A DNA stretch of 64,000 nt from Salinirussus salinus (GTDB lineage: Archaea; Halobacteriota; Halobacteria; Halobacteriales; Haloarculaceae), in contig NZ_WOWO01000002.1 in NCBI RefSeq assembly GCF_009831455.1, positions 806,001 through 870,000 of the forward strand. Direction: 5' to 3'. Below the pieces are notes generated by a model that was not told the DNA's origin, made no database searches, and saw nothing but the letters and a program-made list of their open reading frames with translations. How positions within the stretch are numbered: position 1 is the first letter of the stretch; every line of letters begins with the position of its first letter. The translations under genes were made by a program, and so were the position numbers. Positions 1-64,000 of the stretch are shown here, in pieces.

Positions 1-7
1 CGGCCGG

Positions 8-1585
8 TCACTCGGCGCTGATGACGTCGTCGATCCGGACGATCATCGTGCCCGCCTCGGTGGCGGACTCGATGGCCTCGTGCTTCACGGCGGCGGGGTC
101 GAGCACGCCGTACTCCACGGGGTCCTCGATGGAGCCGTCCTCGCCCTCGGCGATGATGCCGGCGCGCTCGCCGCTCTCGTTTGCGGCCCGGAGGTCGACC
201 AGCGCGTCGATGGGGTCGAGGCCGGTGTTCTCCGCGATGGTGCGGGGCAGCACGTCGACGGCGTCGGCGAAGGCCTCGACAGCGAGCTGCTGGCGGCCCT
301 CGATACTCGCGGCCTCCTCGCGGATGTGGTCGGCGATGACGATCTCCGTCGAGCCCGCGCCGGGGACGACGCCGCCGGCGTCGAGCGCGGCAGTGACGAC
401 GTCCAGCGCGTCGTTCAGCGCCCGCTCGAGCTCGTCGACGACGTGCTCGGTGCCGCCGCGGGCGAGGATGGTGACCGACTCCGTGGCCGCGCCACCCTCG
501 ACGAAGGCCATCTCGTCGTCGCCGAACTTCTCGACGCGGACGGTCTCGGCGTGGCCCAGGTCCTCCGCCTCGAGGGTGTCGACCGAGCCCGAGCGGGAGG
601 CGCCCGTGGCCGAGCCGACCGCCTGGCCCTCGTCCTTGTCGAGGTCGTTGAACGCGAGGATCCCGCGCTCGGCGAGGTAGGTCTTGACGCGGCTGTCGAT
701 CTCGCCTTCGGTGAAGACGACGTCCGCGCCGGTGGCGTCGACCTTCTCGGCGAACTCCCGAAGCTCCTCGGTCTCGGACTCGATGGCGGCGTTGAGCTGG
801 TCGACGCTGGAGACGTCGTACTCGGCGTCGATGTTGGTCTCCCGCACCTCGAAGTCCTCGGTGACGATGGCGATGTCGGCGTCCTCGACCCGCCGGGGCA
901 TGTTCTCGTGGGCGGGGTCCTGGTCGACGATGACCCCCTCGACCAGCTCGGTCGCGCTGGAGGAGCCGCCGGCCTGGGTCTGGATGCTGATGTTGTCGCG
1001 GTTGACCCCGCCGTTGCGGACCTGCTGGACCGCCTTGACGACCGTCTCGGCCAGGTCGGCGGCGGTCACGTCGCCGGTTCCCTTCCCGGTCATACTCGAC
1101 TCGGCGACCTGCCGGAGCCGCTCCTCGTCGAGTTCCTCGTCCAGGGTCGCCTCGTCGATGGCCTCGTGGGCCAGCGCGGCGGCCTCGTGGTAGCCCTCGA
1201 CGATCGTCGTCGGGTGGACGTCGTCCTCGAGCAGCCCCTCGGCTTTGCCGAGGAGTTCGCCCGCCAGGACGGCGGCGGTGGTGGTGCCGTCACCGACCTC
1301 CTCCTCCTGGGCCTGGGCGACCTCGGTCAGCATCTGTGCCGCGGGGTGCTCGATGTCCATCTCGTCGAGGATGGTCGCGCCGTCGTTCGTGATGACGACG
1401 TCGCCGCTGTCCGAGACGAGCATCTTGTCCATCCCGCGGGGCCCGAGTGTGGTGCGTACGGTCTCGCTGACCGCCTTGCCGGCCGTGATGTTGGCCGACT
1501 GGGCGTCCTCGCCGCTGGTTCGCTCGCTGTCCTCGCTGAGAATGAAGAGGGGCTGTCCCCCCATGCGTCGCTGTCCAGATGCCAT
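8..1585 (-). CDS. ths: Thermosome subunit (group II chaperonin), Cct3-like
   Basis: This is a 525-residue ATP-dependent group II chaperonin subunit that would form double-ring cages folding cytoplasmic proteins. The nucleotide-binding motifs are visible in order: [11 protein letters not shown] at residues 47-57, NDGATIL at 67-73, GDGTTT at 98-103, and a [11 protein letters not shown] segment in the second equatorial part. The start [10 protein letters not shown] was chosen over a longer reading because a TATA box lies about 30 bases upstream and thermosomes begin this way. The protein ends in ISAE and lacks the Gly/Met-rich tail of most thermosome subunits. From family knowledge, that and the short length fit the third haloarchaeal paralogue best (inference). 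Confidence 0.96.
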
Positions 1586-1614
1586 GGTAGTCAATAGTTC
1601 ATCGTTAGCGGTTC

Positions 1615-1622
1615 TATATAAA
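1615..1622 (-). promoter_or_regulatory. TATA box of the thermosome gene
   Basis: The minus strand reads TTTATATA about 30 bases before the thermosome start. Transcription would begin around position 1591, leaving a leader of only a few bases. Confidence 0.7.
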
Positions 1623-1697
1623 CATACCGGACTCGGGAGCGACGGGGGCGGGTACCGGCGGCGGGATTTAAGCCCCGCGACCGCAAACGCCCGGTCG

Positions 1698-2504
1698 ATG
1701 CTCGAACTGGAGCACGGCTTCCGCGTCGTCGACGTCCACATCGAGCTCGAGCCCGACGAAAAGCGTCGGGCGGGCAGCGTCGGCGACCCGGAGGAGATCG
1801 AACGCGAGCTCCACCAGGCCGGGGTCGTCCGCGGAGTCGTCTTCCCCGCCGACCGGGAGGGCGGGTACCTCAAGGCCAACAACGCCGTGGCCCGCATGAG
1901 CGTCGGCCGGCCCTTCATCGCCTTCGCCCGGGTCAACGGTCCCCGCGACCCCGGCAGCGGCCCGGGGTCGCGGCTGCGGAACATCGCCAACTCGCGCTCG
2001 GAGGAGCACACCTCCCCCGAGGACGTCGAGCAGTTCGCCTACGACGACCGCTTCTCGGGATTCAGACTCAACCCCGCCGTCGACGGGCTCCCCGACCGCG
2101 ACGTGCTGGAGGAGATGGAGGCCGCCGGGCTGCCCGTCCTGACCTACGGCGGCCGCGGGTTCGGCCCGCAGGCGGTCGCCGACCACCTGCTCGAGTTCGA
2201 CTTTCCGGTCGTCGTCTCTCACTTCGGCGGCTACCCGCTCGACGAGGCGATGGCCGAGCGGACCGTCGACCTGCTCGACGACCACGACGGCCTCTACCTG
2301 GACACCAGCGCCGTCCACACGCGCGAGCCGGTCGAGCGGGCCGTCATGGAACACCCCGACCGGGTGCTGTTCGGCAGCGGCGCACCGACCGTCCACCCGA
2401 ACGTCGGTGTCATGGAGGTACTGACCCTCGACGTCCCGGAGGACGCGATGCGGAAAGTGTTCTCGAAAAACGCCACCCGCGTGGTCGAGGACCTGGCGCC
2501 CTGA
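1698..2504 (+). CDS. Amidohydrolase-2-like TIM-barrel protein
   Basis: This 268-residue protein has the layout of small amidohydrolase-2 (TatD-like) barrels: an N-terminal VVDVHIE strand, a central [10 protein letters not shown] strand, a LYLDTSAV strand and a C-terminal RVLFGSGAP strand. In active metal-dependent members the first motif is HxH and the last is GSDxP. Here they read HIE and GSG, so two usual metal ligands are changed. It could be a hydrolase with altered metal binding or a non-catalytic homologue. The start ATG is the first codon fitting the barrel's first strand and lies about 110 bases from the divergent thermosome start. The substrate is unknown. Confidence 0.82.
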
Positions 2505-2545
2505 CCCCGGCCGGGAGCCGCTGTCGGCCCCGGCCGCTACGGCAG

Positions 2546-3445
2546 TCACCGCCAGTCGTAGACCGTCACCGCGCGGTCGGACCGGGCCGACCGGCCCCGG
2601 GGGTTTCGCCGCGGACCCGCGTCCCGTCGCCGGGCCACCAGCCCGTCTTTCAGCCCGACGGCGAGATTGACCGTGACGTCCTTGCCCGCCCCGAGCCAGG
2701 TCGACGGCTTGCTGTCACCGCGTGCGACCCGGCGGAGTTCCCCGCCGGCGTCCCGCCCGGCGTGAGTCAGGAGCCGCCGGACGACCGTCGGCCGGAACCC
2801 GTAGTTCTTCACGAGCCGGTAGGACAGCGAGCGGTACTTCCAGTCCCAGTCGGTCTCGCGGCCGCCGTCGGCACCGAGCTCCTGACGGACGTGCATGGCG
2901 TCGTCCCAGCGCACCTCGAACCCGCCCAGCGCGAGCCGGTGGGCGGCGTCCCGCGCACCCCCGACCTCCAGGTACTCGTCGAACCCGTCCAGTTCTTCCA
3001 GGGTTTCCCGGCGGAAGGCGACGTTTCCGGGGTTGAAGTATGTGACCGTGGTGCCGGCGATCTCTCGGGACTCCTTGCGCTCGGTCTCGACGCCGGCCCG
3101 CAGCTGGGTACGGGTCGGCCCGGTGACGGCGTGGCTGTCGACCAGCCCGTCGGTCACGGCCTCGCACCAGGTGTCACACACTGAGAGCGTGTGGTTGACG
3201 AAGGCGACGGTCTCGCCGGTGGCGTGGTCGAGCCCGGCGTTGCGGGCGCAGTTGATACTCCGGTCCGCGAGCTCGACCAGCACGTCCACGTCCGCCCGGT
3301 CCTGGACCATCCCCGTGGTGCCGTCGGCCGAGGGGCCGTTGACGACGACCACCTCGGCGTCGGGAGCGTGCTCGGCGAGTGCGTCCAGACAGTCCGCGAG
3401 TTCGTCGCGGGCGTTGAGTGTCGGGACGACCACCGAGAGGGACAT
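2546..3445 (-). CDS. Family 2 glycosyltransferase
   Basis: The 299-residue protein starts with the GT-A nucleotide-sugar fold signature: VVVPTLNARDEL at residues 5-16, VVVVNGPSADGT around 32-43, and a conserved RSINCARNAGL segment. It would transfer a sugar from a nucleotide-sugar donor to a glycan, lipid or protein at the inner membrane face. The usual DxD-type site after the RNAG helix reads FVNHTLSV, so metal binding may use other residues. No membrane anchor is obvious. It lies 41 bases downstream of the methyltransferase at 3487-4191, on the same strand, so co-transcription is possible. Donor and acceptor cannot be read from the sequence. Confidence 0.85.
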   Translation of the reverse strand: MSLSVVVPTLNARDELADCLDALAEHAPDAEVVVVNGPSADGTTGMVQDRADVDVLVELADRSINCARNAGLDHATGETVAFVNHTLSVCDTWCEAVTDGLVDSHAVTGPTRTQLRAGVETERKESREIAGTTVTYFNPGNVAFRRETLEELDGFDEYLEVGGARDAAHRLALGGFEVRWDDAMHVRQELGADGGRETDWDWKYRSLSYRLVKNYGFRPTVVRRLLTHAGRDAGGELRRVARGDSKPSTWLGAGKDVTVNLAVGLKDGLVARRRDAGPRRNPRGRSARSDRAVTVYDWR

Positions 3446-3486
3446 ACTCAGGGGTAGTCATCCCGAGCCCTAAAAACGTCGCGGGC

Positions 3487-4191
3487 TCAGACTGTTGCCG
3501 ACCAGTAGGAGACGGAGGCCAGCCACCGCCCGACCGGCGTCGCCCCGACGGCGTTGTCGGCCCACCGGAACCCGGAGGCGACGCTGTTGGGGACTTTCCG
3601 GTAGAAGCCGTAGGGGAACACCCAGTCGTGGTCCGCCCGGTCGAGTTCGAGCCCTGTGTCGCTGAGCAGCCGGTCGACCTCCCGGCTGGAGTAGAGCCGC
3701 GACCCCATCGGAAGCGCCCAGGTGTACAGCGAGCGCGTCGAGAACCGGTTGAACGTGTCGAAGAACACCCGGTTCCGCGAGACCCGGGCCATCTCCTCCA
3801 GGAAGGAGGCGGGCGTATCGGCGAGGTGGAAAAACCGCATCGCGAAGACGATGTCGAAGTGGTCGTCGGGGAAGGGGAGGCGCGCGGCGTCACCGCGCAT
3901 CCACTCCAGGCGGTCGGTGACGCCGGCCGACCGTGCCTTCTCCCGCCCCTGCTGGAGCATGGGCTCGGAGACGTCAAGTCCGACGATGTCCGCCCCCCGC
4001 TCCGCGAGCATCACGGTGAAGCGGCCGGTCCCACAGGCGATCTCCAGAACGTCCTTGTCCTCGACCGGCCCCAGCGCGTCCAGGACTGCCTGCTTCTCGC
4101 GGCGGTCGATGATCCGGCCGCCACGCGAGAAGCGCTTGTCCTCGTAGGACTCGGCCACGTCGTCGGCCTGGTACCACTCCTCTCCTTTCAC
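3487..4191 (-). CDS. Class I SAM-dependent methyltransferase
   Basis: This 234-residue protein has the Rossmann-type methyltransferase core: motif I VLEIACGTGRF at residues 48-58, an acidic residue ending strand 2 (GLDVSEPML), and LPFPDDHFDIVFAMRFFHL as motif II/post-II. The fold matches UbiE/Coq5-like and methyltransferase-11 enzymes that act on small molecules or lipids. The C-terminal part (GSRLYSSREVDRLL onward) resembles lids of membrane-associated substrate enzymes. It precedes the glycosyltransferase gene by 41 bases on the same strand, so a role in cell-surface lipid or glycan modification is possible but only inferred. Confidence 0.85.
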   Translation of the reverse strand: MKGEEWYQADDVAESYEDKRFSRGGRIIDRREKQAVLDALGPVEDKDVLEIACGTGRFTVMLAERGADIVGLDVSEPMLQQGREKARSAGVTDRLEWMRGDAARLPFPDDHFDIVFAMRFFHLADTPASFLEEMARVSRNRVFFDTFNRFSTRSLYTWALPMGSRLYSSREVDRLLSDTGLELDRADHDWVFPYGFYRKVPNSVASGFRWADNAVGATPVGRWLASVSYWSATV

Positions 4192-4352
4192 GTTCCCCCC
4201 ATGTCAACCGGGGCCTAAAACGGTACTGAAACCGCCGCCCGCCCCCCGCTGGTGCCCGAGGGGACTAGGAATATAAGGACATGGATGCAATGGATACACG
4301 TTCCCCGGATATATGGCCAAGGTTTACAGTTGCGAGCCGATTGTCGACACGT

Positions 4353-4619
4353 ATGAGCACAAAAACGGACGGGAGCGTTGGAGATGTAACAAAAGAAGAC
4401 CGTCGCGAGCGCCTCCGGGACCTGCCCCCGAGCGCGAAGCTCGTGGCGAAGGTGCTCCAGGTGGAGGGGACGATGTCCCTGGAGGAGGTCGCCGAGGAGT
4501 CACTGCTCCCGGACCGGACCGCCAGGTACGCGCTGAACCGGCTGACCGACGCGGACGTCGTCTCGGTCAGACACGACCCCTACGACGCCCGCCGGCGGCT
4601 GTACACCCTGGCCGACTGA
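4353..4619 (+). CDS. Small winged-helix (MarR/TrmB-like) DNA-binding protein
   Basis: The 88-residue protein consists of one winged helix-turn-helix domain: SAKLVAKVLQVEGTMSLEEV, then the recognition helix region LLPDRTARYALNRL, then the wing VSVRHDPYDARRRLYTL. Short haloarchaeal proteins of this kind are usually transcription regulators. The start MSTKTDGSV was preferred to an ATG 72 bases upstream because the intervening codons look non-coding and a TATA-like GGATATATGG lies about 40 bases before the chosen ATG. The metallo-hydrolase gene follows on the same strand after 79 bases. Its targets are unknown. Confidence 0.85.
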   Translation: MSTKTDGSVGDVTKEDRRERLRDLPPSAKLVAKVLQVEGTMSLEEVAEESLLPDRTARYALNRLTDADVVSVRHDPYDARRRLYTLAD

Positions 4620-4698
4620 CTCGCAGAGCACGGCGCCGCCGGCCGGGCGCCCGGTCGATGCGCGGGAGACGGTCGACCCGCGGAGCGCGGGGGCCGAG

Positions 4699-5484
4699 AT
4701 GGTAGCCCGACCCGGCGTCGAGGGGGTCAGCGTCGACGTCAGCACCCGGGCGCCCTCGGGCGCGACGACCGCCTACGTTCTCGGGGACAGCGACGCGCTC
4801 CTCGTCGACCCCGCCGGCCGGACCGACGCGCTCGACGGGGCCGTCGAGGAGCGCAACGTTTCCCACCTGGCGCTCACCCACCACCACCGCGACCACACCG
4901 GCGGGGTCGCCGCCTACGCCGACGCCTACGACCTCACGGTCTGGGCCCGGGCCGGCCGGGAGGGCGCCTTCGAGGCGGCGACCGGCGTCGAACCCGACCG
5001 GACCTTCCGGGAGGGGACGGTCCTTCCCGCGGGCGGTGGGGTCGAGGTTATCGAAACGCCCGGTCACGCCCCGGAACACGTCGCCTTCAGCGCCGAGAGC
5101 GGTCTGGTGACCGGCGACCTCGCGGTGGCGGAGGGCAGCGTCGTCGTCGGCGCCCCGGAAGGCGACATGCGTGCGTACGTCACCTCCCTTCGGCGGGTCC
5201 ACGCCCGGAACCCGAATGTCCTCTACCCGGGCCACGGTCCAGTGGTCGAGGACCCGCGGGCGACCTGCCGGCGGCTCGTCGACCACCGACGACAGCGCGA
5301 GCGGCGCGTCCTCGCGGCCGTCGACGGCGGCGCCGAGACGCTCGCGGAGGTGGTCGACGCCGCCTACGAGAAGGACGTCTCGGACGTGCGCGACCTCGCG
5401 ATGGCGACCGCCCGCGCCCACCTGGAGAAACTGGCCGTCGAGGGTCGGGTCCGCTGGGACGGCGAGCGCGCCCGGCCGGCCTGA
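4699..5484 (+). CDS. Metallo-beta-lactamase-fold hydrolase with C-terminal winged helix (LACTB2-like)
   Basis: The 261-residue protein carries the zinc site of the metallo-beta-lactamase fold: HHHRDH at residues 61-66, a later GHAPEH, a VTGDL aspartate motif and YPGHGP. After about residue 200 there is a small helical segment (LAEVVDAAYEKD, MATARAHLEKLAVEGRVRW) that looks like a winged helix. This architecture is shared with LACTB2 and related hydrolases, some of which cut RNA or thioesters. The substrate here is unknown. It is convergent with the methyltransferase gene that ends 26 bases further on. Confidence 0.88.
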   Translation: MVARPGVEGVSVDVSTRAPSGATTAYVLGDSDALLVDPAGRTDALDGAVEERNVSHLALTHHHRDHTGGVAAYADAYDLTVWARAGREGAFEAATGVEPDRTFREGTVLPAGGGVEVIETPGHAPEHVAFSAESGLVTGDLAVAEGSVVVGAPEGDMRAYVTSLRRVHARNPNVLYPGHGPVVEDPRATCRRLVDHRRQRERRVLAAVDGGAETLAEVVDAAYEKDVSDVRDLAMATARAHLEKLAVEGRVRWDGERARPA

Positions 5485-5510
5485 CGGCGCCGGACGGCCG
5501 CGCTCCTCCC

Positions 5511-6227
5511 TCACTCCGGCTCCGCCGGCAGCGAGAGCGCGAGGCTGTACATCTCGCCGACTGACGTGTCCCGCGCGGCGTCGGCCCGCCGGCGGGCCTC
5601 GGCGAGCAACTCGTCGGTCAGCCCGTCCTCGAGGTCCGCGACCGTCTCCCGGACGACCGAGAGGTGTGCGTCGACCAGGTCGGCGTGCCAGGGCACCGGG
5701 TCGAGCAGCGTCCGCGTCCGGTCGCGTCGCCAGCCGTGCCCGGCGAACAGCCGCCGGAGTCCGGCGGCGGGGTAGAAGGTCAGCGCCGGCTCCCCGCCGG
5801 CCAGCTCGGCGGCGGCGTTCTCGACGGCGAACAGGCGCCGGACCGGCGCCGACGCGGGGACGGGCGCGTAGTCGTCGACGACCAGGTCCGCGCCGGGCCG
5901 GACGACCCGGGTCAACTCAGCGGCCACCGCAGTCGCCGCAGCGGGCGGGAGGACGTTGAACAGCGCGTGGGCGGTGACGAGGTCGACGCTGTCGGCCGGC
6001 AGCGGCGTGGTCCGCACGTCCCCGCGAAGCACCGTCAGGCGGCGGTCGTCGAAGCGCTCGCGGACGGCCGCGGCGTGGTCGGGGTCGTCGGTCACCGCGT
6101 AGACGGCGGCCGCGCCGGCCTCGAGCAGGGCGGCGCTCATCCGACCGGTGCCGGCGCCAGCTTCCAGACAGACCGCGCCCTCGACGGGCCGGTCGGCGAC
6201 CGCCTCGCGGACGGTGTCGGCGGGCAT
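5511..6227 (-). CDS. Class I SAM-dependent methyltransferase
   Basis: A 238-residue methyltransferase core starts immediately with motif I, CLEAGAGTGRM at residues 20-30, followed by VYAVTDDPDH (strand 2 acidic position), RGDVRTTPLPADSVDLVTAH and VRPGADLVVDDYAP. The C-terminal half (LFAVENAAAELAGGEP, YPAAGLRRLFAGHGW) would form the substrate lid. A longer upstream reading exists but is rich in Arg/Pro shadow sequence, so MPADTVREAV is taken as the start. It diverges from the RNase Z-like gene at 6323 with a 95-base intergenic region. The substrate is not recognised. Confidence 0.85.
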   Translation of the reverse strand: MPADTVREAVADRPVEGAVCLEAGAGTGRMSAALLEAGAAAVYAVTDDPDHAAAVRERFDDRRLTVLRGDVRTTPLPADSVDLVTAHALFNVLPPAAATAVAAELTRVVRPGADLVVDDYAPVPASAPVRRLFAVENAAAELAGGEPALTFYPAAGLRRLFAGHGWRRDRTRTLLDPVPWHADLVDAHLSVVRETVADLEDGLTDELLAEARRRADAARDTSVGEMYSLALSLPAEPE

Positions 6228-6322
6228 CACCCGAGGGGAGGGGCGGGCCGCCGAAACCCCTTCGGCCGCGGTACTGCGGGACGAGCCCAAACGCCCTTGC
6301 CGTCCCCGGACGTTCCGCCGGT

Positions 6323-7081
6323 ATGCGCCTGACCTTCCTGGGCACCGGAAGTGCGATGCCCACCGGCGAGCGGTTCCAGACGGGACTGTTGCTCTCGGCG
6401 GGCGAGGACCGGCTGCTGGTCGACTGCGGCAGCGGCGCGCTCCACGGGCTGGCCCGCACGGAGGCGGGCTACGAGGGGGTCGGGACCGTCCTGCTGACCC
6501 ACCACCACCTGGACCACGTCTCCGACCTGCTTCCGCTGATGAAGGCACGGTGGCTCGCTGGCGAGGAGTCGCTGACCGTCGCCGGCCCGCCCGAAACCCC
6601 GGCCCTCGTCGAGGACCTCCTGGACGTCCACGGGTACATGCAGGACCGGCTAGACCTGACGCTGCGGACCGTCGAACCCGGCAGCGAGGCGGCGGTGGCC
6701 GGCTTCGAGGTCGACTCGATGGAGACCCGACACTCCATGGACTGTCTGGCCTACCGCTTTGCCCATCCGGACGAGCCGGGCGACGTGGCCTTCAGCGGCG
6801 ACAGCGAGGCCTTCCCGGAGCTCGCAGCCTTCGCCGACGGCGCCGCCGTCTGCGTCCACGACTGCTCGTTCCCGGACGACGTCGACGTCTCGAACCACCC
6901 GACGCCGGGCGCGCTCGGCCGGGCATTCGCCGATGCGGGCGCGGAGGTTGGCCGGCTCTACCTGACCCATCTCTACCCTCACACCGACGGCCGCCACGAG
7001 GAGATGCTCGAGTCCGTGGGCGAGCGCTACGAGGGCGCCGTCCGGGTCGCCCGCGACGGGCTCAGCGTCGAGGTGAGCTGA
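6323..7081 (+). CDS. RNase Z-like metallo-beta-lactamase-fold hydrolase
   Basis: The 252-residue protein begins with MRLTFLGTGSAMP, the typical opening of the ElaC/RNase Z branch. It has the zinc motif HHHLDH at residues 60-65, a HSMDCLAYRF segment equivalent to the mid-protein His motif, FSGDSEAFPEL with the bridging Asp, and THLYPH near the end. True tRNase Z enzymes have an exosite arm that is not obvious here, so it may be a paralogous phosphodiesterase rather than the tRNA 3'-processing enzyme. It is convergent with pelA; the two stop codons are 25 bases apart. Confidence 0.88.
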   Translation: MRLTFLGTGSAMPTGERFQTGLLLSAGEDRLLVDCGSGALHGLARTEAGYEGVGTVLLTHHHLDHVSDLLPLMKARWLAGEESLTVAGPPETPALVEDLLDVHGYMQDRLDLTLRTVEPGSEAAVAGFEVDSMETRHSMDCLAYRFAHPDEPGDVAFSGDSEAFPELAAFADGAAVCVHDCSFPDDVDVSNHPTPGALGRAFADAGAEVGRLYLTHLYPHTDGRHEEMLESVGERYEGAVRVARDGLSVEVS

Positions 7082-7106
7082 CGGGAAGCGACCGAAACCG
7101 GTCGCT

Positions 7107-8174
7107 TCACTCCAGCCGGTACCGGAGCAGGGCGGCGATCCCGCCGAGGTTAGCCAGCTGCCGGCCGGGGTCGAACTCCCCGGAGAAGACGGTCACGTCA
7201 CCGCCCTTCTGCTCGACGGTCTCGATGACCCGGTCGACGTCGACATCCCACTCGCCCTCGCCGCGGCGTTCCCGGCGCAGGTGGTCGTCGAGCACGAGCA
7301 GCGTCTCGACGGCGCCGTACTCGGCGGCCTCGGCGACCGATGCCGGCCCGTAGGCCACCTTCGCCCCCTCGGCGATCCGTCCGGTGAGCTCGTCGACCAG
7401 CTCCGACTCCTCGGCGATCCGCGTTTGCTGCTGGACGTCCTCGACGGCGCCGCGCTTGAGCACCTCGTGGACACCCCGGTCGCCGACGGCGCTCGTGTCG
7501 ACGGTCGTGACCAGTTCCGCGAGTTCGGGGGCGTTCTCCTCGATGTAGTCCATTGCGTCCTGCTTGGTGAACCCCGGCCCGGCGAGGATGACCGCGTCGA
7601 CATCCAGTCGGGAGAGCACGTCGGTCAGGTCGGCGAACAGTTCCTCCCGGGAGCGAGCGTACTCGCCCTTCCCGGTGGTTCCCGAAAGGGAAGCTCGCTC
7701 CTCGGTGCCGTACTGGGCGACGGTGTGGACGTAGGCCTGGCCCTCCTCGACGGTGGCGACCGCGACGTCGGGGTTGTCGGTGGCCTCGACGGCCTCCTCG
7801 ACCCGCTCGCGCTGGTCGGGCTTCCAGACCTTCTCGACCTCGACCTCGGTCTGGGTCTCGACGTTGATGGTGTGGTGGTGGCCGAGCTGGTCCTCCCGCG
7901 AGCAGTCGACGATCTCGCCGCCGACCCGCAGCCGGTTGGCGAACTTGGCGAACTCGACGTCCTCGACGGCGAGCTCGACCCAGAGGTGTTCGCGCTCGCC
8001 ACCCGTGTCCCGGAGCTGCTCGTCGTCGCGCTGGATCCGGCGGGTGGTGTCGCCGGCCACACGGTCGCCGGGCTCGACGACGTGAGAGAGGTGCCAGAGG
8101 TCGTCCAGGCTCTCGGGGACCAGCGTCAGCCGCTCGCGACCGCCCTCCCGCTGCTGTCGGTCGGCGACGCGCAT
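7107..8174 (-). CDS. pelA: mRNA surveillance protein pelota
   Basis: This 355-residue protein is archaeal pelota (Dom34), which rescues stalled ribosomes together with aEF1A/ABCE1 and underlies no-go decay. The three-domain order is visible: an N-terminal Sm-like domain ([24 protein letters not shown]), a central eRF1-like domain starting near [23 protein letters not shown], and a C-terminal eRF1-domain-3-like part ([18 protein letters not shown]). Length is normal for the family. The start lies in [12 protein letters not shown], and a TATA-rich stretch about 50 bases upstream (8223-8231) is shared with the divergent glycosylase side. Confidence 0.95.
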
Positions 8175-8222
8175 ACGCCCCGCTCCGTCCCGCCCCGGTA
8201 AGTGGGTGCCGGTCCGGAACTC

Positions 8223-8231
8223 GTATAAAAA
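8223..8231. promoter_or_regulatory. A/T-rich TATA element in the pelA/alkA intergenic region
   Basis: The bases GTATAAAAA stand out in the 258-base gap between the divergent pelA and glycosylase genes. Read on the minus strand they give a TTTTTATAC box about 50 bases before pelA; on the plus strand they could start a leader of roughly 180 bases for the glycosylase. A second plus-strand box (CTTTATCCC near 8272) is closer to the glycosylase. Confidence 0.45.
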
Positions 8232-8432
8232 TCTGTCCCTCGGTCGACGGGTCTGAAACAGGTCGACGCCTCTCTTTATCCCGGGGTATCTACACTGGAG
8301 TGCGGTGGCACCGAACCCGTCCCCTGACCCCTGACACTGTGCCCTTCTGCCCTGCCACCGCTTTGGCCCTCCAGGCCACACCGAACGGCAACCGGTCGAT
8401 ACAGTCAACTGTCCGGACGCGTAGCTCCGGAT

Positions 8433-9011
8433 GTGCCACGCGAGCCGACAGCCCATCTCCGGACCGACCCTGCACTGACCCCGCTCGTCGAGGAACACGG
8501 TCCGCTCGATCTGGACCCGGCTGCGGACCCGTTCCGCCGGCTGGTGGTCTCGCTGACCCGTCAGCAGGTGTCGATGGCCGCCGCCGACGCCATCGAGAAG
8601 CGTCTGTTCGATGCCGTCGAAGTGTCTCCCGAGGGGCTGCTGACTGCCGAGGAGTCCACGCTCCGGGAGGTCGGCCTCTCCCGGCAGAAAGTCGAGTACG
8701 TCCGCGCGGTCGCGCGGGCCTGGCGCGAGCGCGGCTACGGCCGCACGTCCTTCGAGGGGATGGACGACGACGCCGTCGTGGCCGAACTGACCGACATCCA
8801 CGGCGTCGGCGACTGGACCGCGAAGATGTTTCTGCTGTTCGCGCTCGGCCGCGAGGACGTCTTCCCCGTCGAGGACCTGGGCGTGCGCCGGGGGATGGAG
8901 CAGGTCTGTGGCCGGGAGATGACTCGCGGGGAGATGCGCGAGCGGGCCGAGGCGTGGCGGCCGTACCGCTCCTACGCCAGCCGGTACCTCTGGCGTGCCT
9001 ACGAGGGGTGA
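8433..9011 (+). CDS. alkA: DNA-3-methyladenine glycosylase (HhH-GPD, AlkA type)
   Basis: A 192-residue base-excision repair glycosylase that would remove alkylated purines. It has the helix-hairpin-helix [12 protein letters not shown] at residues 119-130, followed by the Gly/Pro-Asp part FPVEDLG with Asp148 at the catalytic position. The [18 protein letters not shown] segment is the conserved substrate-pocket helix. It lacks the N-terminal domain of E. coli AlkA and the C-terminal iron-sulfur loop of endonuclease III, matching short archaeal AlkA-like enzymes. The start is a GTG; an overlapping ATG two bases upstream is out of frame. The small gene at 9109 follows after about 100 bases. Confidence 0.92.
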
Positions 9012-9108
9012 CCGGCGCGAACCCCCGAGCGTGCCGGGCTCGGCGGGCCGAACACATCCGGACCGTTTTGTGGGCGGCCGGCGAAGGGAGGGTATCGACA
9101 TCCGCGCC

Positions 9109-9456
9109 ATGACTCGCTACGAGACAGTCGTCGAGGGCGACACGATCTACGTCGGCACCGACGACGGCGCGCTCGAGGTCGGTTCGGTCGAGGACGTCCT
9201 GCAGGTGGTGGGGGGGCCCTCCTGGACGATCCGCTACTCCGAGGAGGAGAAGGAGCGCCACCCGGGGATGGACACCTCCGACGAGGGGCTGACCGTCGAC
9301 GTCGTCGACATGATGCAGGCGATGACTCACTCCGAACGGTTCGTGGAGACGCTCGCGGCCCAGCCCGCCGAGCCGACCGGCGGGGACGAGGTCTCGCCCC
9401 GCCTGGGGCTGTTCGTCGGGAAGCTGCTGGAGAACCTCGAGGGCGGGCTCTCCTGA
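9109..9456 (+). CDS. Conserved haloarchaeal protein of unknown function
   Basis: The 115-residue acidic protein is not recognised. It contains a beta-rich N-terminal half ([22 protein letters not shown]), a [15 protein letters not shown] segment, and a helical C-terminal half ([31 protein letters not shown]). There are no membrane segments, cysteines or known catalytic motifs. It follows the glycosylase gene on the same strand and converges with the DinB gene, so it may be co-transcribed with the repair gene. No function is proposed. Confidence 0.78.
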
Positions 9457-9492
9457 CTCTCGAGGGAGGCTGTCCGCCCGGCCGCCTGTCCC

Positions 9493-10764
9493 TCAAAACT
9501 CCCACAGTGACCGCTGCCCCGACCGGCTGGCAGACGAGTCGGACTCGTCGGCTCCCTCGGATCCGGACCCAGTCCCGGCATCCGCATCGGCCTCCGCGTA
9601 GGAGTCAAGGCTGGCCTGGTCGCGGTCGGCGAAGGAGAGCTTCGAGACCCGGACGCCGACCTTCCGGACCGGGTCGCCGGCGAACTCCTCGAACAGCGAG
9701 AGGGCGGTCTCCTCGACGAGGTCGGCGTCGGCGACCGGCCCCGGCAGCGACTCCGTGCGGGTGTTGACCTCGAAGGGCGGCTCAACGGCCTTGATCCCGA
9801 TCGTCCGGTAGAGGACGTCCTTCCGCTCGGCGCGGGCGGCGACGGCCGCCGCGAGCGTCCGCACGCGCTCGCGCTGGCGGTCGGGCTCGGCAGTCGCCTC
9901 CGGGAAGGCCGACTCCCGGGAGAGGCTCTTGGGCCGCCCCGTCGGCTCGACGCTCCGGTCGTCCTCCCCGCGGGCGTATCGGCGGACCGCCAGCCCGCGC
10001 TCGCCGAAGCGGTCGGCCAGCCGGTCCGGGTCGGTCGCCGCCAGGTCGCCGGCGGTCTCGACGCCCATCTCCCGGAGTTCGCTGGCGGTGACGGGGCCGA
10101 CGCCGTGGACCGCCTCGACGTCGAGGGGCGCGAAAAACTCCCGGACCTCGCCGGGCTCGACGACGACTAGCCCGTCGGGCTTGTCGCGGTCGCTGGCGAC
10201 CTTCGCTGCGCTCATCGTCGGCGCGACGCCGACGCTGGCGGTGACGCCGACCTCGCGCTCGATGTCCGTTTTCAGGTCGCGGGCGAACGCCTCGACCCCC
10301 TCCCAGCTCACGTTGCTCGCGTTCAGGTACGCCTCGTCGATGCTCACCTCGCGGACAGTCCCGGCCCGCTCGTGGAGCAGCGCCTTCACCTCCGCCGCGA
10401 CCGACTCGTAGAAGTCCATGTCGACCGGCCGGTAGAAGCCGGCGTCCTCGACGGCCAGGTCGGGGTCGGTCGCCGCCTCGATCTTGCGGGGGAGCGCCTC
10501 GAGTGCCGTCGAGATGGCCTGTGCGCTCTCGACGCCGTACGTCCGGGCCTCGTAGCTCGCGGTCGCGACGGCGCCGTGGGTCTCCCCGGGCTCGTACCCC
10601 ATCCCCACGACCACGGGTTCGCCGCGCAACCCGGGCTCGCGCAGCCGCTCGCAGGCCGCGTAGAAGCAGTCCATGTCGACGTGACAGACCACCTGCGTGG
10701 CGCCGTCGTCACCGTCGCTGGCGCCGAACCACGACCCGTCGTCCGCGGCAGGTGGTCCTTCCAT
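9493..10764 (-). CDS. dinB: Y-family DNA polymerase IV with C-terminal PCNA-binding motif
   Basis: The 423-residue translesion polymerase has the Y-family catalytic residues Asp30 in HVDMDCFYA and Asp143-Glu144 in SIDEAYL. Further motifs are KVASDRDKPDGL, the helix-hairpin-helix VHGVGPVTASELREMGV, and a little-finger domain after about residue 270. A low-complexity acidic linker (about residues 385-415) ends in the tail GQRSLWEF. That tail fits the PCNA-interacting peptide pattern Q-x-x-hydrophobic-x-x-aromatic, so the polymerase is probably recruited to sliding clamps. The start MEGPPAADDG adds about 24 residues before the first strand, and no better internal start was seen. Confidence 0.95.
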   Translation of the reverse strand: MEGPPAADDGSWFGASDGDDGATQVVCHVDMDCFYAACERLREPGLRGEPVVVGMGYEPGETHGAVATASYEARTYGVESAQAISTALEALPRKIEAATDPDLAVEDAGFYRPVDMDFYESVAAEVKALLHERAGTVREVSIDEAYLNASNVSWEGVEAFARDLKTDIEREVGVTASVGVAPTMSAAKVASDRDKPDGLVVVEPGEVREFFAPLDVEAVHGVGPVTASELREMGVETAGDLAATDPDRLADRFGERGLAVRRYARGEDDRSVEPTGRPKSLSRESAFPEATAEPDRQRERVRTLAAAVAARAERKDVLYRTIGIKAVEPPFEVNTRTESLPGPVADADLVEETALSLFEEFAGDPVRKVGVRVSKLSFADRDQASLDSYAEADADAGTGSGSEGADESDSSASRSGQRSLWEF

Positions 10765-10794
10765 CGGTCGGTGAGCGGCGCCCCCGTCGGCGCG

Positions 10795-10968
10795 TCACTT
10801 GCCGCTGAAGCGGGAGCTGAACAGCCCCGACAGGAACGCCGAGACCGCGACCGCCAGCGCGACGTCGGTCAGGTCGTACTCCTCGCCGTCCTCCGCGAGG
10901 TAGACGGTGATCCCCACGCTGATCGCGACCGAGACGATGCCGTTCAGGAGGTCCTTTCCCAGTCCCAT
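10795..10968 (-). CDS. Small membrane protein, unknown function
   Basis: A 57-residue protein starting MGLGKDLLNG. It has one clear hydrophobic helix (IVSVAISVGITVYL, residues 11-24), an acidic turn (EDGEEYD), and a second hydrophobic helix (VALAVAVSAFLSGLF), so it probably spans the membrane twice as a hairpin. A much longer upstream reading exists but has shadow-like composition and is rejected. It lies 30 bases before dinB on the same strand and could be co-transcribed. No family was recognised. Confidence 0.7.
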   Translation of the reverse strand: MGLGKDLLNGIVSVAISVGITVYLAEDGEEYDLTDVALAVAVSAFLSGLFSSRFSGK

Positions 10969-11305
10969 AGGTGTGTCTGGGGCCGCGACGCGAATGTGCT
11001 TTTCGGCGCGGCCGGGGCTCGCGGAGCGGCGGCCGAAAACCGCGGGGTGGTGTTGCCGGCCGGCAATCACCTGGTCCGTTGCCTGGAAAGCGGTGCCAAT
11101 CACCGGAACTGTCGGCGGTGGTTCCCGCCGAGAGCCCCACGCCCCAGGGCTCCATGTGTATGTTTGCCACACCCACACTTAATCCTGTCGGCGAGCGGGT
11201 CCGGGAGACCGCCGGAGCAGGTGTCGCGGCGGCGACGGCACGGGCCCCGCTTTACCGGGCGCCACGGGAGGTTTTTTACCGGCGGCAGCGATCTCCGGGT
11301 AAGCA
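10969..11305. other. 337-base intergenic region between divergent genes
   Basis: No convincing gene was found. On the minus strand there is a TATA-like GATTAAGTG near 11176-11184, followed by a stem GAGCCC/GGGCTC, and two imperfect direct repeats reading GGTGATTG about 35 bases apart. On the plus strand the run GTTTTTTACC near 11271-11280 sits about 30 bases before the J-domain gene and is probably its TATA box. A small RNA from the minus strand is possible but not supported by recognised motifs. Confidence 0.4.
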
Positions 11306-12193
11306 GTGACCCGGACGTACTACGACCTGCTCGGGGTGTCCCCGGAGGCCTCCGCCGAGGCGGTCGAGCGGGCCTACCGCGAGCGGCTGAAGGAAACCCA
11401 CCCCGACGTGAGCGACGCAGCCGACGCTCGCGACCGGACCCGGCGGCTCATCGAGGCCCGGGACGTGCTCACCGACGCGAGCGAGCGGGCCCGTTACGAC
11501 CGCCTCGGCCACGAGGCCTACGTCGGGCTCAAGGACACCGACGCGCAGTGGGCCGGCCGGACGGCCGGGCAACCGACCGCGGACGCCCGCGAAACGACCG
11601 ACGCGAGCGAGTCCCGAACCGGGCGCGGGAGGGGCGGCCGTAGCCATCAGGAGACCACAGCAGCCGACCGGGAAGGGCCCGGCGACGACAGCAGCACGGG
11701 GAGCGGGCGCGGCGAACGCGGTGCGAGCTGGAGTGAGGGGCGGAGGGCCCGCGAGCACGTCGGCACGCCGTCGTGGTCGGGACACCGGGAGGCGCGGGCG
11801 GGGGCCGCCCGGGCCTGGAACCCGGACTCGCCGTACGCGGTTCACCGCACTGAGGGCGGGTTACACGGTAGCCGGCTCTCCCCTGTCGGCCCGTCGCTGG
11901 TGTTGTTGGGTGCCGCGTTTCTGACGTATCCGGTGCTCGTCGCGGGCGTGCTCTTCCCGGGCTTTCCGCTGCTCGCGCGGGTGCTCGTCGGCGGCTGCGC
12001 GCTCGGACTCGTCGCCTACCTCCAGTCGGTCCCGGAGGTCGGGATGGCTGTCTTCGGGACCTGGTTCGTCCTCGGGCCGGCCGCCCTCGTGGCACTCGGC
12101 GTCCCGCTGGTGTCGGCTCGCGGTGCGGTCGTCGCGGTCGCGACGGGCGTGCCGCTCGGCCTCTCGGCGCTGGTCCGGGTCGCCCTCCGGTGA
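11306..12193 (+). CDS. Membrane-anchored J-domain (DnaJ-like) protein
   Basis: The 295-residue protein has an N-terminal J domain (YYDLLGVSPEAS at residues 5-16, the HPD motif around 35-37), which would stimulate DnaK-type Hsp70 ATPase. A charged Arg/Gly/Ser-rich linker of about 120 residues follows. The C-terminal third is hydrophobic, with roughly four segments (LVLLGAAFLTYPVLVAGVLF, LARVLVGGCALGLVAYL, AVFGTWFVLGPAALVALGV, AVVAVATGVPLGLSALV). It lacks the zinc-finger and client-binding domains of DnaJ, so it is probably a membrane-localised co-chaperone. The start is a GTG, about 27 bases after a T-rich TATA element and likely leaderless. Confidence 0.87.
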   Translation: MTRTYYDLLGVSPEASAEAVERAYRERLKETHPDVSDAADARDRTRRLIEARDVLTDASERARYDRLGHEAYVGLKDTDAQWAGRTAGQPTADARETTDASESRTGRGRGGRSHQETTAADREGPGDDSSTGSGRGERGASWSEGRRAREHVGTPSWSGHREARAGAARAWNPDSPYAVHRTEGGLHGSRLSPVGPSLVLLGAAFLTYPVLVAGVLFPGFPLLARVLVGGCALGLVAYLQSVPEVGMAVFGTWFVLGPAALVALGVPLVSARGAVVAVATGVPLGLSALVRVALR

Positions 12194-12217
12194 CCGGGCG
12201 GCACCGCGGACGCGGTA

Positions 12218-13969
12218 TCAAATGGCGTCACAGACCCGGTCGTGAAGTTGCTCGCGAAAGCGGTGGCTGGCCTCGCCGTCGGTCTCCACCTCGAGGACCT
12301 GCGTCCCCTCGCGGCCGAGGCTGTCCTCGAACCGCTCGACGAAGTCCTCGCGGCTCCCGGCGGTGGCGAACTCCAGGTCGTAGAGCTCGCCCGTCCCCTC
12401 GAAGTCCAGCCCGTGGGGCGTCTTGAACTGCTCGGTAAAGGGCGGGTCGAAGTCCTCGACCGGGAGTTTGTGGAAGATGCCGCCGCCGTCGTTGTTGACG
12501 AGGACGACCGTCGCGTCGACGCCACACCGCTCCAGCGCCAGCAGCCCGTTCATGTCGTGGTAGTACGCCAGGTCACCCGTGACGAGCACCAGCGGGTCGT
12601 CGGTCGCGCTGCCGGCACCCAGCGCCGTCGAGGTGACCCCGTCGATGCCGCTGACGCCGCGGTTCCCGAACGCCCGGACGTCGGCGGCCCGGGGCCGGCC
12701 GAAGCGGTCCAGGTCCCGGACGGGCATGCTGTTCGAGACGAACAGCGTCGCCGGGTCCGGCAGGCGGCGGGCCACCTCGCGGAGGAGTGCCCCCTCGAAG
12801 AGCCGCTCCTCGCAGGCCTCGGCCACCAGCGGCCAGTAGTCGGCCTCGGCGCCGGCGAAGCGGCCGTGCCAGTCGGGGCTCCCGCCGTCCTCGACCGCGG
12901 CGGCGAGCTCGTCGGCCAGCGGCGACGGGTCCGCCACGACCAGGTCCGTGGCAGTGAACTCCGCCTCCCGCCATCCTCCGGCGGGGTCGACGACGACCTG
13001 CCGGGCATCGGCGGCTGCGAGATACTTCCGGAGCGTCTTCGAGGTGGGCGAGGCGCCAAAGCGGAGCACGAACTCGGGGTCGGCCCACGCCGCCGCGCCG
13101 TCGAGGTAGGAGTCGTACCCGCCACAGACGGTCGTCCGCTCGACGTGTGGGCCAAAGCGCAGCCCCGAGAGCGGGTCCGCGAGCACGGGGAACCCGGTCG
13201 CCTCGGCGAGCCGGGACAGCGCCGGCCGGGCCGGCGTCGGCCGGTCGGCCGGGCCACAGACCACCAGCCCCCGGTCGACGTCCTCGACCGCCCCCGCCAG
13301 CGCCTCGACGTCCGCACGCCGGAGCCGGGTCTTCCCGCGGGTCCTGGTGACGAAGGGGCCGACCCGCCCGGTCGCCGCCTCGGGGTGCTCGCGCTCGAAC
13401 CCCTCGGGGACGTCGCCGGGCACCTCGACCGGCTCCAGCGGCTTGCGGAAGGGGACGTTCAGGTGGACCGGGCCGGGTGGGGTTCCGGTCGTCTCGGCGA
13501 CCGCCCGGTCGACGGTCGTCCGCAGCGAGCGCAGCTTCCGGGCCTCGGGCTCTGGCTCGGGGAGCGTCCGGTGGTACCGGACCGCGTCGCCGTAGAGGTC
13601 CGTCTGGTCTGTGGTCTGATTGGCGCCGCTGTCCCGCAACTCGGGCGGGCGGTCGGCTGTCAGCGCCAGCAGCGGTACCCGGGACTCGCTCGCCTCCAGG
13701 ACCGCCGGGTGGAAGTTGGCCGTCGCCGTCCCGGAGGTACAGACGAGCGCGGTCGGTACCCCCGTCCGGCGGCCACGCCCCAGCGCGAAGAAGGCCGCCG
13801 ACCGCTCGTCGAGATGCGAGAAGACCTCGAGCTGGGGGTGCTCGGAGACGGCGACGGTCAGCGGCGTCGACCGGCTGCCCGGCGCGACACAGACCGCCTC
13901 GACGCCGGTCGCTGCGAGCTCCTCGGCGATAGCCCGTCCCCACAGCGTGTTCCGGTTCGGTGCGCTCAT
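12218..13969 (-). CDS. menD: 2-succinyl-5-enolpyruvyl-6-hydroxy-3-cyclohexene-1-carboxylate synthase (MenD)
   Basis: MenD is the thiamine-diphosphate enzyme that joins isochorismate and 2-oxoglutarate in menaquinone synthesis. The 583-residue length is normal. The N-terminal pyrimidine-binding domain shows VCVAPGSRSTPLTVA around residues 26-40. The C-terminal diphosphate-binding domain has the motif beginning GDLAYYHDMNGLL and ending NNDGGGIF. It follows menF by only 3 bases on the same strand, so the two are translated from one message. A large open frame on the opposite strand is a high-GC shadow. Confidence 0.96.
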   Translation of the reverse strand: MSAPNRNTLWGRAIAEELAATGVEAVCVAPGSRSTPLTVAVSEHPQLEVFSHLDERSAAFFALGRGRRTGVPTALVCTSGTATANFHPAVLEASESRVPLLALTADRPPELRDSGANQTTDQTDLYGDAVRYHRTLPEPEPEARKLRSLRTTVDRAVAETTGTPPGPVHLNVPFRKPLEPVEVPGDVPEGFEREHPEAATGRVGPFVTRTRGKTRLRRADVEALAGAVEDVDRGLVVCGPADRPTPARPALSRLAEATGFPVLADPLSGLRFGPHVERTTVCGGYDSYLDGAAAWADPEFVLRFGASPTSKTLRKYLAAADARQVVVDPAGGWREAEFTATDLVVADPSPLADELAAAVEDGGSPDWHGRFAGAEADYWPLVAEACEERLFEGALLREVARRLPDPATLFVSNSMPVRDLDRFGRPRAADVRAFGNRGVSGIDGVTSTALGAGSATDDPLVLVTGDLAYYHDMNGLLALERCGVDATVVLVNNDGGGIFHKLPVEDFDPPFTEQFKTPHGLDFEGTGELYDLEFATAGSREDFVERFEDSLGREGTQVLEVETDGEASHRFREQLHDRVCDAI

Positions 13970-13972
13970 CGG

Positions 13973-15316
13973 TCACTCCAGTTCGTCCATCACGGGCCGG
14001 TACTTCAGCTGCAGTTCGTCCCACTCGCTGTCGGGGTCGCTGTCGGCGACGATGCCCGCGCCGGCAAACAGCGTCGCAGCGTCCCGGCGGGCCAGCGCCG
14101 ACCGGATGGCGACGCCGAAGGTCCCGTCGCCCGCGGCGTCGAACCACCCCACAGGGGCGGCGTACCACCCGCGGTCGAAGGCCTCCGTCTCGCGGATCGT
14201 CCGCAGGGCTTCGTCCGGTGGCAGTCCCCCGACCGCCGGCGTGGGGTGCAACGCCTCGACCAGCGTGAGGACGTGCTCGTCGCGGGTGAGCGTCGCCTGC
14301 ATCGGCGTCCGGAGGTGCTGGACGGTCGCGAGCCGCCGGACCGTCCGGGTCCCCGTCCGGATCGAGGCCGCCAGCGGGGCGAGCTGGTCGCGGACCGCGT
14401 CGGCCACGAGCTCGTGCTCGTGGACGTCCTTCTCGGAGTCCCGCAGCTCGGAGGCGAGCCACTCGTCCTCGGCCGGCGTATCCCCGCGGCCGGTCGAGCC
14501 GGCGAGCGCCTCGGTCTGGACAGTTCGCCCCTCCAGCGAGACCAGCCGCTCGGGGGTCGCGCCGAAGAAGGCCCCGCCGCGTTCGGGCTCGACCAGGAAG
14601 CGAAAGCAGCCGGGGTAGGTGTCGCTGAGCCGGTCGAGCGTGTCCACGACGTCGAGTTCATCCGCAAGGTCGACCTCCAGAGACTGGGCGAGTACGACCT
14701 TCCGGAGGTCCCCGCGGCGCACGCTCGCGGTGGCGTCGGTCACCTGCCGGCGCCACCCCGCGAGCGAGGGCGTGGGCCGGCTGTCGGCCACCCCGGGCGG
14801 CCCGACCGCCCCCAGGTCGGGCAGGGCTGCGAGCCGGTCGCGCCAGCGTTCGAGCCGGCGTTCGGCGCGGGCGGCCGCGTCGGGTCCGGTGGCGGCCGTC
14901 GTCAGCCAGCCGTGACCGTTCGCCAGCGACAGCTGCACGGCCGGCAACACGAACAGCGCGCCGGGGTACCCCTCCCAGGTCGCGCCCGGTCCGGGGTCGG
15001 CGTGCCCCTCGTGAAAGGCGAACCCGCCGTAGAGCCGCGGCCGCGCGGCCTCGGGAAGGTCAAGCGGGACCTCGAGCCCGGCAAACACCGCCTCGGCGCG
15101 CTCGCGGACGTGCTCGAACCGGTCGGGGCCCTCCGCGGAGACGGTCGCCGCTACCCCGCCGGCGACGAGCGTCGTCGTGGCGTCGGCCCACGCGACCCGG
15201 GGGCGGCCGGCCGCCCGCAGCAGCGGTTTGACGGGGCTGCCCTCGATGCGGCACCAGCGGACGGCCCCGTCGACTGCTCGCCGGCCGGCGCGCTCCTCAC
15301 CGCGCGGTCGTTCCAT
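13973..15316 (-). CDS. menF: Isochorismate synthase (MenF)
   Basis: The 447-residue chorismate-binding enzyme would convert chorismate to isochorismate, the first committed step of menaquinone synthesis. The family signatures lie in the C-terminal half: VQHLRTPMQATL, HPTPAVGGLP, FDRGWYAAPVGWFD and LFAGAGIVADSDPDSEW with the conserved Mg-binding Glu region. The N-terminal half is variable, as in other MenF/EntC proteins. An A/T patch (ACTATAG) about 40 bases upstream of the start may be its promoter. Chorismate synthase is also in this window (49922-51145) but far away. Confidence 0.95.
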   Translation of the reverse strand: MERPRGEERAGRRAVDGAVRWCRIEGSPVKPLLRAAGRPRVAWADATTTLVAGGVAATVSAEGPDRFEHVRERAEAVFAGLEVPLDLPEAARPRLYGGFAFHEGHADPGPGATWEGYPGALFVLPAVQLSLANGHGWLTTAATGPDAAARAERRLERWRDRLAALPDLGAVGPPGVADSRPTPSLAGWRRQVTDATASVRRGDLRKVVLAQSLEVDLADELDVVDTLDRLSDTYPGCFRFLVEPERGGAFFGATPERLVSLEGRTVQTEALAGSTGRGDTPAEDEWLASELRDSEKDVHEHELVADAVRDQLAPLAASIRTGTRTVRRLATVQHLRTPMQATLTRDEHVLTLVEALHPTPAVGGLPPDEALRTIRETEAFDRGWYAAPVGWFDAAGDGTFGVAIRSALARRDAATLFAGAGIVADSDPDSEWDELQLKYRPVMDELE

Positions 15317-15551
15317 CCTCTCGGGGTACGGGATCCGGACATTTGGACCTAACTATAGTGCCCGAGTGGCCACCGCGACCGGAGACCGGCAGGCCGCCGC
15401 TCCCGCTGCCGGAGCGGGAGCTTCGCGCTCCGGAGCGACGCCGCCCGACGGACGGACGATACGGTCATCTGAAAGTTCGCATCTTCCTCTCCAAAGTTCG
15501 CTTTTTCTTCCGACAGGACGTTTTTCGAGTTCGGGAACATTCCCCGTCAGG

Positions 15552-15559
15552 TTTAAATA
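15552..15559 (+). promoter_or_regulatory. TATA box for the 71-residue RHH-like gene
   Basis: TTTAAATA lies 29 bases before the ATG at 15588 in an otherwise GC-rich context, predicting a leader of a few bases at most. Confidence 0.7.
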
Positions 15560-15587
15560 CACCTCCATGCAAGCGGGACATGTTGCG

Positions 15588-15803
15588 ATGCCAAAGGTAG
15601 AGATAACCATCCCTGAGCATCTCGAGATGCAGATCGCTCAGCTGGTCGAGCGGGGCGAGTTCCTCAACCGCGAGGAGGCGATCGAGGATCTGCTCTCCAC
15701 TGGACTGAAAGCCTACAAGACGAGTGGCCCGACGAACGAGGAGGAGGAGCCGGGGTACGAGGACGACGGCATGATGGGCCACGACGACGAGTACGTCTTC
15801 TGA
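15588..15803 (+). CDS. Ribbon-helix-helix-like (CopG-type) small protein
   Basis: The 71-residue protein starts MPKVEITIPEHLEMQIAQLV, the beta strand plus first helix of a ribbon-helix-helix DNA-binding fold. The second helix follows (FLNREEAIEDLLSTGLKAY, residues 26-44), then a disordered acidic tail ending HDDEYVF. Haloarchaea have a conserved family of this layout, generally annotated as CopG-like regulators. An upstream in-frame extension is rejected because the TATA box sits 29 bases before this ATG. The UPF0058 gene follows with its own promoter. Confidence 0.85.
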   Translation: MPKVEITIPEHLEMQIAQLVERGEFLNREEAIEDLLSTGLKAYKTSGPTNEEEEPGYEDDGMMGHDDEYVF

Positions 15804-15834
15804 GGACCCGTTCTGGTATCGGCTCCCAAGCAAG

Positions 15835-15842
15835 GTTTAACC
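15835..15842 (+). promoter_or_regulatory. TATA box for the UPF0058 gene
   Basis: GGTTTAAC is located about 26-30 bases before the ATG at 15865, the spacing expected for a leaderless transcript. Confidence 0.55.
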
Positions 15843-15864
15843 GCGCGTCCGTCGTATTCCGCCC

Positions 15865-16143
15865 ATGCACAAAGACGAGCTGCTCGAGCTCCACGAGCAG
15901 ATGGTGACGATCAAGGAGTACTTCGCGGGACTGGAGCAGGTCGACCCCGCGCTGTTCGAGCCGTACGAGGAGCTGGACGTGACCCCCGACGACGTCCACA
16001 TGTCCAAAAGCGAACACAAACACGCCGTGTTCGTGCTGGGTAACGCCCTGGCCAACGCCATGAGCGAGGACGAGTTCTCCGACGCCGGCCGCGTCGGCAA
16101 GCGGATGCGCGAGCTCGCAGAGGACGCCGAGCGCAAGCTGTAG
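15865..16143 (+). CDS. UPF0058 family protein
   Basis: A 92-residue helical protein starting MHKDELLELHEQMVTIKEYF. It matches the archaeal UPF0058 family, whose signature segments VDPALFEPYEELDVTPDDVHMSKSEHKHAVFVLGNALANAM are all present. The protein is cytosolic and has no catalytic motif. Its biochemical role is not known. Its stop codon abuts that of idsA on the other strand (16143/16144), so the two genes are convergent with no spacer. Confidence 0.93.
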   Translation: MHKDELLELHEQMVTIKEYFAGLEQVDPALFEPYEELDVTPDDVHMSKSEHKHAVFVLGNALANAMSEDEFSDAGRVGKRMRELAEDAERKL

Positions 16144-17175
16144 TCAGTACTCGCGTTCGATGAGGTAGTCCGCAACGGAGGCCAGCAGGTCGCTGGCCTC
16201 GTTGTCCGGGAGCGCGTCGAGGTGGTTCTTCCCGCTTCGCACGAGCCCGCGGGCTCGCTCGCGAGCGAACTCGATGCTGCCGGCCGCCTCGAGTTCGTCG
16301 AGCGCGGCGTCGATCTCCGTCTCGGTGACTGCCTCGACCGAGCCCGCGTCGACCAGGTCGTCGACGTCGACCCCCTGGTTGCGGGCGTGAACCGTGATCA
16401 GGGTCTGTTTGCCCTCGACGAGGTCGCTGCCGCGCTGTTTGCCCAGCTTCTCCGTCGGCGTCGTCAGGTCGAGCAGGTCGTCCTGGATCTGGAAGGCGCG
16501 TCCGATGTCGAGGCCGTAGCTGTGGAGGGGTTCGACGGCGTCGTCGTGACCGAGGATGACCGCCGGGATCGAGGCCGCGGCGGCGTACAGCACTGCAGTC
16601 TTGAGCTCGACCATCCGCAGGTACTCGTCGGGCGTGACCGCCGCTCTGCCCTCGAAGTCGATGTCCAGTGACTGTCCCTCGCAGATCTCGGTGCAGGTGG
16701 TGGCGAGTTCGGACAGGGCCCGGACCGACCGCTCGGCCGGTGCGCCCGTCTCCAGCATGTTCTCGAAGGCCTTCGAGTAGAGGGTGTCGCCGGCGAGGAT
16801 CGCCGTCGAGAGGTCGAACTCCCGGTGGACCGCCGGCACCCCGCGGCGGACGTCGTCGTCGTCCATGATGTCGTCGTGGATCAGGGTAAAGGACTGGATG
16901 ATCTCCACGCTGACCGCCGCCCGCATGACGTCGACCTCGCCGTCGACGGCGGGAAAGGACCGGTAGTCCGCGGCCAGGGGGGAGACGTCCGCGAGCGACT
17001 CGGCCGCGAGCAACAGCACCGTCGGCCGGAGCCGCTTGCCGCCGGCCTGCAGGAGGTAGCGGGAGGCCTCGTAGAGGCGTTCGGGCTCGGCGAGCGGGAG
17101 GTCCTCGTCGATGGCCTCGTTGACCCGCTCCCGGCGGCTGGCGACCGCCCGCTCGACCGCCTGCTGCCCCGCCAT
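16144..17175 (-). CDS. idsA: Geranylgeranyl diphosphate synthase (polyprenyl synthetase)
   Basis: This 343-residue trans-prenyltransferase would condense isopentenyl diphosphate with allylic diphosphates to make the C20 chain of archaeal lipids. It has the first aspartate-rich motif DDIMDDD at residues 101-107 and the second, DDLLD, at 232-236. Phe96, five residues before the first motif, is the position known to set product length in archaeal geranylgeranyl synthases. The gene directly follows RNase J (stop and start touch), the last two genes of the long array that also holds mvk and ipk. Confidence 0.96.
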   Translation of the reverse strand: MAGQQAVERAVASRRERVNEAIDEDLPLAEPERLYEASRYLLQAGGKRLRPTVLLLAAESLADVSPLAADYRSFPAVDGEVDVMRAAVSVEIIQSFTLIHDDIMDDDDVRRGVPAVHREFDLSTAILAGDTLYSKAFENMLETGAPAERSVRALSELATTCTEICEGQSLDIDFEGRAAVTPDEYLRMVELKTAVLYAAAASIPAVILGHDDAVEPLHSYGLDIGRAFQIQDDLLDLTTPTEKLGKQRGSDLVEGKQTLITVHARNQGVDVDDLVDAGSVEAVTETEIDAALDELEAAGSIEFARERARGLVRSGKNHLDALPDNEASDLLASVADYLIEREY

Positions 17176-18525
17176 CTACTCCTCGACGAGGGTGATCATG
17201 TTGCCGTTGCGCGTGACGTGCAGGTCGCGCCCGAGCTGGTACCCCTGGTTCTCCGCGAGGTCGACGTAGGGGGCGAACCCGCCCATGTCCTGATGGGCGG
17301 GGATCACGTGCTGGGGCTGGAGGGTATCCAGCATCTCGTAGTGGCCCTCCGAGCGGAGGTGGCCCGAGACGTGGATGTCGTCGTAGATCCGGGCGCCCTG
17401 CATGCCGAGCAGGCGCTCGGACTGGTAGCGCTGCCCCTCGTTCGTGGGCTCGGGGATGACCCGTGCGCTGAAGATGACCTTGTCGCCGTTATCCAGCTCG
17501 TATGGGGTCTCCCCGCGGCCCATCCGGGTCAACATCGCGCGGGGCTCGCCCTGGTGACCGGTCACGATCGGCAGGAAGTTCTCCTTGCCCTCGTTCATGA
17601 TCCGCTTGAACGTCCGGTCCACCGACTTCCGGTGGCCGTACATCCCCAGGTCGTCGGGGAACTCGACGAAGTCCAGCCGCTCGGCCGTCCCGGAGTACTT
17701 CTCCATCGACCGCCCGAGCAGGACGGGCTGGCGCCCGATGTCGTCGGCGAACTCCACGAGGCTCTTGACGCGGGCGATGTGGCTGGAGAACGTGGTGGCG
17801 ACGATCCCGCCGTCGTAGTCTTCGATGCTGTGGATGACGTCCCTGAGGTGGCGGCGCGCGACGGACTCGCTGGGCGTGCGGCCCTTGCTGCCCGCGTTCG
17901 TGCAGTCCTCGATGTAACAGAGGACGCCGCCGTCCTCCCGGGCGATCTCCCGGAACCGCTTCATGTCGATGGGGTCGCCGATGACCGGCGTGTGGTCCAT
18001 CCGCTTGTCGAGCCCGTAGACGATCGAGCCCTCCGGCGTGTGCAGGACGGGGTTGATCGCGTCGATGATCGAGTGGGTGACGTTGACGAACTCGAGTTCG
18101 TTGTCGTCGCCGATCCGCATCGTCCCGCCGGCCTCCATCTTCACGAGGTCGTTCTGGACGCCGAACTTCTCCTCGCTCTGGATCTGCTGTTTGACCAGTT
18201 CGATGGTGTAGGGCGTGGCGACGATTGGCGCGTCGTACCGGTGGGCCAGCTTCGAGATGGCGCCGATGTGGTCGAGGTGGCCGTGGGTCGGCACGATGGC
18301 CTTCACGTCCCCCTCCAGGTCGGACATGATCCGGTCGTCGGGGATCGCACCCATGTCGATGAGGTCGAGCGAGTGCATCCGCTCGGTCTCGACGTTGTCG
18401 TGGATCAGCACCTTCGAGAGGTTCAGCCCCATGTCGAAGACGACGACGTCGTCGCCCGCACGTACCGCAGTCATCTGCCGCCCGACCTCCTCGTAACCGC
18501 CGATTGTCGCGATTTCGATCTCCAT
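17176..18525 (-). CDS. rnj: Archaeal ribonuclease J (beta-CASP exonuclease)
   Basis: The 449-residue protein is an RNase J ortholog, a 5'-to-3' exoribonuclease of the beta-CASP metallo-beta-lactamase group. It starts [20 protein letters not shown], has the zinc motif HGHLDH at residues 81-86, the beta-CASP core around [19 protein letters not shown] and [12 protein letters not shown], and the terminal HVSGH and IPAHQD motifs. It has no N-terminal KH domains, separating it from the CPSF-like archaeal RNases. An unusually long structured leader lies upstream (18526-18750). Its neighbour idsA begins right at its stop codon. Confidence 0.95.
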
Positions 18526-18750
18526 TGTATCACTCCGAGATGCCGTCCTGGCGGCCCGCCGGCGGGAGAGCCCGCGTGGCCGGCAACACCCGCGTCTTGC
18601 GGGGTCGCCGGCGTCGCGTGGTCCCGGACACACCTCGTGGGCCGGCACCCGACTGGGGTGCCGACCGCGTGTGCCCGCCGGCCGTCGCACCGTCCTCGGA
18701 CGGCCTGACACTCGGTTAGGGGCGCCTACGACGGGCGACGGTAAAAACTG
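18526..18750 (-). ncRNA. Putative structured 5' leader of the RNase J message
   Basis: About 220 bases separate the RNase J start from a good minus-strand TATA box at 18771-18777, while most promoters in this window are leaderless. Read on the minus strand, the stretch contains several strong stems: CCGTC/GACGG with a CGAG loop, CGGCACCC/GGGTGCCG with a CAGTC loop, CCCGC/GCGGG inside a longer CCGGC/GCCGG stem, and GCGGG/CCCGC with a CTCT loop. It could be a cis-regulatory leader or a separate small RNA. It shows no recognised RNase P or SRP RNA signature. Confidence 0.45.
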
Positions 18751-18770
18751 TGGGGATTCCCCGGGAGAGC

Positions 18771-18777
18771 TTATAAA
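18771..18777 (-). promoter_or_regulatory. TATA box upstream of the RNase J leader
   Basis: The minus strand reads GGTTTATAAGC, predicting transcription from about 18748. The motif is nearly symmetric, so it could also be read on the plus strand, but no plus-strand gene follows. Confidence 0.55.
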
Positions 18778-18865
18778 CCGGACACGGATGCTGGGAGACC
18801 CACCGCGGACGACCCGCGGTACCTCGGGGGACGAGCGAGGGCGAACCCGGGGAATAGCCCGGACG

Positions 18866-20194
18866 CTACCCGTCCTCGTTGGGGTCAGCGAGCGGGTCCG
18901 ACGGCGCCGTCGACCCTGCCGGTTCGAACCCGCCCTGTGACCCCTCGGCCTCCGTCGGCTCGAACTCCCCATCCTCCGCGGATCCCCCCGTGTCCACCGG
19001 CTCGTCGTCCGGCTCCCCGTCGAAACCCTCCTCGAACCAGTCCTCCCGTTCGGTCACGCCGCTGCCCGCCCCGGTGTCGTCGTCCGGACCGGACTCTCGG
19101 TCGGGGCCGGGCTCCGAGGTCGCGCCCGAGGTGCCGAAGGCGATCTCCTCTGGGGACGGTTCGCGTGGCCCGGCCGGCTCGCCGTCGTCAGCGTCGGCGG
19201 CGGGGGCGGAACCGGTGGCGGAACCGGGATCGGAATCGGAGCCGGAACCGGCGTCGGGGTCGACCGGCTCCGTCTCCAGCTCCCCGACCGGTCGGCCCGC
19301 CTCCGCGGTGTCGTCATCCCCGAAATCCGCCCCGGCGGGGCCGGCGTCGGCGCTCCCCGCGTCGCCGGCATCGGACTCCTCGACCTCGGCGTCTGACTCC
19401 GGCCCCGTCGTGACCGAGCCGGTCCCCGACGGCTCCGGTGTGTCGGCCCCGCCGACGTCGACTGTCACCGTGTCGGACTCGCCGGCGGTACCGGCGTCCG
19501 CCTCCGCCGCCGCGGCGTCGGGGTCGCTCCCGCCGGACGGCCCGCTGGCGCCGGTCTCCGCGGCCTCCTGCCCGGACCCCTCCCCGCCGTTCCCCCCGGC
19601 TGCGGGCGGTTCGACGCCTCCGGACTCCGTCGACCGGTCGGCCGACCCGGCCGGTTGTTCGCTCCGGTCGGCCGCCACCCCGCTCTCGGTCCCGGCCTCG
19701 GCTCCGGTCCTGGCCCCGGTTCCGGCTTCGGCCCCGGCCGCGGACGCCGGCGACTGCGACCGGGCACCGCCCGGCGTCGGGTCCCGGTCCGGCTCCGGAG
19801 ACGGGGGTGTCGTGTCGCGTCCCCCCTCGTTGCTGGCCTCCTGACCCTCCGTTTCGGCGTCGCTTCCAGTTGCCGACGGCGCTGCCCGTTCGCCGGCGAC
19901 CGACAATTCGGCTCCGGCGACCCCCATCGCGACGCTGTCGGCGACGAGTTTGTTCAGGGTCGCCAGCAGCCCCGCACCGAGCACGTAGAAACCGAGAAAA
20001 GCGAGGACCGCGCCGGCGGCGACGGTCGCCGGCTCCTCGACCGGTGGCGGCCCGGGGGTGATTGCGGCCAGCCCCGGCCACGCGAGGCTGTACCCCAGGC
20101 CGAACAGGGCACCGCCGACGGCGACGACCAGAAGCACGTACGCGAACAGCTTGGCGCCGTACCTCGTGCTCCGGACACTTCGAACGGCTGTCAT
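18866..20194 (-). CDS. Membrane protein with long acidic low-complexity tail
   Basis: This 442-residue protein has two hydrophobic segments near the N terminus (about residues 15-36 and 57-78). A cytoplasmic or external tail of some 340 residues follows, dominated by Gly, Ser, Glu, Asp, Pro and Ala with almost no hydrophobic core. A more ordered acidic-aromatic motif, [16 protein letters not shown], lies near the C terminus. The start [15 protein letters not shown] is preferred to one 57 bases upstream because the membrane segment follows directly. It sits between ipk and RNase J in the array. The tail composition is typical of disordered haloarchaeal linkers. Function unknown. Confidence 0.8.
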
Positions 20195-20266
20195 ACCCTC
20201 ACCATGGACGAACGGGATCAAAGAGCTTTCGGCCCCGTCGTCGTGGTTCACTCACTGCGGGGGCGG

Positions 20267-21004
20267 TCACCCGCCGCCGATCGCCGTCCCGGGTGCCCCG
20301 CCGGCGAGAAACGGCTCCAGCCCGTCGGGACCGAAGACGTGTGCGGGAGTCGATAGGTCGAGCAGCGTGCGGACTTTGCCCGCCATGCCGCCGGTGACGT
20401 CGGCCCCGGCGCTCCCGCCCAGCGCCCCGGCGGCGTCGTCCCAGCTGTCGATACGGTCGATGACCGCCCCGTCGGCGTCGAGCACGCCGGGCACCTCGCT
20501 ACAGAGGCCGACGCGGTCGGCGTCGAGCGACCGGGCCAGCGAGGTCACTATCTCGTCGCCGCTGAGGATGGTCGCGCCGGCACCCTCCTGGACCACGGGG
20601 TCGGCGTGGACGACCGGGAGAAACCCCTCTCCGAGCATCCGCTCGACGGCGCCCGCTGGCAGCGAGAGGGTGCCGGCCGCGTCCCGCGAGGCGACGGCGA
20701 GCGTGTCGACCGGCAAGGCCGGCACCCCGCGCTCCTGCAGTGCCCCGACGACCGCGTCGCTGAGGTCGGTCATCGCGTCGTGGATGTCCGTCACGGCCGC
20801 GGCCTCGCGGGTTCCGTCGGTGTCGGTGACGCCGTGGGCCTCGGCCCGCGGGTGGGCGAAACTCCCCCCGCCGTGGACGAGCACGAGCCCGTCGCTCGCG
20901 GCCGCGACGGCGTCGGCGGCCGCAGCGAGCCCCGCCCCGTCGAGCGTTCCCTCGCGTTCCTTGTCGGTGATGACGCTCCCGCCGAGTTTGAGCACCGTCG
21001 TCAT
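20267..21004 (-). CDS. ipk: Isopentenyl phosphate kinase
   Basis: The 245-residue amino-acid-kinase-fold enzyme phosphorylates isopentenyl phosphate to isopentenyl diphosphate in the archaeal mevalonate pathway variant. It starts MTTVLKLGGSVITDKE with the kinase N-terminal KLGGS motif, then has the glycine loop LVLVHGGGSFAHPRA with the family-typical GGGSFAHP, and later LSGDEIVTSLA and DVTGGMAGKV. Its ATG overlaps the mvk stop codon by four bases (ATGA), so translation is coupled. Its product feeds idsA in the same array. Confidence 0.95.
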   Translation of the reverse strand: MTTVLKLGGSVITDKEREGTLDGAGLAAAADAVAAASDGLVLVHGGGSFAHPRAEAHGVTDTDGTREAAAVTDIHDAMTDLSDAVVGALQERGVPALPVDTLAVASRDAAGTLSLPAGAVERMLGEGFLPVVHADPVVQEGAGATILSGDEIVTSLARSLDADRVGLCSEVPGVLDADGAVIDRIDSWDDAAGALGGSAGADVTGGMAGKVRTLLDLSTPAHVFGPDGLEPFLAGGAPGTAIGGG

Positions 21005-22005
21005 GTGCTGCCCCCGGCCCCGTCGCTCTCTACCCGGACGCCGTCCGTGTCGAGTTCGGCCCGGAAGGAGCGCTCGCAGCCGGGCGTGTAATCGAGCGCG
21101 GTGGCGGTCTCGCTGGTGTCGTCCAGCGCGACGATGCAGCCGCCCCCGCCCGCGCCCGTGAGCTTGGCGCCCATCGCGCCGGCGTCCCGCGCGGCCCACA
21201 CCATCGCGTCCAGCGACCGGGAGGAGACGCCCAGCGCCGACAGCAGCCCGTGGTTGAAGTCCATCAGCCGGCCGACCTCCGCGACGTCCGCCTCGGCCAG
21301 CGCCCGCTCGCCACTGCGGACGATGTCGCCGATCGCGGCGACCGTGTCGGCCGCGAAGTCGTAGGACTCCCGCAACTCGCGCACGCTCGCCACGAGCGCG
21401 CCCGTGTCGCCCGCGCCGCCGTCGTACCCGATCACGAACGGGAGGTCGGGCGCGTCGGTCGTCCGGCAATCTTCCCCCTCGACGCGGACCGCCCCGCCCA
21501 TCGTCGAGCAGAAGGTGTCCGCGCGCGAGGCCTGGCCGTCCTGGACCGTGTGCTCGACGCGGTAGGCCCGGTCGGCCAGCTCCCCGCGTGAGAGTTCCAC
21601 GCCCAGTTCGCGGGTGGCGGCGTCGATGGCCGCGACGGCGACCGCCGCCGACGAGCCCAGTCCGGCCCCCAGCGGGATGTCGCTCTCGATGGTGATCTCG
21701 AAGCCCGCGTCGGGGGCGTCGGCCGCGTCCCTGGCCTGTTCGACGGCCTCGTTGACGTAGCCCATCGCGGCCTCCAGCAGCGTGTCCGGGACGTCCACGT
21801 CCGGGCGGCCGGCCGCGTCGCCGCTGTACTCGACGGTGAACCCGTCGAGCGTGAGGTCGGAGGAGTGGACGCTGAGCCCCTCCGGCCGGCGCTCGGCGGT
21901 GACGCTGGCGCGCTGTTCGATGGCACACGGGACCGCCGGCTCGCCGTAGACCACCGCGTGCTCGCCGAACAGGTACACCTTCCCCGGGGCGCTCGAGGTG
22001 ACCAT
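21001..22005 (-). CDS. mvk: Mevalonate kinase
   Basis: The 334-residue GHMP-family kinase phosphorylates mevalonate. Motifs in order are APGKVYLFGEHAVVYGEPA (substrate and ATP region, residues 6-24), the phosphate-binding loop PLGAGLGSSAAVAVAA, and the C-terminal GAKLTGAGGGGC motif 3. The start MVTSSAPGKV is fixed by the conserved strand and by A/T-rich candidates (TATTTA, TTTTAA) 20-40 bases upstream on the minus strand, so the gene may have its own promoter within the array. It overlaps ipk by four bases. Confidence 0.96.
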   Translation of the reverse strand: MVTSSAPGKVYLFGEHAVVYGEPAVPCAIEQRASVTAERRPEGLSVHSSDLTLDGFTVEYSGDAAGRPDVDVPDTLLEAAMGYVNEAVEQARDAADAPDAGFEITIESDIPLGAGLGSSAAVAVAAIDAATRELGVELSRGELADRAYRVEHTVQDGQASRADTFCSTMGGAVRVEGEDCRTTDAPDLPFVIGYDGGAGDTGALVASVRELRESYDFAADTVAAIGDIVRSGERALAEADVAEVGRLMDFNHGLLSALGVSSRSLDAMVWAARDAGAMGAKLTGAGGGGCIVALDDTSETATALDYTPGCERSFRAELDTDGVRVESDGAGGST

Positions 22006-22042
22006 GTCCGACCCTGTGTGCGCCGGTAAATACCGGTGTCGG

Positions 22043-22411
22043 TTAAAATCGTCCGCGGACGCAGGCGCCAACCCACCCGCCGAGCGTCGAGAGTCCGACG
22101 ATGTAGAAGACCCCGAAGGGCACAGCCGTGACCACGGCCGCCAGTCCGATCCCCTCCACGAACGAAGGCAGACCGAGCACCGCACCAGTGAAGACCGGGA
22201 AGAAGACGCTGGTGAGCGTGATGGCCAGCGCGCCGAGCAAAACGAACGCGACCAGGCCGGCCAGGAGGCCCACCTGGAACCCACTGGTCCGGTCGGTCCC
22301 GGCCACGTAGCCGCCGACACCCCCGCCAAGCAGGGGAGCGCACGGGAGCAGCGGGGCGGCCGCCACCGTCACGAGAGTTCCGACCAGGACCGCTGTGGCC
22401 GTGTCTCTCAT
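22043..22411 (-). CDS. DUF5518-type small membrane protein
   Basis: The 122-residue hydrophobic protein has about four predicted membrane segments (ATAVLVGTLVTVAAAPLLPC, GLLAGLVAFVLLGALAITLT, a third around VFTGAVLGLPSFVEGIGLAAV, and FGVFYIVGLSTLGGWVGA). The glycine pattern LGGGVGGY between helices 1 and 2 and the closing GGWVGA are typical of haloarchaeal DUF5518 proteins, whose function is unknown. It is a paralogue of the gene directly upstream at 22473-22859, and both share a 15-base upstream element. It precedes mvk by 37 bases. Confidence 0.82.
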   Translation of the reverse strand: MRDTATAVLVGTLVTVAAAPLLPCAPLLGGGVGGYVAGTDRTSGFQVGLLAGLVAFVLLGALAITLTSVFFPVFTGAVLGLPSFVEGIGLAAVVTAVPFGVFYIVGLSTLGGWVGACVRGRF

Positions 22412-22433
22412 ACCGAAGGGCGCCCGCGTCCCG

Positions 22434-22448
22434 GAAAGTGTCTTGTGG
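22434..22448. repeat. 15-base element upstream of DUF5518 gene, copy 1
   Basis: GAAAGTGTCTTGTGG (plus-strand reading) occurs here about 23 bases before the start of the 22043-22411 gene. An identical copy lies at the same distance before its paralogue. The minus-strand form CCACAAGACACTTTC may contain the core promoter of both. Confidence 0.6.
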
Positions 22449-22472
22449 GGCGTCCCGTCCCTGACCAGTGCC

Positions 22473-22859
22473 TCAGAGCAGGTCTTCGTCGTGGATGCGG
22501 ACGCCAAGCCAGCCGCCGACCGCCGACAGCCCGACGACGTAGACTCCCACGAACAGCGCGCCGAGGAGGAACACGGCAACCCCGAGCCCCGAGACGAAGC
22601 CCGGCGGCGCCCCGACCAGACTCGCGATGACCACAAAGAGAAGGCTCCCCAGCAGGACGGCGAAGACCAGCAGCGCCAGGAACGCAACGACACCGGCGAG
22701 AGCCCCGACCCGGAGCCCGTCGTTCCGGGCCGTCTCTTGCTCGTCGGCCTCGAGGTAGCCCGCCACCGCCCCGCCGAGCACCGGGGCGAAGGGCAACACG
22801 GGTGCGAGCACGAGCGTCACGATCCCGCCGAGGGCGGCGTTGAGCCAGGTCTCGGCCAT
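22473..22859 (-). CDS. DUF5518-type small membrane protein, paralogue
   Basis: This 128-residue protein aligns by eye with the 22043-22411 product. It has the same first helix pattern ending LPFAPVLGGAVAGYL, two long central hydrophobic helices (GALAGVVAFLALLVFAVLLG, LFVVIASLVGAPPGFVSGLG) and the same C-terminal VVGLSAVGGWLGVR. An ADEQETARNDG loop replaces the neighbour's GTDRTSG loop. The pair arose by tandem duplication that included the promoter region. It lies between rps2 and mvk, genes that I believe are usually adjacent in haloarchaea, so it looks like an insertion into a conserved array (inference). Confidence 0.82.
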   Translation of the reverse strand: MAETWLNAALGGIVTLVLAPVLPFAPVLGGAVAGYLEADEQETARNDGLRVGALAGVVAFLALLVFAVLLGSLLFVVIASLVGAPPGFVSGLGVAVFLLGALFVGVYVVGLSAVGGWLGVRIHDEDLL

Positions 22860-22882
22860 GGACCCCAGGTCTCCGGGTGCGC

Positions 22883-22897
22883 GAAAGTGTCTTGTGG
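22883..22897. repeat. 15-base element upstream of DUF5518 gene, copy 2
   Basis: This is an exact second copy of GAAAGTGTCTTGTGG, 24 bases before the start of the 22473-22859 gene. Its conservation between the paralogues suggests promoter or regulator binding. Confidence 0.6.
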
Positions 22898-22974
22898 TGG
22901 TCCGTCTCCGTGGTGGCCACTCACCACGGTGCGACGGAGGAGAACTGTCCTTCGACGGAGGTAGGTCAGCCGGC

Positions 22975-23817
22975 TCAGATCCCGGACTCGAAGTCCTCGA
23001 GGGCGTAGGCGGGCTCGGCACCGCGGCGGTCGAGCGTCTCGTTGGCCAGCAGCCAGTAGACGACCGACAGCGCCTTGCGCCCCTTGTTGTTCGTGGGGAC
23101 CACGAGGTCGACGTTCGAGGTGGTGTTGTTCGAGTCGCACATCGCGATCACGGGGATGCCGACCGTGATCGCCTCCTTGACGGCCTGGGAGTCGCCGATG
23201 GGGTCCGTGACCACCACGACGTCGGGCTCGATGTAGCCGTCGTACTTCGGGTTGGTGAGCGTCCCGGGGATGAACCGGCCCGTGCGTGCGCGGGCGCCCA
23301 CGGCCTCCGCGAACTTCTCGGCCGGGAACCGGCCGTACTGCCGCGAGGAGGCCACGAGGATCTGCTCGGGGTCGTAGTTCGCCAGGAAGTCCGCCGCCGT
23401 CCGGATCCGGCTGTCGGTCATCGAGACGTCCAGCACGTACAGGCCGTCGGTCCGGACGCGGTGGATGAACCGCTCCATGTCCTTGGTTTTCTGCTGGGTG
23501 CCGATGTGGACACCCGCCCCGAGGTAGTCGTCGACGGGGATCAGCAGGTCCGCTTCGCTCTCCTCGTCGGGCATCACGTTCTCGTCGAGGGTCGGGCCCG
23601 TGTCGTCGGCCTCCTCGGCGTCGGGGTCGCCCTCGCCGGCCTCGCCGGCCGCGTCCGGCTCGGCGTCCGCGTCGCTCGTCGTCTCGGCCCCGGCCTCGGG
23701 GGCGGGCTGTTCTGTCTCGGCCTCGGCTTCGTCGGACGCCTCCGGCACCGCCTCCTCGGCGGGCTCGTCGGCGTCGGACTCGGCTGTTTCGAGGCCCTCG
23801 TCGTCGTTGCCGCTCAT
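22975..23817 (-). CDS. rps2: 30S ribosomal protein S2
   Basis: The 280-residue protein carries the S2 core from [20 protein letters not shown] (about residue 90) through [20 protein letters not shown] and [20 protein letters not shown] to [18 protein letters not shown]. It sits at the head-body junction of the small subunit. The first 88 or so residues are an almost purely acidic, disordered extension (Glu, Asp, Ala, Pro), longer than the core requires but typical of halophiles. The start ATG overlaps the eno stop by four bases, which supports this start. Confidence 0.95.
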
Positions 23818-25043
23818 GCGTTGTGTTCGATCCTGATGAGTTCGTTCAGCTTGGCTGTGCGTTCGCCGCCGACCGCGCCCGTCTTGATGTATGGGGCGTC
23901 GGTCGCCACCGCCAGGTGGGCGATGGTGGTGTCCTCGGTCTCGCCGCTCCGGTGGGAAACCACGGGGTCGTAGCCGCTCGCGACCGCGCGCTCGATGGCG
24001 TCGAACGTGTCGGTCAGCGTCCCGATCTGGTTTGGCTTGACCAGGATGCTGTTTGCCGCGCCGGCCTCGATGCCCCGCTCCAGGCGCTCGACGTTCGTGA
24101 CGAAGAGGTCGTCGCCACAGACCAGCGTCCGCGCCCGGCCGGAGCCGCCGGGGTCGTTCCCGCCGACCCGCTCGGTCAGCCGGGCGAAACCCTCGAAGTC
24201 GTCCTCGTCGAGCGGGTCCTCGACGTAGACGAGGTCGTACTCCTCGACCAGCCCGAGCACGTACTCGACCTGCTCGTCGGGGGTCCGCTCCCGGTCGCCG
24301 TACCGGTAGACCCCCGAGTCGCCGTCGTACAGCTCCGCGCCGGCCACGTCGAGCCCGATGCGGACCTGGAAGCCCACGTCGTCCTCGACGCGGGCGACGG
24401 CCTCGGCGACGACTTCGAAGGCCTCGCTGTCGTCGATGGAGGGCGCCCACGCGCCCTCGTCGCCTTTCCCGCAGGCGACGCCGCGGTCGGCGAGCAGGTC
24501 GGCGACGGCCTCGTGGACGGCCGCGTTCGCGAAGGCCGCCTCCTCGACGCTGGGGGCGCCGACCGGCGCCGCGAGGAACTCCTGGATGTCGGTGGCGTCG
24601 GCGGCGTGCTCGCCGCCGCCGACCACGTTCCCCAGCGGGACGGGGAAGCTGTTCCCCCGGAAGGTGCCCCCCAGATGCTGGAAGAGCGGGAGGCCGGCGA
24701 CGTCGGCACCGGCCTTCGCGGCGGCCATCGAGATGGCCACCGCGCTGTTCGCGCCGATGCCGGAGAAGTCGTCGGTACCGTCGGCGGCGTGCAGCGCGGC
24801 GTCGACCTCGCGCTGGTCGCCGGCGAAGACCTCGCCGACCAGCCGTGGGACCGCCTCCGCCCGGGCGGCCGCGATGGCCTCCTCGACGGGCAGTTCGACG
24901 GCCTCGTACTCGCCGGTGCTGGCTCCCGACGGCGCCTTCGCGCGACCGAACCCGCCGCTCTCGGTCTCGACGTCGGCCTCGACCGTCGGGTTCCCCCGGG
25001 AGTCGAGCACGCGCCGCAGGCGCACGTCGGTCACCAGCGTCAC
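23814..25043 (-). CDS. eno: Enolase (phosphopyruvate hydratase)
   Basis: The 409-residue glycolytic/gluconeogenic enzyme interconverts 2-phosphoglycerate and phosphoenolpyruvate. It shows [20 protein letters not shown] at the N terminus, the metal and catalytic motifs [14 protein letters not shown] and [11 protein letters not shown], and the loop [16 protein letters not shown]. The GTG start at 25043 overlaps the rpoK stop (GTGA), which decides it over internal GTG codons. Its position between RNA polymerase and ribosomal genes is the known archaeal arrangement and has no obvious functional reason. Confidence 0.96.
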
Positions 25044-25219
25044 CGGTCGCCACCCCGCCGGACAGTGAAGGGGAGCACGTCTGCGTCGTACTCCTCGGCC
25101 GCGATGAGGATCGGCTGGGTCTGGTCGGTGTCGACCAGGACCGGCGCGCCGTAGGCGACCTGCAGGGCTCGCGCCCCGATGATGCGTGCCTTCTCGTAGC
25201 GGCTGTCGGTCCGTGCCAT
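25040..25219 (-). CDS. rpoK: DNA-directed RNA polymerase subunit K (Rpb6 homologue)
   Basis: A 59-residue subunit with the core helix-strand signature [20 protein letters not shown] and the end [10 protein letters not shown]. It stabilises assembly of the archaeal RNA polymerase clamp region. Length is normal for haloarchaea. Its start shares a base with the rpoN stop codon (TGATG) and its stop overlaps the eno start, so the three genes are translationally linked. Confidence 0.95.
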
Positions 25220-25419
25220 CACTGGTAGGGTGCCACGATGTCCACCAGGTCCTTGTGCGAGACGAGCATCCGGCGACAGCAGTGTCGCTCCACGCCGAGT
25301 TCGTCGAGCACCTTCTCGGGGTCCTCGGGCTCCTCGGCCTCGCGGGTGCGGGCCTTGAACTCCTCCCAGTGCTCGCCCACGACGTTCCCACACGTGAAAC
25401 ACCGGACTGGTACCATCAT
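25219..25419 (-). CDS. rpoN: DNA-directed RNA polymerase subunit N (Rpb10 homologue)
   Basis: The 66-residue subunit has the family's zinc-binding pattern: CFTCG near residues 7-11 and the adjacent pair CCRRML near the middle, with [17 protein letters not shown] as the classic opening. Two consecutive ATG codons start the gene; the first is 2 bases after the rps9 stop and is used here, but the second is equally possible. It belongs to the assembly platform of RNA polymerase. Confidence 0.95.
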
Positions 25420-25421
25420 GG

Positions 25422-25820
25422 TTAGCGGTAGGACTTCTGGTAGCGGGCCCGGGCGCCGGGGCCACCCCACTTCTTCTGTTCGGACTGGCGCACGTCGTTG
25501 ACCAAAAGCGACCGGTCGAAGTCCATGTACGCGTCCCGCAGCTCGGCGTCGTTCGTGTACTGGACGAGGCCGCGGGCGATGGCGGTCCGGGCCGCGTCGG
25601 CCTGGCCCATCACGCCGCCGCCCTCGACGGACACCTCGATGTCGACGCCGTCGCGCAGCTCCTCGCCGGCGATCCGGAACGGCTCCAGCATCTTGAGCTG
25701 GGCCGACTCCGGCTCGACCAGTTCGACCGGCTGTGCGTTGACCCGCACCTTGCCCTCGCCCTCGCGGACGGTGGCGCGTGCGATCGCCGTCTTCTTCTTG
25801 CCTGATGTGTTCGTTACCAT
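25422..25820 (-). CDS. rps9: 30S ribosomal protein S9
   Basis: The 132-residue protein has the S9 hallmarks [17 protein letters not shown] at the start, [22 protein letters not shown] in the middle and the terminal [14 protein letters not shown], whose C-terminal KSYR tail reaches the ribosomal P site. The gene overlaps the end of rpl13 by 7 bases and precedes rpoN by 2 bases. Confidence 0.96.
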
Positions 25821-26257
25821 GTCACGTTCGCTCCGAGTGCCTCGCTGATGTCGCCCAGCGGGACGAACTTGATGTTCGAGAGCCGGTCCAGCGACGTCCC
25901 CTCCAGCACTTCCGCTTCCACCTCGTCCTCGTAGGGGTTGCCCACGTAGACGCGGACGTTCTCGATGGCCTCGCGGCCGCGGGGTCGCTTGTGGGGAACC
26001 ATCCCGCGGACCGACCGCTTGAAGATGCGGTCGGGCCGGCGGGGATAGGCGGGCCCGCGGTCCGAGCCCACCTCCCGGCGCCCCTGGTACTTCTCGACCA
26101 GCTGGTCCTCGCTGCCGGTGATCACGGCCCGCTCGGCGTTGACGACGGCGACTCGCTCGCCGTCGAGCGCGCGCTCGGCGACCTGCGAGGCCACACGGCC
26201 CAGGATGCAGTCCCGGGCGTCGACAACGAGGTCGGCGTCGAACTCCGCGACGCTCAT
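25814..26257 (-). CDS. rpl13: 50S ribosomal protein L13
   Basis: The 147-residue protein matches archaeal L13: [42 protein letters not shown] and [17 protein letters not shown]. It binds 23S rRNA early in large-subunit assembly. Its ATG overlaps the rpl18e stop (ATGA), and its 3' end overlaps rps9 by 7 bases. Confidence 0.96.
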
Positions 26258-26604
26258 CGGATCACCCGCACGTTCGTTCCGTCGGGGTTGTCTTCGAGTG
26301 CCTGTTCGAGTCGTTTGGTCTCACCGACCTGCTGGATCTTCGTCTCGGCCGTCCCGGAGAAGTCCACGGCGGCGACGGTGACCTCCTTGCGGAGGGCACC
26401 GCTGCCGAGGACCTTCCCCGGCACCACGACCGTCTCGTCCTCCCGGGCGTACCGCTCGATGCGGCCCAGGTTGACTTCGGCGTGGGTGCGCCGCGGTTTC
26501 TCCAGGCGGTCGGCGACGTCGCTCCAGACGTCGCCACCGCCGTTTCGGGCGGCCGACTTCAGGTCGGCGATGAGACTACTGAGTCTCGGGTTTGTCTTGC
26601 TCAT
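26254..26604 (-). CDS. rpl18e: 50S ribosomal protein L18e
   Basis: The 116-residue archaeal/eukaryotic-type L18e starts [20 protein letters not shown] and contains the conserved [20 protein letters not shown] segment with the L15/L18e fold glycine pattern. It is the first protein gene after tRNA-Leu(CAG), 108 bases downstream. The same tRNA-Leu/L18e/L13/S9 order is known from Haloarcula. Confidence 0.96.
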
Positions 26605-26712
26605 GACCTACCTCCTGAAAAGTACAGGGAGCGGCTGGACAGGGGGGTTCTGAACCTCCCGGGGCCGGCCGCTCGTTCGAGTTTCACGGCTCTGTCGGGT
26701 CGAGCCGGAAGA

Positions 26713-26797
26713 TGCAGGGAGCAGGATTTGAACCTGCGGACCCCTACGGGACAGCGCCCTGAACGCTGCGCCGTTGGCCAGACTTGGCTATCCCTGC
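26713..26797 (-). tRNA. tRNA-Leu (anticodon CAG)
   Basis: On the minus strand an 85-base class II tRNA folds with acceptor GCAGGGA/TCCCTGC and discriminator A. The anticodon stem CAGCG/CGCTG holds loop TTCAGGG (anticodon CAG), the variable arm is long, and the T arm reads GCAGGTTCAAATCCTGC. No CCA is encoded. It sits between rpoD and rpl18e and is probably excised from a polycistronic transcript. Unlike three other tRNAs in the window it has no downstream copies of its 3' end. Confidence 0.96.
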
Positions 26798-26920
26798 GCG
26801 CATCCGACGGTACTGCCGGGCCCCACAAACCGCTTTCGGAACGGCCGCCGGCCGCCCCAGCCCCGCCGCTCTCCAGCGGGACTGCGACGTTGCCGGCTCG
26901 GGCTCGTGGGACTCGGACCA

Positions 26921-27697
26921 TCACAGCTGGACTGCCTCCTTGAGTTCGGTCGCCCGGTCGTCGAGCGTTCCGACGGCCCGAGTCACGAGCTCGTCGACGC
27001 TGAAGGAGCCGTCGGTCTCGACGCTGAACACGAAGGCGTTGTCGACGTCGTGGACCTCGAGGTCCTTGCCGGGGTACCGCTGCGTGAGGTCGTTGTCGAA
27101 GGTCTCCGCGGGAACCAGGTCGCCGTTCTCGGCGTCGCCCGTCGCGTGTTCGGCCTCCGCTTCCTCGATGACGCCCCGGAGGATCTGGGGTTCCTCGTCG
27201 GCGAACTCCTCGCGGTCGCCGACGACCTCGACGCGCTGGAGGTGCCGGTACGCGACCGCCACGCCCCCCTGGTGTTTGGCGTGTTCCCGGCCCGTGTCGA
27301 GCACCGCGTCGGCCTCGACTTCCAGCCGCTGGTCCTCCTTGAGGTCGATGACCGGGATGTTGTCGTCGGCCGGCTCCACCATCGGGTCGCTGGAGACGAT
27401 ATCGCCGGAGTAGGCGGTGTCCGGACCCCGGACGTCCAGCGACAGCGTCACCGTGTCGCCGACCTCGAAGTCGTCCAGCGGCGTGGTCAGCGGCACCAGC
27501 CCGAGCCGGAGGCCGATCTGCTCGTCGAACATCACGCTCGAGTTCTCGATGACGCGGACGGTGTCGATGCTGAAGGTGGGCACGTCCGCGATCATCGCGC
27601 GACGGATCCCGTTGGCGAAGGCGGGAGTGATCCCGCGGACGAGAAACGTCGCCTCGCGCTCGGACCGGTCGACGAACTCGACCTCGTACTCGCTCAT
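26921..27697 (-). CDS. rpoD: DNA-directed RNA polymerase subunit D (Rpb3/alpha homologue)
   Basis: The 258-residue assembly subunit has the alpha-motif region [23 protein letters not shown] near residues 19-41 and [10 protein letters not shown] further on, with the C-terminal dimerisation segment [24 protein letters not shown]. No cysteine occurs in the protein. The iron-sulfur cluster that some archaeal D subunits carry is therefore absent. The start is 2 bases after the rps11 stop. Confidence 0.96.
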
Positions 27698-27699
27698 GG

Positions 27700-28080
27700 T
27701 CAGAAGCCCGCGTTCTTGGGGCCGCGGGTCCCGTCGTGGGGGATGGGGGTCACGTCCTCGATGCGGCCGATCTCCAGCCCCGCCCGGGCGAGCGCCCGGA
27801 TGGTCGCCTGGGCGCCCGGCCCGGGGTTTTGCTGCTGGTTGCCGCCGGGGCCGCGGACGCGGACGTCCACGCCCTCGATCCCCTGGGCGAGCACCTCCTC
27901 GGCGACGGTCTCGGCCATCTGCATCGCCGCGTAGGGCGAGGCCTCGTCGCGGTTCTGCTTGACGACCGTCCCGCCCGACGACTTCGCGAGCGTCTCCGCG
28001 CCCGTCTGGTCGGTGATGGTGATGATGGTGTTGTTGAACGATGCGTGCACGTGGGCGATGCCCCATTTCTCGTCTGCCAT
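27700..28080 (-). CDS. rps11: 30S ribosomal protein S11
   Basis: The 126-residue protein has the S11 core: [58 protein letters not shown] and the basic end [15 protein letters not shown]. It lines the mRNA exit region of the small-subunit platform. Its ATG shares one base with the rps4 stop codon. Confidence 0.96.
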
Positions 28081-28601
28081 TATTGGTCCTCCGCTCGTTC
28101 GGGGTGGAGTTCGTCCGTCAGCGGCGAGGCGCTGTCGAAGCCGACGCTGTCCTCCTCGGCCACCTCGACGGTGTAGGAGGGGATGCCGACCCGCTGGCCG
28201 TCGACCGTGATGTGGCCGTGGCTGATGAACTGCCGGGCCTGCTGGGGCGTGTTGGCGTAGCCCTTCCGGTAGACGACCGTCTGCAGGCGGCGTTCGAGCA
28301 CGTCCGTCACGTCCAGCGACAGGACGTCGTCCAGCGAGTCTTGGCTTCCGAGCACGCCGATCCGCTGGAGCCGGGTGAGAAACTCCGCCGACTCCTCGGC
28401 GGTGCCGGCGTCGCCCTGTGCCCGGCCCAGCAGCTTCCGCGCCTCCCGGCGGTAGTTGCGCAGCTGGGACTGGGCGCGCCAGAGCTCCTCCTTGTTCTTG
28501 AGGCCGTACTTGCCGACCAGCCCGGACTCCTCGGCGATCCGCTCGCCCTGGTAGGGGTGGTTCGGCGTCTCGTAGGCCTTCGTGTTGCTTCCGAGCGCCA
28601 T
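28080..28601 (-). CDS. rps4: 30S ribosomal protein S4
   Basis: The 173-residue S4 has the S4 RNA-binding domain ([20 protein letters not shown] followed by [20 protein letters not shown]) and the archaeal N-terminal part beginning [20 protein letters not shown]. It nucleates 16S rRNA folding. It overlaps the rps13 stop by one base. Confidence 0.96.
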
Positions 28602-29119
28602 TACTCCTCACCCGCCTCCTCTTCCTCGGCCTGCTCTTCCTTGATGGCCTCGACGTTGACGCCGATGGTACCCTCGGTCCGGCCCGTGGACTTGGTGCGC
28701 TGGCCGCGGACCTTCTGGCCGCGCTTGTGGCGCACGCCCTTGTAGGAGTCTATCATCTTCATGCGGTTGATGTCCTGCTGGCGGGTCAGGTCCAGGTCGC
28801 TGCCGGTCTGGTGGGTCGTCTCGCCGTCGAAGAAGTCGTTGCGGTGGTTGGCGAGCCAGTCCGGCACCTCCTCTGCGAAGCCCTCCACGAGGTCGACGAC
28901 CTCGTCGATCTTCTCGTCATCGAGTGCACCGATCGTCTCCCGGCGGTCGACGCCGGCCTTCTCGGCGATGATCCGGACGGCTCGGTGCCCGATGCCGTTC
29001 AGTTCCGTCAGCGACCGTTCGACGGACTTGGTGCCGTCGAGGTCGTTCTGTCCGATGCGGACGAAGTACTGGATGTCCTCCTCTTGCTCGTCCGCGTCCT
29101 CGGGTTGTTCTGCGCTCAT
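28601..29119 (-). CDS. rps13: 30S ribosomal protein S13
   Basis: The 172-residue archaeal S13 has [38 protein letters not shown] (helix-hairpin-helix) and [20 protein letters not shown] in the C-terminal head-binding region. About 15 acidic residues precede the core and about 17 end it. It begins 18 bases after the 3' end of tRNA-Ser(GCT), so the tRNA heads this message. Confidence 0.96.
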
Positions 29120-29137
29120 GTGTGGGTTGGCTGTGCA

Positions 29138-29221
29138 CGTCGTGGCTGGGATTCGAACCCAGGAGGCTTGCGCCACAGAGTTAGCAACCCTGCGCCTTGG
29201 GCCAGGCTTGGCTACCACGAC
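29138..29221 (-). tRNA. tRNA-Ser (anticodon GCT)
   Basis: On the minus strand an 84-base class II tRNA has acceptor GTCGTGG/CCACGAC and the serine discriminator G. The anticodon loop is TTGCTAA (anticodon GCT), the variable arm is long, and the T arm reads CTGGGTTCGAATCCCAG. It heads the ribosomal protein array, with a consensus TATA box about 80 bases upstream. Confidence 0.96.
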
Positions 29222-29299
29222 ACGCGGGTGGTACTCGCGCCCTCGCGGACTCGGGGCCGGAGCCCCTACACGACTGTACCCTCACTACCCCACCCGGCG

Positions 29300-29307
29300 T
29301 ATTTAAA
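29300..29307 (-). promoter_or_regulatory. TATA box for the tRNA-Ser/ribosomal array
   Basis: The minus strand reads TTTAAATA in a GC-rich region about 80 bases before tRNA-Ser(GCT). A transcript starting near 29275 would carry a leader of about 50 bases before the tRNA. Confidence 0.7.
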
Positions 29308-29445
29308 CACAACGAAACGGGCGGCCGGCGGCTCCCCGGGTTCGCCGGCGACCGGGACCGACACCCGGAGCAGCGGCTCGCGCGGGCGAGGCGGCGGTCG
29401 AGAGCCGTTCACAACCCTTTTCGCTCCGCCAGCCGGAGGGATGCC

Positions 29446-30501
29446 ATGGACGAATCCGACGTACGCGACCGGCTCCGGGCGGTAGAGGACCCCGACCTGG
29501 GTGGGGACATCGTCTCGCTGGGCCTGGTCAACGAGGTCGAGGTCGGCGAGACGGTCCACGTCGACCTCGCGCTCGGCGCGCCCTACTCCCCCGCGGAGAC
29601 CGCCATCGCCGGCGACGTGCGGGAGGCCCTGTCGGACCTGGGGCTGGAGGTCGAGCTGTCGGCCTCGGTCGACCGCCCCGGCGGCGAGGAGGACGTGTTG
29701 CCCGGCGTCGAGAACGTCATCGCCGTCGCCTCCGGCAAGGGCGGCGTGGGGAAGTCGACCGTCGCCGTGAACCTCGCGGCCGGACTCGCCGAGATGGGCG
29801 CCGAAGTCGGCCTCTTCGACGCCGACATCTACGGGCCGAACGTCCCCCGGATGGTCGACGCCGACGAGGTCCCCTCCGCGACCGAGGACGAGCGGATCAT
29901 CCCCCCCGAGCAGTTCGGGATGAAGCTGATGAGCATGGACTTCCTCGTCGGCGAGGACGACCCGGTCATCTTCCGGGGGCCGATGGTCCACAACGTCCTC
30001 ACCCAGCTGTGGGAGGACGTCGTCTGGGGCCGGCTCGACTACATGGTGGTCGACCTCCCGCCAGGGACCGGTGACACCCAACTGTCCCTGCTGCAGTCGG
30101 TCCCCGTCTCCGGGGCGGTGATCGTCACCACGCCCCAGGAGGTCGCGCTGGACGACGCCCGCAAGGGGTTGCGGATGTTCGGCCGCCACGACACACCCGT
30201 CCTGGGGGTCGTCGAGAACATGGCGGGCTTCGTCTGCCCGGACTGTGGCAGCGAGCACGCCATCTTCGGGGAGGGCGGCGGCGAGCGCTTCGCCGCCGAC
30301 GTCGACATGCCCTTCCTCGGCTCGGTCCCGCTCGACCCCGCCGTCCGCCAGGGCGGGGACGACGGCGCACCGATGGTCCGCGGCGAGGGCGACACCGCCG
30401 AAGCGCTCCGGGAGTTCACCCGCAAGACCGCGAACATGCAGGGGATCGTCCACCGCCGCCGGGTCAGCGGAGCCCGGGCAGGAGCCGAATCCGGAGACTG
30501 A
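29446..30501 (+). CDS. mrp: Mrp/ApbC-type iron-sulfur cluster carrier ATPase
   Basis: This 351-residue P-loop protein starts with an MIP18/DUF59-like domain (DRLRAVEDPDLGGDIVSLGL), followed by the deviant Walker A SGKGGVGKST at residues 96-105. Further motifs are DADIYGPNVP, VDLPPGTGDTQL and the CxxC pair CPDCGS that would hold a bridging cluster between monomers. Family members carry and transfer 4Fe-4S clusters to client proteins in the cytosol. The start MDESDVRDRL was chosen because an ATG five bases upstream is out of frame. Confidence 0.95.
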   Translation: MDESDVRDRLRAVEDPDLGGDIVSLGLVNEVEVGETVHVDLALGAPYSPAETAIAGDVREALSDLGLEVELSASVDRPGGEEDVLPGVENVIAVASGKGGVGKSTVAVNLAAGLAEMGAEVGLFDADIYGPNVPRMVDADEVPSATEDERIIPPEQFGMKLMSMDFLVGEDDPVIFRGPMVHNVLTQLWEDVVWGRLDYMVVDLPPGTGDTQLSLLQSVPVSGAVIVTTPQEVALDDARKGLRMFGRHDTPVLGVVENMAGFVCPDCGSEHAIFGEGGGERFAADVDMPFLGSVPLDPAVRQGGDDGAPMVRGEGDTAEALREFTRKTANMQGIVHRRRVSGARAGAESGD

Positions 30502-30555
30502 CGGCCGGGAGCCGGCACGTGCCGGCGTCCCGGTCGACACGCGGCGGCTGCGGCG

Positions 30556-30939
30556 TCAGCCCCCGGACCGGTCCTCGCCGGGGTCGAGTCGCTCGCGGAT
30601 CGCCTCCAGGGCGGCCAGCACCTGGTCGGCGTGCTCGCCGCCCCCCACGACTTCCGCGTCCGGGTCGAAGGTGACGACCCCACCCTCGACGAGTTTCGGG
30701 ATGTGTGCGTGGTACAGCGAGGTGTAGACCCCCTCGTACTCCCGTTCGGTGACCCCCGACGCCGGAACGTCGTTCTCCACCGCCGCGACAGCCGTGGCCA
30801 TGTCGGCGAGCGTCCACTCGTCGTCCCGGAAGAGCAGGTAACAGAGGTACCGCCGGCGTGGATGCGCCAGCGCGTCGTAGAGGTAGTCGAGGTGGAGTGT
30901 CGCGGGAATCTCTGGGGCGTCGCCGCCAGCATCCTCCAT
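30556..30939 (-). CDS. DUF7344-type winged-helix protein
   Basis: The 127-residue protein has the DUF7344 layout common in haloarchaea: LDYLYDALAHPRRRYLCYLL (helices 1-2), WTLADMATAVAA, then YTSLYHAHIPKLVEGGVVTF (recognition helix and wing). These are thought to be small transcription regulators, based on the fold only. A second, divergent member of the family is encoded at 56135-56461. It is convergent with mrp. Confidence 0.85.
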   Translation of the reverse strand: MEDAGGDAPEIPATLHLDYLYDALAHPRRRYLCYLLFRDDEWTLADMATAVAAVENDVPASGVTEREYEGVYTSLYHAHIPKLVEGGVVTFDPDAEVVGGGEHADQVLAALEAIRERLDPGEDRSGG

Positions 30940-31043
30940 GTGACGGTATAGCCGCCAGACACGAGATAAATACCCCAGTCAGTTTTCCGGGTTGTTACCG
31001 GCTACGGACCCGTTACGCGCCGTCTACGCCGGGAACAGACCAG

Positions 31044-31499
31044 TTAATCCGCGTGTCGTTGCTCGCGGAGGTCCTCCATCGTCCAGACCGTGACACGGGC
31101 CTCGACGAGGTCACGGGATTCGACGTCCGCCCCCTCCTCGTGAGCCTCCAGCGTCTCCCGGGCGGCGGCGAGCATCTCGCGCTCGACGGCCTCCTGGTCC
31201 TGGCGGTCCCGGACCTCGTTGGTCAGTGCCTCGAAGTCCTCCCGGAGGTCGAAGTCCGCACAGGCGGCGTTGCACTTCCCGATGGGGTTCATCCCGACCT
31301 CCAGCGTCAGGTCGCGGACCGTCTCCCAGTCCGCCTCACAGAAGTACAGCGACACCTCGCCGACCACGTCCCGCCAGGAGATCCGCCCGCTGCGGTCCAT
31401 CGCCTCGATCGCACGTGGCGGGAGGTCCAGCCGGTGGCTGGTCTCCGGGTTCCGGCAGAGACAGCAGGGGCGCTGGCGCTTCCCGGTGTACATACCCAT
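31044..31499 (-). CDS. Conserved haloarchaeal protein with cysteine cluster
   Basis: A 151-residue cytosolic protein of unknown function. It begins MGMYTGKRQRPCCLCRNPET with three closely spaced cysteines, has another in VSLYFCEADWETV and two more in GKCNAACADF, so a zinc site is plausible. The C-terminal half is helical and acidic, ending in ARVTVWTMEDLREQRHAD. It lies 32 bases downstream of the last antiporter gene on the same strand and may be the final gene of that operon. Confidence 0.78.
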   Translation of the reverse strand: MGMYTGKRQRPCCLCRNPETSHRLDLPPRAIEAMDRSGRISWRDVVGEVSLYFCEADWETVRDLTLEVGMNPIGKCNAACADFDLREDFEALTNEVRDRQDQEAVEREMLAAARETLEAHEEGADVESRDLVEARVTVWTMEDLREQRHAD

Positions 31500-31531
31500 G
31501 ACTGGGCTCGAACCCTGTTGAGCCTGGCGGT

Positions 31532-33334
31532 TCAGCCGACCGTCGCCAGGAACAGCAACAGGAGGCCGACGACGAGCACACCCAGCACGACGAAGGTCGC
31601 CTGGCCGATGTTGACGTCGAGTTCGGGGTCGACCTCCCTGTCGCCGTTGGCCCGGGCGTCCGGGAGCATCCACGGCGCGACGCGGTCGAGGGCGGGGACG
31701 GGGTTGCGGGCGGTCCAGACCGCCGTCCGGGCGACCCCGACGGCGACCCGGTCGACCGCGGCGTAGAGCTCGGTCACGCCGACGACGACCGCCCGGCTCC
31801 CGTAGAAGACGGCGCGGTTGTAGACGGCGTCGACGTCGGGCACCCGGCCGACCCGGGAGAGGGGGCCACGGAGCAAGGCGAACCCGACCAGCCCCAGTGC
31901 CGCGAGCCCGAAGCCCTCGACGAGGTGGCCGACGGTGAAGACGGTGTACGTGCTCGCTCCCGCTCCCGGGAGCGCGGCGTAGGCGCCGGCCTCGACCCCC
32001 GGGAGTATCGCGAACAGCGCGCCGGGGACGAGCCCGTAGAGGACACACAGGGCCGCCACCGAGCCCATCGCCGCCTTCTGGCCGAGGTTGAGTTCCCGCC
32101 CCGGGACCGGCTGCTGGGCCTCCCCGTGGAAGAAGGCGTAGTAGCCGAACTTGATAAACGAGAGGAACGTTCCGACCCCGCCAAGGAGCAGGATGTACCA
32201 GAGCGCGTCGAGGTGCTCCTTGTGGGCGGCGCCGACGACCATCCCCTTGCTGACGAAGCCGTTGAAGCCGGGGAAGCCGGCGATCGAGAGCGCGGCGACC
32301 CCGAAGATCACGCCAGTCAGCGGCATCTCCCGCCAGAGCCCGCCCAGCTTCTTGAGGTTCTCAGTCCCCGTCCGGTAGATGATCGCGCCGGCACACATGA
32401 ACAGCAGGCTCTTGTAGAGAATGTGGTTGAAGACGTGGCCGAAAGCCCCGGAGAAGGCGAGCGCGGAGCCGATCCCGACGCCGGCGACCATGTAGCCGAC
32501 CTGGGACTGGATGTGATAGGAGAGCAGCCGGCGCATGTCGTTCTGGAGGAGCGCGGTGAAGGCGCCGAAGACGGCCATCGCCCCGCCCATGTACGCCAGC
32601 CAGAGGTGGCCGTCCGGAAACGCCCGCCCCAGCCCGTAGACGCCGGTTTTCGTGGTGTAGACACAGAGGAAGACGCTGGCGGCGATGTGTGGCCGGGGGT
32701 AGGTGTCGGGCAGCCAGACGTGGAGGCCGACGTAGCCGACGTTGACCCCGAAGCCCAGCGCGTACAGCGCGGCGGGGACTCCGGGCGCGATCCCGTCGGC
32801 AGCCCCGAACAGGAACGACCCCACCTCGACGTAGTGCCAGACGACCCCCGCGAGGATCAGGCTCCCGCCCAGTCCGTGCCACAGCGCGTACCGGAAGCCG
32901 GCCCGGACCGCCCGTCCCCGGTAGTGCCAGACCAGCAGCGTCGAGGCGGCGGCCATCAGCTCCACGAAGAAGACGAGAGTGAGCCAGTCACCCGCGAACA
33001 CGGCCAGGAGGCTGGTGCCCACGTAGCCCAGCGCGAACGCCGTCTGGGTGGTGTCGGCCTCCGTCGCGTAGGAGTAGCCCACCGCGACGGCGCCGATGAA
33101 AGCGAAGATAAGCCCCATCAACACCGAGAGTTCGTCGACGTTCAGGAGGACGGCCTCGAACCCCAGGAACGGTACCTCGAGGTAGGTCCCCGACGGGAGC
33201 AGATACACCCAGAGGAGGACGCCGCCGGTCGCGAGGAGACCCAGCGCGTGCCCGACCCGCCGGGAGAGAAGCGGGAGGACGAGCGCGGCCGCGAGGACGG
33301 CAAGCCCCGGCGGGAGCGTGGTGAGCGCGCTCAC
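31532..33334 (-). CDS. mnhD: Mnh/Mrp antiporter, D/L-type proton-channel subunit
   Basis: The 600-residue polytopic protein belongs to the NuoL/M/N-MrpA/D family. It has about 14 hydrophobic helices, the conserved channel segments VELMAAASTLLVWHY and GLHVWLPDTYPRPH, the interrupted-helix region LLSYHIQSQVGYMVAG, and FNGFVSKGMVVGAAH. The C-terminal 120 residues leave the family core and end in a single extra helix (ATFVVLGVLVVGLLLLFLA). The GTG start overlaps the previous stop (GTGA). It is the third D-type subunit of this operon and may be an accessory or NuoL-like proton module. Confidence 0.9.
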   Translation of the reverse strand: MSALTTLPPGLAVLAAALVLPLLSRRVGHALGLLATGGVLLWVYLLPSGTYLEVPFLGFEAVLLNVDELSVLMGLIFAFIGAVAVGYSYATEADTTQTAFALGYVGTSLLAVFAGDWLTLVFFVELMAAASTLLVWHYRGRAVRAGFRYALWHGLGGSLILAGVVWHYVEVGSFLFGAADGIAPGVPAALYALGFGVNVGYVGLHVWLPDTYPRPHIAASVFLCVYTTKTGVYGLGRAFPDGHLWLAYMGGAMAVFGAFTALLQNDMRRLLSYHIQSQVGYMVAGVGIGSALAFSGAFGHVFNHILYKSLLFMCAGAIIYRTGTENLKKLGGLWREMPLTGVIFGVAALSIAGFPGFNGFVSKGMVVGAAHKEHLDALWYILLLGGVGTFLSFIKFGYYAFFHGEAQQPVPGRELNLGQKAAMGSVAALCVLYGLVPGALFAILPGVEAGAYAALPGAGASTYTVFTVGHLVEGFGLAALGLVGFALLRGPLSRVGRVPDVDAVYNRAVFYGSRAVVVGVTELYAAVDRVAVGVARTAVWTARNPVPALDRVAPWMLPDARANGDREVDPELDVNIGQATFVVLGVLVVGLLLLFLATVG

Positions 33335-35064
33335 AGCACCACCCCCACGTCGGCGACGACTCGCTGGACGATCCGGAGGAACAGAGCCGTCGCGGGCACG
33401 ACGCCGAGCGCGACCGCGCCGGCTGCGGCAGCGAGGATCGGCCCGAGCATGAACCAGGTCGACTCGCCGCCGGTCCACCCTCGGTCCTCCCAGCCGCCGG
33501 CGGGCGGCCCGCCGTGGTGGCCGTCGTGGTTCCCGTGGTCGTCGTGGTCTCCGCCCTCCTCGTGGCCGTCGCGTTCGTCGTGGGCACGACCCCCGGCGTG
33601 GTCCGCGCTGTCGGCGCTGTCGGTCTCGTCGGCGCCCCCGTCGGCCCGGACCGGGTCACCGACTTCCGGCCCGACGCCGGGGTCGGTGCGCCCGCCGAAC
33701 CGGCCGGCCAGCAGCGGCTTCTCGTCGTGGTCGTCGGGCGTCTCGAAGAAAGCCTGGTAGACGACCGGCCAGAAGTACGCGATATTGAGCAGCCCGGAGA
33801 GGACCAGTGCCCCGGCGAAGACGGCCTGGCCGGCGGAGACGCTGCCGATCAGGAGATACCACTTGCTGACGAACCCCGCGACGAGTGGGATGCCGGCCAT
33901 CCCGGCGCTGGCGACGGCGAAGGCGGCCATCGTCAGCGGCATCCGCTTCCCGATGCCGGCCATCTCCGAGATGTCGTCGGTGTGGGTCTCGACGTGGATC
34001 GCGCCGGCACAGAAGAAGAGTGTCAGCTTCATGAACGCGTGTGCGGGGATGTGCAGCAGGCCGCCGACGATCGCCTCCCCGGAGAGCACCCCGAGCCCGA
34101 GCACGATGTAGGACAGCTGGCTGATGGTCGAGTACGCGAGCCGGCGTTTGAGGTTGTCCTTCCGGAGTGCGATGAGACTCGCCACGGTCAGCGTGACCAC
34201 CGCCACCGCCGCCAGCGGCAGCCCGACGCCGAGGTCCTGGACAGTTTCGGGGCCGAACACGTCGAGTGTGACCCGGGCGATACCGAAGACGCCGCTTTTG
34301 ACGACGGCCACGGCGTGCAGGAGTCCGGAGACGGGCGTGGGGGCGACCATGGCGTCGGGCAGCCAGGAGTGGACCGGCATGAGCGCGGCCTTGACCCCGA
34401 ACCCGCCGGCGAGCAGCGCGAACGCCAGCCGGGCGAAGACCGGGTCCGACGTGACCAGTTCGGGGATCCCTCCCGCCGTGAAGGCCGTCGTGCCGGTCAT
34501 CCAGAAGAGGAGGACGGTGCCCGCGAGCACCGCCACCCCGCCGATGAAGGTGTACGCGAGGTACTTCCGGCCGGCGGCCCGCGCCTCGGGGGACTCGTCG
34601 TGGGCGACCAGCGGGTAGGTCGCGACCGTCAGCAGCTCGTAGAAGATGAAGAGGGTGACCAGATTGCCCGCGAAGGCGACGCCGATAGCGGTGCTGAGGC
34701 TCGCGGCGAAGGCCGCGAAGTACCGCGACTGGTTGTGTTCCGACAGCCCGCGCATGTAGCCGATGCTGTAGAGGCTGGTGACCACCCACAGCCCGCTCGC
34801 GAGCAGGCCGAAGAGAATACCCAGCGCGTCCGCCCGGAGGACCAGGTCGATGCCGGCGACGAAGGTCCCCAGGTCGGTCACGAAGACGTCCCCGGCTAGC
34901 ACGCCGGGAACCATGCTCCCGACGAGCCCGACCTTCAGCAGCGCCGCGACCATCGTCCACCCCTCGCGGAGGTTCGGCCGACGGGCAGAGCCCAGGATGA
35001 GGGGGACCGCGACTGCCGAGACCAGCACCGCCGCCAGCGGCCGCAGGGAGGCGACCTCGCTCAC
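33331..35064 (-). CDS. mnhD: Mnh/Mrp antiporter D-type subunit with His-rich loop
   Basis: A 577-residue NuoL/M/N-like subunit. Conserved elements are IFYELLTVATYPLVAHDES (helix 5 Glu), LMPVHSWLPDAMVAPTPVSG, the discontinuous helix RLAYSTISQLSYIVLGLG and HAFMKLTLFFCAGAI. Unlike its neighbours it has a long hydrophilic insertion before the last helix (about residues 455-535) that is Asp/Glu-rich and then His-rich (for example DHDDHGNHDGHHGG). That loop could bind metal ions or act as a pH sensor (inference). The start overlaps the upstream gene by four bases. Confidence 0.92.
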   Translation of the reverse strand: MSEVASLRPLAAVLVSAVAVPLILGSARRPNLREGWTMVAALLKVGLVGSMVPGVLAGDVFVTDLGTFVAGIDLVLRADALGILFGLLASGLWVVTSLYSIGYMRGLSEHNQSRYFAAFAASLSTAIGVAFAGNLVTLFIFYELLTVATYPLVAHDESPEARAAGRKYLAYTFIGGVAVLAGTVLLFWMTGTTAFTAGGIPELVTSDPVFARLAFALLAGGFGVKAALMPVHSWLPDAMVAPTPVSGLLHAVAVVKSGVFGIARVTLDVFGPETVQDLGVGLPLAAVAVVTLTVASLIALRKDNLKRRLAYSTISQLSYIVLGLGVLSGEAIVGGLLHIPAHAFMKLTLFFCAGAIHVETHTDDISEMAGIGKRMPLTMAAFAVASAGMAGIPLVAGFVSKWYLLIGSVSAGQAVFAGALVLSGLLNIAYFWPVVYQAFFETPDDHDEKPLLAGRFGGRTDPGVGPEVGDPVRADGGADETDSADSADHAGGRAHDERDGHEEGGDHDDHGNHDGHHGGPPAGGWEDRGWTGGESTWFMLGPILAAAAGAVALGVVPATALFLRIVQRVVADVGVVL

Positions 35065-36575
35065 GCGGGGAACACCTCCGCGAGCGTCGGCTCCAGCAGC
35101 GTTTCGAAAGCCCCGCCGGCGAAGCCGAGCGCGACGGCGACCACGGCCGCGAGCACGACGACCGCGACCATGCCCGGCGAGACGACAGGTCCGCCGTCGG
35201 TCGAGACCGCGGAGAGCCCCGGCGGGTCCGCCGAGTCAGAGTCGGCCGAGTCTGTCTTGGCGGCCGGCTCCGCGAAGTACATCCGCTCGATGACGCGGGC
35301 GACGTAGGCCAGCGTCAGGACGGTGCTGACGAGGATGACCGCCGCGACCGGCCACAGGCCCTGCTGGACGGCGCCGACGGCGACGTACCACTTGCCGACG
35401 AAGCCGACGCTCGGCGGGACGCCCACCAGCGCCAGCCCGAGGACGCCGACGGCGGCCGCCGCGACCGGTGCCCGGCCGACCAGGCCGGCGTAGTCGTCGA
35501 CGGTCCGGCCGCCAGTCCGCACGGCGACGATTCCGGCAGCGGCGAACAGCCCGCCCTTGATGACCGCGTGGCCGACCAGGTGGATGAGCCCGCCGGTCGT
35601 TGCGGTGCTCGAGACCATCGCGAAGCCGGCGACGACCATCCCGAACTGCGAGACCGAGGAATACGCCAGCATCCGCTTGATGTCGGACTGCATCACCGCG
35701 AGGGCGCTCCCGGCGACGATGCTGACCGCGGCGGCGTAGACGACCGCGTCGCGAGCGGCCGGCACCGCGGCGAAGAAGTCGACGGTGAAGACGGTCAGCA
35801 GGACCCGGGCCAGCGCGTAGGCCGACACCGTCGAGACCAGCGCGGCGATGAGCGCGCTGACGCTGTCCGGCGCACTCGCGTAGGCCTCGGGCTGCCAGGA
35901 GTGGACCGGGAACAGCGCTATCTTCACGAGCAGCCCGACGACCAGCAACGCGAAGGCCGCAAGCACCAGCCGCGAACCGTAGCCCGCCTCGGGAAGGCGC
36001 GCGGCCAGGTCGACCATGTTCAGCGTTCCCGTCGCGATGAAGGCGTAGGCGGCCCCGAGCAGGAACAGCGAGGCGCCGACAGTCCCGACGATGAGATACT
36101 TCAGCGACGCGACGGCGCTGCGCGCGGAGTCGCCGCTCGCGACCAGCGCGTACGCCGCGAGCCCGGTCACCTCGAGGAAGACGTACATGTTGAAGATGTC
36201 GCCGGTCAGGGTGATCCCCGCCAGGCCGGCGACGAGAAGCAGATAGACCGTATAGAAGGCGTTACCCCGCGGCCCGGCCTGGCGGGCGTAAGCAAGCACC
36301 GCCAGCGCCACGGCCGCGACGAGCCCGAGCACCGGCGCCGAGAGGCCGTCGGCGACGAGTTCGATCCCTGCCGGGGGTGCGAAGCCGGCGAGTTCGTAGC
36401 TCCGGCGCCCCGCCTGCAGGACCGTCGCCAGGACGACGCCCGCCAGCAGCAGTTCGACCACGCAGGTGACGGCGGCCACCAGCCACCCCGACCGGTCCCA
36501 CCGGGTACCGGCCGCGAGCGCGGCGAGCGCTCCCAGCAGCGGCGCGACCACCGCGAGGACGATCGCGTCAGTCAT
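35061..36575 (-). CDS. mnhD: Mnh/Mrp antiporter subunit D (NuoN-like)
   Basis: The 504-residue subunit shows FLEVTGLAAYALVASGDSAR, LFPVHSWQPEAYASAPDSVS and MLAYSSVSQFGMVVAGFAM, the conserved helix 5, helix 7/8 and broken-helix motifs of antiporter-like proton channels. About 14 membrane helices are expected. It overlaps mnhC by 8 bases. In Mrp complexes the D subunit works with A in coupled Na+/H+ exchange; there is no full-length MrpA here, its C-terminal part being represented by the DUF4040 and B-type genes. Confidence 0.93.
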   Translation of the reverse strand: MTDAIVLAVVAPLLGALAALAAGTRWDRSGWLVAAVTCVVELLLAGVVLATVLQAGRRSYELAGFAPPAGIELVADGLSAPVLGLVAAVALAVLAYARQAGPRGNAFYTVYLLLVAGLAGITLTGDIFNMYVFLEVTGLAAYALVASGDSARSAVASLKYLIVGTVGASLFLLGAAYAFIATGTLNMVDLAARLPEAGYGSRLVLAAFALLVVGLLVKIALFPVHSWQPEAYASAPDSVSALIAALVSTVSAYALARVLLTVFTVDFFAAVPAARDAVVYAAAVSIVAGSALAVMQSDIKRMLAYSSVSQFGMVVAGFAMVSSTATTGGLIHLVGHAVIKGGLFAAAGIVAVRTGGRTVDDYAGLVGRAPVAAAAVGVLGLALVGVPPSVGFVGKWYVAVGAVQQGLWPVAAVILVSTVLTLAYVARVIERMYFAEPAAKTDSADSDSADPPGLSAVSTDGGPVVSPGMVAVVVLAAVVAVALGFAGGAFETLLEPTLAEVFPA

Positions 36576-36933
36576 CGCCCTCCGTCTCGAGTTCCGCGAT
36601 GAGGTCCTCCCTGAGCGTGCCGTACTCGCTGTAGATGCGGACCACGAGCGTCAGCGCCACCGCGCTCAGGCTCACCCCGACGACGATGGCAGTCAGCACC
36701 AGCACGTGCGGCAGCGGGCTGACGTAGGTCTCGACGCCCTCCTCGACCACCGGCGGGGCTCCCCCGGAGACGAAGGCAGCCGTGATCAGAAACAGGAAGA
36801 TGCCAGTCTGGAAGAGGTTCATCCCGATCACTTTCTTCACCAGGTTGCGGTCGCCGACCACCAGATACAGCCCGGCGGCCATCAGCAGAACCGCACCGAC
36901 GTAGTTGTACCGCGTCGCCAGCAACTCGATCAT
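36568..36933 (-). CDS. mnhC: Mnh/Mrp antiporter subunit C (NuoK-like)
   Basis: The 121-residue protein has three hydrophobic helices, with NLVKKVIGMNLFQTGIFLFL as the conserved NuoK/MrpC second helix and VLVLTAIVVGVSLSAVALTLVVRIYSEYGT as the third. The loop after helix 2 carries GAPPVVEEGVETYVSPLPH, typical of C subunits. It overlaps mnhB upstream by four bases and mnhD downstream by 8. Confidence 0.94.
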   Translation of the reverse strand: MIELLATRYNYVGAVLLMAAGLYLVVGDRNLVKKVIGMNLFQTGIFLFLITAAFVSGGAPPVVEEGVETYVSPLPHVLVLTAIVVGVSLSAVALTLVVRIYSEYGTLREDLIAELETEGDD

Positions 36934-37502
36934 TTCTCACCCTCCCTGTACTCGAAGCCGTGGGCGATGGCAAAAAAGAGTCCCGAGATGACGCCGGCGA
37001 CGACCGCGCCGATCCCGAGCTCGACCCCCTCGATGGCGTACTTCGAGGCCTTCTTGATCCCGAGGGCGGATTCGTAGAGGCTGTACTCGAGGAAGCCGCC
37101 CCCGAGCAGCATCGGCCCGAACCCGATCACCGCAAACAGGAGGACACCCCCGGTCGCAAGCGCCACGACGGCGGAGTTGACAAACCACTCCCGCGTGGGT
37201 CCGATCCCGAAGGCAAAGGCCAGCATGAGTACCATCGCCGCGACGACCGTGCCACCCTGGAATCCCCCGCCGGAGGAGTCGGCGCCGTGAAACATCACGA
37301 ACAGACCGAACGTGAGCACGAACGGCGCGACGACCTGGACCGTCGTCATGATCACGCTGCTCTCGGTGTAGGGCCGGCGCCTCTCGGTGCGCCCGGCCCC
37401 ATTCGCCGAGTCGGCAGCACCCGCCGCTCCACCGTCGGTCCGGGTATCTACCGTGTTGCCGCCGGGGCTGTTGTCGTTTGCCGGTCCGGTGTCACCGCTC
37501 AT
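36930..37502 (-). CDS. mnhB: Mnh/Mrp antiporter subunit B
   Basis: The 190-residue protein has an N-terminal hydrophilic extension of about 45 residues, then the MnhB domain: SVIMTTVQVVAPFVLTFGLF, HGADSSGGGFQGGTVVAAMV (conserved GGGFQGG loop) and a final helix LGIGAVVAGVISGLFFAIAH. It is a membrane subunit of the antiporter and overlaps genes on both sides by four bases. Confidence 0.94.
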   Translation of the reverse strand: MSGDTGPANDNSPGGNTVDTRTDGGAAGAADSANGAGRTERRRPYTESSVIMTTVQVVAPFVLTFGLFVMFHGADSSGGGFQGGTVVAAMVLMLAFAFGIGPTREWFVNSAVVALATGGVLLFAVIGFGPMLLGGGFLEYSLYESALGIKKASKYAIEGVELGIGAVVAGVISGLFFAIAHGFEYREGEK

Positions 37503-38041
37503 GTGAACCGCTCCTCCCTGAGGACGACGAGGACGGCCACGCCGGCGGCGAAGACGACGACAGCCTCGCCGAGAGTGTCGAACCCCCGGTAGGCCGCCAG
37601 CACGGCTGTCACGACGTTCTCGACGCCGGTCTGTGCGAGGGCGTTGTCCAGGTAGAACTGGGTCACCTCGGGGTTCGCCCAGGCCGGGGCCTCCGGGTCA
37701 CCGATCGCCGGGATCGCGGGGACCGTCCACAGAAGCGCCGCGGTGAAGACCGCGACGACACCCATCGCCGGCCAGTCGATCCCCTTGAACGTCGAACCCT
37801 CGGCACTCGGGCGGGCCGTCTTGGTCAGCGTCAGCAGAAACAGGACCGTGGTCACGCCGGCCCCGATGGCCGCCTCCGTGAGCGCGACGTCGGGTGCCTG
37901 CAGCGTCACCCAGACCAGCGCGAGCCCCAGCCCGTAGGCCGCGAAGGCGATGACCGAAGCCAGGACGTCCCGCAGGAACACCGTCGCGAGCGCGCTCGCG
38001 AGGACGAAAACCAGAAGCGCCGCGTCGACGGCGGTTATCAT
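37499..38041 (-). CDS. DUF4040-domain antiporter subunit (MrpA C-terminal-like/MbhB-like)
   Basis: The 180-residue membrane protein contains the DUF4040 signature VASVIAFAAYGLGLALVWV-like helix and LQAPDVALTEAAIGAGVTTV, found at the C terminus of MrpA and in stand-alone B1-type subunits. A second part with AMGVVAVFTAALLWTVPAIP and AYRGFDTLGEAVVVFAAGVA matches the MrpB-like domain that follows. It thus supplies the part of MrpA that has no other representative here. It overlaps neighbours by four bases. Confidence 0.9.
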   Translation of the reverse strand: MITAVDAALLVFVLASALATVFLRDVLASVIAFAAYGLGLALVWVTLQAPDVALTEAAIGAGVTTVLFLLTLTKTARPSAEGSTFKGIDWPAMGVVAVFTAALLWTVPAIPAIGDPEAPAWANPEVTQFYLDNALAQTGVENVVTAVLAAYRGFDTLGEAVVVFAAGVAVLVVLREERFT

Positions 38042-38352
38042 TCGGCGTCACCCCCGTCGTCGGTCCAGGGTTCGATCCCCTGGTCGTAGGCCGACCGGGT
38101 GATCGCGTGGGTCGCGGTGGGGTTCGTGATCAGCATGAACACCGCCAGGATGAGCAGTTTCGCGCGGGGCACCCCCGCTTCGAAGGCAAGCGCCACGCCG
38201 GCCAGCGTGAGGACGGTCCCCAGGGTGTCGGTCTTGGAGGTCGCGTGTGCCCGGGTGTACAGGTCCGGCATCCGGACCAGTCCGACCGCCGCGACCAGCG
38301 TAAAGAACAGGCCGGCGACGATCAGCCCGATACTGACCCAGATGAGCGTCAC
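38038..38352 (-). CDS. mnhG: Mnh/Mrp antiporter subunit G
   Basis: The 104-residue subunit has the G-family motif VGLVRMPDLYTRAHATSKTD and three hydrophobic helices; the last contains LLILAVFMLITNPTATHAI. The GTG start overlaps the mnhF stop (GTGA), which favours it over internal codons. Confidence 0.94.
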   Translation of the reverse strand: MTLIWVSIGLIVAGLFFTLVAAVGLVRMPDLYTRAHATSKTDTLGTVLTLAGVALAFEAGVPRAKLLILAVFMLITNPTATHAITRSAYDQGIEPWTDDGGDAE

Positions 38353-38639
38353 AGTACACCCCCCCGTTCGACCGTGAACTTCGAGATGGCGATGCTCACG
38401 AGGAAGTTCAACAGGGCGTAGACGATCGCGACGTCCAGAAAGCCGGGCTGGTCGAACGCCGCCGCGACCAGCGCGAGCACGAGTACGGTCGTCGTCCCGG
38501 TGGCGTTGACCGCGATCACGCGGTCGTGGGTCGTCGGCCCGCGGGCCACCCGGTAGAGGGTGAGGGTGCTGGCGACGACGAACGCCGCGACGAAGCCGAA
38601 AAACAGCGTCTCGAACCCGCCCTGGCTGGCCAGCGTCAT
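38349..38639 (-). CDS. mnhF: Mnh/Mrp antiporter subunit F
   Basis: A 96-residue three-helix subunit with the F-family motif LYRVARGPTTHDRVIAVNAT and the last helix FLDVAIVYALLNFLVSIAIS. It overlaps mnhE by four bases (ATGA) and mnhG by four. Confidence 0.94.
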   Translation of the reverse strand: MTLASQGGFETLFFGFVAAFVVASTLTLYRVARGPTTHDRVIAVNATGTTTVLVLALVAAAFDQPGFLDVAIVYALLNFLVSIAISKFTVERGGVL

Positions 38640-39811
38640 GTGGTATCGTCCTCCTCGTTCTCCCCGGACCCGGCGTCGGCCGCCGGACCCGAGACCTGCG
38701 GTTCACCCTCGCCGGGCCCGTTCGCCCCCTCGGCGCCGTCTCCGTCGGTGCCCTCGCGCTCGGCAGTCTGCCCGCGCTGTCGCGGGCTGGGGAACCGGGC
38801 GGCACCGCGGCCGAAGAAGACGAACCGGATGGCTCGCTCCAGCCCCCCGTCGTACAGGGCTTCGCGGGACGACTCTGTCAGCGCGTGGACGTAGAACTCC
38901 CCCTCTCGGGCCTCGACAGTCACTGTCCCCGGCGTCAGTGTGATGCTGTTGGCGAGCGACGTCACCGGCAATCCAACCGGGACCGCCGGCCGGAACCGCT
39001 CCATGCTGGGGTCGATCGGCAGAGACGGGTGGAGGATGATGTACACGATCTGGACGTTCGCCTTCGCTATCTCCCAGAACAGGTACGGGATATAGACGAG
39101 CCACCGGGCGCCCGTCAACAGCGCGCTCACGGGACGGAGATCCCGGGTGAACGTGATCCCGGAGAGAACCGCCGCGACGAGCGCGGCGCTGAATGCGCCT
39201 GTCACGTAGTCGAAGGTGCCCGCGAAGCCACCGAGCACCTGATAGAACAGAAAGGAGAGCCCGAACACCGCGAGGAAGGCCCTGGTCCCGGCAGTCGCGC
39301 GGAGGAGCTGCCGACCGCGGATCCCGCGCTCGACGGGCGCCTCCTCCCACGTGACCCACTCGGTGAGGTCGAGCTCCGCCTCTAGCGGTGAGAGCAGCGG
39401 CGCGCGCGCGTCCGGCTGATACTCCGGGTCGAGCACGATATGGTCCAGCCCGTGTTCCTCGGCATAGGAGAGGAGCACTTCGGCGTAGTCCCTGGGACTG
39501 AACAGGTACTCGTCGAGGGCGATCACCTCCGCGGTGACCGAGACCGGCAGCGACTCCCCCTGGAGGTCGTCGGCGCCGAGGTCTTCGCGGACCCAGGCCT
39601 GCACGCGGTCGAGGAGAGCCTCGGCTTCCTCGGCTGGGTCGGCGTCGAGGTTCTGGCTACGCCAGCCGGCGGGATAGACGAAGTGGACGACCGGCCGCGC
39701 GCCGTCCTCGGCGGCCTCGACGGCCTCGCGAACGACGTACGCGACCGTGTTCCGGAGGGTTTCCGAATCGCCGACGGGCACCAAGGTCCGCCGGATCTCT
39801 CCTCCACTCAT
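38636..39811 (-). CDS. mnhE: Mnh/Mrp antiporter subunit E fused to a universal-stress-protein-like domain
   Basis: The 391-residue protein starts with an alpha/beta domain of about 140 residues resembling universal stress proteins (RRTLVPVGDSETLRNTVAYV, HGLDHIVLDPEYQPDA). The membrane MnhE domain follows (FLFYQVLGGFAGTFDYV, IPYLFWEIAKANVQIVYIIL, SLANSITLTPGTVTVEAREG). A disordered acidic tail of about 60 residues ends it. Typical bacterial MnhE is only about 160 residues. The nucleotide-binding GxxGx9GS motif of many stress proteins is not evident. The gene heads the operon, so the N-terminal domain may regulate the transporter (inference). Confidence 0.92.
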   Translation of the reverse strand: MSGGEIRRTLVPVGDSETLRNTVAYVVREAVEAAEDGARPVVHFVYPAGWRSQNLDADPAEEAEALLDRVQAWVREDLGADDLQGESLPVSVTAEVIALDEYLFSPRDYAEVLLSYAEEHGLDHIVLDPEYQPDARAPLLSPLEAELDLTEWVTWEEAPVERGIRGRQLLRATAGTRAFLAVFGLSFLFYQVLGGFAGTFDYVTGAFSAALVAAVLSGITFTRDLRPVSALLTGARWLVYIPYLFWEIAKANVQIVYIILHPSLPIDPSMERFRPAVPVGLPVTSLANSITLTPGTVTVEAREGEFYVHALTESSREALYDGGLERAIRFVFFGRGAARFPSPRQRGQTAEREGTDGDGAEGANGPGEGEPQVSGPAADAGSGENEEDDTT

Positions 39812-39920
39812 TGTGCTCTCATTCGTCGTCGTCGTGTTAACGGTGACTATCTTTCAGCCCTCCGGAACAGCGTCGGGTTTGTTCGAGGGAAACAGTGGTA
39901 GCTGGATCGGTGTGTGAAGG

Positions 39921-41372
39921 TTACGAGCCAGGGTCCTGATACCGCTCAATGACCTCGATATCGAGTCCGAGTCCGACGAGGCTGGTTTCACCGTTGATGT
40001 ACCCGACAGCGTCGGAGTTCGGGACATGGATTTTGGCGTACTTTTCACCGTCTGGTGTATATTGGACGATCATGACTCCGTTTGCCGGCATGAACTCTGC
40101 GCCGTAGTTCACCGCCAGCCGGCCGTATTTTGCACCGATGACATCGCGCTGTCGCAGTGGGAGACTATCGTCGCCGACCTCGCTCCGGGTGAATTGTTCG
40201 ACTACGATCGTCTCGTTATCTAAATAGACGTCACGGATCCGCATATCCACATCTTTCCACACATCAGTTTCATCGGCCGCTGTATATCCTTCGAGACTGA
40301 CTGTTCCTGTAACGTTCTTTTCGAGTTTTTGAGTTGTGAAACGTAAACGTTCGTGCCGGCTAGAAAATGACTTGTCAGGCTGTGCAGCACCCATGACGTT
40401 CGTGTATTGCCCGCCGGTCGCGGTTCGCTCCGGGAGGTAGAATCGAACCGGTACCCGATCACGGAGGCTGTTTTTACACTCCCCAGAATTAACCGGATTC
40501 TCGTTTTCACACCGATCTAGCAGATGGGGGAATTCTCTTTTCTCCCCGTTTACTTTGAGAGTTCCAACGACAGCCCGAATGTACGTCGGATAGGACATTG
40601 GTGCGTAACTGTCGGGAGAAGTATTCCCGAATGCGTATTGATTCATCCATCGCGGTTTGATTGTCGCCGTCGCGTTCAATTCTCCTTTCCTGAAATAATT
40701 GAATGTCACCGTTTCTGGGTACGCTGTTTTCGGATCGAAGTGACTCCGGACGTAGAGTCCGGCTGTGCGGGCAACAGCGATCTCGTATCGCTCGATTAAA
40801 TCGAGAGAATCAATGGAAAAGTTGAGCGTTACAGTCTGGCGCTCCGTGTCGTACGAACCGCCTAAAAAGGTTATATAAGGGGGGTCGTAGGAATCCCGTG
40901 CCAAAACAGGATAGGTCTCCTCTACATCGGCGAGGAGTCGTTCATATCGATCCGATTTACGCGAATCTGTATCGTCTTCAGTTGAGATAGGCGTTGATGA
41001 GACTGACCCGTCCGGAGTTGGAGGGTTCGTATTGGGCGTCGTTGTTTGGAGTGCAGCCGAAGTTCCGGTGGGCGTGGATGTCGTTGCCTTACTTTCATTT
41101 ATATCCAATGCGGGTGACCTACTCTCGTCTCCGAGTGCGAGGGTCGCTGTGCCACCAACCAAACCGCCCGCGGCAACGAGATATACAAGTACGGCCACAC
41201 CGGCGAGCATACCACCGCCGCGTTGGATTCCTGGTAAAGAGGCAAGGCGGTCGGCGATACCGCGGTAGTTAGTAGCCGTCGCTATGGGTACCGTGACCGG
41301 GAAGAAGATCAAGGCAACGACCCCGCCGAGGAGTTTTACCAACCGGGCAGCCGATAGAGTAGAGGAACTCAT
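39921..41372 (-). CDS. Two-helix membrane protein with extracytoplasmic domain, lower-GC
   Basis: This 483-residue protein has two N-terminal hydrophobic segments (about residues 10-32 and 52-78). A Ser/Thr/Pro-rich linker (STPTGTSAALQTTTPNTNPP) follows, then a folded domain of about 350 residues with several NxS/T sites, probably outside the cell. The domain has a pair of cysteines (DRCENEN, SGECKN). No family was recognised. Codon third positions and overall GC are clearly lower than in the flanking antiporter and tyrS genes, suggesting acquisition. An A/T-rich box about 25 bases upstream predicts a leaderless transcript. Confidence 0.82.
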   Translation of the reverse strand: MSSSTLSAARLVKLLGGVVALIFFPVTVPIATATNYRGIADRLASLPGIQRGGGMLAGVAVLVYLVAAGGLVGGTATLALGDESRSPALDINESKATTSTPTGTSAALQTTTPNTNPPTPDGSVSSTPISTEDDTDSRKSDRYERLLADVEETYPVLARDSYDPPYITFLGGSYDTERQTVTLNFSIDSLDLIERYEIAVARTAGLYVRSHFDPKTAYPETVTFNYFRKGELNATATIKPRWMNQYAFGNTSPDSYAPMSYPTYIRAVVGTLKVNGEKREFPHLLDRCENENPVNSGECKNSLRDRVPVRFYLPERTATGGQYTNVMGAAQPDKSFSSRHERLRFTTQKLEKNVTGTVSLEGYTAADETDVWKDVDMRIRDVYLDNETIVVEQFTRSEVGDDSLPLRQRDVIGAKYGRLAVNYGAEFMPANGVMIVQYTPDGEKYAKIHVPNSDAVGYINGETSLVGLGLDIEVIERYQDPGS

Positions 41373-41390
41373 ATTGTGTGTTGCTGCTGT

Positions 41391-41401
41391 CTTTTATTTT
41401 T
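41391..41401 (-). promoter_or_regulatory. A/T-rich promoter element of the accessory membrane gene
   Basis: The minus strand reads AATAAAAATAAAAG around here, 20-30 bases before the ATG at 41372. The start would be leaderless. Confidence 0.5.
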
Positions 41402-41424
41402 ATTCATCTTACTTGTGTGGGACA

Positions 41425-42756
41425 TCAGATGATCGTAACGGTGTCTGGTCCGTGCCTCGGGGTATCCGTTGCATCGCCGCCGGAGTTGCTTTCCGGAACC
41501 GACTCCGCGGCCGGAGAGTCTGCCTCGCTCTCTGCCGAGTCCGATGATTCATCGAGACCGGAGCTCGTCGTCTCCCCGCCAGGGGTGATCGTGACCGTCT
41601 CGGAGGATGGTGGTCCGGTGAGGTCGGTTCCAGTAGTGGTGTCTGATGTACTCGTTGGACCGTCTGGTGGAGGTGTTAGCGAGTCTTCACCATCCGGTGG
41701 ACTGGGTGCTTCTTCTGTCGCATCTTTTGTATAGGGGTTGATCCCGCCAACGGCACCATTTCCATGGTCGTCCCTGTTTTCCCGTGCTCGTTCGAAGATC
41801 TTGTTTGCTTGCGATTCATCCACTAAGTCATCCCTCACGAGCTCTCCCAAATTCACGTTGTGCCAATTATATGGTTCCAAATAGTCCTCTGCTTCTTCCT
41901 CACTCACCAGCGTAATGTCCCCCGGTCCTGCAGTGTTCGCGATAGTGATCGCAGAATCGCCGTCAGCGTAGTTGTTGACCGATAGGTCGGAGTAAGTCCG
42001 GATAGTGTCGCTGTTAGCTACCACGTAGTCAGTGCTCGCGTCCGGCGAATCGCCCCCACCACCGCCGGCAGTCGATGGAGCACTGGAGCCGGAGGAAGGC
42101 GAGGTCTCGACAACCTCGACCGTGTGCGTGTCGGTCACGGTCCGACCGAGGACATCCGTTACGGCCGCGGTCACTGTGTGGGTTCCGGCATCGCCGAACG
42201 AGAGCGCCCGCTCGCGCGTTCCGGAACCGGTCAGTTCCTCGGTTCCGACTTCGCTCCCGTCGACCGACCAGACCAGCCGCGAGACCGGATCGTCGCCGGC
42301 CGTCACGTCCGCGCTCGCGGTTCCGTCACTCCCGACGAACAGCGACTCCGGCCCGGTGAGCTGGAGCTCGGGTGGGTCCGGCTCCTCGACGGTGACGTAG
42401 ACCGTATCGCTGGTCCGCATTCCGGTCCCGTCGGTGGCGGTCACCGTCACGTTGTACTGGCCGGTTTGCGTCGCCCGGAAGCTGGTCAGCTCGCAGGTGA
42501 CACAGTCGGGCTCGAATTCCGTTCCGTTGGGCGCGACGACGGACCAGTTGTAGCCGGCCACTTCGCCGTCCGGGTCGTATGACCCGCCGGCATCGAGGTA
42601 AACGGTCGCGTTCCGCTCGACCGCCTGGTCGAGCCCCGCATCGGCGACCGGCGGCTCGTCTGCCCCGACGACGCCGCCAGCCGCGAGCAGACCGGTACCG
42701 AGACAGACCGCAACCACCAGTCCGAGCCCCGCACTCACACCCCCGGACACCCGCAT
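41425..42756 (-). CDS. Secreted PKD-domain surface protein
   Basis: The 443-residue protein has a signal-type N terminus (residues 1-32), a PKD domain (PPVADAGLDQAVERNATVYL, then SYDPDGEVAGYNWSV), and a second PKD/Ig-like domain ending TVTDTHTVEVVE. An unrecognised segment (YVVANSDTIRTYSDLSVNNY onward) follows, then a long Ser/Thr/Pro/Asp-rich tail with no membrane anchor. PKD domains mediate protein or carbohydrate contacts at haloarchaeal surfaces. The first half has the high GC of the genome, while the second half is clearly lower, with a boundary near 42050. It ends 52 bases before the start of the 39921-41372 gene on the same strand. Confidence 0.85.
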   Translation of the reverse strand: MRVSGGVSAGLGLVVAVCLGTGLLAAGGVVGADEPPVADAGLDQAVERNATVYLDAGGSYDPDGEVAGYNWSVVAPNGTEFEPDCVTCELTSFRATQTGQYNVTVTATDGTGMRTSDTVYVTVEEPDPPELQLTGPESLFVGSDGTASADVTAGDDPVSRLVWSVDGSEVGTEELTGSGTRERALSFGDAGTHTVTAAVTDVLGRTVTDTHTVEVVETSPSSGSSAPSTAGGGGGDSPDASTDYVVANSDTIRTYSDLSVNNYADGDSAITIANTAGPGDITLVSEEEAEDYLEPYNWHNVNLGELVRDDLVDESQANKIFERARENRDDHGNGAVGGINPYTKDATEEAPSPPDGEDSLTPPPDGPTSTSDTTTGTDLTGPPSSETVTITPGGETTSSGLDESSDSAESEADSPAAESVPESNSGGDATDTPRHGPDTVTII

Positions 42757-42780
42757 ACCGGCGGATTGTCGTGCGTTCGC

Positions 42781-42787
42781 ATAAAAA
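42781..42787 (-). promoter_or_regulatory. TATA box of the PKD protein gene
   Basis: The minus strand reads TTTTTAT 25 bases before the ATG at 42756, predicting a leaderless message. Confidence 0.65.
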
Positions 42788-42832
42788 GTCTTGCCCGTCG
42801 ACAGGACCAGCCCCGAGGCGGCAAGCAAACCA

Positions 42833-42839
42833 TTTATTC
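42833..42839 (+). promoter_or_regulatory. TATA-like box of tyrS
   Basis: TTTATTC lies about 25 bases before the tyrS ATG at 42862, again leaderless spacing. Confidence 0.55.
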
Positions 42840-42861
42840 GGCGGCCACGGGGAATCGGAGT

Positions 42862-43902
42862 ATGGACACGGCCGAGCGGCGTGCGCTCGTGACGCGCCAC
42901 ACGGAGGAGGTCGTCACCGACGAAGAGCTGTCGGACCTGCTGGAGCGTGACTCCCCCTCGGTCTACATCGGGTACGCGCCGACCGGAGAGATGCACATCG
43001 GCCACTTCACCACGATCCGGAAGCTGGCGGACTTCGCGGAGGCGGGACTGGAGGTCACGGTCCTCGTGGCGGACCTGCACGCCCACCTCGACGACGAGAA
43101 GAGCCCCTTCGAACTGCTGGACGCCCGCTCGGCGTACTACCGGACGGCGATCGAGGCGATGGTCGAAGCGGCCGGCGCAGACCCCGACGCAGTCTCCTTT
43201 GTCCGCGGAACGGAGTTCCAGCTCGACGAGGAGTACACCCTGGAGATGTACCGGATGGCCGCAGAGACGACCGTGGCGCGGGCCCGCCGCGCCGGCAGCG
43301 AGGTCGTCCGCGAGAGCGAGAGTCCGAACCTCGGCGGACTGATGTACTCACTGATGCAGTCACTCGACGTGAAGGCGCTGGAAGCGGACATCGCCTACGG
43401 CGGGATCGACCAGCGGGGGATCTACATGCTCTCCCGGGAACTGCTCCCCGACCACGGCTGGCACGAGCCGGTCTGTCTGTTCGCGCCGCTGCTCTCCGGG
43501 CTCACCGGCGGGAAGATGAGCGCCTCCGAGGAGGGATCGAAGGTGAACCTCACCGACGACCCTGCGGCGGTGGCCGAGAAGATCGACGACGCCTACTGTC
43601 CGATGGGGGAGGCCGAAGACAACGGGGTCCTCGAGTACCTGGAACATCTCGTCTTCCCGGTGCTCGAGGCCCGCGGCAGCGAGGAGTTCGTCGTCGAGCG
43701 CCCCGAGGAGTACGGCGGCGACCTCGTCTACGGCTCCTACGGGGAGCTGGAGGCGGACTTCCTGAGCGAGGAACTGCACCCGGCGGACCTCAAGCCCGCG
43801 GCGGCCGAGGCCATCTCGGAAGTCATCGCGCCGGTCCGCGAGCGGCTAGCCGACGAGGAGGAACTGCTCGCCGAGGCGTACCCGGAGACCTACGGCGAGT
43901 GA
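42862..43902 (+). CDS. tyrS: Tyrosine-tRNA ligase
   Basis: A 346-residue archaeal-type class I synthetase. The HIGH signature is at residues 45-48 (MHIGHFTTI) and the KMSKS equivalent KMSAS at 218-222. Tyr35 in the SVYIGYAPTG strand, the MYRMAAETTVARARR helix and IAYGGIDQRGIYML fit the tyrosine-specific archaeal branch rather than the tryptophan enzyme. There is no C-terminal S4-like domain, as is normal in archaea. The Trm9-like methyltransferase gene overlaps its stop by four bases. Confidence 0.95.
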   Translation: MDTAERRALVTRHTEEVVTDEELSDLLERDSPSVYIGYAPTGEMHIGHFTTIRKLADFAEAGLEVTVLVADLHAHLDDEKSPFELLDARSAYYRTAIEAMVEAAGADPDAVSFVRGTEFQLDEEYTLEMYRMAAETTVARARRAGSEVVRESESPNLGGLMYSLMQSLDVKALEADIAYGGIDQRGIYMLSRELLPDHGWHEPVCLFAPLLSGLTGGKMSASEEGSKVNLTDDPAAVAEKIDDAYCPMGEAEDNGVLEYLEHLVFPVLEARGSEEFVVERPEEYGGDLVYGSYGELEADFLSEELHPADLKPAAAEAISEVIAPVRERLADEEELLAEAYPETYGE

Positions 43903-44585
43903 GCGACGGCGACCCCGAGGCAGAGGAGCCAGGGGACACGCCCTCCGAACACCGCTCGCCCGAGCGTGTGCGCGAGGTGTACGACAGGATCGCCGCCCAC
44001 TTCGCCGAGACCCGCCACCACGCCTGGCCCGAAAGCCGGGAGTTTCTCGACGGGCGAAGCGGCGCGGTCGGCCTGGACGTCGGCTGCGGAAACGGCCGCA
44101 ACGCCGAACTCCTGGCCGAGCGGGTCGACCGCGCGCTGGGGCTGGACGCCAGCCGCGGACTTCTCGGGGAGGCCCGGTCACGGGTAGGGGAGACGGTGGA
44201 ACTCGTGCAGGGGGACGCCGGCGGCCTGCCCGTCACCGCCGACACCGTCGACATCGCCCTTTACATCGCGACGCTACACCACCTGGCCGACCGCGAGACG
44301 CGACGGGCGAGTCTCGCCGAACTCGCCCGCGTGCTCGCGCCAGATGGGCGAGCACTCGTGAGCGTCTGGAGCACCACCCACGACCGCTTCGACGCCGGCC
44401 CCGAGGACCCGGTCGGCTTCGACACGACCGTCGACTGGACGCTCCCTAACGGCGAGACGGTCCCGCGGTTCTACCACATCTACGCGCCCGCGGAGTTCGA
44501 GGCCGACCTCGCCGCGTCCCCTCTGACCGTCGAGGCGACGTGGCTGGCGAGCGGGAACTGCTACGCGCGGGTCCGCGGGGAGTAA
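43899..44585 (+). CDS. Trm9/ALKBH8-like SAM methyltransferase
   Basis: The 228-residue methyltransferase has motif I LDVGCGNGRNAE at residues 59-70. Its N-terminal segment VREVYDRIAAHFAETRHHAW and later IATLHHLADRETRRASLAEL resemble Trm9/ALKBH8, the enzymes that finish carboxymethyl modifications on wobble uridines of tRNA. Translational coupling to tyrS by a GTGA overlap supports a role in tRNA modification (inference). If it does not act on tRNA, it is a general class I methyltransferase. The C-terminal half lacks known RNA-binding domains. Confidence 0.82.
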   Translation: MSDGDPEAEEPGDTPSEHRSPERVREVYDRIAAHFAETRHHAWPESREFLDGRSGAVGLDVGCGNGRNAELLAERVDRALGLDASRGLLGEARSRVGETVELVQGDAGGLPVTADTVDIALYIATLHHLADRETRRASLAELARVLAPDGRALVSVWSTTHDRFDAGPEDPVGFDTTVDWTLPNGETVPRFYHIYAPAEFEADLAASPLTVEATWLASGNCYARVRGE

Positions 44586-44685
44586 CACGCGAGTCCACAG
44601 GGAGTGGGGGCGTGCGTCGTCCGCCGTGCTCACGGGTCGCTTCGCTCCCCGCTCGCAACCGAGGCGCTCCCTGGGGTCGCCCCTC

Positions 44686-44710
44686 GCATGCGCGGTCCGG
44701 GATCCGAACC
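44686..44710 (-). repeat. Downstream copy of the tRNA-Gly 3' end
   Basis: On the minus strand this stretch repeats the T-arm and acceptor end of tRNA-Gly(TCC), including CCCGGACCGCGCATGC, with one mismatch in 25 bases. It lies 126 bases downstream of the genuine 3' end (44812-44836). It includes the four bases beyond the tRNA. Confidence 0.8.
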
Positions 44711-44736
44711 GAGCGGAGACGGTCCGCCTGCGGCGC

Positions 44737-44780
44737 GATGCGCCGGTCCGGGCTGCGACTCCCCGGGCTCGAACCCGGGG
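44737..44780 (-). repeat. Degenerate tRNA-Gly-like T arm between the two 3'-end copies
   Basis: GATGCGCCGGTCCGGG (44737-44752) resembles the tRNA-Gly acceptor end with one inserted base. CCCCGGGCTCGAACCCGGGG (44761-44780) is a perfect stem-loop shaped like a T arm. Together they look like an older, rearranged third copy. The rest of the 44586-44814 gap holds no gene. Confidence 0.5.
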
Positions 44781-44814
44781 CGATGCCACTCCTCGCTGTC
44801 GCTCGAAGAGAGCA

Positions 44815-44887
44815 TGCGCGGTCCGGGATTCGAACCCGGGCAAGTGGCTTGGAAGGCCACTGTCCTGACCAGCTGGACCAACCGCGC
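44815..44887 (-). tRNA. tRNA-Gly (anticodon TCC)
   Basis: The 73-base minus-strand tRNA has acceptor GCGCGGT/ACCGCGC and discriminator A. The anticodon stem AGTGGC/GCCACT holds loop CTTCCAA (anticodon TCC), and the T arm reads CCGGGTTCGAATCCCGG. No CCA is encoded. Its 3' end is repeated downstream at 44686-44710. Confidence 0.96.
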
Positions 44888-44938
44888 TTACCCGGTTGTG
44901 GGTACGCGTCGGGTAAAGGGACTTTCCATTGCCCGCGT

Positions 44939-45319
44939 TCACCGCAGGCGGAGCGCGGCGGCCGCGACCCCGCGGGGCCGGAGTTCCACGGGCCCGAGGC
45001 CGAGCCGCCGGGCGAGCGGCCCGGGCACCGCGTCGGCGCCGGCCACCGCGACGACCGCGTCGCCGACCCGTATCTCGGCAGTCTCTCCGGCCTCCGCGAG
45101 CAGCGCTGCGGCGGCGAGCAGCCGGCCGCGCTCGCCCCGGGCGAGCCGGGCGCAGGCGCTCACCGACGGAACCTGGACGCGCAGCCGACCTGCCTGGGTG
45201 CTGACCGCGAGCCGAGTCCGGTCGACTGTCACCGAGAGGTTGGCGTCGATCTCGAGCGCGGGACCGGCCCGGACCAGTGCCTGGATGGCCTCGAAGAGGC
45301 CGGTCTCGCCCTCACTCAC
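44939..45319 (-). CDS. Conserved haloarchaeal protein, unknown function
   Basis: The 126-residue protein has a helical start (GLFEAIQALVRAGPAL), beta-rich middle segments (DANLSVTVDRTRLAVSTQAG, LRVQVPSVSACARLARGERG) and an Ala/Arg-rich end. It has no membrane helix or known motif. It overlaps the preceding small gene by 8 bases and the pair probably forms one two-gene operon. I do not recognise the family. Confidence 0.75.
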   Translation of the reverse strand: MSEGETGLFEAIQALVRAGPALEIDANLSVTVDRTRLAVSTQAGRLRVQVPSVSACARLARGERGRLLAAAALLAEAGETAEIRVGDAVVAVAGADAVPGPLARRLGLGPVELRPRGVAAAALRLR

Positions 45320-45533
45320 GCTCGTTGGTCGTGATCCGCACCGTTCCGTCGACCTCCCAGTAGGCGTGCTCGGCGTCCTCGCCGGTCCTGCTCGGGACCG
45401 CGACCTCCATGTCCTCGAACTGGTAGACGATCTCCGCGCCGCGGCCGGTGAGTCGGTCGTAGAGACCGATGGCCAGCTCCGGCCAGCTCGTGGTTTCTTC
45501 GATGCGTTCTTCCGGGCCTTCCGTTTCGCTCAT
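45312..45533 (-). CDS. Small conserved haloarchaeal protein, unknown function
   Basis: A 73-residue acidic protein with one alpha/beta unit: LAIGLYDRLTGRGAEIVYQF, then EDMEVAVPSRTG, then AYWEVDGTVRIT. It is probably cytosolic. Transcription is likely leaderless, since TATAAG on the minus strand lies about 30 bases before the ATG. The same A/T element can serve the divergent photolyase gene. Its reading frame overlaps the next gene by 8 bases. Confidence 0.8.
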   Translation of the reverse strand: MSETEGPEERIEETTSWPELAIGLYDRLTGRGAEIVYQFEDMEVAVPSRTGEDAEHAYWEVDGTVRITTNERE

Positions 45534-45556
45534 GCAGACAGTAACAGGGGCGAGAG

Positions 45557-45570
45557 TAACTTATAGTTTT
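45557..45570. promoter_or_regulatory. Divergent A/T-rich promoter element (photolyase/small gene pair)
   Basis: AGTAACTTATAGTT is symmetric enough to act in both directions. It sits about 25-30 bases from the minus-strand gene start at 45533. A second box, AATTTATT near 45589-45596, is closer to the photolyase start. Confidence 0.5.
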
Positions 45571-45634
45571 GTCAACCTTTTCCGCCGGCAATTTATTCGG
45601 GTCGGGGCCCTGGCGTAGCCATGGAGTGGTCCCC

Positions 45635-47158
45635 GTGACAGTGCTCGTGCTGGGCGACCAGCTGACCCGGCAGGTCGGCCCGCTGACCGACCGGCCCGAC
45701 GACCGCGTGCTGATGGTCGAGGCCCACGAGTTCGCGCGGCGGCATCCCTATCACCCCCATAAGCTGACGCTCGTGTTCAGCGCGATGCGGCACTTCCGCG
45801 ACCGGCTGCGTGCGGACGGGCGCGCGGTCGACTACCACACCGTCGGAACGTTCCGCGAGGGGTTCGAGGCACACTTCGACGCTCACCCCGACGACACGCT
45901 GGTCGCAATGGAGCCGCCGAGCCACGGCGCGTCCGCGGGGCTGCGCGAGGCAGCCGGGGCTGCCGGCGGCGACATCGAGTTCGTGGAAAACGACCTGTTT
46001 CTGTGTGACGCCGGGAGCTTCGACGGCTGGGCCGGCGACGGGCGCCTGCGCCACGAGGACTTCTACCGGTTCATGCGCCGCCGGACGGGCTACCTGATGG
46101 AGGACGGCGACCCTGTCGGCGGGGAGTGGAACTACGACGACCAGAACCGCGAGACACCACCCGAAGGCTGGAATCCTCCGGAGCCGCCAGCCTTCGAGCC
46201 CGACGCACTCACCCGGGAGGTGGCCGAATTGGTCGAGGAGCAGTTCGCCGGCGGGTACGACGAGCCGCCCTACGGTGGGGCGTGGGCCGACCCCGGGGAG
46301 TTCCGCTGGCCGGTCACCCGCCGGGAAGCCTGCCGGGCGCTCGACGACTTCGTCACCTACCGGCTGCCGGAGTTCGGCGACTACCAGGACGCCATGCTCG
46401 AGGCGGAGTGGGCACTGTGTCACAGCCTCCTCTCGACGTCGCTGAACCTCGGTCTGCTCCACCCGCGGGAGGTCGTCGAGCGCGCCGTCGCCGCCTACCG
46501 GGAGAGGGATGCGCCGCTGCACTGCGTCGAGGGCTTCGTCCGGCAGGTGCTCGGCTGGCGGGAGTTTCTCAGACACGTCTACCGCCGGGAGATGCCCGGC
46601 CTGGCGACGGCCAATCAGCTCGGCGCCGGCGAGGACCTGCCCGACCTCTACTGGACCGGCGACACCGACATGGCCTGTCTCTCTGACGTCGTCGAGGGAG
46701 TCAGGCAGCGGGGCTACTCACACCACATCGAGCGCCTGATGGTCCTCTCGAATTTCGCCCTCGTCTACGGCGTCGAGCCCGCACAACTGAACGAGTGGTT
46801 CCACGCCGCCTACGTCGACGCCTTTCACTGGGTCACGACCCCCAACGTCGTCGAGATGGGGCTGTTCGGCGCCGGTGTCTTCGCCACCAAACCCTACGCC
46901 TCCTCGGCGAACTACATCGACCGGATGAGCGACTACTGTTCGGGCTGTCCCTACTACAAGACCAAGACCACCGGCGAGGGGGCCTGCCCGTTCAACGCGC
47001 TCTACTGGGACTTCCTGGACCGCAACGAGGACCGGCTCCGGTCGAACCACCGGATGGGGCTGGTCTACAGCCACCTCGACGACAAGGGCGAGGACCTGGC
47101 GGCGATACGCGAGCAGGCGGCCGACATCCGCGAGCGCGCCCGCGACGGCGAGCTGTAG
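45635..47158 (+). CDS. Iron-sulfur bacterial cryptochrome/(6-4) photolyase-like protein
   Basis: The 507-residue protein belongs to the FeS-BCP (PhrB-like) branch of the photolyase/cryptochrome family, which binds FAD and a 4Fe-4S cluster. Four cysteines at about residues 348, 435, 438 and 451 match the spacing of the PhrB cluster ligands (CxxC then thirteen residues). FAD-domain segments such as CVEGFVRQVLGWREFLRHVY and MVLSNFALVYGVEP are present. The start is a GTG giving MTVLVLGDQL, the usual opening; a GTG three codons earlier is also possible. Likely role: light-dependent DNA repair or light sensing in a sun-exposed organism. Confidence 0.92.
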   Translation: MTVLVLGDQLTRQVGPLTDRPDDRVLMVEAHEFARRHPYHPHKLTLVFSAMRHFRDRLRADGRAVDYHTVGTFREGFEAHFDAHPDDTLVAMEPPSHGASAGLREAAGAAGGDIEFVENDLFLCDAGSFDGWAGDGRLRHEDFYRFMRRRTGYLMEDGDPVGGEWNYDDQNRETPPEGWNPPEPPAFEPDALTREVAELVEEQFAGGYDEPPYGGAWADPGEFRWPVTRREACRALDDFVTYRLPEFGDYQDAMLEAEWALCHSLLSTSLNLGLLHPREVVERAVAAYRERDAPLHCVEGFVRQVLGWREFLRHVYRREMPGLATANQLGAGEDLPDLYWTGDTDMACLSDVVEGVRQRGYSHHIERLMVLSNFALVYGVEPAQLNEWFHAAYVDAFHWVTTPNVVEMGLFGAGVFATKPYASSANYIDRMSDYCSGCPYYKTKTTGEGACPFNALYWDFLDRNEDRLRSNHRMGLVYSHLDDKGEDLAAIREQAADIRERARDGEL

Positions 47159-47171
47159 CGGCAAGCGGCGG

Positions 47172-47507
47172 TTACCGCTCGACCTCCTCCCAGGTGTCCG
47201 ACTCGATGTACGCCCCGTCGCCGTCGGAGACACGCAGGTGTCCGTCCGTCCGGGAGGCAGTGAGTTCGCCGGTCCCGGCCGCGGCTTCCGGGGGCGACGC
47301 GTCTCCCCTCGCGTCGCGTCCCGGGGGCCGACCGCTCCGGCCGGCATCCCAGTCACCAGCCGGGCCCGACAGCGAGTCGGCGCCCAGCGCATCCCGGAGC
47401 CAGGCGGCCGCACCGGCGAGAAACGCCCGGAGGCGTACGCGGAGCCCGCCGCCGTCTTCCGGATCGGGGGTGCTGTCGGAGGGCTCGTGCTGCTCGTCGG
47501 TGTGCAT
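47172..47507 (-). CDS. Small hypothetical protein with disordered middle
   Basis: A 111-residue protein with an acidic start, a short amphipathic helix (LRVRLRAFLAGAAAWLRDAL), a Gly/Arg/Pro-rich disordered middle and a compact end (HLRVSDGDGAYIESDTWEEV). The end looks like a small beta hairpin shared by some haloarchaeal short proteins. It is convergent with the photolyase gene, 13 bases from its stop. No function is known, and the call rests on reading-frame length and acidic composition. Confidence 0.6.
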   Translation of the reverse strand: MHTDEQHEPSDSTPDPEDGGGLRVRLRAFLAGAAAWLRDALGADSLSGPAGDWDAGRSGRPPGRDARGDASPPEAAAGTGELTASRTDGHLRVSDGDGAYIESDTWEEVER

Positions 47508-47581
47508 GCGAGTGCCGATGACAGTTGGATGTCAACGTATTAAACAGTTTGGACCGGCGGGTCACGGCGCCCCGGTCCGCG

Positions 47582-48403
47582 TCAGTCGAGCTCGACCCGC
47601 TCGACGATGTTGTCGCTCGCCTCGTGGGTGTTGACCGCGACGATCCGGACAAGGTCCTCGAGCCCGGAGTCCTGGAGTTTCGCTTTCAGGAGGTTGTCGA
47701 CCTGGTAGACGCCGGCGGCGTTGGTCATCTCGATCTCCACGAGGACCGGAGCGCCGTTCCCGGGGGAGAGAGTCACGTTCTGGATCGCCTGGCTCGAGAC
47801 GGTGTTGATCCCCCGTCCGCCCCGCTCGTAGGGGATCCGCGACCTGCCGTACTCCATGTCCAGCGCGTCCGCGACCCGGACGACGCCCGCCTCCATCGTC
47901 AGCGGGTCCTCCTCGGTGTGGTGACAGAGGATGGCGTGGAGCACCTCGCCTTTCATCCGGACCGCCGGCTCGGTGTCGTAGAACTGCGGCAGCAGGCGGT
48001 CGAGGATGTCGGCCGCGAGCGGGATCGAGTAGTAGGGGTGGTCGTCGCGGTGGACGACGTGGCCGATGTCGTGGAGGACGGCCGCGAGTGCGACGATCAC
48101 CGGCTCGTCGGCTTCCTCCAGGCCGTGGTCGGCCGCGCCATTAAAGTCGACGCCGCCGGCCTTGAGCAGGCTGTAGAGCGTCAGCGCCCGGTTCCGGACG
48201 ATCTCGATGTGTTTGGTGCCGTGGTCGTTGTACCGCTTGCGCTTGACGGGGTTGACGTTCTGGGCCTCCAGATACGCCCGGACCTCGGCGTCGTCGTCGA
48301 CGACGGCCATTACCTCCTGGAGTCGTTCGTCGGGGAACGGATGCTCGCCGTCGGGGTCGAACGCCCAGGATTCGGGCGAGTCCCCGCTCGTCTCGTCGAC
48401 CAT
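47582..48403 (-). CDS. HD-domain metal-dependent phosphohydrolase
   Basis: The 273-residue protein has the HD-domain metal ligands in order: H in YNDHGTKHIEIVRN, the HD pair in AVLHDIGHVVHRDDHPYYS, H in LCHHTEED and D in VRVADALDME. The C-terminal part (QNVTLSPGNGAPVLVEIEMT) is a beta-rich domain seen in archaeal relatives. Such enzymes hydrolyse phosphate esters, often of nucleotides; the substrate here is unknown. The peroxiredoxin gene ends 30 bases upstream on the same strand. Confidence 0.9.
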   Translation of the reverse strand: MVDETSGDSPESWAFDPDGEHPFPDERLQEVMAVVDDDAEVRAYLEAQNVNPVKRKRYNDHGTKHIEIVRNRALTLYSLLKAGGVDFNGAADHGLEEADEPVIVALAAVLHDIGHVVHRDDHPYYSIPLAADILDRLLPQFYDTEPAVRMKGEVLHAILCHHTEEDPLTMEAGVVRVADALDMEYGRSRIPYERGGRGINTVSSQAIQNVTLSPGNGAPVLVEIEMTNAAGVYQVDNLLKAKLQDSGLEDLVRIVAVNTHEASDNIVERVELD

Positions 48404-48433
48404 ACCGGACCGACGACGGCCCAGGTCAAAAAC

Positions 48434-48907
48434 TCACGCCTCGTGGACGGCCTCGAGGACCTCGTCGTAGTCGGGCTCGACACCCGGGTCGTCGCTCACC
48501 CACGCGTAGGTGACCGTCCCGTCGCCGTCGACGACGAACACCGCGCGCTTCGCGACGTCGTGGACACCCAGTGCCTCGAAGTCCATCGACGCGTCGTAGG
48601 CCTCGATGACGTCCTTGTCGGCGTCGCTCACGAGGTCGAAGGTCAAATCGAGCTTGTCGCGGAACTCGTTGAGCGCGAACGGGGAGTCGACGCTGACGCC
48701 GTAGACGGAGCCGCCGGCCTCCTGAAACTCCTCCAGGCGGTCCTGGAAGGTGTTCATCTCGTGGCTGCAGACGCTGGTGAAGGCGCCCGGAAAGAACGCG
48801 AGGACCAGCGGCGCTTCGTCGAGGCTCTCCTCGAGGTCGAACTCCTCGACGTCGCCGTTGGCGAGCGGTGCGGTGAACGCGGGGGCGGTGTCGCCTGTCG
48901 AAACCAT
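48434..48907 (-). CDS. Peroxiredoxin (AhpC/TSA family), single-cysteine type
   Basis: The 157-residue thioredoxin-fold peroxidase reduces hydroperoxides. Its active-site motif is FFPGAFTSVCSHEM around residues 38-51, with the peroxidatic Cys at about 47. No other cysteine is present, so it must use an external thiol for resolution (1-Cys mechanism). The remainder (VYGVSVDSPFALNEFRDKL, VVDGDGTVTYAWVSDDPGV) is canonical. Confidence 0.94.
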   Translation of the reverse strand: MVSTGDTAPAFTAPLANGDVEEFDLEESLDEAPLVLAFFPGAFTSVCSHEMNTFQDRLEEFQEAGGSVYGVSVDSPFALNEFRDKLDLTFDLVSDADKDVIEAYDASMDFEALGVHDVAKRAVFVVDGDGTVTYAWVSDDPGVEPDYDEVLEAVHEA

Positions 48908-48988
48908 ATCCTTGGGATTGCCGCTCCTCGTGTATTATCGTTGTGACTTCGTCTCCCCGAGCCGGCCCGCGGCGGGCGGCAGGCGGAG

Positions 48989-49243
48989 TCACTCGCTCAG
49001 GGCGTCGGTCGGGTCGCCGAAGGTGTCCGCGAGCCCGTCGGCCACGGCCATCTCGGTCACGTACTCCGAGACCTGTTCCGAGTCAGTCCAGTCGGGCGGT
49101 ACCTCCCGGCGTGTCGTCTCCCGGGCCTGCGTCTCGACGACCTCCTCCGTTCCAGTCACGTCCAGAAAGAGCACCCGGAGGCGTTCGGAGTCCCCCCGGC
49201 CGTCCCCCTGTGACGGGTCGGGGTCCGACAGGTCGCCGCTCAT
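48989..49243 (-). CDS. Small hypothetical acidic protein
   Basis: An 84-residue protein starting MSGDLSDPDPSQGDGRG. It has one predicted strand (LRVLFLDVTGTEEVVE) and a helical end (SEQVSEYVTEMAVADGLADT). A 44-residue N-terminal extension in the same frame has shadow-like composition and is not accepted. It lies 81 bases before the peroxiredoxin start on the same strand. The family is not recognised. Confidence 0.65.
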   Translation of the reverse strand: MSGDLSDPDPSQGDGRGDSERLRVLFLDVTGTEEVVETQARETTRREVPPDWTDSEQVSEYVTEMAVADGLADTFGDPTDALSE

Positions 49244-49436
49244 CGCGACCGCCCTCCGGTCGCCCGCTCCCGACCTCCGGTCCCGCCACCGCCCCGGTTG
49301 TGAGTTGTTAACACAGTGAGTCACCGATCCCCGAGACTCGTCTTCAGTATTCGCTACACAAGCCGGCGTAGCCATCCCTTACGCCCGGGCCCGCGGAGAC
49401 CGGAACCACTACCTCGCCGGGTCGCGACGGAGCGGT

Positions 49437-49850
49437 ATGCTCCCGACCGGACTGGTGCTCGCGCTGGGTGCGATGGTCTGCTGGGGCGTCTGGACCCTGT
49501 TCGCGACGCTGGCGACGCGGTCGCTGGCCCCCGAGGCCGCGATGGTCGTCTCCTACACGACCGGCGCCGCGCTCGCGCTCGGCTACGTGGTCATCTCGCG
49601 TGGGGCACCCTCCCTGCCCGGGCGAGGTGTGGCCTTCGCCGGGCTGGCCGGCGTGTTCGCCGGCGCCGGTGCGGTCGCCTTCTACGCCGGCCTGGCGGAG
49701 GGGAACTCGGCGGTCGTCACGACCGTCAGCGCGCTGTACTTCGTCGTCGCGGCCCTGCTCGGCGTGGCCGTGCTCGGCGAGTCGCTCGGGCTGCGTGACG
49801 TGGCCGGGGTCGGCTTCGCGGTGCTGGCCATCGCGCTGCTGGCGACCTGA
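49437..49850 (+). CDS. EamA-type half transporter (DMT superfamily)
   Basis: A 137-residue membrane protein consisting of one EamA repeat with about five helices: LVLALGAMVCWGVWTLFATL, AAMVVSYTTGAALALGYVVI, a third around VAFAGLAGVFAGAGAVAFYAGLA, a fourth containing ALYFVVAALLGVAVLGE, and VAGVGFAVLAIALLAT. Full-length drug/metabolite transporters have two such repeats, so this one would work as a dimer, like SMR-type proteins. The substrate cannot be inferred. It precedes aroC by 71 bases on the same strand. Confidence 0.88.
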   Translation: MLPTGLVLALGAMVCWGVWTLFATLATRSLAPEAAMVVSYTTGAALALGYVVISRGAPSLPGRGVAFAGLAGVFAGAGAVAFYAGLAEGNSAVVTTVSALYFVVAALLGVAVLGESLGLRDVAGVGFAVLAIALLAT

Positions 49851-49921
49851 CCCGCGGCTGGACGCCCGTCGCGGCGGAGACACTGCAAAGGCTAAGTGTC
49901 GGGATCCACGACGTGGGTGCA

Positions 49922-51145
49922 ATGAACGGCAACCGCTTCGGGCGGCTCTTCCAGGTGACCACCTTCGGGGAGTCCCACGGGGAGGCGATGGGCTGTACGG
50001 TCTCGGGCTGTCCCGCCGGGGTCGAACTGAACGAGGCGGAGATCCAGGCAGAACTGGACCGTCGCAAGCCCGGCCAGTCGATGATCACCACCTCCCGTGG
50101 CGAACCCGACGAGGTCTCGATCAAGTCCGGGCTACAGGACGGCTACACGACCGGCACGCCGCTGGGGATGGTCATCCAGAACAAGGACGCCCGCTCGGGC
50201 AAGTACGAACCCTTCGTCACGGCACCCCGGCCCTCACACGGCGACTTCACCTACTCCGCGAAGTTCGGCACGCGCAACTGGGGCGGGGGCGGGCGCTCCT
50301 CGGCCCGCGAGACGGTCAACTGGGTGGCCGCCGGCGCGGTCGCCAAGCAGGTCCTCGACCAGTCGGACTACGACATTCGAGTCAAGGCCCATGTCAACCA
50401 GGTCGGCGACATCGAGGCTCCCGAGGTGAGCTTCGAGGAGATGCTCGAACACACCGAGGACAACGAGGTGCGGTGTGCCCACCCCGAGACCGCCGAACGG
50501 ATGCGCGAGGCCATCGACCAGTACCAGAAAGAGGGTGACTCTATCGGCGGCTCGGTCTACTTCGAGTGTCGCGGCGTCCCCCGGGGGCTCGGCGCGCCCC
50601 GCTTCGACTCGTTTCCCGCGCGGCTCGGGCAGGCGATGTTCTCGGTCCCGGCGACGACTGCCTTCCAGTTCGGGAAGGGTCGGGACGCCCGCACGATGCG
50701 TGGCACCGAGCGCAACGAGGACTGGGAGTTCGACGACGGCTCCCGCGAGGAGGTCGTCAGCGAGGCCGGCGACCCGGTCCCGGAGGGCAACGACCACGGC
50801 GGTCTCCAGGGGGGTATCACCACCGGCGAACCCATCTACGGCGAGGTGACCTGGCACGCGCCGACCTCGATCCCCTCGACCCAGGAGACTGTCGACTGGG
50901 AGACCGGTGAGCGCAAGGAGATCCAGGTCGTCGGCCGCCACGACCCCGTCCTGATGCCCCGGGCCGTCCCGGTCGTGGAGGCGATGCTCCGGCTCACGGT
51001 CCTGGATTTCATGCTGCTGGGCGGGCGGATCAACCCCGACCGCCTCGACGACCGCCCCGGCGAGTACGACACCGACTACCACCCGGAGAGCCCGGTCGAC
51101 GACCCCGACGACGCTGACACGAAAGCCGACACTATCGACGGGTGA
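49922..51145 (+). CDS. aroC: Chorismate synthase
   Basis: The 407-residue enzyme makes chorismate, the last step of the shikimate pathway, using reduced FMN. Signature segments are GRLFQVTTFGESHGEAMG at residues 6-23, PRPSHGDFTYSAKFGTRNWG with GGGGRSSARET, and NDHGGLQGGITTGEPI. The C-terminal 30 residues are an acidic tail beyond the family core. An ATG was chosen over a GTG nine bases upstream because the conserved N terminus begins here. Its product feeds aromatic amino acids and MenF. Confidence 0.96.
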   Translation: MNGNRFGRLFQVTTFGESHGEAMGCTVSGCPAGVELNEAEIQAELDRRKPGQSMITTSRGEPDEVSIKSGLQDGYTTGTPLGMVIQNKDARSGKYEPFVTAPRPSHGDFTYSAKFGTRNWGGGGRSSARETVNWVAAGAVAKQVLDQSDYDIRVKAHVNQVGDIEAPEVSFEEMLEHTEDNEVRCAHPETAERMREAIDQYQKEGDSIGGSVYFECRGVPRGLGAPRFDSFPARLGQAMFSVPATTAFQFGKGRDARTMRGTERNEDWEFDDGSREEVVSEAGDPVPEGNDHGGLQGGITTGEPIYGEVTWHAPTSIPSTQETVDWETGERKEIQVVGRHDPVLMPRAVPVVEAMLRLTVLDFMLLGGRINPDRLDDRPGEYDTDYHPESPVDDPDDADTKADTIDG

Positions 51146-51292
51146 CGCGACGCGGCTTCCCGGAGCGTGTCCGCCGACCCGAAACGCTAAGGCTGTCTTA
51201 CCGCTTACACGGTGTGTGCAGGACGCGAACGACGACGAACCGGTCGGACGTGTTGCTGACGGAAACTCCCCCGACCGGAGTCCCCGATACCG

Positions 51293-52213
51293 ATGTTCGA
51301 ACCGACGCTGAGTCTGAGTCGAGCGGCAGGGCAGCTCGCATTCGACGGGTACGCCGAGGTGGCGCCCTTTCAGCCGGACCTGCCGAGTGGCTACCTGGAG
51401 CGGCGGTACGCGAACGGTGCCTCCCGGTTCGTCGACGTGGACGGCGCCCGCGTCCACTACCGCGACGAGGGGCCACGTGACGGACCCACGCTGGTCGCCC
51501 TCCACGGGATGTACTCCTCGCTTCACACCTGGGACGACTGGGTCGAGGCGCTGACCGACCGGGTCCGCGTCGTCCGGATGGACCTGCCCGGCTTCGGCCT
51601 GACCGGCCCCACCACCGCCGGGACCTACGACATGCCCTACTACGTCGACGTCCTGGAGGCGTTCTGCAGGCGACTCGACCTCGGCGAGGTGGCGCTTGCG
51701 GGCAACTCGATGGGTGGCGGGGTCGCCTGGCGGGTCGCCGCCGAGCACCCCGGGCTGGTCGACCGGCTGCTCCTGCTGGATTCGGTCGGCCGGCAGGTCG
51801 TCCCCGACGGGGCCGAGTTCCTCGTCCAGCCGGGAGTCAGCGTCGTGCCGCGGTATCTCACACCGCGGGCGGCCTTCCGGGAGATCCTCCGGGACGCCTA
51901 CGGCGACCCCTCGAAGCTCGAGCGCGGGGACGTCCGCCGGTACCACGACCTGCTCCGGCGTACGGGGAACCGGCGGGCGGTCCTCTCCCTGCTGCGGGCG
52001 GCCTCGCCCGCCGACGTCGACCCGGCCGAAGTCACCTGTCCGACCCTCGTACAGTGGGGGGAGCGAGACACCTGGCTCCCGCTCTCGCTGGGGGAGAAGC
52101 TGGCCGGCGAGATCCCCGACGGGAGGCTCCGGACCTACGAGGGCGTCGGGCACATCCCGATGGAAGAGGCCCCGGCCGCGACCGCCGCCGACGCCGTCGA
52201 GTTCCTGACCTGA
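51293..52213 (+). CDS. Alpha/beta hydrolase
   Basis: The 306-residue protein has the alpha/beta hydrolase motifs in order: LVALHGMYSSLHTW (oxyanion loop), the nucleophile elbow LAGNSMGGG with Ser139, WGERDTWLP (acid) and GVGHIPMEEAP (histidine). It resembles haloalkane dehalogenase/epoxide hydrolase-type and meta-cleavage hydrolases but the nucleophile is Ser, so esterase or C-C hydrolase activity is likelier. The substrate is unknown. The next gene starts 70 bases downstream. Confidence 0.92.
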   Translation: MFEPTLSLSRAAGQLAFDGYAEVAPFQPDLPSGYLERRYANGASRFVDVDGARVHYRDEGPRDGPTLVALHGMYSSLHTWDDWVEALTDRVRVVRMDLPGFGLTGPTTAGTYDMPYYVDVLEAFCRRLDLGEVALAGNSMGGGVAWRVAAEHPGLVDRLLLLDSVGRQVVPDGAEFLVQPGVSVVPRYLTPRAAFREILRDAYGDPSKLERGDVRRYHDLLRRTGNRRAVLSLLRAASPADVDPAEVTCPTLVQWGERDTWLPLSLGEKLAGEIPDGRLRTYEGVGHIPMEEAPAATAADAVEFLT

Positions 52214-52282
52214 GCGGTCGTGGCGATAGCCGCTCGTCTGCAGAGCGCAAGCGCCAAGACCGTCGTGGGCCGACGGGTGAGC

Positions 52283-53038
52283 ATGACGACCATCGTCGTG
52301 CTTGCGGACCCGCCGGCGCCCGGCGTCGCGTCGCCCGGGCTCGCCGCAGGGACCCCACTCTCGGAAGCGGAGGCGGCACGGCTCTACGAGGCGATGCTGG
52401 TCGACGTCTGCCGGACGGTCCAGGCCGGCGGCGCGGACCTGCTCGTCAACTATCCGCCGGCCGACCGGGCGCCGGTCGACGAGCCCGAGCGGGCGTTGCG
52501 GGATGCGCTGGCCGACGAGCTCGAGGAGCCCGCCGAGGCCCGATACGAGGTCCAGGTCGGCGAGACCTTCGCCGGGCGGGTCGGCAACACGGTCACTCAC
52601 CTGCTGGAGGAGGAGGGTGAGCGGCAGGTCGCCGTGACGACCCCCGCCGCGCCCTTCCTCCGGCGGGACCACGTCGGCGGGCTGGGGATGTCGCTGCGGA
52701 CCGAGGAGGTCGCGCTCGCACCCGCGTGGGGCGGCCGCGTCGCGCTGGCGGGCTTTACCGAGCCGATCGACTTCACGGACGCCTTCGCCGCGCCGGCGGT
52801 GGAGACGCTGGCAATGCGGGCACGCGACGCCGGACTGTCGGTCGACTTCCTGCCGCGACAGCCGGTGGTGGAGACGTCCGCGGACCTCGCGGACGCGGTG
52901 GCGTACGCGACTGCCCGCGTGCGAGCCGAGCGACTGGTTCCCGGGCGGACGGTCGGAGTTATCGAGGACCTGGGGCTGCGTGCGGTCGAGGCCGGGGGGG
53001 AGACGCTGACGGTGAGTCGCGAGTCCGACAACTCTTAG
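52283..53038 (+). CDS. Conserved haloarchaeal protein, possibly GT-A/DUF2064-like
   Basis: The 251-residue protein starts MTTIVVLADPPAPGVASPGL, followed by LSEAEAARLYEAMLVDVCRT. This beginning is reminiscent of DUF2064 and CofC-like nucleotidyltransferase folds, but the later metal-binding aspartates of that fold are not clear. A central segment (LALAPAWGGRVALAGFTEPI-like, around residues 150-170) and VGVIEDLGLRAVEAGG at the end seem conserved. It is the last protein gene before tRNA-Ser(TGA). Function is not established. Confidence 0.75.
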   Translation: MTTIVVLADPPAPGVASPGLAAGTPLSEAEAARLYEAMLVDVCRTVQAGGADLLVNYPPADRAPVDEPERALRDALADELEEPAEARYEVQVGETFAGRVGNTVTHLLEEEGERQVAVTTPAAPFLRRDHVGGLGMSLRTEEVALAPAWGGRVALAGFTEPIDFTDAFAAPAVETLAMRARDAGLSVDFLPRQPVVETSADLADAVAYATARVRAERLVPGRTVGVIEDLGLRAVEAGGETLTVSRESDNS

Positions 53039-53064
53039 ACCGCGCGGACGGTAGGCCCGCGTGC

Positions 53065-53148
53065 GGTGGGGTGGCGGAGCGGCCTAACGCGCCTGCCTTG
53101 AGAGCAGGTGTCCGAGAGGACTCATGGGTTCAAATCCCATCCCCACCG
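53065..53148 (+). tRNA. tRNA-Ser (anticodon TGA)
   Basis: The 84-base class II tRNA has acceptor GGTGGGG/CCCCACC and serine discriminator G. The anticodon stem CCTGC/GCAGG holds loop CTTGAGA (anticodon TGA), the variable arm is long, and the T arm reads ATGGGTTCAAATCCCAT. It starts 26 bases after the preceding stop codon. Its 3' end is duplicated at 53293-53316. Confidence 0.96.
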
Positions 53149-53152
53149 TCAG
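53129..53152 (+). repeat. Direct repeat, copy 1 (3' end of tRNA-Ser)
   Basis: These 24 bases run from TTCAAATCCCATCCCCACC through the discriminator and four bases beyond the tRNA. They are repeated exactly at 53293-53316, 164 bases downstream. Confidence 0.85.
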
Positions 53153-53316
53153 ACTCCCTGCAGTCGTCTGACGAGCCCTGCCTCGCCTTACTCGGCAGGA
53201 CACCGTGAGTGCGCGGCGCATCAACGCGCCGCGCCGAACGTGACGTGGGATTTGAACTACGCGAGACGAACACAGCGAGTCTCGCCATCGAGTTCAAATC
53301 CCATCCCCACCGTCAG
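53153..53316 (+). repeat. tRNA-Ser-associated 164-base satellite unit
   Basis: The spacer between the two 24-base copies has a GC-rich hairpin (GCGCGGCGC/GCGCCGCGC type) and then the left arm GACGTGGGATTTGAA at 53242-53256. A stem GCGAGAC/GTCTCGC follows, and the unit closes with the right arm TTCAAATCCCA of copy 2, so it can fold into a long hairpin. The left arm is identical to that in the tRNA-Thr satellite at 57677-57691. It does not pair fully with the local T arm (GTGGG against CCCAT). Confidence 0.7.
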
Positions 53317-53630
53317 TCCGCACCGACGATGACCATCTGGCTCGCCTCCTCGAAGTACAGCTGGCGGGTCGACTCGGCGTCGACGCGGACGGCGTCACCG
53401 GGCTCCAGCGCGGTCTCCTCGCCGTCGACGGTGATCTGCCCGGAGCCGTCGAGCAGCAGATAGACCTCCTCCTGACCGTCGCCGGTGTGGTCGTGTTCCT
53501 TGCCCGTCCAGCCCTCGGCGGCATCGAGGACAGTGACCCCGAGGTTCTCGCAGTTCAGGTCCTCCCGGAGGAAGTGCATCCCGGGGGCGAACGGCTCGAC
53601 CTCCTCGTAGTTCGTCTTGTCGAATCCCAT
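53313..53630 (-). CDS. Single-domain cupin protein
   Basis: The 105-residue protein forms one cupin barrel. Metal-type residues are His46, His48 and Glu54 in KEHDHTGDGQEEVY, with a second motif LEPGDAVRVDAESTRQLYF that lacks the usual His. It may bind a small molecule or metal; no enzyme class can be named. The start MGFDKTNYEEVE is preferred over an Arg-rich extension. Its stop codon lies inside the downstream copy of the tRNA-Ser 3' end, so its last bases come from that repeat. Confidence 0.88.
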   Translation of the reverse strand: MGFDKTNYEEVEPFAPGMHFLREDLNCENLGVTVLDAAEGWTGKEHDHTGDGQEEVYLLLDGSGQITVDGEETALEPGDAVRVDAESTRQLYFEEASQMVIVGAD

Positions 53631-53707
53631 GGTCGGGATCCGGCGAGGGCCGGCAAAACGTTTGTCACGCGCGCCGGCGGGTCGAGACCCGCATCGCGAC
53701 CGGGCAG

Positions 53708-54466
53708 TCACTCGTGTCTGGAGGACCCGGTATCCCGGTCGGCGTCACTCCGTCCTGGCTGCTGTCCGGCCGTGCCGCCGGCCCCGCCAGCAGCCCGCTC
53801 GTGTTGTCGGACCAGCGCGACGTAGTACGCCTGCAGCGAGTCGTGGCCGTCGAGGTCGAGCTCCTCGGGGCGGGCGTCGAGGACGACCCGCCCCTCGTGC
53901 ATGACCGTCAGGCGGTCGGTGTAGGGCTCGAAGTCCCCGACGTGGTGAGTCGAGACGAGGACGGTCGCGTCGCCGGCGTAGGCGGAGAGAAAGTCGAGCA
54001 GCCGCTCCTTGGAGACGTCATCCAGCGCCGCTAGCGGCTCGTCGAGCAGTAGGTAATCCGGCCGCTTGAGCAAGGCGAGTGCGAGGTCGAGCTTGCGCGC
54101 GAATCCGCCGGAGAGGTCGTGGGCCGGCCGGTCCATCGCCCGCCGCAGCCGGAGTTCGTCGACGACGGTCTCGCGCCACTCCCGGCCGGGCGAGCCGACG
54201 AGGCTGGCGAAGACCGTCAGGTTCTCCCGGACAGTGAGGTCCGGGTAGAAGTTCGGCCGCTGGAAGCCACAGCCGACCGCGTCGGGGACCGACAGCGTGC
54301 CGGCGGTCGGCCGCGCGAGCCCGAGCAGCAGCCGGAAGACGGTGGTCTTGCCCGACCCGTTGGGGCCGACGAGACAGTGGAACTGGCCGCCCCCGACCGA
54401 CAGCGAAACGTCCCGGACGGCCACGACGTCGCCGTACTCCTTGCGGACGCCGTCGAGTTCGATCAT
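53708..54466 (-). CDS. ABC transporter ATP-binding protein
   Basis: The 252-residue ATPase has Walker A GPNGSGKT at residues 34-41, the signature segment HDLSGGFARKLDLALALL, Walker B YLLLDEPLAALDD and the switch His in VLVSTHHVGDFEPY. It is of the CcmA/NatA-like export type. It overlaps the permease gene by four bases (ATGA), so the two form one transporter. The last 25 residues are a charged Gly-rich tail. Confidence 0.94.
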   Translation of the reverse strand: MIELDGVRKEYGDVVAVRDVSLSVGGGQFHCLVGPNGSGKTTVFRLLLGLARPTAGTLSVPDAVGCGFQRPNFYPDLTVRENLTVFASLVGSPGREWRETVVDELRLRRAMDRPAHDLSGGFARKLDLALALLKRPDYLLLDEPLAALDDVSKERLLDFLSAYAGDATVLVSTHHVGDFEPYTDRLTVMHEGRVVLDARPEELDLDGHDSLQAYYVALVRQHERAAGGAGGTAGQQPGRSDADRDTGSSRHE

Positions 54467-55539
54467 GTGGTCCTCCGGTAGTACATCGCGCTGAGTTTCA
54501 CGCAGGCGAGCGTCAGGAGGGCAAAGCCCGCAAGCGCGAGCAGCCAGTCGGCAAACAGCGACAGCTCGGCGTCTTTGAGCATGAAGCTGCGGGTCATGAT
54601 GGTGGAGTAGTGGACCGGGTCCGCGCGGATGATCGCCTTCCGGACCGGCGAGAGGTAGCCCACGGGGAAGGCGAGCCCGGAGAAGGCGGTGATCCCCAGC
54701 AGGATGACGACGTTGACGAACCGGCCGAGCGTCCCGAACCGGAGCAGGACCATCACGGCCGTGCTGATCGCCGCGAGATAGAAGAAAGTCAACAGCAGTG
54801 TCAGCACGGTCCCGACGGAGAGGGCCGTCGTCGCGTAGTCGAAATACGCCGCGGCGCCCTGGAAGACGAGGATGGGGACGAGCATCAGCACGCTGAAATA
54901 GATCAGCTTCGAGAGCACCAGCGTCTCCAGCGAGGACTCCGCGCGGATCCGGTCGAGGACGTTACTCTCCTTGGCGAGGTTGTAGGGGACGTAGGTGAAC
55001 GCAAAGAGCATGATGATCGCCATCAGGAAGGAGGGGACGAGATACTCGGAGAGGGAGTTCTCCGTGCCGACGACCTCCCGGCGGACCGAGATGTCCGCCT
55101 CGAGGAAGGGCGCGTCGTTGAGCGCGCGGGCCATGATCGCGCGGATCGCCTGCGAGGGCCGCTCGAAGGGCGTGATGCTACCGTCGACAGTGAGGACGAA
55201 CGTGGCGTTGTCGTTGTCGGGGTCGGTGATGTCGGGGGGGACCTGGACGATGGCGTAGACGGACTCCCGGCGGAGCATCCGTTCGGCTTCCTCGGGCGAG
55301 TCGACCCGCTTCGGGTCGGAGAAGGGTTCGAAGGCACCGGTGATGATCGACAGTTCCTGGTCGGTGACCTCCTCGCTTTCGGGCGTGACCGCGACCGGCG
55401 CGTCCCGCGGGACGACCGTGCCGAAGACGACGCTGGTCGAGGCGAAGAAGGCGGGCAGGAGGAGCAACACGAAGGCCAGCGCGAGTGCGTTGTGCTTGCT
55501 CCAGTGGAACTCCTTTTTCAGAAGCGAGCGCAGCGACAC
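54463..55539 (-). CDS. ABC-2-type transporter permease
   Basis: The 358-residue permease has an N-terminal helix (ALALAFVLLLLPAFFASTSVVF), a soluble extracytoplasmic domain of about 130 residues, and a membrane block of about five helices (FLMAIIMLFAFTYVPYNLAK, LIYFSVLMLVPILVF, LLLTFFYLAAISTAVMVLL, NVVILLGITAFSGLAFPVG, DWLLALAGFALLTLACVKLS). This topology is that of ABC-2 exporters such as NatB or DrrB. Substrate is unknown; drug, sodium or lipid export are possibilities. It pairs with the ATPase encoded directly downstream. Confidence 0.92.
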   Translation of the reverse strand: MSLRSLLKKEFHWSKHNALALAFVLLLLPAFFASTSVVFGTVVPRDAPVAVTPESEEVTDQELSIITGAFEPFSDPKRVDSPEEAERMLRRESVYAIVQVPPDITDPDNDNATFVLTVDGSITPFERPSQAIRAIMARALNDAPFLEADISVRREVVGTENSLSEYLVPSFLMAIIMLFAFTYVPYNLAKESNVLDRIRAESSLETLVLSKLIYFSVLMLVPILVFQGAAAYFDYATTALSVGTVLTLLLTFFYLAAISTAVMVLLRFGTLGRFVNVVILLGITAFSGLAFPVGYLSPVRKAIIRADPVHYSTIMTRSFMLKDAELSLFADWLLALAGFALLTLACVKLSAMYYRRTT

Positions 55540-55702
55540 GGTTACCGACCCACCCCGGTGGCGTCGTTACCCTCGGTTCCAGCCCCGTCGACCCCGGTGC
55601 CCGCGGCCATCACATCGCAGTCAGCGGTCAGCAGTTGGATATAGCTTGTGGACCGGGCGCGCGGAGAGACATCCTTTTGTGCCCGTCGCCGAACGAACGG
55701 GT

Positions 55703-56002
55703 ATGGACTGGCCGCACAACCCCGACGGCGAGGAGGGAAGCGAAGGGCGGCGCAAGTACGGCCACGCCGTCCTCGCGAAGAAGATCGACGAAGATGAGGA
55801 CTTCCCGCTGACCGCAGAGGAGTACGTCGACGCCTACGGCGACCATCCGGTCCGGATCGACTACGAGCGGGTCGTCAGCGTCGAGGATATCTTCGAACAC
55901 GTCGAGGAAGACGAGTTCTCGGACTTCCCCGAGTTCCACAAGGCCCTCGGCCGGGCGCTCCGGGAGGCCGACTACTGGCCCTACCGCCTCGAACACGCCT
56001 GA
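55703..56002 (+). CDS. DUF5785-type haloarchaeal protein
   Basis: The 99-residue acidic protein starts MDWPHNPDGEEGSEGRRKYG and contains VRIDYERVVSVEDIFEHVEE and EFHKALGRALREADYWPYRL. It fits the small, highly conserved haloarchaeal family DUF5785, which I recall as single-copy and of unknown function. It is probably cytosolic. A TATA-like GGATATAGC lies about 65 bases upstream. Confidence 0.85.
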   Translation: MDWPHNPDGEEGSEGRRKYGHAVLAKKIDEDEDFPLTAEEYVDAYGDHPVRIDYERVVSVEDIFEHVEEDEFSDFPEFHKALGRALREADYWPYRLEHA

Positions 56003-56087
56003 CGCGCCGGATATCGGCCTCCGTCGCGTGTGGGGACGAGTACGACCCCGGAACACGCGTGGGCCTCCCGTGGCCGCACTCGAGTGG

Positions 56088-56106
56088 TATGTGTTCACAC
56101 AACATA
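56088..56106 (+). promoter_or_regulatory. Candidate operator at the DUF7344 gene
   Basis: TATGT and ACATA flank GTTCACACA to form a 19-base imperfect inverted repeat about 30-45 bases before the ATG at 56135, overlapping the expected TATA position. It may be an autoregulatory site for the winged-helix protein (inference). Confidence 0.35.
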
Positions 56107-56134
56107 CTTGTGCCCCACCGGTGTAGTTCCGGGT

Positions 56135-56461
56135 ATGGCAACCGAACACCCCCAGGCGAGTGACCGGCTGCCCGAGCGGGTGGTGGCCGACCTGCTCTCC
56201 TCGGACCGACGGCGACGGCTGCTGACCTGTCTGGAGGAACACGGGGGCTGTCTGCCCGTGACAGACCTCGCGGCGGCCGTCGCGGCCCGGGAGGCTGACG
56301 TGGAGTCGGAGGCAGTCGACCCCGAACGACACCGGACGGTCCGGGAGGAGATCTACGAGCGCCACCTGCCGAAGCTGACGGCGACCGGCGTGGTCGAGTT
56401 CGACTCGATGCGTGGGACCGTCACGCTGACGGGATACGGTCTCGCGGAGGCCGGGAGATAG
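56135..56461 (+). CDS. DUF7344-type winged-helix protein
   Basis: This 108-residue protein is a second DUF7344 member: VVADLLSSDRRRRLLTCLEE, VTDLAAAVAAREAD, then IYERHLPKLTATGVVEFDSM with the helix-turn-helix and wing. It is shorter and clearly diverged from the copy at 30556-30939. The CBS-domain gene follows after 32 bases and may be co-transcribed. Probably a DNA-binding regulator, judged by fold only. Confidence 0.85.
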   Translation: MATEHPQASDRLPERVVADLLSSDRRRRLLTCLEEHGGCLPVTDLAAAVAAREADVESEAVDPERHRTVREEIYERHLPKLTATGVVEFDSMRGTVTLTGYGLAEAGR

Positions 56462-56493
56462 CTTTTTTCCGGCCGTGCGCTAAACTATCACGT

Positions 56494-57075
56494 ATGAACA
56501 GGGACGTGACGGTCAGGGAGGTCGCGAACCGGGAGTTCGTGGGCGTCAGCGAGTCGGACGACCTCTTGGGGACGGTCGAGCTGATGGTCGGGGAAGGCGC
56601 GGACACCGCGCTCGTCGTCCAGGGGGCCGAGCCCGTGGGCATCCTGACCGACCGCGCCGTCCTCGAGTTGCTCGCCGCCGAGGGCGGGGTCGACGGCGCG
56701 GTCGTCGGCGACGCGATGGAGCCGACCGTCCCGACGATCGAGTCCCAGGCCACCATCGAGGAGGCCGCCGACCGGATGTCCGCTGAGGGGACCCGCCGGA
56801 TGGTGGTCACGGACGCCGGCGAGACGGTCGGCATGCTCACCGAACACGACCTCTTCGCCACGCGGCCGCTGGCAGCGGACGGCCCCGAGGCCGGACTGGC
56901 CCACCCGGCGGGGGAGGCCGAAACCGCGCTCGCCGCCGACTCGGAGACCGGCGTCGAGAGCGGGGCCGGCGAGGGGTTCGAGGAACAGAGCATCTGCGAG
57001 GGGTGTGGGACGCTGACCGGCGACCTGGTGGCCTTCAATGGCCAGCTGCTCTGTGGCGACTGCCGGGACATATAG
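56494..57075 (+). CDS. CBS-pair protein with C-terminal zinc ribbon
   Basis: The 193-residue protein has two CBS domains (VREVANREFVGVSESDDLLG with GILTDRAVLELL, and VGDAMEPTVPTIESQATIEE with GMLTEHDLFATRP). An acidic linker of about 40 residues and a short zinc ribbon follow (CEGCGTLTGDLVAFNGQLLC, then GDC). CBS pairs usually bind adenosine nucleotides and sense energy charge; the ribbon may contact a protein or nucleic acid. The acetyltransferase gene starts at its stop codon (TAGTG), so they are coupled. Confidence 0.92.
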   Translation: MNRDVTVREVANREFVGVSESDDLLGTVELMVGEGADTALVVQGAEPVGILTDRAVLELLAAEGGVDGAVVGDAMEPTVPTIESQATIEEAADRMSAEGTRRMVVTDAGETVGMLTEHDLFATRPLAADGPEAGLAHPAGEAETALAADSETGVESGAGEGFEEQSICEGCGTLTGDLVAFNGQLLCGDCRDI

Positions 57076-57557
57076 TGGTCACCATCGAGACCCCCGACGC
57101 CGACCTCGCCGAGACTGTCACAGACCTCTGGGTCGCGCTGGCGACCGGGCAACGCGAGTACGGCTCGCACATCCTGGCCGAGGAAAACCGGGCACGCATC
57201 CGCGAGCAGATCCTCCGGCACACCGTCGACGACACCCTGCTCGTGGCCCGCGACGGCGGTGTGGTCGGGTTCGCCACCGTCGAGCGCGAGGGGGGCCCCT
57301 ACGCCCAGAGCGGCGCCAGGGGACTCGTCACGAACCTCTACGTCCGCCCGGCGTTCCGCGGGGAAGGGGTCGGGTCGGAACTGCTCGCTGCCGCCGAGGA
57401 CCGGCTCCGGGAACTGGGGGTCGACACCGTCGCGCTGGAGGTGATGGCAGACAACGAGGGAGCCCGGCGGTTCTACCGGCGTGCGGGCTACGAGCCCCAC
57501 CGGCTGACGCTGGAGAAGCCAGTCGAAAGCGATACGCACTCAAGGGGTGACGAGTAA
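57075..57557 (+). CDS. GNAT-family N-acetyltransferase
   Basis: A 160-residue acetyl-CoA-dependent transferase. Motif A with the acetyl-CoA loop is LVTNLYVRPAFRGEGVGSEL at residues 85-104, preceded by the strand VGFATVE, and motif B contains VALEVMADNEGARRFYRRAG. The pattern is close to RimI-like enzymes, which acetylate amino groups of proteins or small molecules. The GTG start overlaps the CBS gene by one base. A CBS/GNAT pairing suggests an acetylation step responsive to nucleotide levels (inference). Confidence 0.92.
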   Translation: MVTIETPDADLAETVTDLWVALATGQREYGSHILAEENRARIREQILRHTVDDTLLVARDGGVVGFATVEREGGPYAQSGARGLVTNLYVRPAFRGEGVGSELLAAAEDRLRELGVDTVALEVMADNEGARRFYRRAGYEPHRLTLEKPVESDTHSRGDE

Positions 57558-57568
57558 CTCCCGGACGC

Positions 57569-57642
57569 GCTAGGGGAGCTTGGGTGGTCCAAGCACCCGA
57601 CTTGTAATCGGGAGTTCGAGGGTTCAAATCCCTCCCCTAGCT
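57569..57642 (+). tRNA. tRNA-Thr (anticodon TGT)
   Basis: The 74-base tRNA has acceptor GCTAGGG/CCCTAGC and discriminator T. The anticodon stem CCCGA/TCGGG holds loop CTTGTAA (anticodon TGT), and the T arm is GAGGGTTCAAATCCCTC. It begins 11 bases after the acetyltransferase stop. Its 3' end is repeated twice downstream at 101-base spacing. Confidence 0.96.
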
Positions 57643-57743
57643 CTTCTCCGCGAGCGACAGTGAGCGAGAACGGCGGGACGTGGGATTTGAATCAGGGAGT
57701 GGAGTAACACGGAACGACCGTGGTTCAAATCCCTCCCCTAGCT
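57643..57743 (+). repeat. tRNA-Thr satellite unit 1 (101 bases)
   Basis: The unit begins CTTCTCCGCGAGCGACAG and has the left arm GACGTGGGATTTGAA at 57677-57691. The internal hairpin CACGG/CCGTG has loop AACGA. It ends with a copy of the tRNA T-arm/acceptor half (TTCAAATCCCTCCCCTAGCT, 57724-57743). The left and right arms can pair over ten bases. Confidence 0.85.
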
Positions 57744-57840
57744 CTTCTCCGCGAGCGACAGCGAGCGGGAACGGCAGGACGTGGGATTTGAATCAGGGAG
57801 TGGAGTAACACGGAACGACCGTGGTTCAAATCCCTTAGCT
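57744..57840 (+). repeat. tRNA-Thr satellite unit 2 (97 bases)
   Basis: A second tandem unit differs from unit 1 by three substitutions and a four-base deletion (CCCC) in its terminal tRNA-like end. Near identity implies recent or homogenised duplication. The remaining 84 bases to the next gene hold nothing recognisable. Confidence 0.85.
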
Positions 57841-57924
57841 CTCCTGTGACGAGCGGACGCGAGGAGCGGGAACTGCGAGGGGAGGCGCAGTCCGCGAACC
57901 GAGCGGGACGGTCTCCGAGCCGGG

Positions 57925-58599
57925 TCAGTGCCCCGCCGGCACGCTTTCGACGACCGCGTTGATCAGTTTCGCTTCGGCCTTCTGGAGGTGTTCGCTCGCC
58001 GTGTTCGGCGCACAGCCGAGCTCTGCGGCGATCTCCTCGTGGGTGGTCGCCCGGGGCTGGTTGTAGTAGCCCAAGTCGACCGCCGTCTCGAGAGCCTCCC
58101 ACTGCCTGTCGCTCAGGTCCGAGGCCGGGTTCGCGCGGGCGCTGGGGAACCGGCCGACCTCCTCGAGCGTGACGTCCATCGCGTCCGGCGCCTCGTCGAG
58201 TACCGCCTGGAGCGCTCCGGAGTCACCGACCACGTGTCCGTGGATCCGCCCGTCCCGGTAGACCAAGGGTCGCCGAACGACCAGCCCGGCCCGGGCGAGC
58301 GCCTCCTCGACGACCCCGAACATCGGCACGACGTCGTCGCGCACGTCGAGCAGCGCGTACGAGCGAGCCGCGTCGACCGCCGACAGCGCCACGGACTCGA
58401 CACCCGGCGTATCCGTCGCTGCGTCCCTGAATCCGGCGACGTCGCCGTCGACCGCGTACAGGTGTGTCGTCGTCGCCGGGTCCGCCCGGTTCCAGTCCAC
58501 CGCCCGTGCTTCCTCCACGTCCGGCGAATCGAGGAGGTACGCGACGAACCCCGGGGACCGGTCGAGGTCCGGCCGTACCGTGACACGGATGTGTTTCAT
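57925..58599 (-). CDS. Bat-type HTH_10 transcription regulator
   Basis: The 224-residue protein has an N-terminal alpha/beta sensor-like region (MKHIRVTVRPDLDRSPGFVA) and a C-terminal HTH_10 domain: LSDRQWEALETAVDLGYYNQ, then ATTHEEIAAELGCAPNTASE and HLQKAEAKLINAVVES. This layout is the haloarchaeal bacterio-opsin activator (Bat)-like family of regulators. No PAS or GAF domain is present. Target genes are unknown; the divergent quinone reductase gene across the 233-base gap is a possible target (inference). Confidence 0.92.
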   Translation of the reverse strand: MKHIRVTVRPDLDRSPGFVAYLLDSPDVEEARAVDWNRADPATTTHLYAVDGDVAGFRDAATDTPGVESVALSAVDAARSYALLDVRDDVVPMFGVVEEALARAGLVVRRPLVYRDGRIHGHVVGDSGALQAVLDEAPDAMDVTLEEVGRFPSARANPASDLSDRQWEALETAVDLGYYNQPRATTHEEIAAELGCAPNTASEHLQKAEAKLINAVVESVPAGH

Positions 58600-58832
58600 A
58601 GGTAAGCGAGCCTGACGGAACGACTTAAACCTACAGAGCATACCCCGCAGAACCGCTACCCGGACGGCCCCACACGTCCGAACTGCAATGAGACCCGAAC
58701 CCCAGACCGGACGCGGCGCGGGACGCGCCGGCGGTCACGGTCGGTACGGACGCGGCAGGTACCTCTTCCGGACAGCACAGCTCGCAACAGGCCCGGTCGG
58801 AGGGCGGCTGCTACTCCAGGGGTGACAGACGG

Positions 58833-59792
58833 ATGCGAGCAGTCCGCTACCACGAGCACGGCGACCCGGACGTCTTCCAAGTCGACGAGGTGCCCCGGCC
58901 GTCGCCCGCCCCCGACGAGGTGCTGGTCGAGATGCGGGCCGCGAGCGTCAACCCGGTCGACCTCCTGGTCCGCTCCGGTCTCTACGGCGACGTCTCCCTC
59001 CCGTCGGTCCCGGGCGGCGACGGGGCCGGGGTCGTCGCAGCGGCGGGCGAGAAGGTGGAAGCCCTTACGGAGGGCGACCGGGTTGTCGTGTCGGGCATGG
59101 ACCGGTCGGCGGGCGGCACGTTCGCGGAGTACGCCGCGGTTCCGGGGACGAAGGTCGCGGCGCTTCCCGAGAGCGTCCCCTTCGAGGTCGCCGGCGCGGT
59201 CGGGAACGTCGGCGCGACCGCCTGGACGGCCCTGGCGGAGGTCGCCGGCATCCAGCCGGGGGACAGGGTGCTCGTCCACGGCGGCGCTGGCGGCGTCGGC
59301 CACGCCGCGGTCCAGGTCGCCGCCAGCGCCGGGGCCGACGTGGTCGCAACCGCGGGCAGCGAGGCCGCGCGTGCGCGGGTCGAGGAACTCGGTGCGAGCG
59401 TGGCGCTGGACTACGACAGCGACTCGCTGGCCGCGGAGGTACTCGAGGCGACGGGCGGGGCGGGCGTCGAGACCGTCCTCGACCACCGCCTCGAGGAGTA
59501 CCTCGAACTCGACCTGGAAGTGCTCGCCGAGGGCGGCCAGGTCGTCAGCCTCATGGGGAACGTCCCGGAGGCGAGCGCGCTCCCCTTCTACGCCAAGGAG
59601 GTGACGCTGCAGGCGCTCCGGATGGATAACCATCCGGTGCGGACGCCGATGCTTGAACGGGTGCTCCGGCTGGTCGAGCGCGGCGACCTGACGCCGGTAG
59701 TCGCGGACACCTACGACTTCGCGGAGGTCGAGCAGGCCCACCGCGACCTCTCCGAGGGCGGCTACGTCGGCAAGCTTGTCGTCGCGCCGTAG
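58833..59792 (+). CDS. Zinc-free MDR-family NADPH:quinone reductase
   Basis: The 319-residue medium-chain dehydrogenase/reductase starts MRAVRYHEHGDPDVFQVDEV and has VLVEMRAASVNPVDLLVRSG, the nucleotide-binding motif VLVHGGAGGVGHAAVQVAAS and EVEQAHRDLSEGGYVGKLVV at the end. The structural and catalytic zinc cysteines of alcohol dehydrogenases are absent. It probably reduces quinones or related carbonyls with NADPH. The divergent HTH_10 regulator gene lies upstream. Confidence 0.93.
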   Translation: MRAVRYHEHGDPDVFQVDEVPRPSPAPDEVLVEMRAASVNPVDLLVRSGLYGDVSLPSVPGGDGAGVVAAAGEKVEALTEGDRVVVSGMDRSAGGTFAEYAAVPGTKVAALPESVPFEVAGAVGNVGATAWTALAEVAGIQPGDRVLVHGGAGGVGHAAVQVAASAGADVVATAGSEAARARVEELGASVALDYDSDSLAAEVLEATGGAGVETVLDHRLEEYLELDLEVLAEGGQVVSLMGNVPEASALPFYAKEVTLQALRMDNHPVRTPMLERVLRLVERGDLTPVVADTYDFAEVEQAHRDLSEGGYVGKLVVAP

Positions 59793-59845
59793 GTTCCGGC
59801 GCCCCTGCATTGATAACGGTGCGCGGAGAGGTGCCACCGACGCCG

Positions 59846-60130
59846 ATGGACGACGTGCTCTGGTACGTGCTGGCCAGTTCCCGCGGCGGGCCGACCAGAG
59901 TCCGTCTTCTGCAGGCGCTCGAGGAGCGGCCGCGGAACGCGAACGAGCTCGCGACGGAACTCGACCTCGACTACACGACTGTCCGTCACCACCTGGACGT
60001 CCTGATGGACAACAACATCCTCCGGCGGTCCGGCGATGAGTACGCGGCGGTCTACCTGTTCACCGAGCAGGTCGAGGCCCACTGGGAGACCGTCGAGGAG
60101 GTCGTCGAGACCGTCGATGCCACGGAGTGA
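59846..60130 (+). CDS. ArsR-type winged-helix regulator
   Basis: A 94-residue regulator with one winged helix: DVLWYVLASSRGGPTRVRLL, ALEERPRNANELATELDLDY, and the recognition helix/wing TVRHHLDVLMDNNILRRSGD. The start at MDDVLWYVLA was chosen over TTG/GTG codons up to 36 bases upstream, because the domain begins there. The membrane protein encoded 87 bases downstream is probably its partner, a pairing often seen in haloarchaea. Confidence 0.88.
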   Translation: MDDVLWYVLASSRGGPTRVRLLQALEERPRNANELATELDLDYTTVRHHLDVLMDNNILRRSGDEYAAVYLFTEQVEAHWETVEEVVETVDATE

Positions 60131-60217
60131 CCCGAGTATGACCCCCACAGCGACCCCCGGCGGCTGCATCGTGGACAAGACAGTTATCCCCGGTTCCCCA
60201 ACCACGGAGGACGAGCG

Positions 60218-60520
60218 ATGACGCTCTGGCTCAGCCTGGCGTGGCTGTCGGCGGGGTTTAACGCGGTGCTGCTGGTCCTGCTGGGGTCGGTCTGGCTGCG
60301 CAACTACCGTCAGCACGGCGCCAGCCACACACTCGGGCTCCTCGTGGTCGCCGCCTTCCTCCTCGTCGAGAACGGGCTCTGGCTCTACTTCTACCTGCTC
60401 AACCCCACGTTCCGCGGGTGGTTTCTCTCCACCGGGACCGACATCCAGGTCGGCGTGACGCTGCTCTGTGGGCTCGAACTCGTCGCGTTGCTCGTGCTCG
60501 CGCGGGTGACGTGGCGCTGA
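60218..60520 (+). CDS. Small three-helix membrane protein
   Basis: The 100-residue protein has three hydrophobic helices (LWLSLAWLSAGFNAVLLVLL, TLGLLVVAAFLLVENGLWLY, VGVTLLCGLELVALLVLARV) linked by a short basic loop (RNYRQHGASH). It lies downstream of the winged-helix gene, and such regulator/membrane-protein pairs are frequent in haloarchaea. The membrane protein may sense a signal and its partner may respond, but this is inference. The family is not certain. Confidence 0.8.
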   Translation: MTLWLSLAWLSAGFNAVLLVLLGSVWLRNYRQHGASHTLGLLVVAAFLLVENGLWLYFYLLNPTFRGWFLSTGTDIQVGVTLLCGLELVALLVLARVTWR

Positions 60521-60592
60521 CTGCCGGATCCTGGACGAAATTCGGACGGAACCCGGAAAATCCTCTTGTCGGGTTCCGCCCTCGGCCGAGAC

Positions 60593-61189
60593 ATGCGACC
60601 GACACGACGGGCGGTCCTGGGCGCAGCGGTCACAGTCGGCATCGCGGGCTGTCTCGGAGGCCCCGGCGACGGTGACGGTGAGAGCGGCGACAGTGGAGGA
60701 ATGACGCCGGCCGGGACGGACGAAGGGAGCAGGACGGCCACGGGCTCCCCGGTAGTCTCGACGGCAACGGACGGGTCCGCGACGGTGCAAGTCCGGATGC
60801 ACGAGAGGCTTGGTCCGCTCCTCGCCGGCCCCGACGGGCTGACGCTGTACATGTTCGACCGGGATACACAGGAGGCGGACGCGAGCGCGTGCTCCGGTGG
60901 CTGTGCCGACGTCTGGCCGCCGCTGACCGCGGACGGCACCCCGACCCGAGGGGAGGACGTGACTGCGACGGTGGGCTCCTTCGAGCGGGCGAGCGGCGAC
61001 CGGCAGGTGACGGCCGGCGGCTGGCCGCTCTACTACTACGCCTCTGACGGGACGCCGGGCGACGCGGCCGGCCAGGGGGTTAACGACGTCTGGTGGGTCC
61101 TCGACCCCGCCGGCACGCCCGTGCGGCCGACCGCGACCGAGACGGCAGGACCGGGTGAGACCACGGACGGAGGGTCTGTCGGCTACTGA
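60593..61189 (+). CDS. Tat-exported lipoprotein with COG4315-type repeats
   Basis: The 198-residue protein starts MRPTRRAVLGAAVTVGIAGC, a twin-arginine signal with lipobox (IAGC), so it is probably lipid-anchored outside the cell. After a low-complexity linker come two secreted repeats of unknown function: LTLYMFDRDTQEADASAC with CADVWPPL, and GGWPLYYYASDGTPGDAAGQ with GVNDVWWVLDPAG. Proteins of this family are common in prokaryotes, but their function is not known. An upstream in-frame ATG is rejected because the Tat motif would lie too far in. Confidence 0.9.
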   Translation: MRPTRRAVLGAAVTVGIAGCLGGPGDGDGESGDSGGMTPAGTDEGSRTATGSPVVSTATDGSATVQVRMHERLGPLLAGPDGLTLYMFDRDTQEADASACSGGCADVWPPLTADGTPTRGEDVTATVGSFERASGDRQVTAGGWPLYYYASDGTPGDAAGQGVNDVWWVLDPAGTPVRPTATETAGPGETTDGGSVGY

Positions 61190-61255
61190 ACCAGCCGAGC
61201 CCCGGACGGAGAGTCGACACCCGCAATTTTACCCCCGCTACTGCTACGGATCCAC

Positions 61256-61741
61256 ATGGGAAACCGTGACCCCGTATCGTGGGAGACGAGGGAGGCAGCC
61301 CTCGGGGCTCCCGCCGCGGAGGTGGAAGAGTACGTCGACCGGCTGACGGCGGAGGTGCGCGGAGAAGAGCCATACGCAGCGGTCAAGACGGTCCACGACG
61401 CGCTCAGCGAGGACCTCGAGGACGAGGAGCGGTCCGTCCCCGGGCTCGGCGAAGTCTTCATCACCGCGTACCTTCTGGAGAAGCGCGGTGTCATCGGACC
61501 GAGCGCCGGCGACCGCGGCGAGTACCCGTCGCTCGTCGACCGCCGCCCGCCGACCGACCGGCTCAGGGAGCTGTTCTGGGCCCGGGAGCGGACGCTGTGG
61601 TGGATCGGCATCGTGACCGGCGTCCACCCGAGCCTGGTGACCTACTGGCTCTACGAGGACGACATTCCGCTGATGGAGCGGAACTACACGGCCGAATCGA
61701 TGGCACGCATCCGGGCGTTTCGGGAGAGAGAACCGGAGTAG
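61256..61741 (+). CDS. Conserved haloarchaeal protein, unknown function
   Basis: A 161-residue soluble protein. It has helical segments EVEEYVDRLTAEVRGEEPYA and LGEVFITAYLLEKRGVI, and a Trp-rich part LRELFWARERTLWWIGIVTG followed by VTYWLYEDDIPLMERN. No catalytic or binding motif is recognised. It stands alone between the lipoprotein and the coiled-coil gene, each probably separately transcribed. Confidence 0.8.
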   Translation: MGNRDPVSWETREAALGAPAAEVEEYVDRLTAEVRGEEPYAAVKTVHDALSEDLEDEERSVPGLGEVFITAYLLEKRGVIGPSAGDRGEYPSLVDRRPPTDRLRELFWARERTLWWIGIVTGVHPSLVTYWLYEDDIPLMERNYTAESMARIRAFREREPE

Positions 61742-61881
61742 ACCGGCCGCCGACGGCGACCCACCGGCACCCGGTGGCGGTGTCGGAACGTCCCGGGAAG
61801 GTGGTGTATTCTCAAATCTTAAAACATGGCTACATTATAACTACCCGCAGGTACCTTGTGGATATATGGGGGGTAAGACGC

Positions 61882-63252
61882 ATGTCTGACGACGGAACGA
61901 ACAAGGAAACGACGATCGTCTCCGAGGAAGTCTCGGTGACAAAGCGACTCGAACTCGAGGAGTTCGACGACCCGGTCATCGCGTTCGACATCGAATCGCG
62001 CCGGGGCGACCCGGCGACCGTGACGGTCGTCGACGCGATACCCGAAGACGTCTCGCCGCGCGACCTGCGGTTCCATCCCGAGTACGGCAGCGAGCACTGG
62101 GTGATCGACGAGGGAGAGCTCGTCTTCGAGCGGGAGTTCGACCCCGACGAGGAGTACATCACCGTCTACAGGCTCTGTGAAGCGAAGGAGGAGGTCGTCG
62201 ACTCGTTCGAGGACCCGACCGTCGAGACGGACTCCGGCATGGAGGCGAGCGAAGGGACCGGCAAAGCCCGGGGGATGGTTCGCGGCGCGGGCGCCGGGCT
62301 GACCAACGGCGGGTCCGTACCGGACCCGGATTCCGGGGCCGGCGAGGCGCCCGGGAACGAGGGCGACGTACCGACGCTCGACCTCAACGACCCGGTCGCC
62401 AGCGACGGAGCCGGGGAGGGCCAGCGCGAGCCCGCAGAGGACCGAACCACGACGGTGATGGCGGGCGCGGAGAGCGCAGAGTCCGAAGGTGAGAGCGGGT
62501 CCGCGGACGGAGCCGAAAGCGAGGGCGACATCCTGAGCGAAAACGGGGATGAGACCCTTGACGAAGGTGAGGGCGACATCCTGAGCGAAAGCGGGGATGA
62601 GACCCTTGACGAAGGTGAGGGTGACATCCTGAGCGAGGACGATGGTGACATCCCGGGCGGGAGTGAGGAGACCGCCCCGAACGAGGACGGACCCGACGCG
62701 CAGGCCGGGAGCGAGGCGACCGACGAGTCGCTCGTCGCTTCGCTGGCGGCCGAACTCGAGGAGGGGAACGTTCCGGACGAGGACGTCGAGCGGCTCCGGG
62801 CGGCGCTGGGCCAGGAGGAGAGCAGTTCCAAGAGCCTCGTGGTCCGGGTAGAGAAACTCCAGCGGGACGTCGACGAGGTGCTCGCCTACACGGACGCGCT
62901 CGCGGATTTCCTCGACGAGAACGGGACCGGCGAGGAGATGATCGCGGAGTTCCGCGAGGAAGTCGACGACTTCCAGGCGGAGATGGAGCGGTTCGAGACC
63001 GACCTCGAAGAGGTTGGGACGACGGCCGACCGGACGGAGAGCCGGGTCGACGAACTCGAGACCGACCTCGAGGACGGGTTCGAGGACGTCCGCGACGACC
63101 TGACGGCACTCCGCGAGGAGGTCGAGGAGGTCAGAGACGAGCTCGAGGACGGCGACGTCGACGAGCGGCTCTCGACGCTGGAGGAGGACATCGACAGCCT
63201 CCAGGACTGGCGCGGACGGCTCGCCTCGGTTCTCCAGGAACCGGAGCAGTAG
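61882..63252 (+). CDS. Acidic coiled-coil protein with conserved N-terminal domain and internal repeats
   Basis: The 456-residue protein has three parts. Residues 1-85 are a folded beta-rich domain (LEEFDDPVIAFDIESRRGDP, HWVIDEGELVFEREFDPDEE). Residues 86-300 are disordered and acidic, with a 16-residue repeat (GDILSENGDETLDEG-like, residues 214-245). Residues 310-456 form a coiled coil (VEKLQRDVDEVLAYTDALAD, AEFREEVDDFQAEMERFETD, LTALREEVEEVRDELEDGDV). No membrane segment is present. It may be a structural or scaffolding protein; function is unknown. GGATATATGG about 20 bases upstream is a likely TATA box. Confidence 0.85.
   Translation: MSDDGTNKETTIVSEEVSVTKRLELEEFDDPVIAFDIESRRGDPATVTVVDAIPEDVSPRDLRFHPEYGSEHWVIDEGELVFEREFDPDEEYITVYRLCEAKEEVVDSFEDPTVETDSGMEASEGTGKARGMVRGAGAGLTNGGSVPDPDSGAGEAPGNEGDVPTLDLNDPVASDGAGEGQREPAEDRTTTVMAGAESAESEGESGSADGAESEGDILSENGDETLDEGEGDILSESGDETLDEGEGDILSEDDGDIPGGSEETAPNEDGPDAQAGSEATDESLVASLAAELEEGNVPDEDVERLRAALGQEESSSKSLVVRVEKLQRDVDEVLAYTDALADFLDENGTGEEMIAEFREEVDDFQAEMERFETDLEEVGTTADRTESRVDELETDLEDGFEDVRDDLTALREEVEEVRDELEDGDVDERLSTLEEDIDSLQDWRGRLASVLQEPEQ
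62521..62616 (+). repeat. 48-base tandem repeat inside the coiled-coil gene
   Basis: Two 48-base units (62521-62568 and 62569-62616) are nearly identical at DNA level and a third, diverged, follows. Each encodes 16 residues with the core GDILSE and GDETLDEG. The unit is in frame, so copy number could vary without breaking the gene. Confidence 0.85.
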
Positions 63253-63812
63253 CTCGCTGGCGGGTGGTCTTTTCCGCCTCCGTTCGGACGCTCGTAACTG
63301 TCTCCCGGCAGTCGTCGGTGCCGGGCTGGCGACGCCCCGGAGTGGCTCGCGACAGCCCGTCCCGCGCGGCCGGAGCCTCCAGCCGGACTGCCCCGAGACC
63401 GGCAGGAGCGGCGCCGCCGGGTGGTTCGTGGGATTCGAAAACCGACCCGCTGGGGCCGGAGATGCCCCACCGGCGGAGAGGGGTTGGGGGGGAGTTTGGC
63501 GGCCACACGCCGTGCCGCCAGTCGTGGCGTCATCAAGAGAGTTATTAAAAGTACGGATAACCGTAGTCGCTGCCGGCAGGGCGGTCGTCCCGCGGAGGCG
63601 GCCGGGTCGGTCGCGGGAAGAACGGGGACCGGGGACCGACTCCCCCCGAAACGGCCCCCGGTGTGTTTTTCGCAATGTGAACACAAAAACCCACAGAAAG
63701 TCCGACAGTATGTCACTCGCCACTGCCAGCCGTCGCGGGCCCCGGGCCGGCCGCGTCACGCCCGGCGAACCGGTCTGCGCAGACTTATGAGCGAGCAGCC
63801 CCAACAGCGTGT
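63253..63812. other. 560-base intergenic region before msrB
   Basis: No protein gene of normal length is supported; the long frames here are GC-rich shadows. The region has a TATA-like TTATTAAAA at 63542-63550, a GC-rich stem-forming stretch after it, a T5 run at 63666-63670, and an isolated T-arm-like GTGGGATTCGAA at 63428-63439. A 26-codon frame (63710-63790, starting MSLATASRRG) could be a leader peptide but has no supporting signal. A small RNA between about 63575 and 63670 is possible. Confidence 0.4.
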
Positions 63813-64000
63813 ATGAGCGAACAGGAGCCGATCCCGGACTCGGAGGAGAAGTGGCGCGAGATACTCACCGACGAGGAGTACCGGGTGCTACGCGAGGCCG
63901 GCACCGAGCCGAAATTCAGCGGGGACCTGCTGGACGTCGACGAGGAGGGGACGTTCACCTGCGCCGGCTGCGGCGCGGAGCTGTTCGACTCCGAGGAGAA
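63813..64000 (+). CDS. msrB: Peptide-methionine (R)-S-oxide reductase, 5' part
   Basis: The window ends inside this gene; 62 complete codons are visible. The start MSEQEPIPDSEEKWREILTD and the following EEYRVLREAGTEPKFSGDLL and FTCAGCGAELFDSEE match MsrB, which repairs R-methionine sulfoxide. The first zinc CxxC pair (CAGC) is present. The catalytic Cys would lie beyond the window. Confidence 0.92.
   Translation, partial: MSEQEPIPDSEEKWREILTDEEYRVLREAGTEPKFSGDLLDVDEEGTFTCAGCGAELFDSEE

Follow-up and report, generated by a model that had tools for sequence, protein, structure and literature searches.

The repeated 3' end of a tRNA gene close behind the gene itself raises the question of what lies between the two copies, and whether it belongs to the tRNA or to an element that has settled there. 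The 3' ends of tRNA genes are classic landing sites of mobile DNA, with the T-arm favoured. The window analysed here is a stretch of 64,000 nt from Salinirussus salinus, in which tRNA-Ser(TGA) (53064..53150, + strand; ARAGORN and Rfam RF00005) is the anchoring gene. A first-pass annotation had reported an exact 24-base copy of its 3' end at a spacing of 164; the exact match and the spacing were confirmed, while the length was corrected to 25 nt (53128-53152 = 53292-53316). Positions G53 to 73 of the tRNA lie at 53128-53148 and their copy at 53292..53312, with identity extending to 53316. A 98-nt spacer rich in inverted repeats (53149..53246), longer than the usual 30-80 nt, is followed by a left arm, GGGATTTGAA (53247..53256), reverse-complementary to tRNA positions 54-63, and by a 35-nt core (53257..53291) containing a perfect 7-bp stem, here called stem II (GCGAGAC/GTCTCGC; 53261-53267 and 53279-53285), all on the + strand. 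The hairpin modelling that the first-pass annotation had proposed gave z-scores of -6.3 for RNA and -6.6 for DNA, and none of 200 shuffled sequences folded as well, RNA and DNA alike.

The 15-mer GACGTGGGATTTGAA, said to be common to the units at tRNA-Ser and tRNA-Thr, is indeed found at 53242, 57677 and 57778. With up to two mismatches allowed, the window contains it 3 times, where shuffles predict 0.09, and it is not scattered away from tRNA-like right arms, a distribution that would have made the sharing coincidental; in the whole 3.37 Mb genome it occurs at those three places only. Its two occurrences at tRNA-Thr go back to one event, the tandem duplication of a 101-nt Thr unit. tRNA-Thr(TGT) (57569..57643, +; ARAGORN) anchors an array of two units. 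Unit 1 (57643..57743, +) has its spacer at 57643-57681, left arm at 57682-57691, core at 57692-57722 and a 21/21 tRNA copy at 57723-57743. Unit 2, the tandem duplicate (57744..57840, +), has its left arm at 57783-57792, core at 57793-57823 and a copy with a 4-nt deletion at 57824-57840. Besides these two sites, a third satellite was found in the window behind tRNA-Gly(TCC) (44815..44887, - strand); this unit (44689..44814, -) comprises a 105-nt spacer, left arm, core and tRNA copy, the last matching positions 53-73 in 20 of 21 bases (44689-44709).

It had been concluded from the shared 15-mer that the left arm belongs to the element and not to the tRNA. The comparison of units overturned this view: the arm is the reverse complement of the local T-loop and T-stem, and it changes with the tRNA. 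The Ser and Thr left arms are identical because both T-arms read TTCAAATCCC; 10 of the 15 bases of the 15-mer are the reverse complement of the T-arm common to tRNA-Ser and tRNA-Thr, and the other five (GACGT) stand before the arm in 3 of 288 distinct units. Other T-arms go with other left arms: GCGGTTTCG against CGAAACCGC at Val(TAC), GGGAATTGAA against GTTCAATTCCC at Gly(CCC), GAGATTTGA against TCAAATCTC at Arg(GCG) and GGGCTCGAAC against GTTCGAGCCC at a tRNA called as Val. The Cys, Met and other tRNAs of the source genome each have their own left arm. Where units have different bases in their arms, the left arm fits the arm of its own unit in 5647 comparisons, a foreign one in 787 and both equally in 1454, in statistics over all units that are biased in that L004-L092 and L254-L373 were found via the arm pattern. 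The mean match of the 13-nt arms, 10.3 for own and 9.5 for foreign ones, is nearly alike because most of the arm is universal. The Ser core (CTACGCGAGAC..GTCTCGCCATCGA) is unlike the Thr core (TCAGGGAGTGGAG..CGACCGTG), and there is therefore no element common to both beyond the arm. A near-identical core with 33 identical nt was found behind Arg(TCT) and Val(CAC) of the source genome, with different arms.

Two further proposals stood, namely that the right arm is specific to its tRNA and that a family of related hairpin elements occupies different tRNA genes. The source genome has 54 tRNA hits, 11 of them in one cluster, and 20 of the 43 outside the cluster have a downstream copy of the 3' end, with 16-21 of 21 identities against a largest value of 13-17 in 50 shuffles. 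The dense 11-tRNA cluster (G000:C4:595496-597722; L143, L149) lacks first-family units of its own and is perhaps derived from a virus or plasmid. Among 331 de-duplicated tRNA loci, 245 have at least one unit, a ratio that is not a frequency, since the presence of a unit was the reason for retrieving most loci. In total 332 units were counted, one at 171 tRNAs, two at 62, three at 11 and four at one. The order of parts in this first family is spacer hairpin, 10-nt left arm, core hairpin and copy of tRNA positions 53-73. The unit measures roughly 75-200 nt, typically about 100-120, and contains no gene; mostly 60-160 nt separate the tRNA end from the copy, which is too short for a usual gene.

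The boundaries of the unit are sharp. Throughout G53 to 73 the copy has an identity of 0.89-0.97 per position (n=235 first units); outside, the value is 0.84 at the base immediately upstream, 0.29 at the next one out, 0.55 just downstream and about 0.35 beyond that. Complementarity of the left arm is 0.91-1.00 over T54 to 63 and then 0.50 and lower, in units selected for at least 8 of 10 complementary arm positions. The arms read TTYGAAN and GTTCRAA. Cores are variable, most commonly 27-50 nt long; they mostly begin with NYAG or NYAC and mostly end with CGTG, ATCGG or similar. The spacer, measured from the tRNA end to the left arm, is mostly 30-50 or 60-80 nt long and is often itself an inverted repeat. 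In spacer hairpins such as those of L025, L072, L053 and L058, the stem varies with compensation (TTTCTCGAAATC..GATTTCGAGAAA against TTTCTCGAACC..GGTTCGAGAAA), and the spacer hairpin can lengthen the stretch over which the left arm pairs with the tRNA 3' end.

The units are a feature of haloarchaea. The pattern GGGATTYGAA-N18..48-TTCRAATCCC, which catches one T-arm class only, is present in 209 of the 293 genomes sampled from the order, and its backward control gave no match in any genome listed. In a phylum-wide draw, 38 of the 43 genomes from the order had the arm pattern, against none of the 203 from elsewhere in the phylum. A stricter arm pattern, run on 84,980 species genomes (GTDB), returned at least 120 stretches; among the matches listed, 118 bear haloarchaeal names and two do not, a bacterial MAG (L257) and a euryarchaeal one (L313). 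A tRNA gene lies on the same strand within 1500 nt upstream in 103 of the 120 matches listed, and the other 17 are, by eye, mostly reverse-strand units, tRNAs missed by ARAGORN, or locus edges. A caution follows for annotation, namely that what looks like a fragment of a tRNA 3' end in a haloarchaeal genome is often such a unit and not the end of an island.

Related species were compared at the same tRNA genes. At tRNA-Gly(TCC) of one genus, the tRNA of L194 runs straight into the flank that follows two units in L200; L200 is the same place as L031, and in the filled/empty pair L031/L194 the flank begins at the same base. Sister species of that genus have different cores at the same tRNA-Gly(TCC) spot. 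At tRNA-Ser(TGA), L165 is filled and L166 is empty, with the same flank from the same base. A difference of one unit between matching flanks was seen at Arg(GCG) of Halorubrum (L267/L309), where a second-family unit (see below) is present in both and the first-family unit alone differs, and at Gly (L066/L067). Sites of this kind indicate that a unit was gained or lost precisely behind the tRNA. Of 3767 random pairs, 29 also pass the flank-similarity score, and the evidence for filled and empty sites therefore rests on the pairs read by eye. The pair L295/L361, scored as one unit against none, was rejected in this reading, since L361 contains a unit too, one with a copy that exceeds the mismatch limit; both loci contain second-family units. 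Exact loss is possible by plain recombination between the 21-nt direct repeats, and an empty site alone is therefore no proof of insertion.

The direction of change was judged from arrays and from decayed copies. In 76 arrays, the proximal copy is nearer to the tRNA sequence in 40, the distal one in 5, and 31 are equal; conversion from the neighbouring tRNA may partly explain why proximal copies are better preserved. Where the copy departs from the tRNA (42 units), the left arm matches the tRNA in 53 cases, the copy in 6 and neither in 5, with ties between tRNA-fit and copy-fit windows credited to the tRNA window. Diverged copies thus keep a left arm matching the tRNA, from which it follows that the hairpins are made at insertion and then decay; alternatively, the arm could be kept paired to the tRNA gene. 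Filled and empty pairs, polarity and the 53 against 6 count, taken together, indicate that units arrive beside the tRNA with matched arms and later decay. Identical units spaced by 111 nt, five in L086 and four in G120:C1:2656897-2657281, are a sign of recent tandem amplification. Plain tandem copies of this kind (Thr, 101 nt; L086, 111-nt units), together with the high identity of the copy to the tRNA, would fit an origin without any enzyme, in which the units spread by tandem duplication, by slippage and by gene conversion among tRNA loci. Polar arrays of unlike cores are hard to produce in this way, as are near-equal cores behind unlike tRNAs sharing about 10 nt, and of the explanations considered here it is given the least credence.

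The hairpins fold in a strand-specific manner. Of 278 distinct hairpins, 235 have their more stable fold on the tRNA-sense strand; the mean difference between strands is -4.8 kcal/mol with RNA parameters, against -1.6 in dinucleotide shuffles, and -1.9 against -0.6 kcal/mol with DNA parameters. The motif C(GNA)G, a very stable mini-hairpin loop in DNA, occurs in 182 of the 278 cores on the tRNA-sense strand and in 69 on the other. The better folding of the sense strand, together with the position of the units behind tRNA genes on the same strand and a compensating stem variation with changes on both sides in 8 of 17 predicted pairs, would also be expected if the hairpins were structured RNA, that is, tRNA trailers or small RNAs under selection, for example for 3' processing. 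The excess of G.U over A.C expected of a maintained RNA stem is absent: arm mismatches in 55 units, a subset that omits L004-L092 and L254-L373, comprise 12 G.U and 18 A.C, and in stem II there are 13 G.U and 17 A.C, most mismatches being G.G, T.T and G.A. The copies decay without compensation (53 against 6), presence at orthologous tRNAs is patchy, and in an Rfam scan of 52900-58100 nothing but tRNAs passed the gathering score, with no known RNA family over the units. A selected RNA is thus an unlikely explanation. The strand-specific folding speaks for a folded single strand as the substrate, which, with no compensation, is more probably DNA than RNA. If the folded strand is the substrate, the units would represent a second lineage of folded-DNA recombination besides integrons.

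The exact boundaries, filled and empty sites, arrays of unlike cores, preserved proximal copies, tRNA-following arms and sense-strand folding that the comparisons of sequences have shown are probably best read as the work of a putative recombinase acting in trans, which would insert gene-less cassettes site-specifically at tRNA 3' ends. A cassette would enter directly behind the mature 3' end, leaving the tRNA intact and creating a second copy of positions 53-73. The enzyme presumably requires pairing of left arm and T-arm, which would most likely take place within one folded strand forming a hairpin. The landing site would be the T-loop (G|TTC), and insertion would succeed only where the arm fits; on the proposed view, a unit therefore matches its tRNA at birth and drifts afterwards. 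Since universal T-loop sequence makes up most of the 10-nt arm, a unit would have to change only one to three bases to switch to another type of tRNA. The copy may arise in either of two ways: the unit could bring a new tRNA 3' end, as in the logic of tyrosine recombinases, with the need for a working tRNA setting the end at 73, or the 21 nt could be a target duplication. The latter option leads to Cas1- or casposase-like insertion, with the copy as the target-site duplication of a staggered cut, as in CRISPR adaptation. Casposons use a Cas1-type integrase and have terminal inverted repeats, and their duplication is 14-15 bp. The copy is sharp at both ends and insertion occurs beside a fixed, leader-like side, as this mechanism would predict; it leaves unexplained why the left arm fits each tRNA, and it is considered improbable.

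A linked recombinase, suggested by the first-pass annotation as something to look for, was not found: none of 10 proteins scanned at 51.3-60.1 kb has a recombinase domain. Among 30 loci with PF00589 integrases from 5 genomes, none has such a hairpin, and the idea that units are provirus ends was rejected. ARAGORN calls an ordinary tRNA at three of these loci (L381, L385, L390) and a doubtful one at L394. In L381 of the source genome (G000:C3:666053-669529), the integrase gene lies just downstream of tRNA-Thr(GGT), without a hairpin unit. A viral attP was likewise rejected as the source: scans of IMG/VR yielded 3 and 17 stretches, of which by eye L238 alone, beside tRNA-Glu, resembles a unit, and haloviruses therefore do not generally carry units. 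On the reverse strand of L032, an insert of about 1.26 kb lies between tRNA-Gly(TCC) and its satellite, upstream of the pre-existing satellite, and contains a tRNA copy of about 45 nt that starts near the anticodon. Units could be scars of ordinary integrases, that is, the joined left and right ends of a tRNA-integrated provirus or plasmid minus its middle. The L032 insert and the partial tRNA copies of 22 and 43 nt left by haloarchaeal proviruses, as described in passages of PMC3119063, are in keeping with this. The units, in contrast, have parts uniform in size and order, lack gene remnants and form tandem arrays; the L032 copy does not begin at G53; no hairpin occurs at the 30 integrase loci; and a tRNA lies within 1500 nt upstream in most GTDB matches listed (103 of 120, the others being mostly missed or reversed tRNAs and locus edges). 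Scars of this kind are quite unlikely to account for the units.

The known system closest in design is the mobile integron array (attI, attC, IntI). Both are polar arrays with the youngest unit at a fixed site, and new units indeed appear beside one such site in the haloarchaeal case, as inferred from copy divergence (40 arrays against 5, 31 equal). Both consist of direct repeats with G|TT at the boundary, and both have an imperfect inverted repeat whose fold has a variable loop and leaves the centre unpaired. The units, unlike integron cassettes, lack an ORF, and no recombinase is encoded among the 10 proteins at 51.3-60.1 kb, so that no intI lies beside the unit there. The arms of attC are RYYYAAC and GTTRRRY, whereas those of the units are tRNA sequence, GTTCRAA; the fixed site of the units is a tRNA gene and the better-folding strand is the tRNA-sense one. 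It is possible, though doubtful, that haloarchaea have an integron-like system with the T-loops of many tRNA genes as its platform, a recombinase of folded strands, a short guide arm that is complementary to the target T-arm and could be retargeted by one or a few base changes, and a nested, oppositely folding second family at the acceptor end. The near-identical cores at Arg(TCT) and Val(CAC) count against the reading of the units as cassettes inserted by a recombinase, since they need arm changes and none was seen in progress.

The rtT repeats that follow tyrT of Escherichia coli likewise each contain the 3' end of the tRNA; they occupy a single locus, are transcribed, measure about 178 bp and are not known to have a T-arm-matched inverted arm. 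In three IMG/VR prophage contigs, a long inverted repeat of a tRNA-Met-like 3' end lies directly beside a tyrosine integrase gene (L242, about 1095-1185; L244, about 355-412; L252, about 10958-11025). PF00589 was hit in L242 and L244, where the best NCBIfam hits are Xer-type models below their cut-offs, and an integrase N-terminal domain in L252. These contigs, whose host we take to be Bifidobacterium, resemble the units in having a tRNA 3' end and its reverse complement as a hairpin, and differ in being prophage-borne with an integrase of their own. By analogy, they are a precedent for an inverted repeat of a tRNA 3' end beside a tyrosine integrase.

Tyrosine-integrase elements in tRNA genes (SNJ2, HF1-like proviruses and pL6-related integrative plasmids) share with the units a repeat of the tRNA 3' end and an intact tRNA. 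They are kilobases long and carry an integrase gene, and their copies of 13, 22 and 43 nt have other starts, according to the passages on the 13-bp SNJ2 site (PMC8371274) and on proviruses and plasmids that duplicate 22 or 43 nt (PMC3119063, PMC11431627, PMC7230728); these passages describe no inverted arm of the T-arm kind. SNJ2-type integrases are restricted to Halobacteria, as stated in the relevant part of PMC8371274. The units do not have an integrase of their own, as judged from their length and from the 30 integrase loci without a hairpin. The PATE and SMR elements of Haloquadratum, as treated in sections of PMC3119063, are like the units short and non-coding (SMR-A about 110 bp), with palindromes or inverted ends, and are moved in trans or otherwise. 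They make no target duplication, whereas the units show one of 21 nt; PATEs carry IS605-type ends, unlike the units; and those sections give no tRNA targeting. Integrons, PATEs and integrase elements each differ from the units in at least one tested defining feature. In the literature searched, no description of such units was found, and the passages of PMC8371274, PMC3119063, PMC11431627 and PMC7230728 concern larger tRNA-inserted elements, viral attP sites or other repeats only. The units look like an unrecognised insertion system landing on tRNA genes and are filed under non-autonomous tRNA-targeted elements, a separate class being possible. As minimal units found across haloarchaea, with a datable order, empty sites and target-matched arms, they offer a natural experiment on what recombination sites in tRNA genes need.

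A second satellite family copies tRNA positions 61-73 only. It comprises 40 candidates with identity of 0.93-1.00 over these positions, about 7 of which are, by eye, first-family units with an indel; a control with reversed tails gave no matches. The second family folds better on the strand opposite to the tRNA in 30 of the 40, and its core is of the type GAYGTTCGC..hairpin..GCTCACT. Several of its units are nested in a first-family right arm. Loci with second-family units include L266, L217, L319, L326, L016, L084, L267, L309 and L295, and in the source genome two Ala genes carry this kind of unit (L123, L126).

Follow-up and report, generated by a model that had tools for sequence, protein, structure and literature searches.

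Short structured units behind haloarchaeal tRNA genes, with arms fitted to the host T-loop and copies of the tRNA 3' end

Three of the five tRNA genes in the window, i.e., the whole analyzed stretch of 64,000 nucleotides of Salinirussus salinus DNA, are followed by short units that contain a copy of the end of that same tRNA (Table 1). The array behind tRNA-Thr(TGT) had been noticed in a preliminary description as two tandem units, and its coordinates and repeat structure confirm the units of 101 and 97 nt, counted from the tRNA end and differing by a four-base deletion. The direct repeat of 101 nt (57621-57721 and 57722-57822) is 97% identical; GGTTCAAATCCCTCCCCTAGCT is present exactly at 57621, inside tRNA-Thr, and at 57722, and the copy at 57823 reads GGTTCAAATCCCTTAGCTC, minus the four bases. 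The sequence GACGTGGGATTTGAA, with up to two mismatches allowed, was seen three times compared to 0.09 occurrences expected per window, the third site being 53242. An Rfam scan of 57400-58000 returned nothing above the cut-off except the tRNA itself. Serial insertion, previously offered as a possible origin of the pair, gives way to tandem duplication, which fits neighboring units of such identity better; from the sequence, the pair looks like a single unit copied in tandem rather than two independent insertions. The units behind tRNA-Ser and tRNA-Gly were not noticed before. For the former, to which the site at 53242 belongs, GTTCAAATCCCATCCCCACCGTCAG is found both at 53128, in the tRNA, and at 53292, and the architecture is that of the Thr units with a different core.

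Table 1. Features of the three tRNA-linked arrays in the window (LA, left arm; int, hairpin core; hpA, trailer hairpin region).
Feature	Position	Strand	Remarks
tRNA-Thr(TGT), array host gene	57569..57643	+	ARAGORN; Rfam RF00005, 59 bits
tRNA-Thr tail, positions ~52-73	57621-57642	+	exact tail coordinates
Thr unit 1 trailer hairpin region hpA	57643..57681	+	position: tRNA end to LA
Thr unit 1 left arm LA	57682..57691	+	GGGATTTGAA, complement of T-loop and T-stem 3' strand
Thr unit 1 hairpin core int	57692..57721	+	class A (TCAGGGA...CGACCGT)
Thr tail copy 1	57722..57743	+	22 nt, exact copy of tRNA 3' end
Thr unit 2 hpA	57744..57782	+	
Thr unit 2 left arm LA	57783..57792	+	
Thr unit 2 core int	57793..57822	+	identical to unit 1 core
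Thr tail copy 2	57823..57841	+	GGTTCAAATCCCTTAGCTC, without four bases
hpA-like diverged sequence past last Thr tail copy	57842..57895	+	by eye; D3 repeat
tRNA-Ser(TGA), host of second unit	53064..53150	+	tRNA call
Ser unit left arm	53247..53256	+	
Ser unit core int	53257..53291	+	class B
tRNA-Ser tail copy	53292..53316	+	GTTCAAATCCCATCCCCACCGTCAG
tRNA-Gly(TCC), host of third unit	44815..44887	-	tRNA call
Gly diverged unit	44689..44814	-	beta-type core AGTCGCAGC...GACCGTCT at 44717-44760; tail copy 44689-44710

Representing the arrays by the grammar tail-hpA-(LA-int-tail-hpA)n, we define the following components besides the tail: (i) hpA, a variable hairpin region that begins at the tRNA 3' end; (ii) the left arm LA, which is complementary to the host T-loop and the 3' strand of the T-stem, with a fit that is at background past position ~66; (iii) the core int, usually a hairpin of 20-60 nt, in which internal-loop classes and terminal modules recur. 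The hpA-LA-int stretch measures ~80-150 nt and lies immediately behind the tRNA. Reading LA as an inverted copy of the entire acceptor arm was rejected, since the fit fades past the T-stem. In 116 of 180 first units, identity of the tail copy to the tRNA begins two nucleotides 5' of T54; the copy most often terminates within one base of the tRNA end, and in 99 of 128 units its match to the tRNA is perfect over 18 nt. Tail copies at L214, L217, L280 and L375 contain one additional base midway through the T-loop (TTCATAATCC, TTCACAATCC), and its position is approximately the same across different tRNAs.

Folding with RNA parameters makes the sense strand the more stable one in 110 units and the less stable one in 10 (mean MFE of -27.0 compared to -22.0 kcal/mol for the antisense strand), the hpA regions favor the sense fold as well (84:28), and DNA parameters agree with RNA parameters. 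This means that, as modeled, a single strand in the tRNA sense would fold, a result that fits RNA and single-stranded DNA alike. The inner helix is longer within units, at 4.79, compared to 4.21 +/- 0.09 with swapped partners (0 of 5000), and double-sided changes occur at 6 of 19 consensus pairs; such P values are strong and are not to be taken literally, because units of one class are kin and their independence is overstated. The hpA regions and cores recombine freely (L078, L073); thus, a fixed mobile unit is poorly defined. The orientation of the core is constant in 128 units save one inverted case, a tRNA-Ser unit whose core is flipped between its two arms in one of two species compared to the other (L149 vs L124; Haloferax denitrificans, H. 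prahovense), and free inversion of the core was rejected on this count. At six tRNA-Ser loci of Halorubrum (L243, L248, L249, L250, L256 and L329), differing cores contain, inside their terminal loop, a second small hairpin of approximately GTGCGAGGTGCGAGCGAAGCGAGCACCTCGATTGCGAGC.

The specificity of the left arm for its tRNA, the occurrence of common cores on different tRNAs and the spread of the family across haloarchaea were all absent from the preliminary description. Across the Salinirussus salinus genome, the left arms make 230 matches in total to their own tRNAs, compared to 203.6 +/- 4.3 with permuted tRNAs (0 of 5000). For example, the Gly arm GGGAATTGAA pairs with the target TTCAATTCCC, the Val (Val_cac) arm GGCGGATTTGAACC with GGTTCAAATCCGCC, and the Arg arm GGAGATTTGA with TTCAAATCTCC; arms of the sister genomes fit their hosts too (His, GCGAGAATTGAA for TTCAATTCTCGC; Pro, CCCGGATTTGAACC; Met, AGCGGATTTGAA). 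In 28 of the 32 cases in which the tail copy is mutated, the upstream tail, in most instances that of the tRNA, gives the better fit to the arm. The arm is thus not adjusted to a mutated tail copy, and the match looks either fixed when the unit arose or linked to the tRNA; judged from the sequences, it does not look upheld by compensatory change against the tail copy.

A survey of all tRNAs of the Salinirussus salinus genome found a tail copy behind 20 of 44 host tRNAs, and each of two sister-species genomes gave ~21 of 43; a control with the tails of other tRNAs gave 132 of 1890 matches, which come from chance or tail relatedness. A palindromic pattern for the family, GGGATTTGAA-N20-50-TTCAAATCCC, matched 49 of 97 relatives, whereas its reversed control had no match; nearly all of the matches lie behind tRNAs and run into a copy of that tRNA's acceptor end. 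A slightly asymmetric pattern was present in 41 of 53 genomes of Halobacteria compared to 0 of 242 other Halobacteriota. Among the loci examined, 107 of 120 pattern matches have a same-strand tRNA no more than 800 nt upstream, and the inspected exceptions mostly belong to intron-containing tRNA-Trp, -Gln and -Arg or to contig ends. Orphan units far from tRNAs were accordingly rejected as a class, being mostly these or tRNA fragments. When core-only patterns, free of arms and of tRNA information, were run on eight whole genomes, every hairpin core found followed a tRNA, apart from one core behind a tRNA fragment and one behind a protein gene; the remaining class A matches have no arms and look like background. 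A general haloarchaeal repeat was rejected too: nearly all core modules in 612 kb of sampled loci follow tRNAs, and the few others are coding background or contig ends.

The claim that the units are small, non-autonomous, placed at tRNA 3' ends and variable among relatives is supported, as is the existence of empty and occupied sites (described below), and the comparison across relatives revealed neither a fixed copy number nor random sites unrelated to tRNAs. The 15-mer proposed as a search probe, by comparison, is no family signature. It occurs in 6 of 391 genomes, i.e., in 5 of 390 besides Salinirussus salinus. Of these five, one match is a tRNA-Arg gene in reverse orientation, and the other four are genuine units that follow Leu, Arg, Leu and Gly tRNAs. 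The 15-mer is rare elsewhere because only its GGGATTTGAA part, the T-loop complement, is family-wide. The 15-mer does match in viral contigs. The arm pattern was not found in the viral contigs searched, and viral carriage was rejected. Outside Halobacteria, a metagenome-assembled genome ('bacterium' B30_G16, L092) has a tRNA-Ser with a similar tandem made up of the left arm GGGATTTGAA, a short core, a tail copy and a repeated AT-rich spacer, which may belong with the units described here or be coincidental. A cluster of many low-scoring tRNA-like genes (G000:C4:596052-597722) probably represents an array of tRNAs belonging to a mobile element or virus.

Cores are common to different tRNAs. In genomes G007 and G001, tRNA-Ser (LA TGAGG...) and tRNA-Pro (LA CCCGG...) share an identical core of 38 nt, and Arg, Lys and Leu tRNAs, whose T-arms differ, share an identical core of 26 nt. 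Around such cores, the left arm and the tail fit each host, and the adjacent hpA can be unrelated. In two sister genomes, the nearest core (at least 90% identical) sits on another tRNA in 17 of 51 units and on the same tRNA of the sister in 14.

Presence and absence could be compared at single sites. At tRNA-Glu(CTC), G007 has tail-TGCGAGACACG, whereas G001 has the tail, then hpA, LA and int, a second tail and TGCGAGACACG; the two differ by one unit of ~100 nt including the tail duplication, and their flanks are 92% identical. A second clean pair of empty and occupied sites is found at tRNA-Ser(GGA) (L253/L245), and at tRNA-Gly, G059 and G114 (96% identical) are set apart by a single 120-nt unit with the tail as its boundary. 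G153 and G027 are two units apart, with breakpoints within hpA homology, and the comparison with G041 (tRNA-Gly, genus g5) suggests, as far as the sequences go, differential loss from an ancestor with two units; therefore, such pairs leave gain and loss unseparated. Across 50 Halorubrum genomes, tRNA-Ser(GGA) has 0, 1 or 2 units of varying class. The orthologous tRNA-Thr(TGT) loci of the family are mostly empty, and between sister species with 96% identical upstream flanks the units turn over very fast.

Two units lie away from intact tRNAs. The first (L468, G000:C2:406159), the single example of an ectopic copy at a protein gene, is located at the 3' end of a coding sequence ending in ...DVVLHRFEAQ and the stop. 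Here, GGTTCGAAGCGCAGTAGCCAGTGCAGGGAGCGAAGCGAC is duplicated exactly over 39 nt, starting from the GG of the T-loop-like GGTTCGAA, with no identity leftward. If small gaps are allowed, its left arm (CTGC-CTTCGAATCC) matches its own site (4 of 5000 shuffles), and does so better than it matches a tRNA T-arm; the ungapped comparison alone is not significant (478 of 2000 shuffles). The second (L483, G032:C1:3347942) follows a 3' fragment of tRNA-Gly, in a 3-kb locus where no tRNA was found, the fragment probably being the far end of an integrated element. It lies ~3 kb from a tRNA-Gly whose unit has the same core. Together, the two units point to the T-loop sequence, and not to tRNA function, as the likely target, and suggest that placement at a fresh site is possible.

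On balance, we favor the reading that the units are miniature, non-autonomous, structured elements specific to Halobacteria, which insert at T-loop sequences and form arrays that are then remodeled by repeat recombination. This reading draws on what the sequences hold, i.e., the grammar, tRNA linkage, duplication, fit of arm to target, sharing of cores, presence and absence, and lineage limits, and from these we infer insertion as the direction of change, an enzyme, a folded intermediate and an origin of the arm fit. Insertion would take place at the T-loop consensus GGTTCRAAT, almost always within tRNA genes; the tRNA would be left intact, with hpA-LA-int placed directly behind it and positions ~52-73 duplicated on the far side. 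Because LA is the complement of the host T-loop and T-stem, LA-int-tail makes one sense-strand hairpin, and the folded sense strand (single-stranded DNA or RNA), with its duplex of LA and T-arm, may be the form recognized by a putative recombinase or transposase. The match of arm to target could arise by imperfect-palindrome correction at replication or by templating on the target at insertion. Later gains and losses of units would proceed by recombination between tails and hpA hairpins, while cores pass between arrays. A stronger version, possible but tentative, is that the element rewrites its own arm as the complement of every new target, such that the core arrives and the arm is copied inverted from the site, the non-tRNA site included.

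The units are too short for a gene. A Pfam scan of the ten ORFs neighboring the array revealed no recombinase; of PF00589 genes, the genome has seven and the window none, the nearest tyrosine recombinase being ~150 kb from the window. Autonomous long relatives were rejected, no long element bounded by tails having been found in the 8-kb loci examined; this weighs against the favored reading, as does the point that precise empty sites can also come from deletion between direct repeats. The main rival to insertion of an element is a passive origin, which we consider unlikely. According to this explanation, no dedicated machinery is involved: the arrays would be produced and maintained by template switching at the T-arm together with correction of quasipalindromes there, by tandem duplication and deletion between tails, and by ectopic gene conversion of cores, many tRNAs having lost units. 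Palindromes are known to undergo correction toward perfection, which counts in favor of such an origin, as do the observed differential loss and the deletions with breakpoints in hpA homology (G153/G027); moreover, LA and tail arms are common to the cores, and conversion could run over them. Conversely, the protein-gene copy, with its own fitted arm and exact duplication, requires insertion, near-identical cores adjoin unrelated hpA regions, and a general mutational process would not be expected to keep so strictly to Halobacteria and T-loop targets.

The turnover and the ectopic copy make a host-encoded structured RNA less likely, and we regard it as improbable. The trailer hairpins would be co-transcribed with the tRNA and act in processing, folding or regulation, with LA pairing with the T-arm or its copy; the better folding of the sense strand, the near-uniform core orientation (only L149 seen inverted), the covarying helices and the fit of LA to its own tRNA all agree with this. 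However, turnover between sister species is very fast at nearly unchanged upstream flanks, the Thr loci of the family are mostly empty, units sit on a tRNA fragment with no intact tRNA nearby (L483) and behind a protein gene, and LA is not adjusted to the mutated tail copy. The pocket-like internal loop also prompted an H/ACA-like guide RNA reading, a tentative one that was set aside. Scars of larger integrative elements, in which attL and attR were joined by internal deletion and then duplicated in tandem, are highly improbable: tyrosine recombinases do integrate at the 3' ends of tRNAs, with a duplicated 3' part as the result (PMC3119063; PMC9897764), and the extent of the tail copies is right, but the 8-kb loci hold no large tail-bounded intermediates, viral contigs lack the arm pattern, and att scars do not need a constant short grammar with a T-arm complement.

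If inserting elements are indeed the source of the units, about half of the tRNA genes in whole haloarchaeal genomes are occupied by an apparently undescribed element family. The units would then be a natural system in which to study tRNA-targeted insertion at the 100-nt scale; they bear on the evolution of tRNA 3' trailers, account for partial tRNA copies in haloarchaeal genomes, and pose the question of how the arm of one element can fit each target met. A search of open-access papers, with subscription journals and preprints outside its scope, returned no earlier description of the units. None of the known families tested or known to us has the unit grammar; the novelty lies in that grammar, and the mechanism we infer.

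Among the closest known systems is SMR-A of Haloquadratum, which is likewise ~110 bp long, haloarchaeal, devoid of its own transposase and of undescribed mobilization mode, with a strong preference for palindromic targets (PMC3119063). SMR-A has terminal inverted repeats, makes no target duplication and targets the palindromes of PATEs and IS605 (PMC3119063), whereas no such inverted repeats were seen in the units, which carry the tail duplication in every case and lie at tRNA T-loops. Inspection by eye revealed no inverted repeat of the MITE kind linking the start of hpA and the end of int. REPINs occur in intergenic DNA in general and are linked to RAYT transposases. Like the units, REPINs and REP elements are non-autonomous hairpin DNA, lineage-specific and present in many copies per genome. 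In contrast to these systems (PMC3116915), the units are restricted to tRNA ends and possess an arm specific to the target. In the architecture of integron attC sites, the R box has the consensus GTTRRRY; the units display an outer stem, an internal loop and a variable hairpin, and their GTTCAAA does not match this consensus. The likeness to attC and cassette arrays may extend to a folded single strand with inverted outer arms, unpaired loops and a variable terminal hairpin, to the repetition of a G|TT motif and to an array that begins at a fixed primary site. The units differ in that cassette genes are absent, the array is not adjoined by an integron integrase and the primary site is a tRNA T-loop; in the paper on archaeal integrons (PMC9668308), Halobacteria go unmentioned. 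Finally, tRNA integration by archaeal tyrosine recombinases (PMC8371274) resembles the units in that the 3' half of the tRNA is targeted, the tRNA is restored and its 3' part is duplicated, and the empty and occupied pairs and the unit boundaries display this same restoration with the duplicate at the far end. The inserts of these recombinases, however, are kilobases long and contain genes (PMC8371274), whereas the units are 80-150 nt long and contain an inverted T-arm.
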